This document shows positions 1 through 42,683 of a stretch of 42,683 bases of DNA, piece after piece. The stretch lies in NCBI GenBank assembly GCA_022775005.1, contig JALFJR010000063.1:1-42683 (forward strand), written 5' to 3'. Origin of the DNA: Parabacteroides sp. (GTDB taxonomy: Bacteria; Bacteroidota; Bacteroidia; Bacteroidales; Tannerellaceae). Position numbers and translations under genes: made by a program. Under the pieces are notes generated by a model. It ran no database searches. It was given only the letters and a program-made list of their open reading frames with translations, and had not been told where the DNA came from. Within the stretch, counting starts at the first letter, position 1, and each line of letters begins with the position of its first letter.

Positions 1-76
1 CTAACAAGGGCTTACCTGCTTTCAGCTGTTCAATAGCCTTGTTCTTGATACTCTCGAAATCAAACTCTTCTTTCAT
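1..76 (-). CDS. IS256-family transposase, N-terminal fragment cut by window edge
   Basis: Only the first 25 codons are in the window; the gene runs off the left edge. The reading begins MKEEFDFESIKNKAIEQL and continues with a lysine-rich stretch, which resembles the start of IS256-type (mutator-like, DDE) transposases of Bacteroidetes. Just upstream of the start is a strong inverted repeat followed by a terminal-repeat-like sequence, as expected for one end of an insertion sequence. Family assignment rests on a short N-terminus and on the neighbouring repeat, so it is moderately sure. Whether the rest of the transposase is intact cannot be seen. Confidence 0.55.
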   Translation of the reverse strand, partial: MKEEFDFESIKNKAIEQLKAGKPLL

Positions 77-80
77 AAAA

Positions 81-127
81 AAACTGTGTTAGCAAAGTTA
101 ATATTTTATTCTTTGCTGACACAGTTT
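81..127. repeat. 17-bp inverted repeat at insertion-sequence end
   Basis: Positions 81-97 and 111-127 are inverted copies of each other (one G-T-type mismatch in 17) around a 13-base A+T loop. The outer part, read on the minus strand, contains a run ending AAACTGTGTCAGC, similar to the TGTG-containing terminal repeats of IS256-type elements. It lies 5 bp upstream of the transposase start. The IS end is probably within about 20 bp to the right of this hairpin (near 135-145). The hairpin could form in RNA reading in from outside and limit transposase translation, a known device in insertion sequences; that role is inference. Confidence 0.55.
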
Positions 128-187
128 AATTTACATCCTCCTCACTGGAGAAATATTTGATGATCAGTTTAATCTAAAAGATTATAG

Positions 188-730
188 TTAATTATTTGTT
201 GCTCTGAAAACAGTAGAAACCTCGCCAAGAACAAAACCCTCTGAAATTCTATCGATTTCGTATGTTTCATATGATGTTATTATTCTTTTAAAATCGTTGT
301 CTACAATAAACTTCATATTCATGATGAAAGCAATTCCACTACGGCTTTTTATGCGAAATTTTTGTTGTATACTATATCCATCGTATGTGTTTTGTTCTAA
401 TGTTTCGTATTCACCAAAACCAGATAAATGTTTTTTGATTAATTTGTGAACATTATAAATATCATTTCTTTCATAGGCATTAAATGAAGAGTAAGTTTCT
501 TTGTATTCTTTTACAATTTCTTTTGCAGTGGAAATGGCTTGTAAATTACACCATATGGATTTGTTGCATTTTCTCACTTCCGTTTTGATGGGTTCATAAC
601 TGTCGTAATCATATGCAGTCGAATACATATGCTCTTTAATTAATTTTTCTCCTTTTGATTGTTCAGAAAGGCATGAGCTGAAGCTTACCATAATAAAAGT
701 AAGCATTAATACAATTCCAGTTTTTTTCAT
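188..730 (-). CDS. Hypothetical lipoprotein
   Basis: A 180-aa protein with an N-terminal lipoprotein signal: basic start, hydrophobic stretch over residues 5-19 and a lipobox-like FSSC with the cysteine at residue 20. The mature part is hydrophilic and lysine/tyrosine rich, with two further cysteines near residues 55-62 (RKCNKSIWC). I recognise no family. It starts 8 bp after the stop of the upstream XRE regulator gene on the same strand, so the two are probably co-transcribed. Codon use is A+T-rich like the rest of the mobile segment. Membrane anchoring is inferred from the signal; function is unknown. Confidence 0.7.
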   Translation of the reverse strand: MKKTGIVLMLTFIMVSFSSCLSEQSKGEKLIKEHMYSTAYDYDSYEPIKTEVRKCNKSIWCNLQAISTAKEIVKEYKETYSSFNAYERNDIYNVHKLIKKHLSGFGEYETLEQNTYDGYSIQQKFRIKSRSGIAFIMNMKFIVDNDFKRIITSYETYEIDRISEGFVLGEVSTVFRATNN

Positions 731-738
731 ATTGTCTT

Positions 739-1023
739 CTATTTTAATATTTTATTTAATTCTTCTCTACTATTAAACTGATAGATTTTCCCCTTTATCT
801 TGATGTAACCTTCTATCGTATCATCATCTATCGGGTCGAACAGGCTTTTGATAGATACACCCAAAGCGGTAGCCATCTTTTCAATGGTATCAAGTCGAGC
901 ATTACCATACATTGCTCTGTTCAATGAAGCAGGGTCAACACCCATTTCGGCAGCAAGGTCTTTGAGCTGCTTCTTTTGCTCCTTACATAGTCTCTTTACG
1001 TTTTCGGCTAATACTTTCTCCAT
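739..1023 (-). CDS. XRE-family helix-turn-helix regulator
   Basis: A 94-aa protein beginning MEKVLAENVKRLCKEQ. Residues about 5-65 form a Cro/C1-type HTH: LKDLAAEMGVDPASLNRAMYG with the following LDTIEKMATALGVSIKSLF is typical of the five-helix XRE fold. The C-terminal ~25 residues (GYIKIKGKIYQF) look like a short beta segment. A longer reading from a GTG at 1041 is possible, but a -7 promoter box (1041-1048, minus strand) sits exactly there, so I prefer the ATG at 1023. It is divergent from the serine recombinase at 1151 and upstream of a lipoprotein gene. It probably controls both directions through the inverted repeat at 1101-1117. Confidence 0.8.
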   Translation of the reverse strand: MEKVLAENVKRLCKEQKKQLKDLAAEMGVDPASLNRAMYGNARLDTIEKMATALGVSIKSLFDPIDDDTIEGYIKIKGKIYQFNSREELNKILK

Positions 1024-1040
1024 AAATCCATTCTTTAGCA

Positions 1041-1048
1041 CAAAGCTA
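1041..1048 (-). promoter_or_regulatory. -7 box of XRE gene promoter
   Basis: Read on the minus strand this is TAGCTTTG, matching the Bacteroidetes -7 consensus TAnnTTTG. It gives a transcription start about 12 bp before the ATG at 1023. No clear -33 box was seen. Confidence 0.45.
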
Positions 1049-1100
1049 ATGATTTTGTTTTAATTATCAAATATTTTATCACTCATTTATATTTTAATCA

Positions 1101-1139
1101 ATCCTGATTTGCAGGATAATTCCTGTTTATGTATATTTG
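1101..1139 (+). promoter_or_regulatory. Bacteroidetes promoter with operator-like dyad, serine recombinase gene
   Basis: TTTG (1108-1111), a 20-bp spacer and TATATTTG (1132-1139) match the sigma-ABfr consensus of Bacteroidetes. The dyad ATCCTG-atttg-CAGGAT (1101-1117) overlaps the -33 box, and a third TCCTG lies in the spacer. This is what an operator for the divergent XRE regulator would look like. The promoter match is direct; binding by the XRE protein is inference. Confidence 0.6.
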
Positions 1140-1150
1140 TGGTGGATTAA

Positions 1151-1789
1151 ATGATATATGAATCAATTATGATGAAGACGGTAATTTTTGCAAGAGTTTC
1201 AACAAGTGTTCAAGAATACGATAGACAAGTAAATGAACTGACAGCATTTGCCAATGGTAATGGTTGGGTTGTCGAAGCTGTGTTTGCCGAAAAAGTGTCG
1301 GGAGCAAAAGCAAACAATGAACGTACCGAACTTCTGAACATGATAAGTTATGTCGAGGCTAACCATATAGATAAGGTATTAGTGACGGAGTTGAGCCGTT
1401 TGGGTCGTGATATCTTGCAAGTCCTTGAAGTTATCGAAATGCTGAATGGTAAGGGTATCAGTCTTTACATTCAAAATTATAATATCGAGACATTGACTAA
1501 GGAAGGTAAGGTTAATGCAATGAGCCAATTCTTGATAACCATTTTGGCAGAGGTTGCACGAATGGAACGGAAGACCATTCGGGAAAGAGTGGAAAGCGGT
1601 TACAAGAACTATCGTGCAGCAGGTGGTAAGGTTGGTCGTAAAGCAGGTTATCAGAAATCGGAATCAATGATGAAAGAGCAGTACACAGAAGAAATCAAGC
1701 TCTTGAAGAAGGGGTATTCATTACGGAACATTTCTAAGATTACGGGTACATCAATCAACACCATACGCAAGTGCAAGAGCCTCATCTAA
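1151..1789 (+). CDS. Small serine recombinase (resolvase/invertase family)
   Basis: A 212-aa site-specific recombinase of the resolvase/invertase type. The N-terminal catalytic domain has the nucleophile serine in IFARVSTSVQEYDRQ and the conserved arginines in ELSRLGRD; the E-helix region ARMERKTIRERVESG precedes a linker and a C-terminal helix-turn-helix (LKKGYSLRNISKITGTSINTIRK). Length fits the small serine recombinases that invert promoters or resolve cointegrates. Translation may begin at the internal ATG at 1169 or 1172 (MKTVIFARVS), because the first ATG is only about 6 bp from the predicted transcript start. Divergent from the XRE regulator. No invertible repeats flanking it were found in the window. 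Confidence 0.85.
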   Translation: MIYESIMMKTVIFARVSTSVQEYDRQVNELTAFANGNGWVVEAVFAEKVSGAKANNERTELLNMISYVEANHIDKVLVTELSRLGRDILQVLEVIEMLNGKGISLYIQNYNIETLTKEGKVNAMSQFLITILAEVARMERKTIRERVESGYKNYRAAGGKVGRKAGYQKSESMMKEQYTEEIKLLKKGYSLRNISKITGTSINTIRKCKSLI

Positions 1790-1790
1790 T

Positions 1791-1821
1791 TTTGCTTTGT
1801 AAATTCTTTTTGGTATATTTG
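1791..1821 (+). promoter_or_regulatory. Bacteroidetes promoter upstream of recombinase leader
   Basis: TTTG (1791-1794), a 19-bp spacer and TATATTTG (1814-1821) form a near-perfect TTTG/TAnnTTTG promoter. It begins right after the small recombinase stop codon, and would transcribe the two tiny ORFs and the large recombinase that follow. Confidence 0.6.
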
Positions 1822-1840
1822 AACATGTGACAAGCGTTCT

Positions 1841-1966
1841 ATGACATTGTGGATAACGGAGGTCGCCAATCAGGCACAAGAAAACCAGCGACAGACGGAA
1901 AATTTAGAAAGGTATCAAAACCAGGTTACTATTGCAAAAATTGATACGGAGATTATCAAAAACTGA
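1841..1966 (+). CDS. Possible 41-aa ORF or gene remnant
   Basis: A short open frame starting MTLWITEVANQAQENQRQ and ending IIKN, rich in Q, N and E, with coiled-coil-like spacing. It begins about 14 bp after the predicted transcript start of the promoter at 1791-1821. I recognise no family. The 160 bp that follow (1967-2126) contain broken stretches open in different frames (for example GYLPTIGLPLLSWLSN near 2030-2080), so this may be the relic of a larger, degraded gene rather than a working peptide. Low confidence. Confidence 0.25.
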   Translation: MTLWITEVANQAQENQRQTENLERYQNQVTIAKIDTEIIKN

Positions 1967-2126
1967 AATGTAGTTCAGTCTTAGCCGCTCCTTGAAGAAG
2001 TAGGTTTATTGCAAACACGAAAGGCAATGGTCGGGTATTTGCCGACAATCGGTTTACCATTGTTGAGCTGGCTATCAAATACCAAAAATAAGTGCCAAGC
2101 GTGGCACACTGAAAATTTTATGCTGA

Positions 2127-2258
2127 ATGTTTAGTGAAGAGGAATTAAAGTCGTATGAAGAAGTATTCAATCAATTAGGCATTACAAGCCAAGAAGAACA
2201 AAAACAAGTACTTGAATTTATGTATTCAATAGGTACAATCATTTATAATAATAAGTAA
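2127..2258 (+). CDS. Small 43-aa protein preceding the large recombinase
   Basis: The frame reads MFSEEELKSYEEVFNQLG and ends IIYNNK, an acidic helical small protein. It stops 17 bp before the large serine recombinase start, in the same direction, so it is likely translated from the same message. Similar small ORFs often precede recombinase genes in Bacteroidetes mobile elements, and it could be a cofactor or directionality-type partner; that role is inference. No domain is recognised. Confidence 0.5.
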   Translation: MFSEEELKSYEEVFNQLGITSQEEQKQVLEFMYSIGTIIYNNK

Positions 2259-2275
2259 AATACAATTTTATAGTT

Positions 2276-3807
2276 ATGAAAAAAAAGAAGGTAAAAGTAA
2301 CAGAATTTTCAAAGTTAGAAAATAAGGTCGCTGCTCTTTGGACAAGAGTAAGCACTGAAAAGCAAGAAAGAAATAATTGCAGTTTAGAGAACCAGCAGCG
2401 TACTTGTAGAGAATACGCTGAACGTCATGGTATCACTATCAAAAAAGAATTTGGTGGCACTCATGAGAGTGCAAAGACGGAAGGTAAGATGTATCGTGAA
2501 ATGATTGCTGAGGTTGCAAGAGATAAAGAAATCAACATCATTTTGGTGTACTCATTTGACCGTTTCAGTCGTGCTGGTTCAGAAGCCATCATGACAAAGG
2601 CATATTTGAAGACCAAGGGTATTTATGTTATATCAGCAACCCAAGCCACTGACCCAGATAGTGCAGCTGGTACATTTATGGAAAACATTCTGTTCTTGTT
2701 CAATCAGTTTGAGAACGATATGCGTAGGGATAAGTGTGTTACAGGTATGAGAGAATGTTTGAAGAAGGGGTATTGGTTCGGGCAGGTCCCATTGGGTTAT
2801 GACCGTAAAAAGGTAGGTCGTGAACATATCATTACCGTCAATGAGGACGGCAAAAAGTTAAAAAATGCTTTTTTATGGAAAGCAAACGAAGGGTTAGGAG
2901 ATATTGCCATAGTGGATAGGTTGAAGTCTTTGGGATTGGATGTTGACCGTAAGCACCTAAACAAAATTTTGCAGAACATTTTCTATTGTGGCTATATCAA
3001 ACATAGTCTTTTAGGTGATGAGATAATCAAAGGTAAACATGAGCCATTGATTGATGAGGATATATTTAATAAGGTAAATGGTCTTTCAAATGCTGGTTAT
3101 GAGCATAGAGAGGTTACGGATGAATTTCCTTTGAAGCGTCATGTTGTATGTTCGGATTGTGGAGGTTATCTTACGGGATATACCATGAAAGCAAGAGGTG
3201 GTAATTATTACAAGTGCAATAAAAAGGGGTGCAAGAGCAATCATAGTACCGATAAGATGCACCAAAAATATACGGAGTTGCTGAATGGGTATAAGATACT
3301 CAGGAACTCATTCCAGTGCTCATAGACGTATTTAGAAAGGTTTTCAAGGATAATAATGATATGAAGGATGAAACTCGCAGGATGCTCTTAAAACGCCAAA
3401 CGGAGTGTAAGCAAAAGTTGGAAAGGGTACAAGTTCGTTATGGCTTGGATGAAATCAGTGATGAGGTTTACCAGACTACTTTGAGGCATTTGACTACTGA
3501 AATGGCAGAAATTAGTAGAGGGTTGGAAGAAGCCAACAAAAACTTATCGAACATGAGCAAATACATTGATGAAGCAGTTGCAATGTCTTGTAAATTAGAT
3601 ACTTTATGGAATAGCGGTAACTTTGAAAACCGTCAAAGTTTACAGAAATTGATATTTCCAGCGGGTGTTTTGTTTGATAAGGAAAATGACGATTATCGAA
3701 CAAAAAATGAGAATGAAGTATTCAAGATATTCCGTAGGTTATCAGCAAGTTACGAAGAAGAAAAACAAAAGCGACAACCGAAATTATTCGATTGTCGCCT
3801 TGTGTCG
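2276..3807 (+). pseudogene. Large serine recombinase, interrupted by a frameshift
   Basis: The first frame (2276-3325) carries the catalytic domain with the nucleophile serine in ALWTRVSTEKQ and the arginine region YSFDRFSRAGSEA. It continues with the Recombinase domain and a zinc beta-ribbon (VVCSDCGGYL and YKCNKKGCKSN). Near 3297-3303 the frame is lost: the expected continuation (QELIPVLIDVFRKVFK) is in another frame, which runs on as the C-terminal coiled-coil half. A one-base deletion explains this. Together the parts give about 510 residues, normal for large serine integrases, so the gene was complete before the lesion. No slippery heptamer is visible, so programmed shifting is unlikely. 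It sits at the right end of the A+T-rich mobile segment and presumably integrated it. Confidence 0.8.
3771..3798. repeat. 28-bp dyad at element/chromosome junction
   Basis: GCGACAAcCGAA (3771-3782) pairs with TTCGaTTGTCGC (3787-3798) with one mismatch and a 4-base centre. It lies at the very 3' end of the recombinase reading frame, 10 bp before the glycosidase remnant starts. A dyad of this size at the junction suits a serine-integrase attachment half-site, or a terminator-like hairpin. The attachment role is inference; the other end of the element is outside the window. Confidence 0.5.
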
Positions 3808-3975
3808 GACAATGGCGACCCCAACGATCCGGAAAGTCTCAGTCGCCCGGAGCGACGTGCCTACTATGGCAAAGCCTTGGTCGTGGTGCGTGGAAACCGA
3901 GAATCCGGCACGCTCACCCTTCGAGCCGAAGCCGAAGGACTGCCGGAAGCAACTTTGCGGATTGCCGTTGATTAA
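3808..3975 (+). pseudogene. Glycoside hydrolase family 2 (beta-galactosidase type), C-terminal fragment
   Basis: The last ~55 codons read NGDPNDPESLSRPERRAYYG, then KALVVVRGNRESGTLTLRAE and a short end. This matches the final immunoglobulin-like domain of Bacteroidetes GH2 beta-galactosidases, where a G(N/D)P motif is followed by RRxAxxGxALVxV and an SGTLTLxAxxxGL strand pattern. The catalytic domains are absent. The fragment is G+C-rich like the chromosome to its right, unlike the A+T-rich recombinase to its left, and it is fused in frame to the recombinase tail. The simplest reading is that the mobile element inserted into the 3' end of a GH2 gene and separated this tail from the rest, which may lie beyond the left edge. 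Confidence 0.7.
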
Positions 3976-3985
3976 GTAAAAACAG

Positions 3986-4663
3986 TCAGAACAAACTCTT
4001 CAACAGGAAAAAGAGGATGGGGACAGCCAAGGAGGGCAACAGATTGAGCGTCTTGCAATCCTTGATCTGCAAGATGCCTAAACCGGAAGCGGCGATTAAC
4101 GTCCCACCGACAATAGAGATCTCGGTCACCATCGCATCAGGAATCACGCCACCGGCGAGCTTCGCCGCTAAATAGAAAGCGCCTTGCCAACAGAAAAGGA
4201 CGGGTGCGGCAAGCACCATGCCGATGCCGTAAGTGGTAGCCAAGACCGCAGAGGTCACTAAGTCGAGCGTGGCATTGGTAAAGAGGAAGGTATGATCGCC
4301 ATAGAGGGCACTCATCATCGGGCCAACGATAGAGAGCGTACCGATGCAATAGAGCAGGATACCAGTGGAGAGCCCCTGCGCTAAATTGGACTTGGAGAAA
4401 CGGTTGACCAAACGATTGAAACGTCCATTGAGGTCGAGCATCGTGCCTATCACACCACCCACTGAAAGGCTAACAATGAAGAGAATGGGATATTCACTTT
4501 TGGGTAGATGGTTGCAGACGGCATTGAAGCCCAACGCTAAAGAGGCCAAACCCATCGCGGTGAACATCACCTTTTGGTATGGCTCCTTGATGCCGCGCTT
4601 GGCAAAGTGTCCGACGCAGCTGCCCACGATAATCGTGATCGTATTGACTATGGTTCCTATCAT
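3986..4663 (-). CDS. DUF554 family membrane protein
   Basis: A 225-aa integral membrane protein beginning MIGTIVNTITIIVGSCVGHF and containing about six to seven hydrophobic segments with glycine-rich turns (SVGGVIGTMLDL, IGTLSIVGPMMSALYGD, GGTLIAASGLGILQIKD). This pattern, including the N-terminal GTIVN and the later GPM, identifies the DUF554 (YdfK-like) family, a possible transporter of unknown substrate. A longer reading from 4744 exists, but it would start inside the upstream gene and read through a terminator hairpin (4689-4712), so the ATG at 4663 is the likely start. Its stop is 10 bp from the GH2 fragment stop on the other strand (convergent). Function is not established. Confidence 0.85.
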   Translation of the reverse strand: MIGTIVNTITIIVGSCVGHFAKRGIKEPYQKVMFTAMGLASLALGFNAVCNHLPKSEYPILFIVSLSVGGVIGTMLDLNGRFNRLVNRFSKSNLAQGLSTGILLYCIGTLSIVGPMMSALYGDHTFLFTNATLDLVTSAVLATTYGIGMVLAAPVLFCWQGAFYLAAKLAGGVIPDAMVTEISIVGGTLIAASGLGILQIKDCKTLNLLPSLAVPILFFLLKSLF

Positions 4664-4688
4664 AACTATGTAGAATAAAAACAGAAAA

Positions 4689-4712
4689 GAAGGGCGGCAA
4701 ATGCCGCCCTTC
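4689..4712 (-). terminator. Rho-independent terminator of the beta-eliminating lyase gene
   Basis: GAAGGGCGGC and GCCGCCCTTC form a perfect 10-bp stem with a 4-base loop, followed on the minus strand by a T-rich run (TTTTCTGTTTTT). It lies 15 bp after the lyase stop codon and before the DUF554 start. Confidence 0.85.
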
Positions 4713-4727
4713 GAATTATCAATTGGA

Positions 4728-6179
4728 TTATAAGCTATCGCCAAAATCAGCTCTGAACTTAGCAGCCAACTTCTCTTGCCAATCGCTCAGCGGTTTCAAG
4801 CGGCCGAAGAAGAAGCGAAGCACCTCAGGCTCCTCCTCCCATTTCAGACCACCAATCAACTTACGATTGTCATACAACCACTTCACGCGGTCTGCGCAAT
4901 ACTTGATCTGTGACAAGGTGAAGACACGGCGCGGACAAGCCAAGCGCAACAGCTCCAACTCAGCATAACGTTCCGTACCATCCTCGTTACGTTGCTCAGA
5001 GATCGTACCACGCTCCATACCACGGATACCACCGGCGATATACAAAGCGGCAGCCAACGCACCAGCGGGATATTGATCGTGCGGCATACCCTCCAAGAAC
5101 TCTGAAGCGTTGATGTGCGCACCCAGACCACCAGCGGGCAGGATGACAGGAACACCATAGGCATCCAACTCCTTCACCAATTGCTCGATAAAGATCGGGC
5201 CTTGGCTGATGATCTCCTCATCCATTGTCTCTTGCAAGCCGACTGCGATAGCCTCCATGGAACGAACCTCCATACCACCGTAGGTCAAGAAGCCCTCGAA
5301 CAGAGGAATGAAAGCTTTCATCTTCAAGATCAAATCCTCGTTGTTGGAGATGATACCACCACCACGAGCGAAACCTAACTTTCGTGCGGAGAAGTAGATC
5401 AAATCCATCGCATCCGCTAACTTGCGAGTGATCTCACGGATCGACATATCCTTGCAAGCGGCCTCACGCACCTTGATGAAGTAGAGGTTATCCTGTAAAA
5501 GGGAAGCATCGAGCACGGTCATGATGCCATATTGCTTACACAGCGCAGATACCTGCAACATGTTCTCCAAAGAGAGCGGTTGACCACCGATCAAGTTCGT
5601 ACCGGCCTCGATACGTACGAACGGAATATGCTCAGGGCCAACTTTCTTGATCAATGCCTCTAAGCGAGGAATATCGAAGTTACCCTTGAAAGGATCTGTA
5701 TTGCGGGGATCCAATCCGGAGAGGCAAACCAGCTCCTCCACACGACCACCCAAACGGGTGATATGTGCCTTCGTCGTCGTGAAATGGAAGTTCATCGGGA
5801 TCACATCACCCGGTCTAACAAATGCCTCCGCCAAGATGTTCTCACAGGCACGACCTTGGTGAGCCGGCAAGAAATACTTCGTACCGAAGACATCCTCCAA
5901 CGATTTCAACAAACGATTACAAGTCTCTGAACCTGCGTATGAATCATCGGCCTGCATCATGGCAGCCATCTGGTTGTCTGACATGGCGTTGACACCTGAG
6001 TCGGTCAACATATCCATGAAAACGTCTTTGTTCTGGAGCAAGAAGGTGTTGTTTCCTGCGGCGTTCATTTTGGCTACACGCTCTTCCACTGTGGGTAAGA
6101 ACAATTTCTGTACGACACGTACCTTGTGCATTTCCAAAGGTACCTGCTGGTCTTTACAATAGAATTTTACTTCTGACAT
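4728..6179 (-). CDS. Tryptophanase/tyrosine phenol-lyase family PLP enzyme (phenol-lyase-like)
   Basis: A 483-aa beta-eliminating lyase of fold-type I, which would split an aromatic amino acid to pyruvate, ammonia and indole or phenol. Family features are clear: DMLTDSGVNAMSDNQ, Tyr81 in SYAGSE, Arg110 in AHQGRACEN, GGQPLSLEN, the PLP-binding Lys267 in FSARKLGF, and the substrate-carboxylate Arg412 in ELLRLACPRR. Several positions agree with tyrosine phenol-lyase rather than tryptophanase: FTTT at 133-136, Arg390 in MERGTIS, and LRFF at 454-457 where tryptophanase has LRHF. Two oddities: the arginine after the PLP-pyridine Asp224 (DSAR in tryptophanase) is Leu227, and the protein is about 20 residues longer than usual at the C-terminus. 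It stands alone with its own promoter and terminator. Substrate is uncertain; automatic annotation would likely say tryptophanase. Confidence 0.85.
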   Translation of the reverse strand: MSEVKFYCKDQQVPLEMHKVRVVQKLFLPTVEERVAKMNAAGNNTFLLQNKDVFMDMLTDSGVNAMSDNQMAAMMQADDSYAGSETCNRLLKSLEDVFGTKYFLPAHQGRACENILAEAFVRPGDVIPMNFHFTTTKAHITRLGGRVEELVCLSGLDPRNTDPFKGNFDIPRLEALIKKVGPEHIPFVRIEAGTNLIGGQPLSLENMLQVSALCKQYGIMTVLDASLLQDNLYFIKVREAACKDMSIREITRKLADAMDLIYFSARKLGFARGGGIISNNEDLILKMKAFIPLFEGFLTYGGMEVRSMEAIAVGLQETMDEEIISQGPIFIEQLVKELDAYGVPVILPAGGLGAHINASEFLEGMPHDQYPAGALAAALYIAGGIRGMERGTISEQRNEDGTERYAELELLRLACPRRVFTLSQIKYCADRVKWLYDNRKLIGGLKWEEEPEVLRFFFGRLKPLSDWQEKLAAKFRADFGDSL

Positions 6180-6241
6180 TTTCCTTGGTATCTAAATATT
6201 ACTGTATATACGAGTTTGTCATTAACTATTTTTTTGGGCAG

Positions 6242-6272
6242 CAAAAGTAACAGAAAACTTTGATTCTGCAAA
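6242..6272 (-). promoter_or_regulatory. Bacteroidetes promoter of the beta-eliminating lyase gene
   Basis: On the minus strand: TTTG (6269-6272), a 19-bp spacer, then TACTTTTG (6242-6249). Both boxes and the spacing fit the consensus exactly. The predicted transcript starts near 6236 and has a leader of about 57 bases before the ATG at 6179. Confidence 0.75.
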
Positions 6273-6333
6273 TATAAATCCAGATTTTACTTGAAATTCA
6301 TAGCAAAACCCCTCTTACAATGACAATCTCTCA

Positions 6334-6546
6334 CTAATAATAGAGAATAGCCAGCACACCACAAGAGATTAATCCTATTCCCAGCAGCACATAAAAAAGA
6401 CGGGCACCGGTGCGACCCAACCATCTCACGAAGGTTTGCGCGGCGCTCGTCTGAAAGTACCACTCCAGGTCGAGCACTGCTGCGACCACGGAGAAAACAC
6501 CCAAGCCAATAAAGAGGGCAAAAATAAAATATTCGGAAGGTGTCAT
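6334..6546 (-). CDS. Imm17-like small membrane protein
   Basis: A 70-aa protein with two predicted membrane helices (about residues 5-25 and 48-68) joined by a loop, DLEWYFQTSAAQTFVRWLGR, followed by GARLFYVLLG. This W-F...R-W-LGR-GAR-FY pattern is what I know from Bacteroidetes proteins assigned to the immunity 17 family. It begins 3 bp after tsaE on the same strand and so is probably in the tsaE/porX operon. No toxin gene is nearby, so an immunity role is doubtful here; it may simply be a small conserved inner-membrane protein. Confidence 0.6.
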   Translation of the reverse strand: MTPSEYFIFALFIGLGVFSVVAAVLDLEWYFQTSAAQTFVRWLGRTGARLFYVLLGIGLISCGVLAILYY

Positions 6547-6549
6547 CGC

Positions 6550-6969
6550 TTAATCCACGGCTACGGTTCGTGAGCCATCGGTATTCTCGGTGATGCGCAC
6601 ATTCACCACGTCGCCGGGCAACAGGTCATCCACCTTCTCCGGCCACTCAATGAAGCAGAGCGCACCGCTGTAGAAATAATCCTCCGTGCCAATATCTTCC
6701 GCCTCGCTCAGCTTATTGATGCGATAGAAATCGAAATGGTAGATCAACTCACCGGTCGTGTCGCTCCGATACTCGTTAATGATGGCGAACGTCGGGCTGT
6801 TGATCACATCCTCAACGCCTAACTCCTCGCAGATTGCTTTGATAAACGTCGTCTTTCCCGCTCCCATCGGGCCGTAGAAAGCAAATACCGTACGATCGTC
6901 CATACCAGCGATAAACTCTTTCGCCGCTTCACGAATCGTCTCTAAACTCTTAATTTGAATGGTTTGCAT
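6550..6969 (-). CDS. tsaE: tRNA threonylcarbamoyladenosine biosynthesis ATPase TsaE
   Basis: A 139-aa ATPase that works with TsaB, TsaC and TsaD to make the t6A modification at position 37 of ANN-decoding tRNAs, in the cytoplasm. The Walker A motif is [10 protein letters not shown] (residues about 31-40), followed by the family marks [17 protein letters not shown] and CFIEWPEK. Length is normal. It lies 16 bp downstream of porX and 3 bp upstream of the Imm17-like gene, all on the minus strand, suggesting one transcript. Confidence 0.95.
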
Positions 6970-6985
6970 ATTATTTGTTCGTATT

Positions 6986-8536
6986 TTATTTCGGATTGAG
7001 GGTAATGAAGGGAATCAACATCTCCTCCATCGAGATACCGCCATGCTGAAAGGTATTGCGATAGTAAGAGACGTAATAGTTATAGTTATTGGGATAGGCG
7101 AAGAAATCCTCTCCCGTGGCAAAGATGTACTTCGAGCTCAGATTAGGCGCCGGCAATCCCACCTTCTGCGGCTCACGAATCTCGAAGACCTCCTTGGGGT
7201 TGTAATTGAGGTTCTTGCCTAACTTATAACGTAAGTTGGTATTGGTGTTCTTATCTCCCACCACTTTCAACGGATCATTAACTCGCATCGTGCCATGATC
7301 GGTTGTCAAGATCACCTTGCCACCCCGCTGCGCAATGCGCTTGAACAACTCCAAAGTCGTTGAGTGCTGAAACCAAGAGCGGGTCAAGCTACGATAGGCA
7401 GCTTCGCTCTGCGCCAGCTCGCGAATCATCTTGCTCTCCGTACGAGCGTGCGACAACATATCCACAAAGTTCAGCACGATTACATTCAGCTGATTGCGCA
7501 TCAAAGAGGGAATCATGCCCAACAACTTCTCGCCATACAGGGAGTCGTGCACCTTATTATAAGAGAATATGTAATTTTTGCGAAAACGATTGATCTGTGT
7601 CTGGATCAGTGGGGCCTCGTTGAGGTTCTTCCCCTCCTCGCTCTCCTCGTCCACCCACAAATCGGGAAACAGTTGCTCGATCTGCAACGGCATCAACCCG
7701 GAGAAGATGGCATTACGCGCATATTGCGTAGCAGTCGGGAGGATGCTATAATAAAGATTCTCATCAAAGGTAAAGTATTCAGCCAACAGGTCTTTCACCA
7801 CTCGCCACTGATCCAAGCGGAAGTTATCGATCAAGACAAAAAAGATCTTCTCCTCCTGATCAAGCAAAGGGAAAATGCGCTTCTTGAAAAGATCCGGACT
7901 CATCAGCGGACGATTCTCCGGATGCTGAATCCAATCAACGTAATTGCGTTTGACAAACTTGGCGAACGCATGATTGGCCTCCTGTTTTTGCATCCGTAAC
8001 ATATCGGTCATTGCCACCTGGCTGTTCTCTAACTCCAGCTCCCAATAGACCAATTTCTTATAAACCTCCATCCAGTCTTCGGTGGTCAAAGAGTCGTTGA
8101 TCTGCATGCCGATACGTCCGAACTCCTGCTGGTAACCGACGGTAGTGGTCTCGGAGATAATGACATTCTTATGTACGTTTTTCTTGATGGACAGCAGCAG
8201 TTGATTGGGATTGACCGGCTTGATGAGGTAATCGGCGATCTTGTTGCCAATCGCTTGGTTCATGATGCTCTCCTCCTCGCTCTTTGTCACCATCACCACA
8301 GGCACATTCGGGTCGATCTCTTTGATCAACGAAAGGGTCTCCAGGCCTGTCAAGCCGGGCATATTCTCATCCAGGAAGATGATGTCAAACGACTGCTCCT
8401 TGCAGCAGTCGATCGCATCCTGTCCACTGACTACAGGCACCACCTCGTAGCCCTTATCTTGCAAAAAAAGGATATGCGGTTTCAAGAGGTCGATCTCATC
8501 ATCCGCCCAAAGTACCTTATCAATCTTTACTGCCAT
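6986..8536 (-). CDS. porX: PorX-type response regulator with alkaline-phosphatase-like output domain
   Basis: A 516-aa orphan response regulator. Residues 1-125 are a receiver domain: acidic pair Asp12-Asp13 ([10 protein letters not shown]), phospho-acceptor Asp56 ([10 protein letters not shown]), conserved threonine in [10 protein letters not shown] and lysine in YLIKPV. After a helical linker, the rest is an alkaline-phosphatase/PglZ-type domain with metal-site motifs [18 protein letters not shown]-type IPTATQ region (written SILPTATQY here) and LTTDHGTM. In Porphyromonas and Flavobacterium PorX pairs with the sensor PorY, acts with an ECF sigma factor to control type IX secretion genes, and hydrolyses oligonucleotides. 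Catalytic residues look intact. PorX homologues also occur where type IX secretion is reduced, so its target here is not proved. First gene of the tsaE operon. Confidence 0.93.
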
Positions 8537-8653
8537 TCCTTGCTCGTTTTTCTTTTATATTGCTCTTTTCCTTATAAACAACGTAGCGAGGATTTGTTTC
8601 GTATAAGATCAATCGTTAACACTCCTTTCATGTAGGCCGTAGGCATCCGCAGG

Positions 8654-9241
8654 TCAACGATTTCGCTTAATCAGATTCATGAACTCCTCGCGTGTTTTCG
8701 CCTGCTGAAAGAAGCCCGTAAAATCGGAGGTCGTAGTTAAGGAATTCTGTTTCTCCACGCCTCGCATCTGCATACACATGTGCTGTGCCTCAATCACCAC
8801 CATCACACCCAGGGGATCGAGCGTCTTCTGGATGCAGTCCTTTATCTGCATGGTCAAACGCTCCTGAATCTGCAAACGACGTGCGAAAATATCCACCACC
8901 CGAGGGATCTTGCTCAACCCCGTGATGTATTTCTTTGGGATATAAGCTACGTGCGCCTTGCCAAAGAAGGGCAGCATGTGATGCTCACAGAGCGAGAAGA
9001 AGTCAATGTCTTTTACGATCACCATCTGCTTATAATCCTCCTCTTGGAACATCGCAGAACGCAACACCGCTTCGGGATCCTCGTGATAACCCTTGGTCAA
9101 GAATTGCATGGCTTTAGCCACACGATCAGGTGTCTTCACCAAACCCTCACGGTTTGCATCCTCACCCAACAATCCTAAAATATCCTTATAATGCGACGCC
9201 AACAACTGACGTGCCTGCAGCATCTCTTCGTTTACTTCCAT
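8654..9241 (-). CDS. folE: GTP cyclohydrolase I
   Basis: A 195-aa enzyme that converts GTP to dihydroneopterin triphosphate, the first step of folate (tetrahydropterin) synthesis. The zinc and active-site motifs are present: [18 protein letters not shown] with the zinc cysteine and histidine, [17 protein letters not shown], and the second zinc cysteine in [11 protein letters not shown]. Length is typical of type IA enzymes. It follows the SPOR protein gene by 4 bp on the same strand and ends a run of minus-strand genes beginning with the M23 peptidase or DUF1599 gene. The folate partner folP is 23 kb away in this window. Confidence 0.96.
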
Positions 9242-9245
9242 TCTC

Positions 9246-9740
9246 TTACTCTTCGTTTAGGGGTATTTTTATCTCTTCGCGCACGATATACATCTCCTTA
9301 CCATATTTCGGGAAAGCGGCCATCAACTGCCGCATCATGTGATAGGCCTCTTCATGAGAGCGGAAATCGCCTACACGCAATTTCCAGAAAGGGGCGTTGT
9401 AGGAAACGTAAGTAGGCACGTCGGGAAACAGCTCCTTTATCTCTTTTTCCTTGCTGAACGCTTCATCTTTAGAGGCACGCTGATTATTCCCTGAGAACAC
9501 CTGCGTACGATAGCCCTGTATCTTCAGATAGGTCACGCAGTCTGTCGTCTCCACATCAGCACCCGCCATACGCTCACCAACCATCCGTTCTATCGCAGCA
9601 GATTGATGCACAACCACCTCTCCTTCGCCCACACCATGCCGACTCAGCGCATCAAAAATAGTAGATCGGCTGGCCTGTCCCCATAGAGCGCTCGTGAAGC
9701 ATAGGCAAAAAAGAAAAAAGATACAAGGAAATCTCTTCAT
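9246..9740 (-). CDS. Secreted SPOR-domain protein
   Basis: A 164-aa protein starting [15 protein letters not shown], a signal peptide that ends near residue 22 (ALWGQ). The C-terminal ~85 residues are a SPOR domain: [16 protein letters not shown], then [18 protein letters not shown] and a closing helix-strand. SPOR domains bind glycan strands of peptidoglycan lacking stem peptides, often at the division site. I chose the internal ATG because it begins the signal peptide; the longer frame from 9785 adds a non-signal stretch. It sits between tpiA and folE, an order I know from other Bacteroidales. Confidence 0.85.
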
Positions 9741-9815
9741 GTCTGAATCTGTTTTTTTAATCAAAGGGAATGCGCCTATGGGCACATTCCCTTCTATTTT
9801 GTGTTCAATAACAAA

Positions 9816-10577
9816 TTACTTATCGAAAGCCTCGATGATCGGCATGAACTTCTCGACAGCCAAAGATGCGCCACCGATCAAACCACCATCCACGTTCGGC
9901 TTAGCGAACAACTCCTTTGCATTGCCACCGTTACAGCTACCACCATAAAGGATCGTGCAGTTCTCAGCTACCTCGTTGCCATACTTAGCAGCCAACGTAG
10001 CGCGGATGTGTGCGTGGATCTCCTCAGCCTGATCAGCTGTAGCCGTCTTTCCTGTACCGATAGCCCAAACCGGCTCGTAAGCCAAGATGATCTTACCGAA
10101 GTCCTCAGCAGAGAGGTTGAACAAAGAGCCCTCGATCTGTGCATCAACTACCTCAAAGTGCTTGCCAGCCTCACGCTCAGCCAAAACCTCACCGATGCAG
10201 AAGATCGGAGTCAAACCGTTAGCCAAAGCCAACTCTACCTTTGTCTTCAAGATCTCCGGAGTCTCATGATAGTAAGCACGACGCTCAGAGTGACCTAAGA
10301 TCACATACTTTGCACCCGTTGAAGCTACCATAGCGGCAGAAACCTCACCCGTGAAAGCACCCTTCTCCTTGTCTGCGCAGTTCTCAGCAGCTACGCCAAT
10401 CTTATTTGTATCAATCGCGGCAGCTACACTTGCCAAGTGAGTGAACGGAGTACCGATGATCACATCGCAATTCGTAGTCTTATCCTTCAATGCCTCGTTC
10501 AAGCCTGTTGCCAAAGCCAAACCCTCAGCCAGGGTGGTGTTCATTTTCCAGTTTCCTGCAACAATATTCTTTCTCAT
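9816..10577 (-). CDS. tpiA: Triosephosphate isomerase
   Basis: A 253-aa cytoplasmic glycolytic enzyme interconverting dihydroxyacetone phosphate and glyceraldehyde 3-phosphate. It shows GNWKMNTT at the N-terminus (catalytic lysine and asparagine), the catalytic histidine in [15 protein letters not shown], the catalytic glutamate in [14 protein letters not shown], and the phosphate-binding [11 protein letters not shown] and GGLIGGASL. Length is standard. It follows the BT_3928-type gene by 32 bp and precedes the SPOR gene, consistent with an operon. Confidence 0.97.
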
Positions 10578-10609
10578 AACTTAATAATTTAAATATATAA
10601 ATACAATAA

Positions 10610-11908
10610 CTATTCAGTCTCTTTGCCTTCAGCCTGTTCACGCTTCTTGCGGCGGATTCGATGACGCAACAGGTCATACAGCCAAATCAGCGACAAAGGT
10701 ACGGTAAAAGTCAATAAGTTGGTTATAAGTCGCCCCTCTTCTTGCGCTTTCAAGTCTCGATTTTCATCCAAATAAGAGGTGATCACCTCCGGCCATTGCT
10801 CCTCCCCCGGAATGTCATTACTATGCCATTTCATCCAAATCGTGCCTTGTTGAAGCAATAAAAGTCCGGGATTAGACCGGATTATGGTCTTCAACAACGT
10901 GTCATCAGCCCGTAAATAGGGATACTCCGCTCCGGTCTGCTCCTCCCACTCCGCAATTTCCTCTTCCGAGGAGGCAGTCACGCAATAAAAACCTATATTA
11001 TGCTCCAAACTGTAATCATAGGCATTATTGATCTCATCAATATGCTCATCATCAGCCTCTGCCAAATGAGGAGCAATCAATAACAATAGTGGCCGCGGAT
11101 CGTCCAACAATTGATCGGTCACCTCCTCACCCATCTGATCGTGAATCACGAAATCATGAATCGGAGGCACATATCCCTGCTTCAAAAGTTCAGTGCGTGA
11201 CTCCACAAAAGTCCAGGTACTGTCACCAGCGGGTGCATCCTCCAAACCAAACTCTTTTCGCACTCCCTCTTTCTCATAAATAAAGGAATAGCGATACTCG
11301 TCCTGAGGCGCATCCTCGGGGATCGTCCGCTCCGCTTGGATATTCACCCCAATTTTGTAAGGACGAAAATCCAATATCGGCAGATGCGTATAGTTCTGAT
11401 AGGCAAAACCACAAATGAAGAGATAAGACCAGAGTGGTACAAACCAATAAGCATAACGGGAAAAACCTCGCAGCATCCGTTGATTGTGACGCCAAAGGTA
11501 GCAAGCTGCCGCTAAAAGAATGACATTTTTAAAGAAAGTCTGCCAATTAGTAAGCAACAACGCATCCCCAAAACAACCACAATCCGACACCGGATCAAAC
11601 AGCGCTAAATAGAGTGTCAATGGAGTCATGAAGCCCATCATCAAAAGCGTTAGCCATGAGGCATAACGCCGATAGACACCCGATAGCAGGGTAGCGCCTA
11701 ACGCAAACTCAAAAGCCGAGAGGTTAAAAGCAAGAAAGAGTGAAAGCTCCTTCAATGAGTCTAAACCAAAAGCGACAAGGTAATCGGCAATCTTGATCGC
11801 ACCTCCTTGGGGATCCACAGCCTTGGCCGCTCCCGAAAAGACAAATACTGCCCCTAACAATAAGCGGCAGGCCTCAACGAGAATTTTAGATAAGGATTGA
11901 CGGTTCAT
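10610..11908 (-). CDS. DoxX-type membrane protein, BT_3928 family
   Basis: A 432-aa membrane protein. The first ~140 residues hold four hydrophobic segments of the DoxX/MauE type (LLLGAVFVFSGAAKAVDPQG is characteristic, as is the paired-cysteine DPVSDCGCFGDALLLTNWQT). A fifth helix (residues about 150-170) leads to a periplasmic region with a thioredoxin-like flavour (FYCVTASSEEEIAEWEEQTG), and a last membrane helix near residue 400 precedes a basic tail. The CGC pair may take part in thiol redox chemistry, as in MauE relatives; that is inference. It lies between the DUF1599 gene (6 bp away) and tpiA, the order usual for this family. Confidence 0.85.
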   Translation of the reverse strand: MNRQSLSKILVEACRLLLGAVFVFSGAAKAVDPQGGAIKIADYLVAFGLDSLKELSLFLAFNLSAFEFALGATLLSGVYRRYASWLTLLMMGFMTPLTLYLALFDPVSDCGCFGDALLLTNWQTFFKNVILLAAACYLWRHNQRMLRGFSRYAYWFVPLWSYLFICGFAYQNYTHLPILDFRPYKIGVNIQAERTIPEDAPQDEYRYSFIYEKEGVRKEFGLEDAPAGDSTWTFVESRTELLKQGYVPPIHDFVIHDQMGEEVTDQLLDDPRPLLLLIAPHLAEADDEHIDEINNAYDYSLEHNIGFYCVTASSEEEIAEWEEQTGAEYPYLRADDTLLKTIIRSNPGLLLLQQGTIWMKWHSNDIPGEEQWPEVITSYLDENRDLKAQEEGRLITNLLTFTVPLSLIWLYDLLRHRIRRKKREQAEGKETE

Positions 11909-11914
11909 GTGGAA

Positions 11915-12484
11915 TTAGGCTTCGCCAAACTCTAACTTAATCAGTCCAAAAAGCGCATAATTGATCATGTCCATGTAGTTGGCATCTATTCCTTCCGAAA
12001 CCAACGTCTGACCATCATGGCTCTCGATCTGCTTCGTGCGAAAAAGCTTCATCAGAATCAGATCCGTATAAGAACTGATCCGCATCAATCGCCAAGCCTC
12101 GTCATAATCATGATTCTTGGCATACATCAGCTCTTTCGTTTGAGTCATATACTGATCGTACAACGCCAACGCCTCGTTTTCTGAAAGATCGGCCTTCTCC
12201 GAGAAACCCAACGCCAACTGGATCAAACCAATCACGCCATAATTCACAATACCGATAAACTCCGGACGAATGCCCTCACCCACTAAACTGACACCTTTGA
12301 TCTCCAAACTTCGGATACGATTGGCTTTGATAAAGATCTGGTCAGTCACCGACTGCGGACGCATAATCCGCCACGAGGCCCCATAATCCTTCAACTTCTT
12401 CGCAAACAGGTCACGGCAAATAGCAATTACCTGTTCGAATTGCTCCTTTGTGGTGGTCATATCCCGCCCAACAGTATCCTTCAT
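11915..12484 (-). CDS. DUF1599 domain protein
   Basis: A protein of about 189 aa with two copies of a repeat. Copy one has CRDLFAKKLKDYGASWRIMR then KANRIRSLEIKG and GIVNYGVIGLIQLALG; copy two has ELMYAKNHDYDEAWRLMR, MKLFRTKQIE and MINYALFGLIKLEFG. This is the DUF1599 pattern, a helical nucleotide-pyrophosphatase-like fold (D-Y-x-x-x-W and NY motifs), but no activity is established to my knowledge. Starts at 12490, 12484 or 12460 are all possible; I took MKDTVGRD because family members usually begin close to it. Same strand and tight spacing with the BT_3928 gene. Confidence 0.85.
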   Translation of the reverse strand: MKDTVGRDMTTTKEQFEQVIAICRDLFAKKLKDYGASWRIMRPQSVTDQIFIKANRIRSLEIKGVSLVGEGIRPEFIGIVNYGVIGLIQLALGFSEKADLSENEALALYDQYMTQTKELMYAKNHDYDEAWRLMRISSYTDLILMKLFRTKQIESHDGQTLVSEGIDANYMDMINYALFGLIKLEFGEA

Positions 12485-12502
12485 ACACATGCCTTTTGTC
12501 GT

Positions 12503-13756
12503 TTATGAGCAACGGAGCGAACGGCCCAATCGAAGCACCGTCGTCTTTGTGATGCCATTTAACTCACAAAGCTTCTGTACAGTCGTACCATAACGCTTCG
12601 CGATCGCACCTAATGTATCACCTGACTTGATTCTATGATAAACAGGAGCCGAGCCGTCCTGAATTATGGTTGCGGCCGTTTGTGGCAAAGAGGCCGCAGC
12701 AGAGGCATCCGCCTTCACAGTGATGGCTTTCTTTGCAGCAGCCTTTGTTGCTGGTTTCGCTGTTGAAGCAGCAGCCTTCTTCGTGGAGCTTGCCTCTACC
12801 CCGGCACTGCATCGGATGGATTGACCGATACGCAACGTAGAGGTGCTCTTCAAACCATTCAAGCGACAAAGCTCATTCACGGTCATGCCATACATGCGGG
12901 CGATTTTGCCTAACGTATCACCCGACTTCACCCGGTGATAGACCATCTGGTTATTCGAAGAGGTGTAGATATTGCTCTTCCTTCCGTTGATCTTCACGTT
13001 ACGGAAAACGAAAATATCTTGACGAGGCACGCTATTCTCAAAATCAATAATCTCAGCGGGATTAATGGCTTGCCCCAAGAAACGGGTTTCAAAATGGAGG
13101 TGCGATCCGGTGGAACGTCCGGTATTACCTCCCAATCCAATCGGCTGACCTGCCTTCACGATCTCATCCCGCTCTACCAAGAACTTGGAAAGATGCCCAT
13201 AAACCGTCTCCAAGCCATTCGGGTGACGCACAACCAAATAATAGCCATAGCCCCGGCGCTCGAAATTCCGAATACGGATTTTACCGGAGAAAGCCGCACG
13301 GATCGTATCACCTTTCTGCACCTTCAAGTCAATACCTCGGTGCATCCGGCGGCGGCGAGGGCCATATTTAGAAGTGACATAAGTCATCGTGTCTAACGGA
13401 AGCACGAATGTGGAGCAGTCGATGCGGCAAGAATCTGGCATATCAATCTTTTTACCACGGAAAGGATCGACCCAATCATTCGACCATTCGCCATAAAGCT
13501 CGTCTGCGGGAAACTCCAGATCTTCCATTGCCTCTAATTCCTCCAGTTCATTCATCTCAATCAACTTATCGGTCATGTCTTTCTTGAAACCGACACGGTC
13601 GGCCATCAGTTCAGACACACGCTGATGCATTAATTGATGGGAGGGTTGAGTTTCTTCGGAAGCAGGGGGCGTAACAATCTTAACGGGGCGTTTAGCGTCC
13701 GCAGTGGCCACCAACACAGCCGCGCAACAAGCGAATAAGAATGCTTTTATATTCAT
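12503..13756 (-). CDS. Secreted M23 metallopeptidase with two LysM domains
   Basis: A 417-aa cell-wall endopeptidase. Signal peptide: MNIKAFLFACCAAVLVATADA. The M23 (LytM/lysostaphin) domain lies in the middle: YGPRRRRMHRGIDLKVQKGD has the zinc histidine and aspartate, and TGRSTGSHLHFETR carries the HxH pair. Two LysM modules follow (YHRVKSGDTLGKIARMYGMT and YHRIKSGDTLGAIAKRYGTT), separated by an Ala/Lys/Thr-rich linker. All zinc ligands are present, so it should be active, cutting peptidoglycan cross-links in the periplasm. I chose the internal ATG because the longer frame (to 13987) would put 77 residues before the signal peptide. Confidence 0.92.
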   Translation of the reverse strand: MNIKAFLFACCAAVLVATADAKRPVKIVTPPASEETQPSHQLMHQRVSELMADRVGFKKDMTDKLIEMNELEELEAMEDLEFPADELYGEWSNDWVDPFRGKKIDMPDSCRIDCSTFVLPLDTMTYVTSKYGPRRRRMHRGIDLKVQKGDTIRAAFSGKIRIRNFERRGYGYYLVVRHPNGLETVYGHLSKFLVERDEIVKAGQPIGLGGNTGRSTGSHLHFETRFLGQAINPAEIIDFENSVPRQDIFVFRNVKINGRKSNIYTSSNNQMVYHRVKSGDTLGKIARMYGMTVNELCRLNGLKSTSTLRIGQSIRCSAGVEASSTKKAAASTAKPATKAAAKKAITVKADASAAASLPQTAATIIQDGSAPVYHRIKSGDTLGAIAKRYGTTVQKLCELNGITKTTVLRLGRSLRCS

Positions 13757-13968
13757 TTTGCCAGATGATTTCGTATTTCTAAAATATTGTGCTTTTGGCA
13801 ACGCAAGGCATCTCTGCCTGATTGTCAGATGGTCAAAGGTCGACATTTTGAGAAATCCAGCCAAATTCACAAACAAAAAAAACGCGAAACGAATCCGAAC
13901 GAAAGCAAAAATAGGATCGTAACTTTTTATAAAACAAAGAAATAAAGCGAAACATGTTTCACAACATA

Positions 13969-16065
13969 TTAACTGATTAGGCTCCAATCTTTCTTCTTGG
14001 CAAACAGCGTTTTCAGCCTTTCGCTCAATATCCGGTGCTCCTCGTTCAATAAATCGGGATCTTTGTCAAGCACTTCCATCGCTTGCTCACGGGCATATTG
14101 CAGGATCTGGCCATCGGCTGCCAAATTGGCAATCTTCAGGTCCAATCCCTCGCCACTCTGCCGTGTTCCCTCCAAATCGCCATGTCCCCGAAGACGCAAA
14201 TCCTCCTCAGCGATCTTAAAGCCGTCGTTGCTGTTTACCATGATCTCCAAACGCTTTCTCGTGTCGTTACTCAATTTATACGACGAGACCAAAATGCAAT
14301 AAGACTGCTCCGCGCCTCGACCGACGCGCCCTCGCAACTGATGCAACTGCGAAAGGCCAAACCGCTCCGCGCTCTCAATCACCATCACTGAGGCATTGGG
14401 CACATTCACGCCCACCTCAATCACGGTGGTAGCCAACAGGATTTGTGCCTCACCACTGACAAACTTCTGCATCTCCCGCTCCTTATCCACTGCTTTCATA
14501 CGGCCATGCACCATGCAAACTGTATATTCTGCGAATACCTCCTTAAACGTCTCGAAGCCAGCCTCCAAATCTTTATAATCCAACTTCTCATTGCCCTCGA
14601 TCAACGGATAGACCACATAAACCTGCCGCCCTTTCTGGATCTCCGACCGCAGAAAGGCATACAGCTCAGCTTTCTTATTGTCATAACGATGCAGTGTGCG
14701 GACAGGTTTCCGTCCGGGGGGCAACTCATCAATGACAGAGACATCCAGATCGCCATAGAGTGTCATCGCCAACGTGCGCGGGATGGGGGTAGCCGTCATC
14801 ACCAATACATGGGGAGGCTCCGTATTTTTCGTCCACAACTTGGCTCGCTGCTCCACTCCGAAACGATGCTGCTCATCGATAATCGCCAATCCTAACGTAT
14901 GAAATTGCACTGATTCCTCAATCAACGCATGCGTACCGATCACGATCTGGATCTCCCCCTCCGCAATCGCCGGAAGCAACCGCTCCCGCTCTTTTTTGCG
15001 GGTAGATCCCGTGAGCAACGCCACCTTCACCTCCATGCCTTGCAGGAAATGGCAGATTGTCGCATAGTGCTGAGCCGCCAGAATCTCCGTCGGAGCCATC
15101 AAGCAGGCTTGGCAATGATTATCAAGCGCCAACAGCATCGAGAGCAAACCCACCAAGGTCTTCCCACTGCCTACGTCGCCCTGCAACAGCCGATTCATCT
15201 GTCGTCCACTGCCCATATCAGCCCGGATCTCACGCACCACCCGTTTCTGCGCATTGGTCAACGCAAAAGGCAGGTAGTCTTTATAAAAGGTATTGAAATA
15301 ATCCCCCACGGTCGGGAAAGGAATGCCCTGCAACTTCCGTTTCCGCAAGCCCGCGGTTCGCAGGATGTTCAATTGGATAAAGAATAGTTCGTCAAACTTC
15401 AAGCGCAACTGCGCCTTACGTAGCTTATCGATCGACTCCGGGAAGTGCACATTGCGGATCGCCTCCGTCATCGAGAGCATTCCGATGCGCCCCAACACAT
15501 CCGGCGAAAGGGTCTCCGGAAGCTGCCATTGCAGGGAGCTAAGCAAGGTATATTGCAGATTCTGGATCGCCCGTGAGGGAAGGAAAGCCTTCTTCATCCG
15601 CTCCGTCGTGTTGTAATAAGGGGTCAGTCCTTTTGCCACCTGATCGGCTTGATCGAGCGAGTCAATATCGGGATGTACAATATTATAGGTAGAACCAAAT
15701 GCGGTCGGCTTCCCGAAAACAATATATTCAGTATTTAATTTATACCGATCTTTCGTATAGGAGATACCTTTGAACCAGACTAAATCTATCACCCCGGTTC
15801 CATCGCTAAACTTACCGATCAGCCGTTTGGCACTCCCCTCGCCCACAATGTCGAACAGCACGATCTTGCCCTTCAGCTGGATAAACGGCATATTGCCCTC
15901 CACCTCATTCACTTTGTAGAAGCGGCTGCGGTCGATATATTTATACGGAAAATAGAACAGCAAATCCTCAAACGAGGAGATGCCCGCCTCTTTCTTCAGG
16001 ATCTCCGCCCGCTTGGGCCCGACCCCCGGTAAATACATGATCGATCGTTTATCTAAGTCCAACAT
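13969..16065 (-). CDS. recG: ATP-dependent DNA helicase RecG
   Basis: A 698-aa helicase that remodels stalled replication forks and Holliday junctions. The N-terminal wedge domain (about 1-240) starts MLDLDKRSIMYLPGVGPKRA; the helicase motifs follow: LLQGDVGSGKTLVGLL (Walker A), IIDEQHRFGVEQR (DEQH box), MTATPIPRTLAMTLYGD (motif III), and the C-terminal lobe with QLRGRVGRG and the RecG-specific EEDLRLRGHGDLEGTRQSG. Full length. The frame extends upstream to 16095, but that part overlaps the amidase remnant, so the ATG at 16065 is better. It ends convergently with nothing and is the last housekeeping gene before the accessory cassette. Confidence 0.96.
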   Translation of the reverse strand: MLDLDKRSIMYLPGVGPKRAEILKKEAGISSFEDLLFYFPYKYIDRSRFYKVNEVEGNMPFIQLKGKIVLFDIVGEGSAKRLIGKFSDGTGVIDLVWFKGISYTKDRYKLNTEYIVFGKPTAFGSTYNIVHPDIDSLDQADQVAKGLTPYYNTTERMKKAFLPSRAIQNLQYTLLSSLQWQLPETLSPDVLGRIGMLSMTEAIRNVHFPESIDKLRKAQLRLKFDELFFIQLNILRTAGLRKRKLQGIPFPTVGDYFNTFYKDYLPFALTNAQKRVVREIRADMGSGRQMNRLLQGDVGSGKTLVGLLSMLLALDNHCQACLMAPTEILAAQHYATICHFLQGMEVKVALLTGSTRKKERERLLPAIAEGEIQIVIGTHALIEESVQFHTLGLAIIDEQHRFGVEQRAKLWTKNTEPPHVLVMTATPIPRTLAMTLYGDLDVSVIDELPPGRKPVRTLHRYDNKKAELYAFLRSEIQKGRQVYVVYPLIEGNEKLDYKDLEAGFETFKEVFAEYTVCMVHGRMKAVDKEREMQKFVSGEAQILLATTVIEVGVNVPNASVMVIESAERFGLSQLHQLRGRVGRGAEQSYCILVSSYKLSNDTRKRLEIMVNSNDGFKIAEEDLRLRGHGDLEGTRQSGEGLDLKIANLAADGQILQYAREQAMEVLDKDPDLLNEEHRILSERLKTLFAKKKDWSLIS

Positions 16066-16078
16066 ATTCTCTTGCTCG

Positions 16079-16285
16079 CTAAGAAATTTTCTCACGGCGA
16101 AGATACAAACTTTTGCTTAAACGCTCAATCTCCTCATACTCCTTTCGGGCTTCGAAACAGGGACAGGCCTTGTGGATGGCGGGACTGAGCTGGAAATCTC
16201 AGTCGCAGCGGGTGGCACTGCAATGAATGACCAGGAGGCATACCCCCCGGTCATTCTGATAAAAACTACATCGCTTATCCATCAT
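16079..16285 (-). pseudogene. N-acetylmuramoyl-L-alanine amidase, internally deleted remnant
   Basis: The frame starts MMDKRCSFYQNDRGVCLLVI and reaches VIHCSATRCD, the hallmark first strand of the small T7-lysozyme-like amidases found in Bacteroidales cassettes. A TGA follows at once. After it, the same frame reads DFQLSPAIHKACPCFEARKE and then a short tail, which matches the last strand of such amidases (the KACPCF zinc-cysteine motif near the C-terminus). About 100 codons between the two are missing, so the catalytic core is lost. The start overlaps the smalltalk stop as TAATG, showing the original coupling. A 7-bp inverted repeat (16183-16204) marks the deletion joint. Confidence 0.7.
16183..16204. 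repeat. Inverted repeat at the amidase deletion joint
   Basis: GACTGAG (16183-16189) and CTCAGTC (16198-16204) flank an 8-base loop. The pair lies exactly where the two amidase ends meet and supplies the in-frame stop codon. It may be a trace of how the deletion formed. Confidence 0.5.
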
Positions 16286-16389
16286 TAGATACAAGCGCTA
16301 AGGCCCAATGCACCGGCGATGGCAGAGGCCACCGCAACAATCACTTTGAGGACTGTTCCCCATACTGACTTCTTCATAAACTGCTTCAT
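16285..16389 (-). CDS. Smalltalk protein
   Basis: A 34-aa peptide: basic start MKQFMKKSVWGTVLKVIVAV, then ASAIAGALGLSACI. It is a single hydrophobic helix with small residues in the second half, matching the family called smalltalk protein in Bacteroidetes, which regularly lies between an HU-like gene and an amidase gene. Both neighbours are present here. Its stop overlaps the amidase start (TAATG). The function is unknown; a holin-like or membrane-signalling role is a guess based on its amidase neighbour. Confidence 0.8.
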   Translation of the reverse strand: MKQFMKKSVWGTVLKVIVAVASAIAGALGLSACI

Positions 16390-16410
16390 TTTTAAACTGT
16401 TAAACATTCA

Positions 16411-17091
16411 TTAAACAACATCCGGATTCTCCGGTTCAGGCGTGGAAGGCTTGAAGGTAGCCACGAGGCTGACATCCTCGGTGATGGTGAGGCTACGCTC
16501 AGCATCGGTCACGTCATCGTCCCACTTCACAAACTGGTAGCCGGAGGCGGGGATCGCCTTGACAACTACCACATCATTCTCGTTGTAGAAACCCGCTCCA
16601 TCGAAAGTGCCGCTATTTTCCGGGCTCGCCAACAGCTCCACCTCGAAATCGCCCAGCTTGTCGCCCGCGGAGTTGACCGTCTTGATCAGTTTTCCCGTCC
16701 GGTCGTAGCAAGCGATGTTGACACTCGTGGTGCGCAGCTCGTTCTTGATATCGACCGAAGGGGTGAAGATCACCTTGCGGGCGGTGATCAGGTCCGACGA
16801 GACCTTCTCTACGGTGCTGGCCGAGGCCGCCTTCACGCCGAAACGCATCGTGCCCAACCCGGGGATCGCCACGGAGTGCCCCTCCGTAGCCCACGTCTGG
16901 ATCACGGAGCCAATCGCATCCCAGGCGGCGTTCAACACGCCTCGGTTGATGTTTGAGCGGACCGCCGCCTCTTGGATCACCTTCGAGGCGCTCAGCTTGT
17001 TGTAGATCACGGGCGACAGCACATAGCGATAGGTGCCTGCGTACTTACCGATTTGGATCAATACCTCTTTTGCTTTCAGGTTTATTCCCAT
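16411..17091 (-). CDS. HU-like DNA-binding protein with C-terminal beta-repeat domain
   Basis: A 226-aa protein. Residues 1-125 resemble the HU/IHF-like (HU-HIG) domain of Bacteroidetes: NKLSASKVIQEAAVRSNINR is the helical arm and HSVAIPGLGTMRFGVKA is the saddle strand where HU proteins have the V-x-x-PGFG pattern. The part from about 175 on (VVVVKAIPASGYQFVKWDDD followed by SLVATFKP) is an InlB-type beta-grasp repeat. A proline/glutamate tail ends the protein. HU proteins bend DNA; a C-terminal repeat of this kind is more common on secreted proteins, so where this one acts is unclear. It is upstream of smalltalk and downstream of the DUF4248 gene. Confidence 0.75.
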   Translation of the reverse strand: MGINLKAKEVLIQIGKYAGTYRYVLSPVIYNKLSASKVIQEAAVRSNINRGVLNAAWDAIGSVIQTWATEGHSVAIPGLGTMRFGVKAASASTVEKVSSDLITARKVIFTPSVDIKNELRTTSVNIACYDRTGKLIKTVNSAGDKLGDFEVELLASPENSGTFDGAGFYNENDVVVVKAIPASGYQFVKWDDDVTDAERSLTITEDVSLVATFKPSTPEPENPDVV

Positions 17092-17406
17092 GCAGTTGAT
17101 TCCCTCAGTGACTCAGGTGGACCACGGGCGCTGTGGGAGGCGGCTAACCCGTGGCTTGTTCATCCAAAAAACGCCCGCCGCAAGACATCCTGAGTCGCTA
17201 TCCCTTGGCGAGTGGAGAGGAGATAGTTAGGGCGGGAGATTTCCCTAACTGGAGAAAAATATTTTCCTAACTGGCGAAGTGACCCTTCTCATCTCCTTTT
17301 TCTTTGTTGCAAAATTACTTCCGTCGCTCTCCGCCATCAGCGGTTTCAGCCCGATCGCCTTTGATTTCGCCGGATTCCACAGGATTTTGATGGATTATGA
17401 GGCCAA
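17092..17406. other. 315-bp gap upstream of the HU-like gene
   Basis: No gene is supported here. It holds the repeat/hairpin cluster at 17225-17274 and, closer to the HU start, a G+C-rich stretch. It is probably the control region of the HU-like/smalltalk transcript. Confidence 0.4.
17225..17274. promoter_or_regulatory. Hairpin and direct repeats upstream of HU-like gene
   Basis: AGTTAGGG (17225-17232) and CCCTAACT (17243-17250) form a dyad. TTTCCCTAACTGG (17240-17252) is repeated as TTTTCCTAACTGG at 17262-17274, 22 bp apart, or two helical turns. Three copies of a CCTAACT unit in 50 bp suggest a protein-binding site; a self-regulating HU-like protein would be one candidate. Confidence 0.45.
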
Positions 17407-17637
17407 TTACGGATCCCCCAGATACTTCACGATGAGACTCACTTGGAGCGGGGTGAAACACTTCGTGTGCTTATCGTAGCCGGTGGCCTCCAACGCAGCC
17501 CAAAGCGGGGCGCAACGACGGAGCCAGACTTTCAGGTGGCACACGGCAGTGTCGTGCGTGGAAGTGGGGAAATAGCGCAGGGCCAGCTCCTTCTTGCTGT
17601 ATGCCCTGATCTCGAAAGGTTTGTCTGTGTTGTCCAT
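17407..17637 (-). CDS. DUF4248 domain protein
   Basis: A 76-aa protein: FEIRAYSKKELALRYFPTST, then LKVWLRRCAPLWAALEATGY and FTPLQVSLIVKYLGDP. This is the DUF4248 pattern, a small helix-turn-helix-like protein (ELAxxYxP ... FTPxQVxxIVxxLGxP) common in Bacteroides beside primase-helicase and HU-like genes. The order of motifs (a recognition of A-Y-x-K-x-E-L-A like excisionase/MerR-type proteins) suggests DNA binding, but that is inference. It lies 35 bp downstream of the primase-helicase gene on the same strand. Confidence 0.85.
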   Translation of the reverse strand: MDNTDKPFEIRAYSKKELALRYFPTSTHDTAVCHLKVWLRRCAPLWAALEATGYDKHTKCFTPLQVSLIVKYLGDP

Positions 17638-17672
17638 AAAAAAACAGCCCTATTGATTTGAATACTAAATAT

Positions 17673-19499
17673 TTATACCTCATTCCCAAAGAGGTCGGTC
17701 TCCGGCAGCCAAAAGCCGCTGTCGCTCGACCAGTCGGTGTTCGCCGGGTTGTGCTCCGCATCCCGCTCGCAGGGGCAGTAACGGCCACTGACCGCCTTAT
17801 AGACGAATGAGGCCTGTTTGCCCTTGCTGCCATACTGCTTGCGACGCACCTTATCGACCGAGAGGGTCACGATGCCATGCTCATCGTCTCGATCGACGCA
17901 GAAGACGTAGTCGGCCTTGTTGCCGAAATCGGCGGTGCCCGAGATGTCCTCCAAGGTGATGCGCCGCTTCCGGCCGTCGATCATCATCTCCACCTTGCGG
18001 GGATGCGCCACGAGGAAGATCAGCAGGTCGTTCTTGATGGCGAAGTCGCGCAATGCCCCGATCACGTAGCTATCCCAGGCGTTCTCCGACCGTTGGGCGT
18101 TGTTCTCCTTGAGGATGAAGTTATAGGGGTCGAGCACCAGCATCCGGATGCCCCGTTTGCGCACCAAGGTGAGGGCACGGGCCTGCAAGGTCTCCAACCG
18201 CTGCTCGCTGAAGGGGAGGTCGATCCAGGTCATCCGCTCCCGCATGAACCGCTTGCAACGGAGGAACTGGCCGTAGGAGACACCCAAGTTCTTGCGGTTG
18301 TCGAACGAGCGATCCGCCAGCTTCTCGATCAGCTTGCGGGCATGATCCATCAGCGTGTTCTCGGGGCTCCAGTAGCCCACGTTCCAATCCGTGCGGAGCA
18401 GGAGGCGCAGCACCAACTCGTCGAGCCACTCACTCTTGCCGTCGTTGGTACGCCCGGTGATCAGCGCCAACTGCCCCGTGGCGAAGCTGACGATCCGGTC
18501 GAAATTCTTCCAGCCGGTCGGCACACCCGTCTGCGGGCCATTCTGGTAGAGCGCATCTAATTCCTCCTCGAACGATTCCACCGTGCGGATGTCTTGCAGG
18601 GGCACCGGTTGCGCCTCAGCGATGCGTTGCCGCAGGCTCTCCACCCCGTTTTTGATCAGCTCCTCGTTGGCATCCTTACAGCCCTCACTGAAAAACACCC
18701 GCTTGCAACGCTCCGGCCCGAAGCGACGCACCAGCACCTCGGCGCACTTCACGCCCGGCGCATCCATGTCGGGAGCGACCAAGATCCACTCCTTGTCCTC
18801 GAAGTAGAGCTCATACACCCGGTTGAGGTAGTCGGTGCTGCCATTCGCCCCGCTCGGCAGGCTCACCACGCTCTTGAAGCCGGCGGTGAGCAGGGCCAGC
18901 ACGTCAAACTCCCCCTCGGTGATGATCACCGTCTGCTCGCCCAGGCAGCTATCGAGGTTGTAGGGGATCAGCTCCGCCCCCTTCTCCATCTTGAAGTGCT
19001 TCCGCCCACTGCGGTATTTGCGGTTGATCAGCACCCCCTGCTCAAAGTAGTTGAACACCACGCAATCCTCCTCCTTGCCCGACTGCGGCATGAAGCAGCG
19101 CTCCTCCGTCACCTGCAACTCACGCAGCACGTCGAGGCTCAACTGGCGGGTCGCACAGAGGTAACTGCGCAACTTCTCGCTGAACTGATCGGCGTAGCGA
19201 GGCTCCGCCGCCGGCTTGGGGCGGGTGTAAGCCGTGCGCCGATGCACCAGCTGCACCGCCTTCTCCTTCCGTTCCTGATACGCCCTCGTGTCCATGCGCC
19301 AGTCCGCCCCACAGTTGTGGCAGTGGCAGCAGCCATTGTCGAGGTTCACATAGAGCTCCCGCTCCTTCTTATGCACATTTCGGCGCGCGTCGTGGCACTT
19401 CGGGCAATAGGTACGGATAGCGTTCTGCCCACTCACCGCCTTGGCATTTTGCAACGAGATGCCATAAAAACTCAAATCATACTTACTCGCATTCATCAT
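17673..19499 (-). CDS. TOPRIM primase-helicase (DnaG zinc finger, TOPRIM, DnaB-like ATPase)
   Basis: A 608-aa protein with the layout of phage T7 gp4 or Twinkle. Residues 25-65 form a zinc finger (TYCPKCHDARR, CCHCHNCGADWR). TOPRIM motifs follow near 195-270: VIITEGEFDVLALLTAGFKS with the catalytic glutamate, and VAPDMDAPG with the acidic pair. The C-terminal half is a RecA-type DnaB helicase: Walker A GRTNDGKSEW, Walker B RMLVLDPYNF, and VAHPRK, motif 3. All key residues are present. It would prime and unwind DNA, so the cassette once supported replication of a mobile element. It follows the DUF4373 gene, with four 7-bp tandem repeats between them. Confidence 0.85.
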   Translation of the reverse strand: MMNASKYDLSFYGISLQNAKAVSGQNAIRTYCPKCHDARRNVHKKERELYVNLDNGCCHCHNCGADWRMDTRAYQERKEKAVQLVHRRTAYTRPKPAAEPRYADQFSEKLRSYLCATRQLSLDVLRELQVTEERCFMPQSGKEEDCVVFNYFEQGVLINRKYRSGRKHFKMEKGAELIPYNLDSCLGEQTVIITEGEFDVLALLTAGFKSVVSLPSGANGSTDYLNRVYELYFEDKEWILVAPDMDAPGVKCAEVLVRRFGPERCKRVFFSEGCKDANEELIKNGVESLRQRIAEAQPVPLQDIRTVESFEEELDALYQNGPQTGVPTGWKNFDRIVSFATGQLALITGRTNDGKSEWLDELVLRLLLRTDWNVGYWSPENTLMDHARKLIEKLADRSFDNRKNLGVSYGQFLRCKRFMRERMTWIDLPFSEQRLETLQARALTLVRKRGIRMLVLDPYNFILKENNAQRSENAWDSYVIGALRDFAIKNDLLIFLVAHPRKVEMMIDGRKRRITLEDISGTADFGNKADYVFCVDRDDEHGIVTLSVDKVRRKQYGSKGKQASFVYKAVSGRYCPCERDAEHNPANTDWSSDSGFWLPETDLFGNEV

Positions 19500-19527
19500 T
19501 CAAAACTCAAAACTCAAAATTCAAATC
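19500..19527. repeat. Four 7-bp tandem repeats between primase-helicase and DUF4373 genes
   Basis: TCAAAAC, TCAAAAC, TCAAAAT and TCAAATC run head to tail from 19500 to 19527, filling the gap and covering the last codons of the DUF4373 gene. The unit is a low-complexity spacer type often seen between Bacteroides genes; it may tune translation of the primase gene. Confidence 0.6.
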
Positions 19528-20363
19528 ACAATCCAGCATTGCTCCGCAAAGTCCCAATCGGCCCGCTCATCGGGACGAGGAGGCGCCTCATCGGGCAAAG
19601 GGATGCCGTGATAAAGGCGATGGCCGGGACAGCTGCCCCTGTCCTCGAAGCGATAGGGATTCTCCTTAGGATGCTGCGCCTCATACGCCTCCAACGCCTT
19701 GCGCAGTGCAGGGCCGGTGACAGGATGGGTGGTGAAACAACTGAAATACTGCTTCGCCTCCCGCAGCGAGCGGATACCCCGCAGGTTGTCGTTGGCCTCG
19801 GCGTGCAGCCGAAACTGCCGGATCGCCTCCGTCCAATGGCGAGCCAACAGCCCGCTAAACCCGCTTCGCATCATCACCGCCTCCGCCCACGGATCATCCG
19901 CCCGCAGCTGGTCGAGCAGGTCGGGAGCATCGGCCGCTTTTAGAAGGAGGTCTTTGTCTTTATCTATGTCTTTATCTATATATACGCGCGGGCGCGCTGC
20001 GGGCAGCTCAAAATCAATTTTCGTTTCACCATTCTGCGTTTCCGTGAAACTTTCGCCCTCCTCTTCGAACTCTAAAAAATCAATTGCCGAACGCACAACC
20101 CCCTTCTGATCGATGCGAAACAGGTTCGGGTCATTCACCACGGCCTTCACCGTTGTCGGCGAGGCCCCATGCACCTTGATCGCCTTGGCCTGCGTCAAGG
20201 TGAGGCAGCGGCTGGAACGGCGATACAGCTCCATCAAAATGGCGATATAGACACCAAATCCCCCGATTCTTTTCTGGGCTACCAACTCCGCTATCCGTGC
20301 GTCATCCATCAGGTTGACCGGCAGCTTGATCCATACGATTTTTTTACTTGTTTTCTTGCTCAT
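19521..20363 (-). CDS. DUF4373-type replication-initiator-like protein
   Basis: A 280-aa protein. The N-terminal ~100 residues (WIKLPVNLMDDARIAELVAQ, then IGGFGVYIAILMELYRRSSR and DPNLFRIDQKGVVRSAIDFL) form the winged-helix-like DUF4373/Lin1244 domain seen in phage and plasmid replication-initiator proteins. The middle is acidic and low-complexity (YIDKDIDKDKDLLLKA); the C-terminal ~120 residues are helical and end in a tryptophan-rich DWDFAEQCWIVI. It is the first gene of the primase cassette, and the repeats at 20409-20530 lie just upstream. A role in recognising those sites to start replication is inference from family and position. Confidence 0.7.
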   Translation of the reverse strand: MSKKTSKKIVWIKLPVNLMDDARIAELVAQKRIGGFGVYIAILMELYRRSSRCLTLTQAKAIKVHGASPTTVKAVVNDPNLFRIDQKGVVRSAIDFLEFEEEGESFTETQNGETKIDFELPAARPRVYIDKDIDKDKDLLLKAADAPDLLDQLRADDPWAEAVMMRSGFSGLLARHWTEAIRQFRLHAEANDNLRGIRSLREAKQYFSCFTTHPVTGPALRKALEAYEAQHPKENPYRFEDRGSCPGHRLYHGIPLPDEAPPRPDERADWDFAEQCWIVI

Positions 20364-20408
20364 ACACTTAACATTTAAATGATTATGAGCGCAAGGTAGG
20401 ACGGAAAA

Positions 20409-20530
20409 GTTACTACGTTCGTCCCCTCCCTTTTGTGCGTAGTAACCCGAGCTATAAATGATTCATACGCTGTGAACTATTTTTTCGGCAAAAATCTACA
20501 ACGTTGTAAAATGCCCCTGAAGCGTAGTAA
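20409..20530. promoter_or_regulatory. Three TTACTACG boxes and a 12-bp palindrome upstream of DUF4373 gene
   Basis: GTTACTACG (20409-20417) is inverted as CGTAGTAAC (20438-20446), and GCGTAGTAA recurs at 20522-20530. Between them TACAACGTTGTA (20497-20508) is a perfect palindrome. The cluster lies 45-170 bp upstream of the DUF4373 start. It looks like a set of operators or iterons for the adjoining cassette. Confidence 0.5.
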
Positions 20531-20564
20531 AAAATGGTGGGGGCGGCAAGAAGATAGATTACCC

Positions 20565-21548
20565 TCAACGCAAGCGATCCGGCTTAGGATAAAGATTCAT
20601 CCTGAACGCCTCCACAATATGCGCAATTAATGCCTTCGTCTCCTCTTTCGTGCGCTTACGCTCGCTGCGGATGTCTTTCGGGAGCCTATTCCCATCCTTA
20701 TCGACAAAATTGCGTTTCACAATTGTCCATTTGAACCGCTTATCAGGTTCAGTAGTGACAGGCGGGTTTTCACCGTCACAAAGATCTTTGAACAGGTGGG
20801 TAAGCAAATGCAGTTCCCTCGTCCATTTGATCACTACAGAGGTCTCCTTTCCCATGAAAATCAGCCTGAGTTGACGCATCTTGGTCTCCTTGGCGATCAG
20901 TCCATGCTCTTGCATGAATGGGAAGATGTCTTCCATGACCGCGTCAATTTCTCCTTCGTAGTTAAAATAGCAAGCAGATGAAGAGGATTGATGGGAGTCT
21001 CCTTTTTTCTCCATGCGAGCTAAGAGCTGCGCAATCTCCTTCGAGAGGCTCTCCTCGCTCTCCACATAGACAAGTATCCAGTCAATCAATTCACCTACGA
21101 ACTTCCTGTAGTTAGGGAGGCAAATCTGGTGCATGTGCTCCTCGTTGCCCTTGACATAGCGTGTGCAAAGGCAAGAATAGAGCAGGTCCATCAATCCTTT
21201 ATGATAAAGTGGATCCGGAATTTTGCGCAGCGTCTCCAAAAGGGAGGTATAAATCATGGCGACCTCGGCTATGATGTCCTTGTTTTTGCTATATGCGTCG
21301 ATAATGCGATACTCACCGAAAGTGTCTGTCCAAAGATTCTCACATCGGGAATAGGCTTTCTCAGGGAAACTGATCAGCTCATCCAGCAATTGGATGGCAT
21401 CAATGAATAACTCTTCCGGCGAGATGGGAATGGTACATCGGTGGTCGAGAAACTCCCTGTGTATCTCTCTGCACAAGCGATAAAATGGTTCGTTCACGAA
21501 ATGTAATCTAATCTTCTCCTTCTCAGTTCGTTTGAGGCGTTCTGTCAT
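20565..21548 (-). CDS. Hypothetical protein, 327 aa
   Basis: I do not recognise this protein. It is soluble, mainly helical, and rich in Glu, Lys, Leu and Ile, with a cysteine pair in LLYSCLCTRYVKGNEEHMHQ and a serine-rich patch (HQSSSSACYF) near residue 190. The C-terminus is very basic (RSERKRTKEETKALIAH). It starts divergently from the small operon at 21750, sharing a 200-bp control region, and ends about 200 bp before the DUF4373 gene on the same strand, so it may be part of the cassette. A -7 box (TATCTTTG, minus strand, 21608-21615) fits its promoter. Function unknown. Confidence 0.7.
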   Translation of the reverse strand: MTERLKRTEKEKIRLHFVNEPFYRLCREIHREFLDHRCTIPISPEELFIDAIQLLDELISFPEKAYSRCENLWTDTFGEYRIIDAYSKNKDIIAEVAMIYTSLLETLRKIPDPLYHKGLMDLLYSCLCTRYVKGNEEHMHQICLPNYRKFVGELIDWILVYVESEESLSKEIAQLLARMEKKGDSHQSSSSACYFNYEGEIDAVMEDIFPFMQEHGLIAKETKMRQLRLIFMGKETSVVIKWTRELHLLTHLFKDLCDGENPPVTTEPDKRFKWTIVKRNFVDKDGNRLPKDIRSERKRTKEETKALIAHIVEAFRMNLYPKPDRLR

Positions 21549-21607
21549 CTAATCTATTTATAATGTTATACCGTTTCCTATTCCGATGCTTTTGACCGCA
21601 TTAGCAA

Positions 21608-21615
21608 CAAAGATA
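21608..21615 (-). promoter_or_regulatory. -7 box for the 327-aa gene
   Basis: Minus-strand TATCTTTG matches TAnnTTTG about 60 bp before the ATG at 21548. A -33 box at the usual distance is not clear. Confidence 0.4.
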
Positions 21616-21699
21616 GGGAAAGCCGCCGAGAAATCACCTAATAAACCCCGTTTTTCCCTGTTGAAACGCCACAATGTGATGTCTCTACTTTACCATATG

Positions 21700-21730
21700 T
21701 TGTAAAAGTAAATACTATGTATTACATTTG
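21700..21730 (+). promoter_or_regulatory. Bacteroidetes promoter of the 52-aa/DUF6169-like/MFS operon
   Basis: TTG (21700-21702), a 20-bp spacer and TACATTTG (21723-21730). The box lies downstream of an in-frame ATG at 21717, which shows that the true start of the first gene is the ATG at 21750. Confidence 0.6.
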
Positions 21731-21749
21731 CGGGAAAAAGATTAGTCTT

Positions 21750-21908
21750 ATGAACAATACGACATCACAGACCAGAGAGGATATTTTAGCGAAAGTGGAG
21801 GCTTCCAAAGAAAGAAAGCGCAAACGTCTTGCTGAGATGGAAATTCGTGCACGGGAGTTATTTAAGGAACACACAGGCACAGATCCTAAATATGTTTATT
21901 CGCTATGA
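21750..21908 (+). CDS. Small basic protein, 52 aa
   Basis: A charged helical protein, MNNTTSQTREDILAKVEASK followed by a lysine/arginine-rich stretch (ERKRKRLAEM) and ending KYVYSL. No family is recognised. Its stop overlaps the start of the next gene by 4 bp (ATGA), so the two are translationally coupled. The pair, a small charged helical protein followed by a ~140-aa protein, resembles toxin-antitoxin or partner-protein arrangements in layout only. Start chosen because the promoter -7 box lies after the upstream ATG. Confidence 0.65.
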   Translation: MNNTTSQTREDILAKVEASKERKRKRLAEMEIRARELFKEHTGTDPKYVYSL

Positions 21909-22333
21909 ACCCACTCTGTCTGGGGCATTTAAATAGCGTCTCTCCATATAAAGTTAAACGTGATGAGGCCAGTGGTTTATACTATTTCATCACGAAGAAT
22001 CAAGTGCAGTTAACGATAGACTTCATGGATGATGATCTAATCACAACTGCTGAGTCCTATCAGTTTGTGATAAACAATGCTAACAATCAGCTATGCGAAA
22101 CGAGCGATGGCAAACAGAAGGCTCGTAGTCGTTTATTTAGCTACTGGTTTGAAACCTATGCTTATGCAAAACTGTTTACTTGCATGACAACATCACTCCT
22201 TGATTTAGAAGGAGTATATAATTCTGCAACGTTAATCATTCGGAATGATCATCCGAACTATCGAGACGTAATTGCTGATTTCACTAACATCTCAGCTGTC
22301 TTGAGCGAGAAACCTATTTCTCCGGCATTATGA
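21905..22333 (+). CDS. DUF6169-like protein
   Basis: A 142-aa protein. SPYKVKRDEASGLYYFITKN, then YQFVINNANNQLCETSDGKQ and KARSRLFSYWFETYAY resemble the DUF6169 family of Bacteroidetes, where a Y-x-F-x-T strand is followed by an L-C-x-x-SDG-x-Q-xx-R-xx-x-F-xx-WF motif. The match is from memory of the pattern and is tentative. It overlaps the 52-aa gene by 4 bp and the MFS transporter gene by 4 bp (ATGA both times), giving three coupled genes. The family's function is unknown. Confidence 0.55.
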   Translation: MNPLCLGHLNSVSPYKVKRDEASGLYYFITKNQVQLTIDFMDDDLITTAESYQFVINNANNQLCETSDGKQKARSRLFSYWFETYAYAKLFTCMTTSLLDLEGVYNSATLIIRNDHPNYRDVIADFTNISAVLSEKPISPAL

Positions 22334-23520
22334 ATGCAAATAGAAACGAAGAACGTTTGTGGAACAGAGAGTATGGCAAGGTGATGTGCAGCAACTTCAT
22401 GCTGTTCTTCTCCTTCTACCTGCTTACGCCGCTGCTGCCGATCTATCTGGCGGAACGGTTCGGGGCTGATAAAGACACGATCGGCCTCGTGTTGTCGGGC
22501 TATGTGGTGGCGGCCCTGCTTATCCGACCCTTCAGCGGCTTCATCGTCGATACGTTCGATCGCAAGAAGGTGCTGATGAGCTGTTTTTTCCTCTTTTTCA
22601 TCTGCTTCGCCGGCTATTTAGGAGCGGCCACGCTGCTGCTCTTTGCCATTGTCCGCACCTTCCATGGCCTCCCGTTCGGGGCGACGACCGTTGCCAACAG
22701 CACGGTGGCGATTGACACGTTGCCCTCGTCACGCCGCAACGAGGGGATTGGCTATTACGGTTTGAGCAACAACTTGGCTATGGCCATTGCACCCTCGGCT
22801 GGCATTGGGCTCTACTCGCTGACCGGCGATTTCGACCTGCTTTTCTGGATCTCGCTGATTGCGGCCGGTATCGGATTCTATTGTACGACCACCGTGCGCC
22901 TGCCCAAGCGTCTTCCCATACAGGGGAAGCCTCACCTAAGCGTAGATCGCTTCTTCTTAACACGAGGTTGGCTATTGGCGATCAACATTCTGCTCTTCGG
23001 CCTCTGCTGGGGCGTGATGAGCAACTATGTGGCTATCTACGGCAAAGAGGTGTTCGGTATCACCAACGGCACCGGCGCCTTTTTCGCACTGCTCTCCATC
23101 GGGCTGGTCGTATCCCGGCTTTATGGGGCGAAGTCACTGCGTGAGGGGTATCTGTCTGAGAATGCGATGCAGGGCGCAAGCATCAGTGCTGTTGGCTTTA
23201 CGCTGTTCGTCTTGTCGCCGGGCGAGTGGGCCTATTATCTTTCCGCCTTGCTCATCGGACTGGGCAATGGCCGCATGTTCCCCGCTTTCTTGAACATGTT
23301 CATCTCCGTGGCCCGCAACGACCAGCGAGGCACGGCCAACTCGACCATCCTTACTTCGTGGGACCTCGGAATGGGGTTGGGCATCCTCCTGGGTGGCGTG
23401 TTGATCGAATATGCAGGCTACATGGCGGCTTTCGCCTTCACTGCCGGATCGCAGATCGCCGGTGCCCTTCTGCTACTGTTCCGCACACGGCGGTTCTTCA
23501 TGGAACGGCGGTTGCGCTAA
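22330..23520 (+). CDS. MFS transporter
   Basis: A 396-aa inner-membrane protein with 12 predicted helices. The MFS signature is seen in loop 2-3 (RPFSGFIVDTFDRKKVLMSC) and again in the second half (GLVVSRLYGAKSLREGYLSE). The drug-export type motif GIGLYSLTGDFDLLFWIS and the loop GWLLAINILLFGLCWGVMSN are typical of small-molecule exporters. Substrate cannot be read from the sequence. Start overlaps the DUF6169-like stop by 4 bp. Its 3' end overlaps ispD on the opposite strand by 23 bp. The gene is G+C-rich, unlike the two small genes before it, so the coupling may be recent. Confidence 0.85.
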   Translation: MNANRNEERLWNREYGKVMCSNFMLFFSFYLLTPLLPIYLAERFGADKDTIGLVLSGYVVAALLIRPFSGFIVDTFDRKKVLMSCFFLFFICFAGYLGAATLLLFAIVRTFHGLPFGATTVANSTVAIDTLPSSRRNEGIGYYGLSNNLAMAIAPSAGIGLYSLTGDFDLLFWISLIAAGIGFYCTTTVRLPKRLPIQGKPHLSVDRFFLTRGWLLAINILLFGLCWGVMSNYVAIYGKEVFGITNGTGAFFALLSIGLVVSRLYGAKSLREGYLSENAMQGASISAVGFTLFVLSPGEWAYYLSALLIGLGNGRMFPAFLNMFISVARNDQRGTANSTILTSWDLGMGLGILLGGVLIEYAGYMAAFAFTAGSQIAGALLLLFRTRRFFMERRLR

Positions 23521-24217
23521 CGTCTTGAAACAGGGCTTGCGCAACGATCAGGTCGAAAGGTGTGGTGACCTTGATGTTCTCCCGCAAACCCTCTACCTCA
23601 GCTACCGGTTCACCCATCGTTTCCACGACGGAGGCATCATCGGTAAATTGCTCACTGAAAAGCTGTTCGTAGGCACGCTTCAAGAGTGGGAGCGCAAAGA
23701 CTTGCGGGGTCTGTACGGCTACATACCGACTGCGATCAACGGGATGGCTGCCTCCCTCCGCCTCTCGCTCACGCAACGAGTCGATCATCGGCACAACCGG
23801 GATAGCCGCCTGATGCTGTTCCGCCGCCGCAAAACAGCGGCTAATCATCTCCGGTGTGACAAAGGGACGCACGCCATCATGCACGGCGACCCAGGCCCTG
23901 TCCATCGGCTCACCGCTACGGGCCTGCTCGGCGCATACCCAATCCAACCCCTGCTTCACGGAATGGAAACGGGTAGCTCCGCCATTCACCACGGCATGGG
24001 GCGCTTTGCAACCAATCTCCCGACAGAGCATCGCCCAATAGGCTTGATGATCAACGGGTAATGCCAACACGATATGGGCCTCCGCATCCCAACGATGAAA
24101 CGCCTCCACAGTGTGCATCAACAACGGCTTACCCGCCATCGGAATAAACTGCTTCGGCAGGTCGCCGCCCATCCGAAGGCCTTTCCCTCCGGCTACAATA
24201 ATAATGTATCGGCTCAT
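23498..24217 (-). CDS. ispD: 2-C-methyl-D-erythritol 4-phosphate cytidylyltransferase
   Basis: A 239-aa enzyme of the MEP isoprenoid pathway, joining CTP and MEP to CDP-methylerythritol in the cytoplasm. The nucleotide-binding loop IIVAGGKGLRMGGDLPKQF is at the N-terminus, followed by VAVHDGVRPFVTPEMISRCF with the metal aspartate, and the later VQTPQVFALPLLKRAYEQ and DDASVVETMGEPV motifs. Full length. It overlaps the xseB stop by 4 bp (ATGA) and its own 3' end overlaps the MFS gene on the other strand by 23 bp. Confidence 0.95.
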   Translation of the reverse strand: MSRYIIIVAGGKGLRMGGDLPKQFIPMAGKPLLMHTVEAFHRWDAEAHIVLALPVDHQAYWAMLCREIGCKAPHAVVNGGATRFHSVKQGLDWVCAEQARSGEPMDRAWVAVHDGVRPFVTPEMISRCFAAAEQHQAAIPVVPMIDSLREREAEGGSHPVDRSRYVAVQTPQVFALPLLKRAYEQLFSEQFTDDASVVETMGEPVAEVEGLRENIKVTTPFDLIVAQALFQDVSATAVP

Positions 24218-24414
24218 GCGTCTAACTCCTCCAACACGTTGCGCACATCGGCATCTACTTTATACAATTTCTCTTTGCAGAGCTTGATCAGCCGGCTTGC
24301 CTCCTTGACCTTCTCCGACAACAGATCCACATCCAACTCGTCTTTGTCTATCTCCGCCACGATGCGACGCAGCTTCTCAATCGCCTCATTATAGGATTCT
24401 TCTTTCTTTGCCAT
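24214..24414 (-). CDS. xseB: Exodeoxyribonuclease VII small subunit
   Basis: A 66-aa helical protein, YNEAIEKLRRIVAEIDKDEL followed by DVDLLSEKVKEASRLIKLCK, which is the standard XseB pattern. It binds XseA to form exonuclease VII, which degrades single-stranded DNA to acid-soluble pieces from both ends. It starts 10 bp after xseA and ends overlapping ispD by 4 bp, making a coupled xseA-xseB-ispD set. Confidence 0.93.
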   Translation of the reverse strand: MAKKEESYNEAIEKLRRIVAEIDKDELDVDLLSEKVKEASRLIKLCKEKLYKVDADVRNVLEELDA

Positions 24415-24424
24415 AACGATTTGT

Positions 24425-25759
24425 TTATTCCTTTATGATACTCTTTACTTCGCCATCCATGAAACGGGTGGTCAACTCCTCTCCGGCTTGCAGCTCCTCC
24501 GCTCGTTTGATAATCTTGCCTTCACGCAGGGTCAAGCTATACCCTCTACGTAAAATATAATCAGGGGAGGCCATCCGCACGAATTGCTCTTGCAGTTGCA
24601 GATAACGCTGCTTCTCCGCCAAATGCGCAGCAGTGCTATTGCGTAGCTGCATGGCCAACCGATCGACCACCGCCCGCTTACGCTCCACAAAACCGTGTGC
24701 CATCGTTGGCAACTTCGCACCCAACTGATGCAACAGGGTCCGGTTCCGCTCGATGCGCTGCCCCACCAGCACCGGGAAACGGGTAGCAAAGCTTTGCAAA
24801 CGTTGCTTTTCTTGCAACAGTCGCACCGAGGCTGATTGAATCACGGCCTGCTGGAGATCTTCTAATGTCTTGGCCGCTTGATCCATCCGGGCAATCAGAA
24901 ACTCCGCCACGGCTGTCGGTGTCTTCAGACGGGTGTGCGCCACCAGATCGACCACCGTATCATCCCGCTCATGCCCGATACCGGTCAAGATAGGCAACGG
25001 AAATTGCGCGCAGTTTGCCGCCAACAGATAGGAGTCAAAACTGTTCAAGTCGGACGTGGCTCCACCGCCACGCAGCAAGGCCACCACATCGAACAGCTCT
25101 TGATGCGCATAGATCCGATCCAGCGCTGCGATCACCGAGCCCTCCGTGCGCTCCCCCTGCATCAAGGCGGGAAACAGTTTCACATAGAAGGGATAGCCCG
25201 CCCGATTGTGCATCAGCTGATTCATGAAATCCTCATAGCCTGCCGCAGTCGGCGAAGAGATCAGTGCCACCCGCTGGGGCAAGAGTGGCAACGGCAGCTC
25301 CTTGTTCAAACCAAGCACGCCCTCCTCTTGCAGCTGGCGGATAATCTCCAACCGCTTGCGCGCCATATCTCCCAACGTATAAGCCGGATCAATATCCACC
25401 ACCGTCAAGCTCAGGCCATACAGCTCATGGAAATCCACCGTGACCCGCACCAGCACCTTCAACCCCGAGACGAAGCGTTGCCCCGTCTCCATCTCGAAAT
25501 AGGGCTTCAAGAGGCGAAAGGTCTTCGCCCAAATGGCTCCACGTACCTTAGCCAAGAGCTGTCCACTACGGGGATCCTTCTCGATAAACTCCAAATAGCA
25601 ATGCCCCGAGGCACTGTTCTCACGCACGTCGCTCATCTCCGCCCGCACCCAATAGGTATCGGGGAAAGCCTGCTCCAAGGTCATGTGGATGCGCTGGTTC
25701 AGCTCCACCAAAGAGAGTGCCTGGTCGGCCGGTGAGGGATCAGAGATGGTTCTTCGCAT
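24425..25759 (-). CDS. xseA: Exodeoxyribonuclease VII large subunit
   Basis: A 444-aa catalytic subunit of exonuclease VII. The N-terminal OB-fold is visible (YWVRAEMSDVRENSASGHCY, then FSG-like GAIWAKTFRLLKPYFEMETG), followed by the nuclease core with RVALISSPTAAGYEDFMNQL, DVVALLRGGGATSDLNSFDS, LPILTGIGHERDDTVVDLVA and the HTRLKTPTAVAEFL motif. The C-terminal part is a long coiled coil. I chose MRRTISDPSP at 25759; a longer frame starts at 25804 but overlaps the upstream protease gene further. Overlap with the S8 gene is 20 bp either way short, consistent with an operon. Confidence 0.94.
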   Translation of the reverse strand: MRRTISDPSPADQALSLVELNQRIHMTLEQAFPDTYWVRAEMSDVRENSASGHCYLEFIEKDPRSGQLLAKVRGAIWAKTFRLLKPYFEMETGQRFVSGLKVLVRVTVDFHELYGLSLTVVDIDPAYTLGDMARKRLEIIRQLQEEGVLGLNKELPLPLLPQRVALISSPTAAGYEDFMNQLMHNRAGYPFYVKLFPALMQGERTEGSVIAALDRIYAHQELFDVVALLRGGGATSDLNSFDSYLLAANCAQFPLPILTGIGHERDDTVVDLVAHTRLKTPTAVAEFLIARMDQAAKTLEDLQQAVIQSASVRLLQEKQRLQSFATRFPVLVGQRIERNRTLLHQLGAKLPTMAHGFVERKRAVVDRLAMQLRNSTAAHLAEKQRYLQLQEQFVRMASPDYILRRGYSLTLREGKIIKRAEELQAGEELTTRFMDGEVKSIIKE

Positions 25760-27119
25760 ATTTCTTTCCTTTCTTATAGGTCTTATAAAAATCTGGGAGG
25801 CCATAACCTAACTCAGCGTCCGGTCGCTCCGCTTGGCTACCGCTCTGCCTCAATAGGTCAATCAATTCCTGCGGTGTCAGTTGCGGAAGGGCTTGCCAAA
25901 GACAGATACCCATCCCCGCCAGAATAGGCGTGGCAAAAGAGGTGCCACTGCCATAGCTGATCTCACCGGATCCTATCACTACACAGCTGCCGGATCCCAA
26001 CGCTACGAGATCCGGTTTTATCCGTCCGTCAGCCGTCAATCCTTTAGAGCTAAACCGGCTCCGCTCTTTCTGGCTCGTCACCGATCCCACGGTCAGTACG
26101 CCCTCCGTATCCGCAGGAAAAGTGATCTTTTCCCATGTGCCATTCCCCTCATTGCCCGCACTACTGAAAAGCAGCAATCCTTTCTCTACCGCTCGATGTG
26201 CGGCTCGGCTGATAAAGGCCGTGCGCCCATCCAGATCGGCTTGCGTATAGCTCATTGAATCGACATCAAAAGCGAAATAGCCCAAAGAGGAGGTAATCAC
26301 CGCTACACCTGCACTGTCGGCAAACTCCAAGGCCGCCACATAATAGTCCTCCTCAATCGGATATTCCGAACGGCTGTCCTCGCTCTTGATCAGCCAATAG
26401 CTGGCCTCTGGCGCAGTACCCACCATCCATCCCGGCGCATTGGCGGCCAAACAGGAGAGCACTTTCGTGCCATGCTCATCTTCCGCAAAGACCGATTGCT
26501 GTGGCGAAACGACATTGTACGTGCCCAACAGATGCAGTGAATCAAACATACTTATCCGATCAACGTTTAAGAAACCGGCATCGATCACCGCCACTCGCAT
26601 TCCTTGCCCACGGAAGCCTGCCCGATGCAGTTTCAAGCCGTTCAACAGCTTAATCTGCTCCAACGCATAGCCATAAGGGGACTTTTTCGGCTCTTTCGTA
26701 GGTGTCAATCGTTCCCTGCTCTCCGCCCGATCCAAGGGAGTAGTTGGTTCTCCCTGCCAAACGAATCGCACGGAATCGACCATCGGAAGCTGTCGCAGTG
26801 TCTGTTCTACCCCATAATCCTCACTCTCTACCACTACCGTCTGCATCCATTTGCTTGTCAGTATCGGTTTCACGCCCGTTCGTGCCAACTGATCCAATAT
26901 CGCCGGCGCAATGGGCCAATCATCCGCCTCGATCGCGATCCCCATCCGCTCTCTGCGGTCAATCGCCTCCGCCGACAGAAAGGCCTCCGGCTTATCCACA
27001 CGATACCCCGCCTCTCCCTTCGTATTCAGATAGACCCGGAAACGATAGCGGGGAGAGGCATCAACCACCCACGAAACAAGCAGGAGACATACCCATACTA
27101 ATTGCCTTACATACCCCAT
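25740..27119 (-). CDS. Secreted S8 (subtilisin-like) serine protease
   Basis: A 459-aa protease with a signal peptide (MGYVRQLVWVCLLLVSWVV, cleavage near residue 21). An N-terminal prodomain-like part carries ESEDYGVEQTLRQLPMVDSV, as in Bacteroidetes S8 enzymes. The catalytic triad is complete: Asp in MRVAVIDAGF, His in DEHGTKVLSC, Ser in GSGTSFATPILAGMG, with the oxyanion asparagine in FSSAGNEGNG. The protein ends in a lysine-rich tail without an evident sorting domain. It is upstream of xseA with an overlap and begins inside the out-of-frame tail of the AAA ATPase gene. Substrates unknown. Confidence 0.92.
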   Translation of the reverse strand: MGYVRQLVWVCLLLVSWVVDASPRYRFRVYLNTKGEAGYRVDKPEAFLSAEAIDRRERMGIAIEADDWPIAPAILDQLARTGVKPILTSKWMQTVVVESEDYGVEQTLRQLPMVDSVRFVWQGEPTTPLDRAESRERLTPTKEPKKSPYGYALEQIKLLNGLKLHRAGFRGQGMRVAVIDAGFLNVDRISMFDSLHLLGTYNVVSPQQSVFAEDEHGTKVLSCLAANAPGWMVGTAPEASYWLIKSEDSRSEYPIEEDYYVAALEFADSAGVAVITSSLGYFAFDVDSMSYTQADLDGRTAFISRAAHRAVEKGLLLFSSAGNEGNGTWEKITFPADTEGVLTVGSVTSQKERSRFSSKGLTADGRIKPDLVALGSGSCVVIGSGEISYGSGTSFATPILAGMGICLWQALPQLTPQELIDLLRQSGSQAERPDAELGYGLPDFYKTYKKGKKYAKNHL

Positions 27120-28287
27120 AGCTCTATTTGTCGATTTTGATATGCCGCTGATCTATGCCACAACTTATCATCCCAACTTTTCCGTGAAGAACGATCGAAC
27201 ACAATGAAGTCAATTCTCTCGGAATAATTTCCCGATAAATGGCATTGGCAATACGACGGGGTTTATCCAACGTAATGAGTTCCATATCCGCTACATATTG
27301 CACATCATCTTGCGGAATCAAATTCTCATCCGCCTCTGTCTCACAAGCTAACATGGGAGCGATCACCCTACGAACACGCTCCTCCCTCAATTTATCAATC
27401 AACAGGTCTATGTGTGTATCTCTTCGATAGATAATCTGCTCTTGTGCCCGATAAATCATCTCAGGAATGATAGGAATCGTACGGTCTCTATTCTCGCGCA
27501 TTTTCATCGTCACCTCATACCCTAAAGCATTGACCAGCCAGGGCTGGCCCTCGGTAGCATTCCAAATCAAAGGGAAGCAAGCCTCATCAAACACCTGACC
27601 CGTGGCGACTGTATGTTGTTGATAAAGCGCATGAATTTCTTCCATAGAGAAGTTGCCTAAACGCAAAGATTCCGCCTTGATATTAAAAGCTGATCCACCC
27701 GTCACAATGTCTTGATTGGACAATACGATGCGATAATCACGCACACCGCATAAAATGACAGTTTTGGGGAACCGTTCTGGACGACTATCATAACCCGCAC
27801 GGATTTGTCGCAATACACTAACTAATGAATCACCAACCAACGCATCAATCTCATCTAAAATCAGAATAAGTGGTTGAGGAAGTCGTTCGGATAATCGCCT
27901 CAAAAAGGTGGTAAGTTGTGAGGTTGGATCAATTTCTCGCACACTATCCCTGACCTCCTGCGGCAATTGATTGCCTACCACAGCTCGTAATTCTTCAGCA
28001 ATATGATCAATCGTACCGCCAATGGCCGACCTCACATCATTTCTTGCCGCTTGTCCCCCCTCTATATTCACATAAACCGCAATATACACACCTTGTTGGT
28101 TCAGGTAATCCCGCAGTGCCAACATACAGCTGGTTTTTCCGGTTTGCCGTGGAGCATGTAGCACGAAATATTTTTGTTGATCAATCAACAGCTGGATCTC
28201 ATCTAAATCCATGCGGTGTAAAGGATCCACATTATAATGTATCTTAGGCTTAATGGGCCCTGCCGTATTGAAGAATTTTGCGACCAT
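27107..28287 (-). pseudogene. AAA-type ATPase, C-terminal domain collapsed
   Basis: The main frame (28287 to 27124, 387 aa) has a good ATPase core: LHAPRQTGKTSCMLALRDYL (Walker A), PLILILDEIDALVGDSLVS (Walker B) and ILCGVRDYRIVLSN. Homologues with this layout continue for about 130 more residues into a PD-(D/E)XK-type domain. Here the recognisable part ends at YREIIPRELT. Just after, but in another frame (27211 to 27107), is DFIVFDRSSRKSWDDKLWHR followed by an end in IELWGM, the normal last strand-helix of those proteins. So the inner part of the C-terminal domain is deleted and the joint is out of frame. The ATPase may still be made as a short protein. Start at 28287 because the longer frame begins inside a terminator. 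Confidence 0.75.
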
Positions 28288-28336
28288 AGTTCCTTCCTCA
28301 TCGTTTGAACGTCCAAATGTAGGCAGAAAGAATGAG

Positions 28337-28374
28337 AAAGGGCACATACTCCGTCAAAAAAGCATGTGCCCTTT
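28337..28374 (-). terminator. Terminator-like hairpin after the fructose permease gene
   Basis: AAAGGGCACAT (28337-28347) and ATGTGCCCTTT (28364-28374) pair perfectly over 11 bp with a 16-base loop. It lies 26 bp after the permease stop, and on the minus strand is followed by a moderately T-rich run. It also separates the fructan operon from the AAA ATPase gene. Confidence 0.7.
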
Positions 28375-28399
28375 ATTGTTTACCGTAAGTTTAATACTA

Positions 28400-29572
28400 T
28401 CAACCTTTCTTCAACTTCGGCATGAAGCCCATCAAATAGGCCGCACCAACCAGCAGGACGATGACCGCACCACTCTGTGAGGAGAGCATGTCGGAAGCGA
28501 CACCCATAAAAATCGGGAAGATCGTACCACCGAAGATACCCATGATCATCAAGCCGGACACCTCATTCTGCTTGTTAGGCAAAGCCAACAACGCTTGCGA
28601 GAGGATGATCGGGAAGATGTTAGAGTTGCCATAGCCCATCATAGCGATACAAGCATAGATGATCATCTTCGTATCGAAACAGAGCAGACCTACCAATGCC
28701 AAAATCATCAACAGGGCGCTGAAACCAAAGAAGGTACGGGCTTGCACCTTCTGCAGGATAAACGAGCCTGTGAAGCAACCCGCAGTACGGAAAATAAAGT
28801 AAAGACTGGTAGCAAATCCGGCCTCAGAGAGATCCATGCCCAAACGCTCCATCAAGATCTTCGGTGCTGTGGTGTTGGTACCTACATCCAAACCGACATG
28901 GCACATGATACCGATGAAACAAAGCAGGATAAAGGGATTACCTAACAAAGAAAGGCACTGACCGAACGTAGAGGGTTTGCCCTCGATCGGCTTCTCTACG
29001 ATGGGGGTCGCACCTAACCACAACACAGCGATCACCGCAAACACCATGTAGATGGGGAAAAGCACACGCCAACCCAAGCCTAAATCGGGAATGGCTTGTG
29101 TAGAACCCCACATAGCAATGTAGGGAGCCAAGAAAGAGGCGATTGCCTTCACAAACTGGCCAAAGGTCAAGCTGCTGGCCAACTTATCACCGCTTACGAT
29201 AGTCGTCAGCAATGGATTGGTGGAGGTCTGCATCAACGCATTACCAATGCCTAACAACGAGAAGGAAACCAACATCACCATATAGGCATCGCTGAAAATC
29301 GGGATCACCAACGAAACCGCAGTGATCGCCAAACTCAATACCACGGTTTTCCGGCGACCGATACGGTTCATCAACATGCCTGTCGGCACCGCAAAGATCA
29401 AAAACCAGAAGAATACCAACGAGGGGAAAATGTTCGCCTCCGCATCTGTCAATCCCAGATCTACCTTCAAATAGTTAGAGGCAATACCCACCAGATCCAC
29501 AAAACCCATCGCAAAATAGGTCAAAATCAACGGGATCAACACCAAATTAGAAGTACGTGCTGTCTGATTCAT
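28400..29572 (-). CDS. Sugar MFS permease (fucose/fructose type)
   Basis: A 390-aa inner-membrane transporter with 12 helices. Features of the FHS/glucose-galactose-fucose MFS group include FAVPTGMLMNRIGRRKTVVL in loop 2-3, LMQTSTNPLLTTIVSG, HVGLDVGTNTTAPKILMERL and GYGNSNIFPIILSQALLALP. It is the third gene of the GH32-fructokinase-permease operon, 3 bp after the kinase gene, so the substrate is probably fructose released by the hydrolase, as for the inner-membrane fructose importer of Bacteroides fructan loci. Confidence 0.85.
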   Translation of the reverse strand: MNQTARTSNLVLIPLILTYFAMGFVDLVGIASNYLKVDLGLTDAEANIFPSLVFFWFLIFAVPTGMLMNRIGRRKTVVLSLAITAVSLVIPIFSDAYMVMLVSFSLLGIGNALMQTSTNPLLTTIVSGDKLASSLTFGQFVKAIASFLAPYIAMWGSTQAIPDLGLGWRVLFPIYMVFAVIAVLWLGATPIVEKPIEGKPSTFGQCLSLLGNPFILLCFIGIMCHVGLDVGTNTTAPKILMERLGMDLSEAGFATSLYFIFRTAGCFTGSFILQKVQARTFFGFSALLMILALVGLLCFDTKMIIYACIAMMGYGNSNIFPIILSQALLALPNKQNEVSGLMIMGIFGGTIFPIFMGVASDMLSSQSGAVIVLLVGAAYLMGFMPKLKKG

Positions 29573-29575
29573 GGC

Positions 29576-30445
29576 TTATAAGTCTTTAGGATATTCCGGC
29601 CAAGCGCCATGTTGTGTACAAACGAATGCGGCCACCTTTACCGCTTGTTGATGTGCCTCACACAAGGATTTACCCGCTAAAATAGCGGCTACGAAAGCAC
29701 CCGAGAAGGAATCACCGGCACCCACCGTATCGGCTACCTGCACCTTCGGAGTAGGCAGCGTAGAGCTCTCCGTACGGGCATAGATCGTACTGTATTCCGC
29801 TCCAGCGGTCAAGATCACATAACGCAGGTTGAAGCGGTTCATGAACCAACGGCAAACCTCCTCGTCTGAGCCCTCCAAGTGGAACATCGGACGTAACAAT
29901 ACCAACTCCTCATCATTCACCTTAAAGACATTGGCCATACGCAAAGACTCCTCGATCAGCTCCTTGCTGTAGAAATGCTGACGGATATTGATATCGAAGA
30001 AGCGCAAGCTATCCTCAGGCACATGCGAAAGCAAGGTCTGCAAGGTGTTGCGAGACTCTGAAGCACGCTGCGCCAAGGTACCGAAACAAACCGCACTGGC
30101 TTGCTTCATCAAGTCGATAGCCGCCTGGGTCGTGGGAATATAATCCCAAGCCACCCCCTCGATAATCGTATAAGAGGGTATGCCCTCCTTCAATTCCACC
30201 TGTACGGTGCCCGTCGGATAAGCTACTCGGTTGATATAATCACCATTGATGCGATTCTTCGCTAACTCTTGCATGAGCTCATCACCCAAATCATCCTGGC
30301 CAATCGCACTGAGGGCGTATGCCTCTGCGCCTGATTGGGAGGCATGATAGGCAAAATTGACCGGAGCACCACCTGCCTTTTTCTCGGTAGGCAATACATC
30401 CCAAAGGAGCTCGCCCATACCTACTACAATCGGTTTCTTTTCCAT
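29576..30445 (-). CDS. PfkB-family fructokinase
   Basis: A 289-aa cytosolic sugar kinase. The N-terminal GMGELLWDVLP and GGAPVNFAYHASQSGAEAYA are the PfkB substrate-binding elements, and the C-terminal QVADTVGAGDSFSGAFVAAIL contains the DTxGAGD anion-hole and catalytic aspartate. The sequence GELLWDVLPTEKKAGGAP matches the fructokinase subgroup of Bacteroidetes fructan loci. It would phosphorylate fructose to fructose 6-phosphate. It sits between the secreted GH32 hydrolase (77 bp gap) and the permease (3 bp gap). Confidence 0.9.
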   Translation of the reverse strand: MEKKPIVVGMGELLWDVLPTEKKAGGAPVNFAYHASQSGAEAYALSAIGQDDLGDELMQELAKNRINGDYINRVAYPTGTVQVELKEGIPSYTIIEGVAWDYIPTTQAAIDLMKQASAVCFGTLAQRASESRNTLQTLLSHVPEDSLRFFDINIRQHFYSKELIEESLRMANVFKVNDEELVLLRPMFHLEGSDEEVCRWFMNRFNLRYVILTAGAEYSTIYARTESSTLPTPKVQVADTVGAGDSFSGAFVAAILAGKSLCEAHQQAVKVAAFVCTQHGAWPEYPKDL

Positions 30446-30521
30446 GATCTATCTATTTATTGAAAATTAAATGTCATTTAATAGCCTCGTAAAGGTCGTT
30501 TCTTCTTTCGTTAAATGCCGT

Positions 30522-32345
30522 TTAAGGCAGACGCAAGGGATAGACCTTCAGGTTCGTCACCGTATAAGCGCCCCCTTCCGCCGTAAAACGAAGGCTGTTG
30601 TAAGGCTCTGAGGGAAATACCAAGTTGGTCATCGCAAAACCGCCCTTGCCATCAAATGCCTCCACACTACATTTATCCACGAACAGGCGCAAAGTAAAGG
30701 TCTTGCCTGAAGCCAATGGTGCTGAAGTGGCGGTCGCGAAGCTCTTGCTGAAATCTACCTGACCACTCTTTCGGCGATCCATCACGAAATGATGATCCAA
30801 GAGGTTATAGCGCATCTCTACCTCCTCGCCCTTGCTGTTACAAAGTGCGAAACGCATCACATTAGCCCCATTACTTTGCACCGTCAGCTCAATCTCAAAA
30901 GTACCTGTCGGTTGAGGCAGCAAAGTGTTCACTTTATGCGTGCGAGCCACCTTGAAAGAGGAGGTAGTAGTTGCTTTGTCGCGCAACTTCAACAACTCCG
31001 GTGAAGGCGTACTGCTCAGATAGGTCTGTCCGTTGCGCGTAAATAGCGCTAAGTCACGGGGGACAGAGTTTGCGCTTCGGAATTGTTTAGTCGGGACAAA
31101 GTTGGCATACTCCCAGTTACTCATCCAAGCCAAAGCGATCGTCCGATTGTCCGGGGCGTTGCTCCAAGTCACTGTCGCATAATGATCCTTGCCATAATCC
31201 ATCCATTTAGTCAATGCGGGAGACTCATTGACGAACCGCTTGCCATCAAACGAGCCTACAAAATACTGTGTAGCCGACCCACCAAAAGGTCCACCGGGAT
31301 TGATGTTGCACACCAATACCCATTTCTTCTGTGGCCCTCCATCCACGGGTAACTCAAAGAGATCAGGGCATTCCCACACTCCAGCGTGTGCCCCCTCTCC
31401 TTCTCCGAAACTACTCTCGTAGGTCCACTCCCGTAAATTGGGCGAAGAGTAAAGCTGCAACTCCTGGCCAACCGCCAACACCATGATCCAACGTTGTGTC
31501 TCCTCATGCCAGATCACCTTCGGATCACGGAAATCCCGTTGGTCGGATGTCAAGATCGGGTTTCGCTCATATTTCTTAAAGGTACGTCCATTGTCAGTGC
31601 TGTAAGCCAAGCTCTGCATCTGTCGCTCGCTGGCAGAGGTATAGAAAGCAATAATCGCTCCCTTACCAAAGCCGGCTGTGTTTTCACTGTCCACCACACA
31701 GCTACCGCTAAAGATGGCACCCAGCGCATCCGGAGCGATCGCTACAGGAAGATGCTCCCAATTCAACAGGTCACGGCTGACCGCATGCCCCCAATGCATA
31801 TTGCCCCACATGGAGCCGTATGGATTATATTGGTAAAAGAGGTGGTACTCCCCATCCTTATAGACCATGCCGTTAGGATCGTTCATCCAACCATAAGCGG
31901 GAGAGAAGTGATAGGTGGGACGTAACGGTTCCCGATTGGTCGTATCAAAGGTATCTGAGAGTTTCATCTCGTCCCAGCAAATGCTACCTCCGGGTGCCAA
32001 CTGCACATTGACCACTACCGACTGACCATTGGCCGCTTGCAAAGAGAGTGGTACGAAATAATCCACCTGCTTGCGTGCCAACCGCACATTGAGGTTCTTG
32101 ATCACCTCGTTATTCACAATCACATACACTTTGGATTCCTCAGCCCCTTCCTCAACAGGAAGCAGTAAATAAGAAGAAGGATGCTCAATACGAACAATGC
32201 TTTGGCCATCGCCTAAATGCTCGATCGCTAAACGCGTATCGGCCGCATACGCTGTGTTTCCCATGCCTAACCAGCAACAAAGTGCCAAGCCTGTCGCCAC
32301 GCACATGTGCTTCCCATGGAGCGCTGTTTTCTTAATCAGATTCAT
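30522..32345 (-). CDS. Secreted glycoside hydrolase family 32 (levanase/sucrase type)
   Basis: A 607-aa enzyme that releases fructose from beta-fructans or sucrose. It has a signal peptide (GLALCCWLGMGNTAYA), then about 110 residues of an N-terminal beta domain of the DUF4980 type. The GH32 five-blade propeller carries the nucleophile aspartate in YGWMNDPNGMVY, RDFRDPKVIWH and the acid/base glutamate in VWECPDLFEL; the C-terminal beta-sandwich has LFVDKCSVEAFDGKGGFAMT. All three catalytic residues are present, so it should be active. It heads the fructose operon and has its own promoter (32397-32426). No SusC/SusD pair or two-component regulator is in the window. Confidence 0.92.
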   Translation of the reverse strand: MNLIKKTALHGKHMCVATGLALCCWLGMGNTAYAADTRLAIEHLGDGQSIVRIEHPSSYLLLPVEEGAEESKVYVIVNNEVIKNLNVRLARKQVDYFVPLSLQAANGQSVVVNVQLAPGGSICWDEMKLSDTFDTTNREPLRPTYHFSPAYGWMNDPNGMVYKDGEYHLFYQYNPYGSMWGNMHWGHAVSRDLLNWEHLPVAIAPDALGAIFSGSCVVDSENTAGFGKGAIIAFYTSASERQMQSLAYSTDNGRTFKKYERNPILTSDQRDFRDPKVIWHEETQRWIMVLAVGQELQLYSSPNLREWTYESSFGEGEGAHAGVWECPDLFELPVDGGPQKKWVLVCNINPGGPFGGSATQYFVGSFDGKRFVNESPALTKWMDYGKDHYATVTWSNAPDNRTIALAWMSNWEYANFVPTKQFRSANSVPRDLALFTRNGQTYLSSTPSPELLKLRDKATTTSSFKVARTHKVNTLLPQPTGTFEIELTVQSNGANVMRFALCNSKGEEVEMRYNLLDHHFVMDRRKSGQVDFSKSFATATSAPLASGKTFTLRLFVDKCSVEAFDGKGGFAMTNLVFPSEPYNSLRFTAEGGAYTVTNLKVYPLRLP

Positions 32346-32396
32346 AAATTTACCCGTGTTTTATTTGGTCTTTTCTCGCCTTTTGCGATTCGGGGA

Positions 32397-32426
32397 CAAA
32401 AATAGTAGAAATCCACAGAACGCAAT
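32397..32426 (-). promoter_or_regulatory. Promoter of the GH32-fructokinase-permease operon
   Basis: On the minus strand: ATTG (32423-32426), 18-bp spacer, TATTTTTG (32397-32404), close to the Bacteroidetes consensus. It predicts a leader of about 45 bases before the ATG at 32345. Confidence 0.55.
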
Positions 32427-32481
32427 CAACGTTTTTTGATAAATCTGAAGCGCACAGCCGAAAAGAAGCGATGGAAATCAT

Positions 32482-32489
32482 TATCTTTG
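32482..32489 (+). promoter_or_regulatory. -7 box of folP
   Basis: TATCTTTG matches TAnnTTTG and lies 20 bp before the ATG at 32510. It is downstream of an in-frame ATG at 32471, which argues that folP starts at 32510. No -33 box is clear. Confidence 0.5.
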
Positions 32490-32509
32490 CCTCTCTAAAA
32501 GCAAACATA

Positions 32510-33346
32510 ATGGAGAAAACACTTAATCTGAACGGGCAATTGGTCTCCTTAGATACACCATTGGTGATGGGTATCGTCAATGTCACGCCCGATTCATTTT
32601 ATGCCGATAGCCGGAAAGAGGGCGAAGCGGCGATCGACGCACGTATCCAGCAAATCTTGGCAGAGGGAGGCGACTTGATCGACCTCGGCGGTTATTCCTC
32701 TCGTCCGGATGCGGCAGAAGTAACACCCGAAGAGGAGATGCGCCGTTTAGAGGTAGCCCTGCGCATCTTGAATCAGCACTATCCAGAGGTGCCCGTCTCA
32801 GTCGATACCTTCCGGGCAGACATCGCCCGCCGTTGCGTAGAGGAGTTTGGCGTAGCGATCATCAACGATATTTCCGGAGGCGAATTGGATCCTACTATGT
32901 TCGCTACCGTTGCCAAGTTGCATGTGCCTTACATTTTGATGCACATGCGAGGCACACCACAAACCAAGCAACAGTTCTGCGATTATACCGACATGATGGA
33001 GGATATTTTGCTCTATTTTGCCCGCAAGGTAGAGCAACTGCGATTGTTAGGTGTGAACGACATCATCCTGGATCCCGGCTTTGGTTTCAGCAAGACCCTC
33101 GAACAGAATTACACGCTCATGGCTCATTTGGATGAGTTCCATGCGTTCGATCTGCCTCTGCTGGTAGGCATTTCTCGAAAGAGCATGATCTACAGACTGT
33201 TAGGAGGTACGCCTGCGGATAGTTTGAATGGTACGACCGTATTAAACACCTTCGCTCTCTTGCATGGAGCGCATATACTGCGTGTACACGATGTCAAAGC
33301 GGCTGTTGAAGCGCGTCGCATCGTCCAGCAACTTCACCAATCTTAA
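32510..33346 (+). CDS. folP: Dihydropteroate synthase
   Basis: A 278-aa folate-pathway enzyme joining dihydropterin pyrophosphate and p-aminobenzoate; the target of sulfonamides. Motifs along the TIM barrel: MGIVNVTPDSFYADSRKEG, IDLGGYSSRPDA, VPVSVDTFRADIA, AIINDISGGELDP, ILMHMRGTPQTKQ, DIILDPGFGFSKTLEQNYTL and LLVGISRKSMIYRLL. Complete and ordinary in length. The start was chosen from the promoter position. It is followed 25 bp later by cdaA on the same strand; its folate partner folE is in the minus-strand block. Confidence 0.95.
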   Translation: MEKTLNLNGQLVSLDTPLVMGIVNVTPDSFYADSRKEGEAAIDARIQQILAEGGDLIDLGGYSSRPDAAEVTPEEEMRRLEVALRILNQHYPEVPVSVDTFRADIARRCVEEFGVAIINDISGGELDPTMFATVAKLHVPYILMHMRGTPQTKQQFCDYTDMMEDILLYFARKVEQLRLLGVNDIILDPGFGFSKTLEQNYTLMAHLDEFHAFDLPLLVGISRKSMIYRLLGGTPADSLNGTTVLNTFALLHGAHILRVHDVKAAVEARRIVQQLHQS

Positions 33347-33370
33347 AATCAATTCCAAATCAGACAGCTT

Positions 33371-34153
33371 ATGTGGATGCACTTCGGCATTAAAGACCTG
33401 ATCGACGTCTTACTCGTCGCCTTCTTCTTGTACCAGACCTACAAGATCATGAAAAGTTCCGGCACGTTAGCCATTTTCAGTGGTGTAGTCTCTTTCATCG
33501 TGGTCTGGATTTTGGTCTCACAGGTTTTAGAGATGCGATTGATGGGAGCTATCTTAGACAAGATCATCAGTGTAGGCTTTGTGGTGTTGGTGATCCTGTT
33601 TCAAGATGAGATCCGTCGCTTCCTATTGGCGCTCGGCTCTCACCGAGGATGGAAATTCTTAGGAAATCTGTTTTCTAAGCGTAGTGCGGATGAAAACGAG
33701 GGCAAATACATCGCACCGGTAGTCGTGGCTTGCAAGAACATGGCCCGTAAGAAAACTGGTGCTTTGATTGTCGTGCAGCAGGATGTAGATCTCTCCATCT
33801 ATGAACATACAGGCGAGATGTTTTGTGCCGATCCCAACGCCCGTCTAATTGAGAACATCTTCTTCAAGAACAGCCCGTTGCACGATGGCGCTATGATCAT
33901 TGCCGACAACAAGATACGGGCGGCTGGTTGCATCTTGCCGGTTGCGCAAAACGCCAAGCTCCCCAAAGAGATGGGTTTGCGTCACCGTTCCGGTATGGGT
34001 ATGTCGTTAGAAACGGATGCGATCGTGATTATCGTCTCTGAGGAGCGGGGGAAAATCTCCGTAGCGCACAAAGGCAAGATCGAGGCCAACATCACGGCAG
34101 ATACCTTGCGCCAAATCCTCTCTGGCGAACGAGAGGTAGTCAATTATTGTTAG
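33371..34153 (+). CDS. cdaA: Diadenylate cyclase (CdaA/DacA type)
   Basis: A 260-aa membrane-bound enzyme making cyclic di-AMP from two ATP. Three N-terminal membrane helices (about residues 10-30, 35-55, 60-80) are followed by a DisA_N domain with NSPLHDGAMIIADNKIRAAG (DGA motif) and LPKEMGLRHRSGMGMSLETD (RHR motif), both needed for catalysis. Residues appear intact. It lies downstream of folP with a 25-bp gap, so both may be co-transcribed. No c-di-AMP phosphodiesterase or receptor is visible in the window. Confidence 0.94.
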   Translation: MWMHFGIKDLIDVLLVAFFLYQTYKIMKSSGTLAIFSGVVSFIVVWILVSQVLEMRLMGAILDKIISVGFVVLVILFQDEIRRFLLALGSHRGWKFLGNLFSKRSADENEGKYIAPVVVACKNMARKKTGALIVVQQDVDLSIYEHTGEMFCADPNARLIENIFFKNSPLHDGAMIIADNKIRAAGCILPVAQNAKLPKEMGLRHRSGMGMSLETDAIVIIVSEERGKISVAHKGKIEANITADTLRQILSGEREVVNYC

Positions 34154-34239
34154 CAAAAAGTTTGTTAAATGTTCTGAAACATCAGGGATAGCGGGCATTT
34201 CTTTGGGCCATATTGCAAACTCCATATAGCAATTATGGC

Positions 34240-34247
34240 TAATTTTG
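34240..34247 (+). promoter_or_regulatory. -7 box of the pta-ackA operon
   Basis: TAATTTTG matches TAnnTTTG and overlaps an in-frame upstream ATG at 34235; it predicts a leader of about 50 bases to the ATG at 34301. The -33 region (ATTG at 34212-34215) has a 24-bp spacer and is weak. Confidence 0.4.
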
Positions 34248-34300
34248 CAGCACAATTGAGGAGTACGTTTATTCAATACAAACAAAAAATATATTCCGTT

Positions 34301-35314
34301 ATGGATTTGATGCAAGACATTATCGCGCGTGCGAAAGCAAACAAGCAGCGCATTGTCCTTCCTGAAGGAACTGAGGAGAGGACGTTGAAAGCAGCCGACC
34401 GCTTAGTGGCCGACGGAGTAGCAGATATTATTTTAATTGGTAATCCCGATGAGATCCATAAACTGGCAGCCGAGTTCGGATTGACACACACTGATCAGGC
34501 AACGATCATCGATCCGAAGAACCACGAGAAGAAAGCCGCTTATGCCGACTTGCTCTTCCAGCTTCGTCAAAAGAAGGGCATGACTCCAGAAAAGGCCGCT
34601 GTCTTGGTAGAGGATCCGCTCTTCTTGGCCTGCTTGATGATCAAGGCAGGTGATGCGGATGGCGAGATCGCCGGTGCAGAGAACACGACGGGTAATGTTT
34701 TGCGTCCCGCTTTGCAGATCATTAAGACCGCTCCGGGCATGAAGTGCGTATCAGGTGCCTTCTTGATGTTCACGAAGACCCCGCAGTATGGCAAGGATGG
34801 TCTGTTTGTTTTTGCCGATTGCGCCGTCATGCCGAATCCGAACGCGGAAGAGTTAGCCAGCATCGCAGTGGCTACGGCCAAGACCGCAAGAGACATCGCC
34901 GCTATCGAGCCGCGCGTAGCCATGTTGAGCTTCTCTACAAAGGGCAGCGCATCCCACGAGATGGTTGATAAGGTGGTTGAGGCCACTCGTTTAGCTAAGG
35001 AGATGGCTCCTGATGTAAAGATCGACGGTGAGTTGCAATCCGATGCCGCTTTGGTAGCCAGCGTAGCTGCAAAGAAGGCACCGGGAAGCGAGATCGCTGG
35101 TAAAGCCAATGTATTGGTATTCCCGACCTTGGAGGTAGGTAACATTGCCTATAAGTTGGTTCAGCGTCTTGGTGGAGCTGAGGCCGTAGGTCCGATCCTG
35201 CAGGGTATGGCCGCTCCGGTGAACGATCTTTCTCGTGGTTGCTCCGTAGATGATGTCTATAAAATGGTAGCCATTGCTTGCAACCAGTCTATCGGCTTAA
35301 AGGCCGCCAAATAA
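34301..35314 (+). CDS. pta: Phosphate acetyltransferase
   Basis: A 337-aa enzyme that turns acetyl-CoA and phosphate into acetyl phosphate. It is the short catalytic form: [20 protein letters not shown] at the start, then [40 protein letters not shown] and the C-terminal [20 protein letters not shown] followed by [20 protein letters not shown]. No N-terminal regulatory domain. Start at MDLMQD because a -7 box covers the upstream ATG. It precedes ackA by 29 bp; together they make acetate and one ATP, the usual fermentation route of Bacteroidales. Confidence 0.95.
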
Positions 35315-35343
35315 GCGTCTAATTCCTAAAAACACATAACAAC

Positions 35344-36543
35344 ATGAAGATCTTAGTTTTAAATTGCGGTAGTAGCTCTATTAAGTACAAACTGTTTGAT
35401 ATGGCCTCTGGCAATGTCATGGCACAAGGAGGCATCGAGAAGATTGGTCTTCCTGGCGCTTTCTTGAAATTGACCGACAAAGAGGGCAAGAAAGTGATCC
35501 TGGAGAAGGAGATCCCCGGCCACCAAGAGGGTATCGAGTTCATCTTGAGCGTACTGACCGACGCAACCTACGGTTGCATCAAGGAGTACAAGGAAATTGA
35601 CGCAGTAGGTCATCGCGTAGTGCATGGTGGCGAGCAATTCGCAAGCAGTGTTTTGATCACGAAAGAGGTGATCGACAAGGTGATCGAGTGCTCCGACTTG
35701 GCTCCGCTGCATAACCCCGCCAACTTGAAGGGTATCTATGCGATGGAGGCCTTGATTCCGGGTATTCCGCAGGTAGCTGTGTTCGATACGGCTTTCCATC
35801 AGACCATGCCGGATTATGCCTACATGTATGGTTTGCCTTACGAGCTCTACACGAAGTATGGTGTGCGTCGCTATGGCTTCCACGGAACCAGTCATCGCTA
35901 TGTGTCTCGCCGTGCTTGTGAGATTCTGGGCGTTCCTTATGAGGAGCAACGCATCATCACAGCCCATGTCGGTAACGGTGGCTCTATCGCTGCCGTTGAT
36001 CATGGCAAGTGCGTTGATACCTCTATGGGTCTGACTCCGACAGAGGGTCTGTTGATGGGTACCCGCTGCGGTGATGTCGATGCCGGAGCCTTGTCCTTCA
36101 TCTTAGATAAAGAGGGCTTGGATGCCAATGGCTTATCCAACTTGATCAATAAGCAGAGCGGTGTAGCCGGTCTTTCAGGTGTCTCTTCTGACATGCGTGA
36201 GATCGAGGCAGCCGTAGCAGAGGGCAATCCTCGTGCAATCATGGCGTTGAACGTTTATAACTACCGTATCAAGAAGTACATCGGTGCTTATGCGGCTGCT
36301 ATGGGTGGCTGCGACATCTTGGTATGGACAGGTGGTGTAGGCGAGAACCAGTGGGAGACTCGTCGTGTCGTTTGCCAAGGCATGGAGTACATGGGCATGA
36401 AGATCGACGTGGAGAAGAACCATGGCATGCGTGGTGAGGAGATGGTGATCAGCACACCGGACAGCAAGGTGACGATCATCGTAGTACCGACCGATGAGGA
36501 ATTCATGATCGCTTCCGATACAGCAGACATCTTGATGAAATAA
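35344..36543 (+). CDS. ackA: Acetate kinase
   Basis: A 399-aa enzyme forming ATP and acetate from acetyl phosphate. The ASKHA-fold motifs are clear: ILVLNCGSSSIKYKLFD, VGHRVVHGGEQF, AVFDTAFHQTMPDYAYMYG, RRYGFHGTSHRYVSRRA, AHVGNGGSIAAVDHGKCVDT and TRCGDVDAGAL. Length is standard. It forms an operon with pta and is closed by a hairpin at 36616-36648. Confidence 0.97.
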   Translation: MKILVLNCGSSSIKYKLFDMASGNVMAQGGIEKIGLPGAFLKLTDKEGKKVILEKEIPGHQEGIEFILSVLTDATYGCIKEYKEIDAVGHRVVHGGEQFASSVLITKEVIDKVIECSDLAPLHNPANLKGIYAMEALIPGIPQVAVFDTAFHQTMPDYAYMYGLPYELYTKYGVRRYGFHGTSHRYVSRRACEILGVPYEEQRIITAHVGNGGSIAAVDHGKCVDTSMGLTPTEGLLMGTRCGDVDAGALSFILDKEGLDANGLSNLINKQSGVAGLSGVSSDMREIEAAVAEGNPRAIMALNVYNYRIKKYIGAYAAAMGGCDILVWTGGVGENQWETRRVVCQGMEYMGMKIDVEKNHGMRGEEMVISTPDSKVTIIVVPTDEEFMIASDTADILMK

Positions 36544-36615
36544 GATAATCAGATAGATTCTTTCATTTATTAATTTACTAATCTTCGCAGCTTACAAAAC
36601 ACAAGATTAGTGTTT

Positions 36616-36648
36616 AGATCGCCCTGACATCGGTTGGGGCGATCTTTT
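36616..36648 (+). terminator. Rho-independent terminator after ackA
   Basis: AGATCGCCC (36616-36624) and GGGCGATCT (36637-36645) form a 9-bp stem with a 12-base loop, followed by TTTT. It lies about 70 bp after the ackA stop and just before pyrH. Confidence 0.75.
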
Positions 36649-36668
36649 CAATACAAATCAGCAATACA

Positions 36669-37376
36669 ATGAACTATAAACGGATTCTTTTGAAACTTAG
36701 CGGCGAATCGCTAATGGGCAGTAAACAATATGGCATCGACGAGAACCGACTCGCTGAATATGCCGCACAAATCAAGGAGATCGCCGAGATGGGCGTACAG
36801 ATCGGTATCGTGATTGGTGGCGGTAACATCTTCCGCGGCTTGAGCGGTGCCTCTAAAGGCTTCGACCGGGTGAAGGGCGACCAGATGGGCATGTTGGCTA
36901 CCGTCATCAACAGCTTGGCACTCAGCTCAGCCTTGGTAGCAAAAGGCGTGAAGGCAAGGGTATTGACCGCCATCCGCATGGAACCAATCGGCGAGTTTTA
37001 TAACAAATGGCGGGCGATTGAGCTGTTGGAGCAGGGCAATGTCGTGATCATGTCTGGCGGAACAGGCAACCCCTTCTTTACGACCGACACCGGTTCTTCT
37101 TTGCGTGGCATCGAGATTGAGGCAGATGTGATGCTGAAAGGTACGCGTGTGGATGGCATCTACACCGCTGACCCGGAGAAAGACCCGACAGCTACCAAGT
37201 TCAGCGAGATCACCTACGACGAGATCTACAACCGAGGCCTGAAGGTGATGGACTTGACCGCAACGACCATGTGCAAGGAGAACAACCTCCCCATCATCGT
37301 CTTCGATATGGACACCGTGGGCAACCTCAAGAAGGTGATGAGCGGCGAAAATATCGGCACACTGGTGCATAACTAA
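36669..37376 (+). CDS. pyrH: UMP kinase
   Basis: A 235-aa bacterial hexameric UMP kinase that makes UDP for pyrimidine synthesis. It starts MNYKRILLKLSGESLMGSKQ (amino-acid-kinase phosphate loop) and has IGIVIGGGNIFRGLSGASKG, NPFFTTDTGSSLRGIEIEAD with the substrate aspartates, and VDGIYTADPEKDPTATKFSE. Complete. It begins 21 bp after the ackA terminator and may have its own promoter. The HhH protein follows 34 bp later. Confidence 0.96.
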   Translation: MNYKRILLKLSGESLMGSKQYGIDENRLAEYAAQIKEIAEMGVQIGIVIGGGNIFRGLSGASKGFDRVKGDQMGMLATVINSLALSSALVAKGVKARVLTAIRMEPIGEFYNKWRAIELLEQGNVVIMSGGTGNPFFTTDTGSSLRGIEIEADVMLKGTRVDGIYTADPEKDPTATKFSEITYDEIYNRGLKVMDLTATTMCKENNLPIIVFDMDTVGNLKKVMSGENIGTLVHN

Positions 37377-37409
37377 GCAATTCGGATCACTTACTAAAAC
37401 CTTACCACT

Positions 37410-38120
37410 ATGCAACTCAAAGATTTATGTTATTTCTCAAAAGGGGAGCGCAATGCCTTGCTTGTGCTCCTTTGTTTGATTGCCCTCACATGGGTCGCGA
37501 TCATCTACACAGCCGAAGAAGACTCCCCTACCCCATCCCCAGCAGCACCGCCCATCGCCGCCGTGGATAGCCTCAAAACAGCGGAAACGAATCGCATGCC
37601 TATCGAAGCACCAGCTTCGCAGCAGCCGACCGTTGCGCCACGTTCAGCCAAGCCCCAACAAACCTGGCCTCGCCTGCCTCGACAAAACAGTTACAAACAG
37701 GCATCCAACAAGTTCCCTGCAGGTACAGTCATTGAACTGAATCAAGCCGATACGCTCACGCTGAAGAAGATTCCCGGCATTGGCAGCACCTTCGCCCGCC
37801 GCATCGTAGGTTATCGGGAGCTGTTAGGTGGCTTCTACACCGTGGAGCAACTGGCAGAGGTCTATGGCATCGACGAAGAGCGATACAACGCCCTCCATAC
37901 TTGGTTCAAGGTAGATACGACCTGCATCCAGCCGTTGCGAGTCAACCAACTCTCCTTCAAGGAACTGCTGCGTCACCCCTACCTCAACACCTCGCAAGTG
38001 CGTCAGATCGAACGCCTACGCCGAAAGGCTCCGCTGCAGAGCTGGAACGACCTCATCCTGTTAGAGGAGTTCTCCGCTATCGATCGCCAACGCTTGCGGC
38101 CCTACCTCTCTTTTGAATAA
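37410..38120 (+). CDS. Helix-hairpin-helix membrane-anchored protein
   Basis: A 236-aa protein with one N-terminal membrane helix (LLVLLCLIALTWVAIIYTAE, about residues 18-38), a proline/alanine/glutamine-rich linker to about residue 100, then two ComEA-like helix-hairpin-helix units: IELNQADTLTLKKIPGIGST with FARRIVGYRELLGGF, and VNQLSFKELLRHPYLNTSQV with QIERLRRKAPLQSWNDL. HhH units bind DNA without sequence preference; the topology places them outside the inner membrane, as in ComEA, which pulls in DNA. Role in DNA uptake is inference. Closed by the terminator at 38152-38189. Confidence 0.85.
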   Translation: MQLKDLCYFSKGERNALLVLLCLIALTWVAIIYTAEEDSPTPSPAAPPIAAVDSLKTAETNRMPIEAPASQQPTVAPRSAKPQQTWPRLPRQNSYKQASNKFPAGTVIELNQADTLTLKKIPGIGSTFARRIVGYRELLGGFYTVEQLAEVYGIDEERYNALHTWFKVDTTCIQPLRVNQLSFKELLRHPYLNTSQVRQIERLRRKAPLQSWNDLILLEEFSAIDRQRLRPYLSFE

Positions 38121-38151
38121 GGAAACCGAAGGCTACGCCAGTACGCAAAAA

Positions 38152-38189
38152 AGCCGTCAGGCTTTTTATATCCTGACGGCTCCTTTTTT
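38152..38189 (+). terminator. Bidirectional terminator between HhH gene and DUF6383 gene
   Basis: AGCCGTCAGG (38152-38161) and CCTGACGGCT (38172-38181) form a perfect 10-bp stem, followed by CC and six T. On the other side is a run of A (38146-38152), so it can also stop minus-strand transcription coming from the surface-protein gene. Confidence 0.85.
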
Positions 38190-38339
38190 GTGACTGCCTT
38201 TCGCCCCTCACGAGGCTACTCCGCAATAAGAACTTTTTATTATTAACTTTCTATTTCCCTGCTCATTCACCCTCACAGGTTACTTAGCCCAATGGACTAC
38301 GCAGGGAGATTACTTATTATGAATAATTTTTCTCGTTAA

Positions 38340-41300
38340 TTACTTAACCACTACCTTCGTAGCCTCGCCTTCAACAGCAACTACGACTACACCTGCCGGA
38401 GCAGCGATCGTTACGTTGTCGGAAGCAGCTACCTGGTTAGCGATCGTGCGATCCAAGATGTCAGCTACGGTAATTACCTTACCAGCTGCACCCTGAACCG
38501 TTACAACGCCCTGGCCACCGATTACCTGAACACCAGCTGCCTCGATTGCCTCGTTAGCCGTCGGGTTACCAGCCTCATTCTCGTTCATGTTGAAGATCTC
38601 TGCATTCTGGATCTCCGGAACAACTACGACTACACCGTTCATCCACTTGATGTAACCCTCGCCATCAGCCTTGCCTGCATCTACACCAGCATTCAAAGTC
38701 TTGTAGTTAGCAGTCTCGATTACGAATGAACCAGCCTCCTGATCTACATAGCGGAGAGCGAACTTAGCAACGTTGAACTTGTCATCACCTACGAAGATTG
38801 TATCCTTAGCAGTCGGCTTAGCAGCAGCGATAGCCAATACATCATCCTTATGCGTTGCCTGAACGAAGCCTAAGCGATAGTACTTCTCACTCGTTGTGTT
38901 GACATACGGGGTACCCTCTTTGTGCTTGTTAGCAGCATCCCAAGCGATAGCCGTATCCTTCAAGTTCACCAAGTAACGACCCTCTACAGAACCCTTAGTC
39001 GGAACAGCGTGCTCACAAGTTGCAGACTGGTGAGTCTCACACCACTTACCGGCCGGAGTTACCTTCGGACCTACAACCAACATGTACTGCGGACGATAAG
39101 TCTCACCACGTACATAAGCGGTATCAGCGAGCATAGCCGGAGCGATCTTGTCGAACTGAACCGTATTATCCAAGCCCAAGAAACCAGCCTTCTCATACAG
39201 CATCTCCTTCGCATTGGTATCACGATAGATAGAAACCGTATCCAAAGCGTTTGCCAACTTGCGATACATCGGTTTAGCAGTCTCCTCGATTACGAACAGG
39301 TCATTCTCGGTACGGTCATAAACCCATGTTTCACTCAACATACCGTTTGTAGCATCACCTGCATACAATTTATAGTCACCAGACAAGTCCTGATACATCA
39401 CATCAGCACCGTGGTAGTCATTCTCACCTTTAGCTGCACGTCTCAGAGCAACCGGACGCAAGTTCAACTTATCGTTAACATCTTGACGCAATGCAAACTT
39501 CTGGGCGGAAGCATCTTTATTTACAGAAGATTCCAAGCGATCATCATTGTTGTTGTAAACCAACGGCTCACCATACTGGTTAACGAATGAGTAAGAAACA
39601 AGCTTTAAGGTATCTTTTGTAGTCTTGTAATTCTTCTTTGCATCGAAGTAACCCAACGTACTGATTACGTAGATTGAATCAGACGGATGATACGTATATC
39701 TGTAATTCTCCTCTGTAACCTTACGTGCCGCAGCATGTTCCGTAGCGGTGAACATCAACGCATTCTCCTTGTCAATATCCAAACCAATTACATGATTTGT
39801 ATTGCCTGAGTGGTTCTCGGCAAACCAAGCGGTCGTGTTGAATACACCAGAAGCGAAACCAATATAGAACTTCTGATTCTTCAGATCCTTCAAAGTATTG
39901 TAACCATCGGATGCGCTGTTCTCAGCCACCGGAGTGATTCTCAAGATTTCGGAGCCATAACGATACTCATTCTCCTTAGAGGTAGTATAGAGCTTAGATG
40001 CTGTAATCTTAGCCTTACCATAATAGTCATTCTTAAACTCACGATTTCTAAAGACATATTCTTTCACACCATCCTCATTGGTCTCATAAGTTAATGCAAA
40101 CTGACCTTCCAGTACATTACCATACGATTTAACCCAAGACTTTTCGTCGTTCCAATCCCAAGTACCTGCATTTACATCATCATCATAAATACCCAACTTG
40201 TAACCCTTCTTGTTCTTCAAGTTATCATTTGCAGAAGAAACCAACTCTACAGTATAGAATTTGCCCTTCTTCAACAGATCCCAAGGCTGAACTACCTCGT
40301 TGCTACCCAAAGAGATCAAGATCGGCTTTAATGCAGTCAACTTAGAAGCAACCAAAGACGGAGTTTCGTCAGCCGTCAAATCCAAACGACCCAACTTAAT
40401 GTAGTCATTACCTACCTTTACACGGATAGCGTCAATAGCCTCCAAAGTCTTCGGATTAGTCACTGCATAAGAATACTCAGCCTTGAACTCACCAAAATAC
40501 TTCAAAGTCTCCAATCCATCCTCAGAACGAGAGAGGTTCTTGGCCAAAGTCGTAGCAGAAACGGTTGTGAAGCTATAAGTAGATTGATCGCTCAAAGAAC
40601 CATTTGTAACATACTTCTGCGCAACGATATAGTCGCCATCCGCATTCTTCAAATAGAATCCAGTAGAAGTAGCGTCAGCCTCTACAAACTTATCTTTATT
40701 GCTATCCCAAGCCATCGGAACCAAGTGACCCGTGAAGACGTTACCTGCGATGTTGTCAGCCAAGTGCGCATCATCCAAGCAGTTGCCATCCTTTGTGTCA
40801 TAGTAGATAGTTGTTGAGAAACCATCCTGCTCGAACCACTTCAAATCAGCAACAATCAAATTGTTCACACCTGCACGGTAGAGACCGAAATAGTTCTTAT
40901 TCGCCGCATTCAGAGTACCACCATCAACATTGAATACAACACCGTTGCTATAAAGTGCACCAGCCTCCGGATAGAACATACCATCAAGACCTGTACCAGC
41001 GTTGCCAGTAGCCTTCAATACAACACCATCCTGATTCACGAACTCATAATAATAAGCACCATCAGCACGTTTACCTTTAGACATCTTCCATAAAGACCCA
41101 CTTGATGAAGCTATATCATCTATATTATCAGCAGCAACCGCTGTCAAAGTCAATGAACCATTTTTCGGATGTGCAATAGCATAATAGTCTCCATCAGCGC
41201 TTGCATTGCTTCTCACGATCAACATTGCATACTCAGAAGTCTCATTCTCAATCAATTCATAGCCATGCAAAGTTGACTCCAAGGGCTTGATTCCAGCAAT

Positions 41301-42206
41301 GATAGCATTCAAACCATTGCTCGGATTCTGAGCGTCTCCGTAGATAACGTTAGCATCAGAGCACTGAATAGCAACGTTCTTGTCAGTCGTAGAAGTTGCA
41401 CCCATTGCCTCCGCAAACTGAGCGGCAGTTCCGTTGAAGATAGCCTCAGCTGGTTCATCAGTAACCAACTCCGCAATAGCCACACTGTTTATTAACTCCC
41501 CGTTCTCATTATAGCAAGGAGTAACTTCAGAATACTCAACTTTGCTGTTGTTGCTGATATACAAGTCATAGCCTGAATTTGTCACGCTATTACCCTCTAA
41601 ACTAACATTCTCCTGAGAAGTCATGTTCGCGGGAGTAATATTTAGCCCTGATCCATCAAGATTAATCTCGGTTCCACTTCCCTGCAAAAGCAAACCAGCA
41701 CCCAACCAATTACCACTTACACCATTCGCATTTTTAATCACATTGTTCTCAACAACAAAATCAGGTGTAGCGGAAGTTGGGAAAATTACAATACCATTGG
41801 CAATAGCAGGAGCAGTTGCGGTACAATAAATTGTACATCCCGTAATTGTAGCAGACTCAGAAGCCACTGTTATTGCATTCTTATAAGCGGCACTGCTATA
41901 AGCTCGGCCTGAAATAGTACCGTCATTAACCACATCTATGTACAAGTTCTTAACGGTACAACCCTTGCCAGTAATAACAATGCTACCTTTCAAAGTGTGA
42001 TATCTACCATCAATCACCACATTGTCTTCAGAGATCAACAAATAATCTCCATTCAAATCCACATCGTCTGCAAATACAATGCTACCAGGCGTAACCGTGA
42101 CTTTTGTCGCATCCAACCCACTTGGTAACACCTGAGCAGCCTGCACGGAAAATAGCGCACCACTAAGAAGTAGTGTCGCTACAAGTGTAGAAAACTTTTT
42201 GTTCAT
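38340..42206 (-). CDS. Large secreted surface protein with C-terminal DUF6383/sorting-like domain
   Basis: A 1288-aa protein starting MNKKFSTLVATLLLSGALFS, a signal peptide cleaved near residue 22. Residues about 40-250 look like a parallel beta-helix: VVIDGRYHTLKGSIVITGKG, CTVKNLYIDVVNDG and ATITGCTIYCTATAP recur as short rungs. The long middle (about 250-1200) is rich in aromatic and charged residues, with repeated short beta motifs such as DGDYYAIAHPKNGSL, and no catalytic signature. The last ~75 residues (GGQGVVTVQGAAGKVITVAD, then PAGVVVVAVEGEATKVVVK) fit the DUF6383 domain of Parabacteroides and resemble type IX secretion sorting domains. Probably surface exposed. Codon use is like the chromosome. 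A single monocistronic gene. Confidence 0.8.
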   Translation of the reverse strand: MNKKFSTLVATLLLSGALFSVQAAQVLPSGLDATKVTVTPGSIVFADDVDLNGDYLLISEDNVVIDGRYHTLKGSIVITGKGCTVKNLYIDVVNDGTISGRAYSSAAYKNAITVASESATITGCTIYCTATAPAIANGIVIFPTSATPDFVVENNVIKNANGVSGNWLGAGLLLQGSGTEINLDGSGLNITPANMTSQENVSLEGNSVTNSGYDLYISNNSKVEYSEVTPCYNENGELINSVAIAELVTDEPAEAIFNGTAAQFAEAMGATSTTDKNVAIQCSDANVIYGDAQNPSNGLNAIIAGIKPLESTLHGYELIENETSEYAMLIVRSNASADGDYYAIAHPKNGSLTLTAVAADNIDDIASSSGSLWKMSKGKRADGAYYYEFVNQDGVVLKATGNAGTGLDGMFYPEAGALYSNGVVFNVDGGTLNAANKNYFGLYRAGVNNLIVADLKWFEQDGFSTTIYYDTKDGNCLDDAHLADNIAGNVFTGHLVPMAWDSNKDKFVEADATSTGFYLKNADGDYIVAQKYVTNGSLSDQSTYSFTTVSATTLAKNLSRSEDGLETLKYFGEFKAEYSYAVTNPKTLEAIDAIRVKVGNDYIKLGRLDLTADETPSLVASKLTALKPILISLGSNEVVQPWDLLKKGKFYTVELVSSANDNLKNKKGYKLGIYDDDVNAGTWDWNDEKSWVKSYGNVLEGQFALTYETNEDGVKEYVFRNREFKNDYYGKAKITASKLYTTSKENEYRYGSEILRITPVAENSASDGYNTLKDLKNQKFYIGFASGVFNTTAWFAENHSGNTNHVIGLDIDKENALMFTATEHAAARKVTEENYRYTYHPSDSIYVISTLGYFDAKKNYKTTKDTLKLVSYSFVNQYGEPLVYNNNDDRLESSVNKDASAQKFALRQDVNDKLNLRPVALRRAAKGENDYHGADVMYQDLSGDYKLYAGDATNGMLSETWVYDRTENDLFVIEETAKPMYRKLANALDTVSIYRDTNAKEMLYEKAGFLGLDNTVQFDKIAPAMLADTAYVRGETYRPQYMLVVGPKVTPAGKWCETHQSATCEHAVPTKGSVEGRYLVNLKDTAIAWDAANKHKEGTPYVNTTSEKYYRLGFVQATHKDDVLAIAAAKPTAKDTIFVGDDKFNVAKFALRYVDQEAGSFVIETANYKTLNAGVDAGKADGEGYIKWMNGVVVVVPEIQNAEIFNMNENEAGNPTANEAIEAAGVQVIGGQGVVTVQGAAGKVITVADILDRTIANQVAASDNVTIAAPAGVVVVAVEGEATKVVVK

Positions 42207-42328
42207 ACGATAAATAATTAAATAGATTAATAATATGTTATAAATAACTCGTTCTTTTCTGTTGGGAAGGCTTCGCTGAAGGGAGGCCGGAAAAGGGGGA
42301 AAATTGGGGAGATTCCCTCTGTCCGAAC

Positions 42329-42634
42329 TGCTCAAAGAAAAGGTTCACTTTCGTTGAGCAGTCTCCGTGGAACAATCGGGGTGTTTTTGCGCATTTTTCT
42401 TGCCGGCTTCGACCCTGCGGAACACCCTATCAAAGGGGTAGGGACGCAACGTGTTGCGTTAGATGAAGAGAGGATGAGATTGCGGGTTAAGCCCGCAAAG
42501 ACACAGATAGTGAGCCATTTGCGAATGATGTGTAAATAAAGAGAAGAGAAGTTATGTAAGAAAGTGGCGCTTTCGTCGCGCAAACCAACGCCGTTGTTCA
42601 GAAAAATGGGGTGGAGCATCTTTTTCTTTGAGCA
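42329..42634. repeat. 13-bp inverted repeat bounding a 306-bp segment
   Basis: TGCTCAAAGAAAA (42329-42341) is exactly inverted at 42622-42634. A shorter internal copy (TTGAGCA, 42354-42360) pairs with the left arm. The segment between contains the two hairpins. It could be a small non-coding mobile unit or a palindromic repeat cluster; no target duplication was recognised. Confidence 0.4.
42444..42497. repeat. Two adjacent short hairpins
   Basis: ACGCAAC-gt-GTTGCGT (42444-42459) and TGCGGG-ttaag-CCCGCA (42481-42497). The first unit (GGGACGCAAC...GTTGCGT) resembles short palindromic repeats scattered between genes in this order of bacteria. Confidence 0.45.
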
Positions 42635-42637
42635 ACC

Positions 42638-42668
42638 CTTGGTGATTAGGAAAATACGCGTACCTTTG
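42638..42668 (+). promoter_or_regulatory. Bacteroidetes promoter for a gene beyond the right edge
   Basis: CTTG (42638-42641), a 19-bp spacer and TACCTTTG (42661-42668) fit the consensus. The downstream gene starts outside or at the very edge of the window and cannot be named. Confidence 0.55.
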
Positions 42669-42683
42669 TGCTCAAATGTTAGG

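Follow-up and report, generated by a model that had tools for sequence, protein, structure and literature searches.

The window is a 42,683-nucleotide stretch of a Parabacteroides sp. contig (JALFJR010000063.1), and the six genes of interest all lie on its minus strand. A sequence-only reading had listed them in order as a DUF4373 protein, a primase-helicase, a DUF4248 protein, an HU-like protein, a smalltalk peptide and an amidase remnant, and this order was confirmed by location and profile matches. The range proposed for the cassette, 16079–21548, does contain these genes, but its 16079 end falls within recG (13969–16095). The cassette is part of a larger insertion between recG and ispD (16120–23534), delimited by DNA homology to G007 (L093), the nearest relative of the window genome (G000), which ends at 16119 and restarts at 23535. 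Besides the cassette, the insertion comprises U327 (a 327-aa protein), a two-gene orf63-DUF6169 unit and an MFS gene. Within it, a five-gene block (16282–20414, minus strand), running from 51 bases upstream of the DUF4373 gene to just beyond the smalltalk stop codon, is shared with a copy in G007 at 84–86% DNA identity.

Proteins of the cassette

The DUF4373-type protein (19521–20363, minus strand) combines Lin1244_N (6.9e-6) with DUF7833 (5e-12 in the profile search), which we take to be DUF4373, and is likely a replication initiator or helicase loader. Its sole PHROG match is a function-unknown family (0.0022), and its fold gave no PDB or BFVD structure match at E <= 0.001; among its seven best BFVD hits, which have low TM-scores, three are named Lin1244-like, replisome organizer or replication initiation. 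Three of the window's four copies of TACTACG lie upstream of this gene (20411–20529) and are weak candidates for initiator or regulator sites. This motif, picked after inspection, was rejected as a general origin repeat: it is present in 3/16 upstream regions, with two copies in G007, one at L221 and none in 13 of the 16.

The primase-helicase (17673–19499, minus strand) belongs to phrog_239 and matches Toprim_2 (8.7e-9) and DnaB_C (6.1e-7) in the profile search. Among solved structures it is closest to a DNA primase/helicase (1.9e-27), presumably that of phage T7, and to Twinkle (2.1e-20). Across 16 aligned primase-helicases the TEGE (TOPRIM), DxD, GKS, DP and AHPRK motifs are invariant and the four zinc-site cysteines are at least 90% conserved, so the enzyme looks intact, as had been supposed from its motifs. 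It thus has the same zinc site, TOPRIM primase and RecA-like DnaB helicase in a single chain as T7 gp4 and Twinkle; unlike these, it is encoded on the chromosome, in a cassette alongside HU, DUF4248 and smalltalk, and not in a phage genome.

Downstream, the small DUF4248 protein (17407–17637, minus strand; PF14053 at 1.3e-27) is HTH-like as judged by eye only. The gap between it and the HU gene holds two copies of an 18-nt repeat, 22 bp apart (17239–17278), which form a candidate operator; a similar pair with equal spacing occupies the same gap in G007. The HU protein itself (16411–17091, minus strand) joins an HU-HIG domain (PF18291, 3.1e-13; 50.3 bits against a gathering score of 26.2) to a Flg_new_2/InlB-like domain (PF18998, 7.3e-12) and ends in EPENPDVV, the tail common to its genome.

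The smalltalk ORF (16285–16407, minus strand) matches PF20096 (2.5e-14) and NF033879 (3.8e-14) above the model cut-offs (52.2 against 24.7 and 53 against 22.7 bits), which places it in NF033879/DUF6486. Three in-frame ATGs would give 40, 34 or 30 aa; the core beginning MKKSVW starts at 16377, and ORF length is 30–36 aa in 63/87 smalltalk loci. The peptide is hydrophobic, with a lipobox-like LSAC and one further residue at its end; its best PHROG hit, a weak one, is a holin family (E 0.03). The adjoining Amidase_2 remnant (16127–16282, minus strand) is dead, as had been claimed: about 30 N-terminal residues (16193–16282) and 23 C-terminal residues (16127–16195) of its relatives are joined directly, with some 95 residues between them deleted and a stop where the two pieces meet. 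A 45-aa ORF listed at this place is in a different frame and has no Pfam match. A membrane peptide with a wall hydrolase gene behind it may represent a holin-endolysin pair; in the window the amidase is dead.

U327 (20565–21548, minus strand), examined by profile and homology searches, had no family match in the profile search. Its residues 188–318 form a C-terminal domain that recurs in a 568-aa protein encoded at the equivalent position in G007, and relatives of it turned up next to this cassette lineage alone, at the window, G007 and C40. The protein noted upstream of the cassette is present but lies beyond the block that the window and G007 have in common at DNA level. U391 of other cassettes was considered as its kin and not supported (phmmer E 0.1).

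Recurrence and the exchangeable enzyme slot

To what extent do these genes belong together? Smalltalk loci were collected by a custom profile, giving 87 loci drawn from 45 of 50 first-search matches (L061 gave no hit), 40 of more than 150 further matches listed, and three metagenome-bin loci (L041, L042 and L047; L046 gave no hit). In an order-wide sample, smalltalk is confined to two genera, save one hit below cut-off. Counting used the 70 loci that have 5 kb or more of upstream sequence; the 17 with less were dropped. A replicative enzyme is encoded at 31/70 of these loci, with profiles derived from clusters within this same set and labels beyond the Pfam-scanned loci assigned by eye: a T7-gp4/Twinkle-type enzyme at 12, DUF3987 at 11 and BT4734-VapE at 8. 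No locus of the 70 has two of them, and the chance of such non-overlap is 0.003 under random placement. DUF4248 stands between enzyme and HU at all 31, and it is associated with the enzyme beyond chance, given that it occurs at 31/31 slot-enzyme loci against 8/39 of the others. Each enzyme also has its own partner, with DUF4373 beside the T7-gp4 type in 11/12 and BT4734_N beside DUF3987 in 10/11, while the VapE representative scanned has the BT4734 domain fused.

The gene families hence recur as a set in a fixed order at these 31 loci, in line with the sequence-only reading, with two amendments. The primase-helicase, counted there as a member of the set, is present here but is one of three exchangeable enzymes and not a fixed part. 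Likewise, the genes co-occur at the 31 full loci, but HU and smalltalk often stand without an enzyme (39/70, of which 35 have HU). On a tree of the HU proteins, which is unsure because its branches are long, 12 changes are needed to account for the slot label, against a possible minimum of 2; the T7-gp4 label, taken alone, is clustered, with 5 changes against a shuffled mean of 9.7, so exchange of this type appears to be rarer. The enzyme slot is exchangeable. The constant genes would accordingly need a replicative primase-helicase of any kind, which points to replication of the cassette itself. Kazlauskas et al. 2018 (PMC5862659) describe VirE and DUF3987 ATPases standing in for DnaB/RepA helicases in the primases of mobile elements. 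As here, VirE, DUF3987 and DnaB-type ATPases take each other's place next to primases; the swap described there is mostly within one protein, whereas whole modules are exchanged here in front of the DUF4248-HU-smalltalk set.

An amidase gene follows within 1 kb downstream at 20/31 slot-enzyme loci. By this rule, 5/12 primase-helicase loci have one, or 6 when L222 is counted, whose amidase start lies 28 bases too early; a missing intact amidase is common among these loci.

The neighbourhood of the loci has also to be considered. Sugar-transferase, glycosyltransferase or aminotransferase genes, labelled by eye, occur at 18/31 slot-enzyme loci against 7/39 others, and a tyrosine recombinase occurs at 9/31 against 1/39 (Pfam-confirmed in one); a NusG/UpxY-like gene lies near some loci, with a Pfam match below cut-off. 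In addition, the P. gingivalis HU gene PG0121 is reported to flank the capsule operon (PMC3969353). The cassette might then be a companion of capsule loci that regulates or helps to shuffle the neighbouring polysaccharide genes, which we regard as quite improbable: neither the window copy nor its G007 counterpart has such a capsule-type gene beside it, none of the 12 primase-helicase loci (0/12) has a tyrosine recombinase, and capsule regulation would need no primase-helicase.

Gain, loss and kinship with mobile elements

Among 38 genomes of the same genus, two have a full-length relative of the primase-helicase and a third has a partial hit. The ispD-recG site is empty in G007, whose RecG is 97% identical to that of the window, and ispD adjoins recG in 8/20 relatives. 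G007 carries the five-gene block (about 85% DNA identity) some 45 kb away on the same contig. At the corresponding site, the window genome retains a 97%-identical copy (L271) cut by a 3.9-kb deletion and joined at a 12-bp repeat. This rules out the movement of one cassette between the two sites: the window and G007 copies are two separate copies, and because of L271 any movement is read from presence and absence, while loss by simple deletion has occurred at least once. Copies do lie at different places in two close relatives, in support of the earlier proposal. Furthermore, a second DUF4373-primase-helicase block (L038) has non-homologous flanks in G007. Eight pairs of slot-enzyme loci have DNA-matching cores. 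In none of the five pairs for which the two flanks could be compared do both match, and the single measurable flank of the other three is mismatched; this test is blurred, since the capsule-type genes flanking many copies are variable themselves. The conserved end repeats that had been anticipated, and target-site duplications, were not found at the ends of the block or the insertion among the repeat pairs listed.

The replication genes are of phage or mobile-element type, as had been proposed, and the initiator-helicase pair is also found in viral contigs. Among 83 viral-collection stretches chosen for a primase-helicase, 13 have a DUF4373-type gene, 9 have an integrase match and 4 have an HU by the custom HU profile, and three of these viral relatives of DUF4373 have matches among PHROG families of the replication-initiation, O-like or DnaD-like kind. 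Searches of plasmids, phage records and IMG/VR gave no match for the window HU. Most of the cassette is also present on two faecal scaffolds that were submitted as phage (L117 and L118), though these may be contamination.

The explanation we favour, with a confidence that falls just short of even, is a phage-derived, satellite-like replication cassette that is multi-copy in Bacteroidales, gained and lost at differing sites, and decaying here. The gene order is fixed around the exchangeable slot, and the empty ispD-recG site in G007, the related copy elsewhere in that genome and the deletion scar in G000 are observed directly. The functions in replication and lysis are predicted from sequence. 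In this scheme, the DUF4373 protein would be an initiator of the DnaD/O-like type, marking an origin that lies upstream of its own gene and loading the T7-gp4/Twinkle-type enzyme; DUF4248 and HU-HIG would bind cassette DNA to control or shape replication; and smalltalk with an intact amidase could form a membrane and wall arm for release, the window copy having lost its own amidase. Neither an integrase nor relaxase or conjugation genes were found in the gene products of 16117–23520 (Pfam, NCBIfam). Because no integrase, relaxase or capsid gene was seen, movement of the cassette would have to rely on a helper phage, on a host recombinase or on homologous recombination, giving satellite-like behaviour. 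Like phage satellites such as PICI, P4-like elements and PICMI, the cassette is a small chromosomal unit with replication genes of its own, recognised by homology only, and a patchy presence, but no integrase, packaging or capsid-remodelling genes were found in it, nor att repeats among the repeat pairs listed. These families are multi-copy in common gut bacteria.

Alternatively, the module could be debris left by decayed prophages or integrative elements and functionless here. The dead amidase, the 3.9-kb deletion in L271, the lack of mobility genes and the occurrence of the module in viral contigs would fit such decay, but gene order and spacing are kept over 31 loci, the enzyme motifs are conserved, and the HU tail is alike within each genome through differing codons; we consider this account rather unlikely.

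HU-HIG paralogs and their C-terminal tail

PF18291 matches at 19, 17, 23 and 34 places in four genomes, although this profile also detects ordinary HU and has matches in 9/14 control genomes. The expansion of HU-HIG proteins in Bacteroidetes was reportedly proposed by Burroughs and colleagues in 2017 to serve the recognition and pre-emption of invasive elements. On these grounds, and given that patchy presence fits defence islands too, the cassette might be a chromosomal anti-element system in which HU-HIG and DUF4248 detect replicons entering the cell, the replicase copy serves as bait or disturbs foreign replication, and smalltalk and the amidase kill the infected cell. We think this unlikely: PADLOC, run on 10 proteins, gave nothing convincing (weak hits of the primase-helicase at 4.6e-4 and 9.3e-4 and of the DUF6169 protein at 3.7e-3), so membership of a known defence family was rejected, and such a system fails to explain three differing complete initiator/primase-helicase modules in the slot. 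Compared with the HU-HIG expansion (Burroughs et al. 2017), the window-type HU has the same PF18291 plus an added domain and many copies per genome, but is linked to a replicative enzyme of one of three kinds and has a clade-specific tail found on other paralogs too.

Extending the favoured reading of a replication cassette, smalltalk/HU cassettes may be an undescribed class of mobile replication units of Bacteroidales, lacking an integrase, that trade whole initiator/primase-helicase modules, with the HU tail addressing a fast-evolving host partner. This joint proposal is speculative and more doubtful than not; its addressing tail would be the clade-specific one common to other HU-HIG paralogs of a genome and to at least one DUF6261 protein.

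The likeness of the tails was an unexpected result. Divergent HU paralogs of one genome share a clade-specific C-terminal tail, encoded by differing codons, with an identity of 0.88 against 0.21 when shuffled (70 of 74 HU proteins, omitting three without genome assignment and one short; the shuffles ignore relatedness). The common tail suggests that a large protein family has one partner in common, and it could serve as bait in a search for that partner. ENPDVV as a universal HU motif was ruled out, the motif being clade-specific. The idea that every HU-HIG protein without a fused HTH has the tail is not supported in that form: a weak Pfam HTH was present in 1/10 of the tail-less proteins scanned, and an ordinary 90-aa HU lacks the tail as well. 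Nor is the tail restricted to HU proteins, since a DUF6261 protein of G007 bears it.

Composition of the cassette and its exchangeable enzyme

Read in the coding direction, the minus-strand genes at this place in the window are U327 (a 327-aa protein of no family), a DUF4373-type protein made of Lin1244_N and DUF7833, a primase-helicase, DUF4248, an HU-HIG DNA-binding protein (PF18291) with an InlB-like domain, the tiny membrane peptide smalltalk (PF20096/NF033879) and an amidase remnant, followed by recG. Family profiles recovered the genes and families named in the sequence-only reading, which was also right that replication, HU, smalltalk and amidase genes recur together as a set that looks mobile. 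The best solved-structure matches of the primase-helicase are a DNA primase/helicase, which we take to be that of phage T7, and Twinkle, and aligning 16 relatives shows that its motifs are retained. What is left of the amidase is a genuine remnant, with two end pieces abutting and a stop present. Between DUF4248 and HU lies a pair of 18-nt repeats that could be an operator; the nearest relative (G007) has a similar pair.

Within the window's genus 22 of 38 genomes carry smalltalk, and in a second genus 36 of 40 do; an order-wide sample (n=148) yielded it in the window's genome, two second-genus genomes and one match below the cut-off. Our own profile collected 87 smalltalk loci, and the 70 with at least 5 kb upstream were used for the slot count. 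A replicative enzyme occupies the slot on the same strand in 31 of these, namely the window-type (T7-gp4/Twinkle-type) primase-helicase in 12, DUF3987 in 11 and VapE in 8, and two enzymes together in none (0/70). Median start positions of the enzyme are 3.2 to 3.5 kb upstream, within a range of 2.8 to 5.9. All 31 loci have HU, and DUF4248, on either strand, between enzyme and HU; 20 of them also have an amidase that begins no more than 1 kb downstream (5/12 window-type, 9/11 DUF3987 and 6/8 VapE), or 21 counting locus L222. The 39 loci without a slot enzyme have HU in 35, DUF4248 in 8 and a downstream amidase in 2 (Fisher tests between the two groups: DUF4248, 1.4e-12; amidase, 1.3e-7). Among 20 recG loci used as a control, a single locus held the only VapE match and the only integrase match. 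DUF4373 precedes the window-type enzyme in 11 of 12 loci and a BT4734_N protein precedes DUF3987 in 10 of 11, and in the single representative scanned of each, VapE had a fused BT4734 domain and DUF3987 a PriCT-2.

A tree built from the 31 HU proteins requires 12 changes of the slot label, where the minimum possible is 2; shuffled labels change 14.6 times on average and as few as 12 times in 15 of 200 shuffles. Taking the starred branches only, at least 2 changes are needed for the T7-gp4 type and 4 for each of the other two labels. Two points count against free exchange: the T7-gp4 label taken by itself is clustered (5 changes vs a shuffled mean of 9.7, with only 1 of 500 shuffles as low), and the tree has several very long branches. 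Gene order, module exchange, presence or absence at several sites and loss by deletion are shown: distinct replication modules of phage type are exchanged ahead of the DUF4248-HU-smalltalk set, and copies come and go.

Smalltalk itself is a short hydrophobic peptide that seems to be of two sequence kinds. In 50 of 87 loci one of its six final residues is a Cys (23/31 slot-enzyme loci vs 14/39 others), and a lipobox-like pattern of our own definition fits 49 of 87. In many copies this motif stands a few residues before the end, as it would in a bare lipoprotein signal peptide.

Two cassettes in one lineage and loss by deletion

The window cassette sits between ispD and recG. Among 20 loci read after a RecG search of 38 same-genus genomes (L093-L112), ispD adjoins recG in 8, no ispD match lies beside recG in 6, and other genes intervene in 6, which makes the junction a possible hot spot of insertion. 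G007, with a RecG 97% identical, belongs to the 8: the window cassette is missing from its ispD-recG site, and its own block lies ~45 kb off on the same contig. The two copies are homologous at DNA level from a point 51 bases upstream of DUF4373 as far as just beyond the smalltalk stop (window 16282-20414, 84-86%), leaving U327 and the amidase outside, and host DNA near recG and ispD is 84-93% identical between the window's genome (G000) and G007, except for one 83-bp piece.

A second site in G000 (locus L271, contig C40) has the same upstream flank as the G007 site (98%), followed by a 494-aa relative of G007's 568-aa gene, a 700-aa gene and a U327-like piece. There the first ~780 bases of DUF4373 (97.2% to G007) are fused to the smalltalk end and downstream flank (93.8%), at a 12-bp sequence present twice in the intact G007 copy (L086), once in DUF4373 and once in smalltalk. 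The missing 3.9 kb held the primase-helicase, DUF4248 and HU genes together with most of smalltalk; this cassette was lost by deletion. Since the window copy and the remnant are 81% identical over DUF4373, they are separate copies, and the lineage had at least two cassettes, the G007-site copy (intact in G007, deleted in G000) and the window copy. Movement of a single cassette between the sites is not shown; G000 retains the deleted remnant at the G007 site.

Flanks were compared at other copies as well. Another DUF4373-primase-helicase block (L038), which is shorter, is surrounded in G007 by unrelated sequence. Eight pairs of slot-enzyme loci have matching cores; none of the five with both flanks measured match on both, two of them matching partly on one side (0.57 and 0.43), and the other three have a single judgeable flank with no match.

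A shared C-terminal tail of HU-HIG proteins

A large class of HU-HIG proteins, seen in the window (16411-17091) and at loci L001-L019 and L240-L269, terminates in a short tail, similar among the proteins of one genome and different between clades: ENPDVV-like in G000 and G007, SESPDEI in G004, EAPDPAA in G197 and ENPLG in others. In G000 it occurs on 12 of 19 HU-HIG matches, and it is lacking from one ordinary HU of 90 aa, one short protein and five of ~210 aa that end differently. Across 70 smalltalk-linked HU proteins from 43 genomes, agreement over the last seven residues is 0.88 in the 44 same-genome pairs, against a mean of 0.21 and a maximum of 0.37 in 2000 shuffles; the test was also run with 65 proteins. 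Of the 18 genomes having at least two such proteins, 13 show no difference in the last five residues, while G000, G007 and G032 differ at one or two residues and G016 and G026 have loose tails. Among all fetched HU-HIG pairs of 25-35% body identity, tail identity is 0.51 within vs 0.16 between genomes. Tail codons differ between paralogs (including serine AGY vs TCN in G004), a pattern that points to selection at the protein level rather than to recent gene conversion. The same tail is borne by a DUF6261 protein of G007 (L039 74-628). No report of the shared tail was among the literature matches listed, which cover few subscription papers.

Phage-type replication genes and a possible role

Among 83 stretches from phage and IMG/VR collections, all selected for the primase-helicase, a DUF4373-type gene occurs in 13, an integrase match in 9, HU in 4, DUF4248 and an amidase in 3 each, and smalltalk in 1. 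Two faecal scaffolds deposited as Bacteriophage sp. hold the greater part of the cassette, and their HU tails are EAPDPAA-like, L117 being without DUF4373 or smalltalk by profile and L118 without the amidase; they are perhaps bacterial contamination of the virome, or perhaps packaged DNA. Three IMG/VR relatives of DUF4373 match PHROG families of replication initiation protein, O-like or DnaD-like loader; the sole PHROG match of the window protein is a family of unknown function. The exchangeable slot fits the helicase substitution described by Kazlauskas and co-workers (PMC5862659) for mobile-element primases, where VirE and DUF3987 are predicted helicases replacing DnaB or RepA.

In the function that we infer from these families, an origin would lie upstream of DUF4373, where the initiator would load the primase-helicase, and HU and DUF4248 would act on the DNA. 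A membrane arm via smalltalk is plausible, with lysis only a candidate role. None of the literature matches listed describes the cassette; its families occur in expression tables (PMC10434189), and deletion of the DUF4248 gene PG_RS02100 of P. gingivalis is reported to give hyperpigmentation and higher oxidative-stress tolerance (PMC6231650).

Two minor observations concern the surroundings. A small ORF and a DUF6169 protein, possibly a two-gene unit, lie beside smalltalk cassettes in the window (21717-22333) and at L021 (13355-14184), and a DUF6169-like gene is also present in L078. The low-GC end of the window (1151-3975) holds ORFs that look recombinase-like by eye, of which 2276-3325 and 3316-3975 overlap in different frames, as if a single gene had been split.
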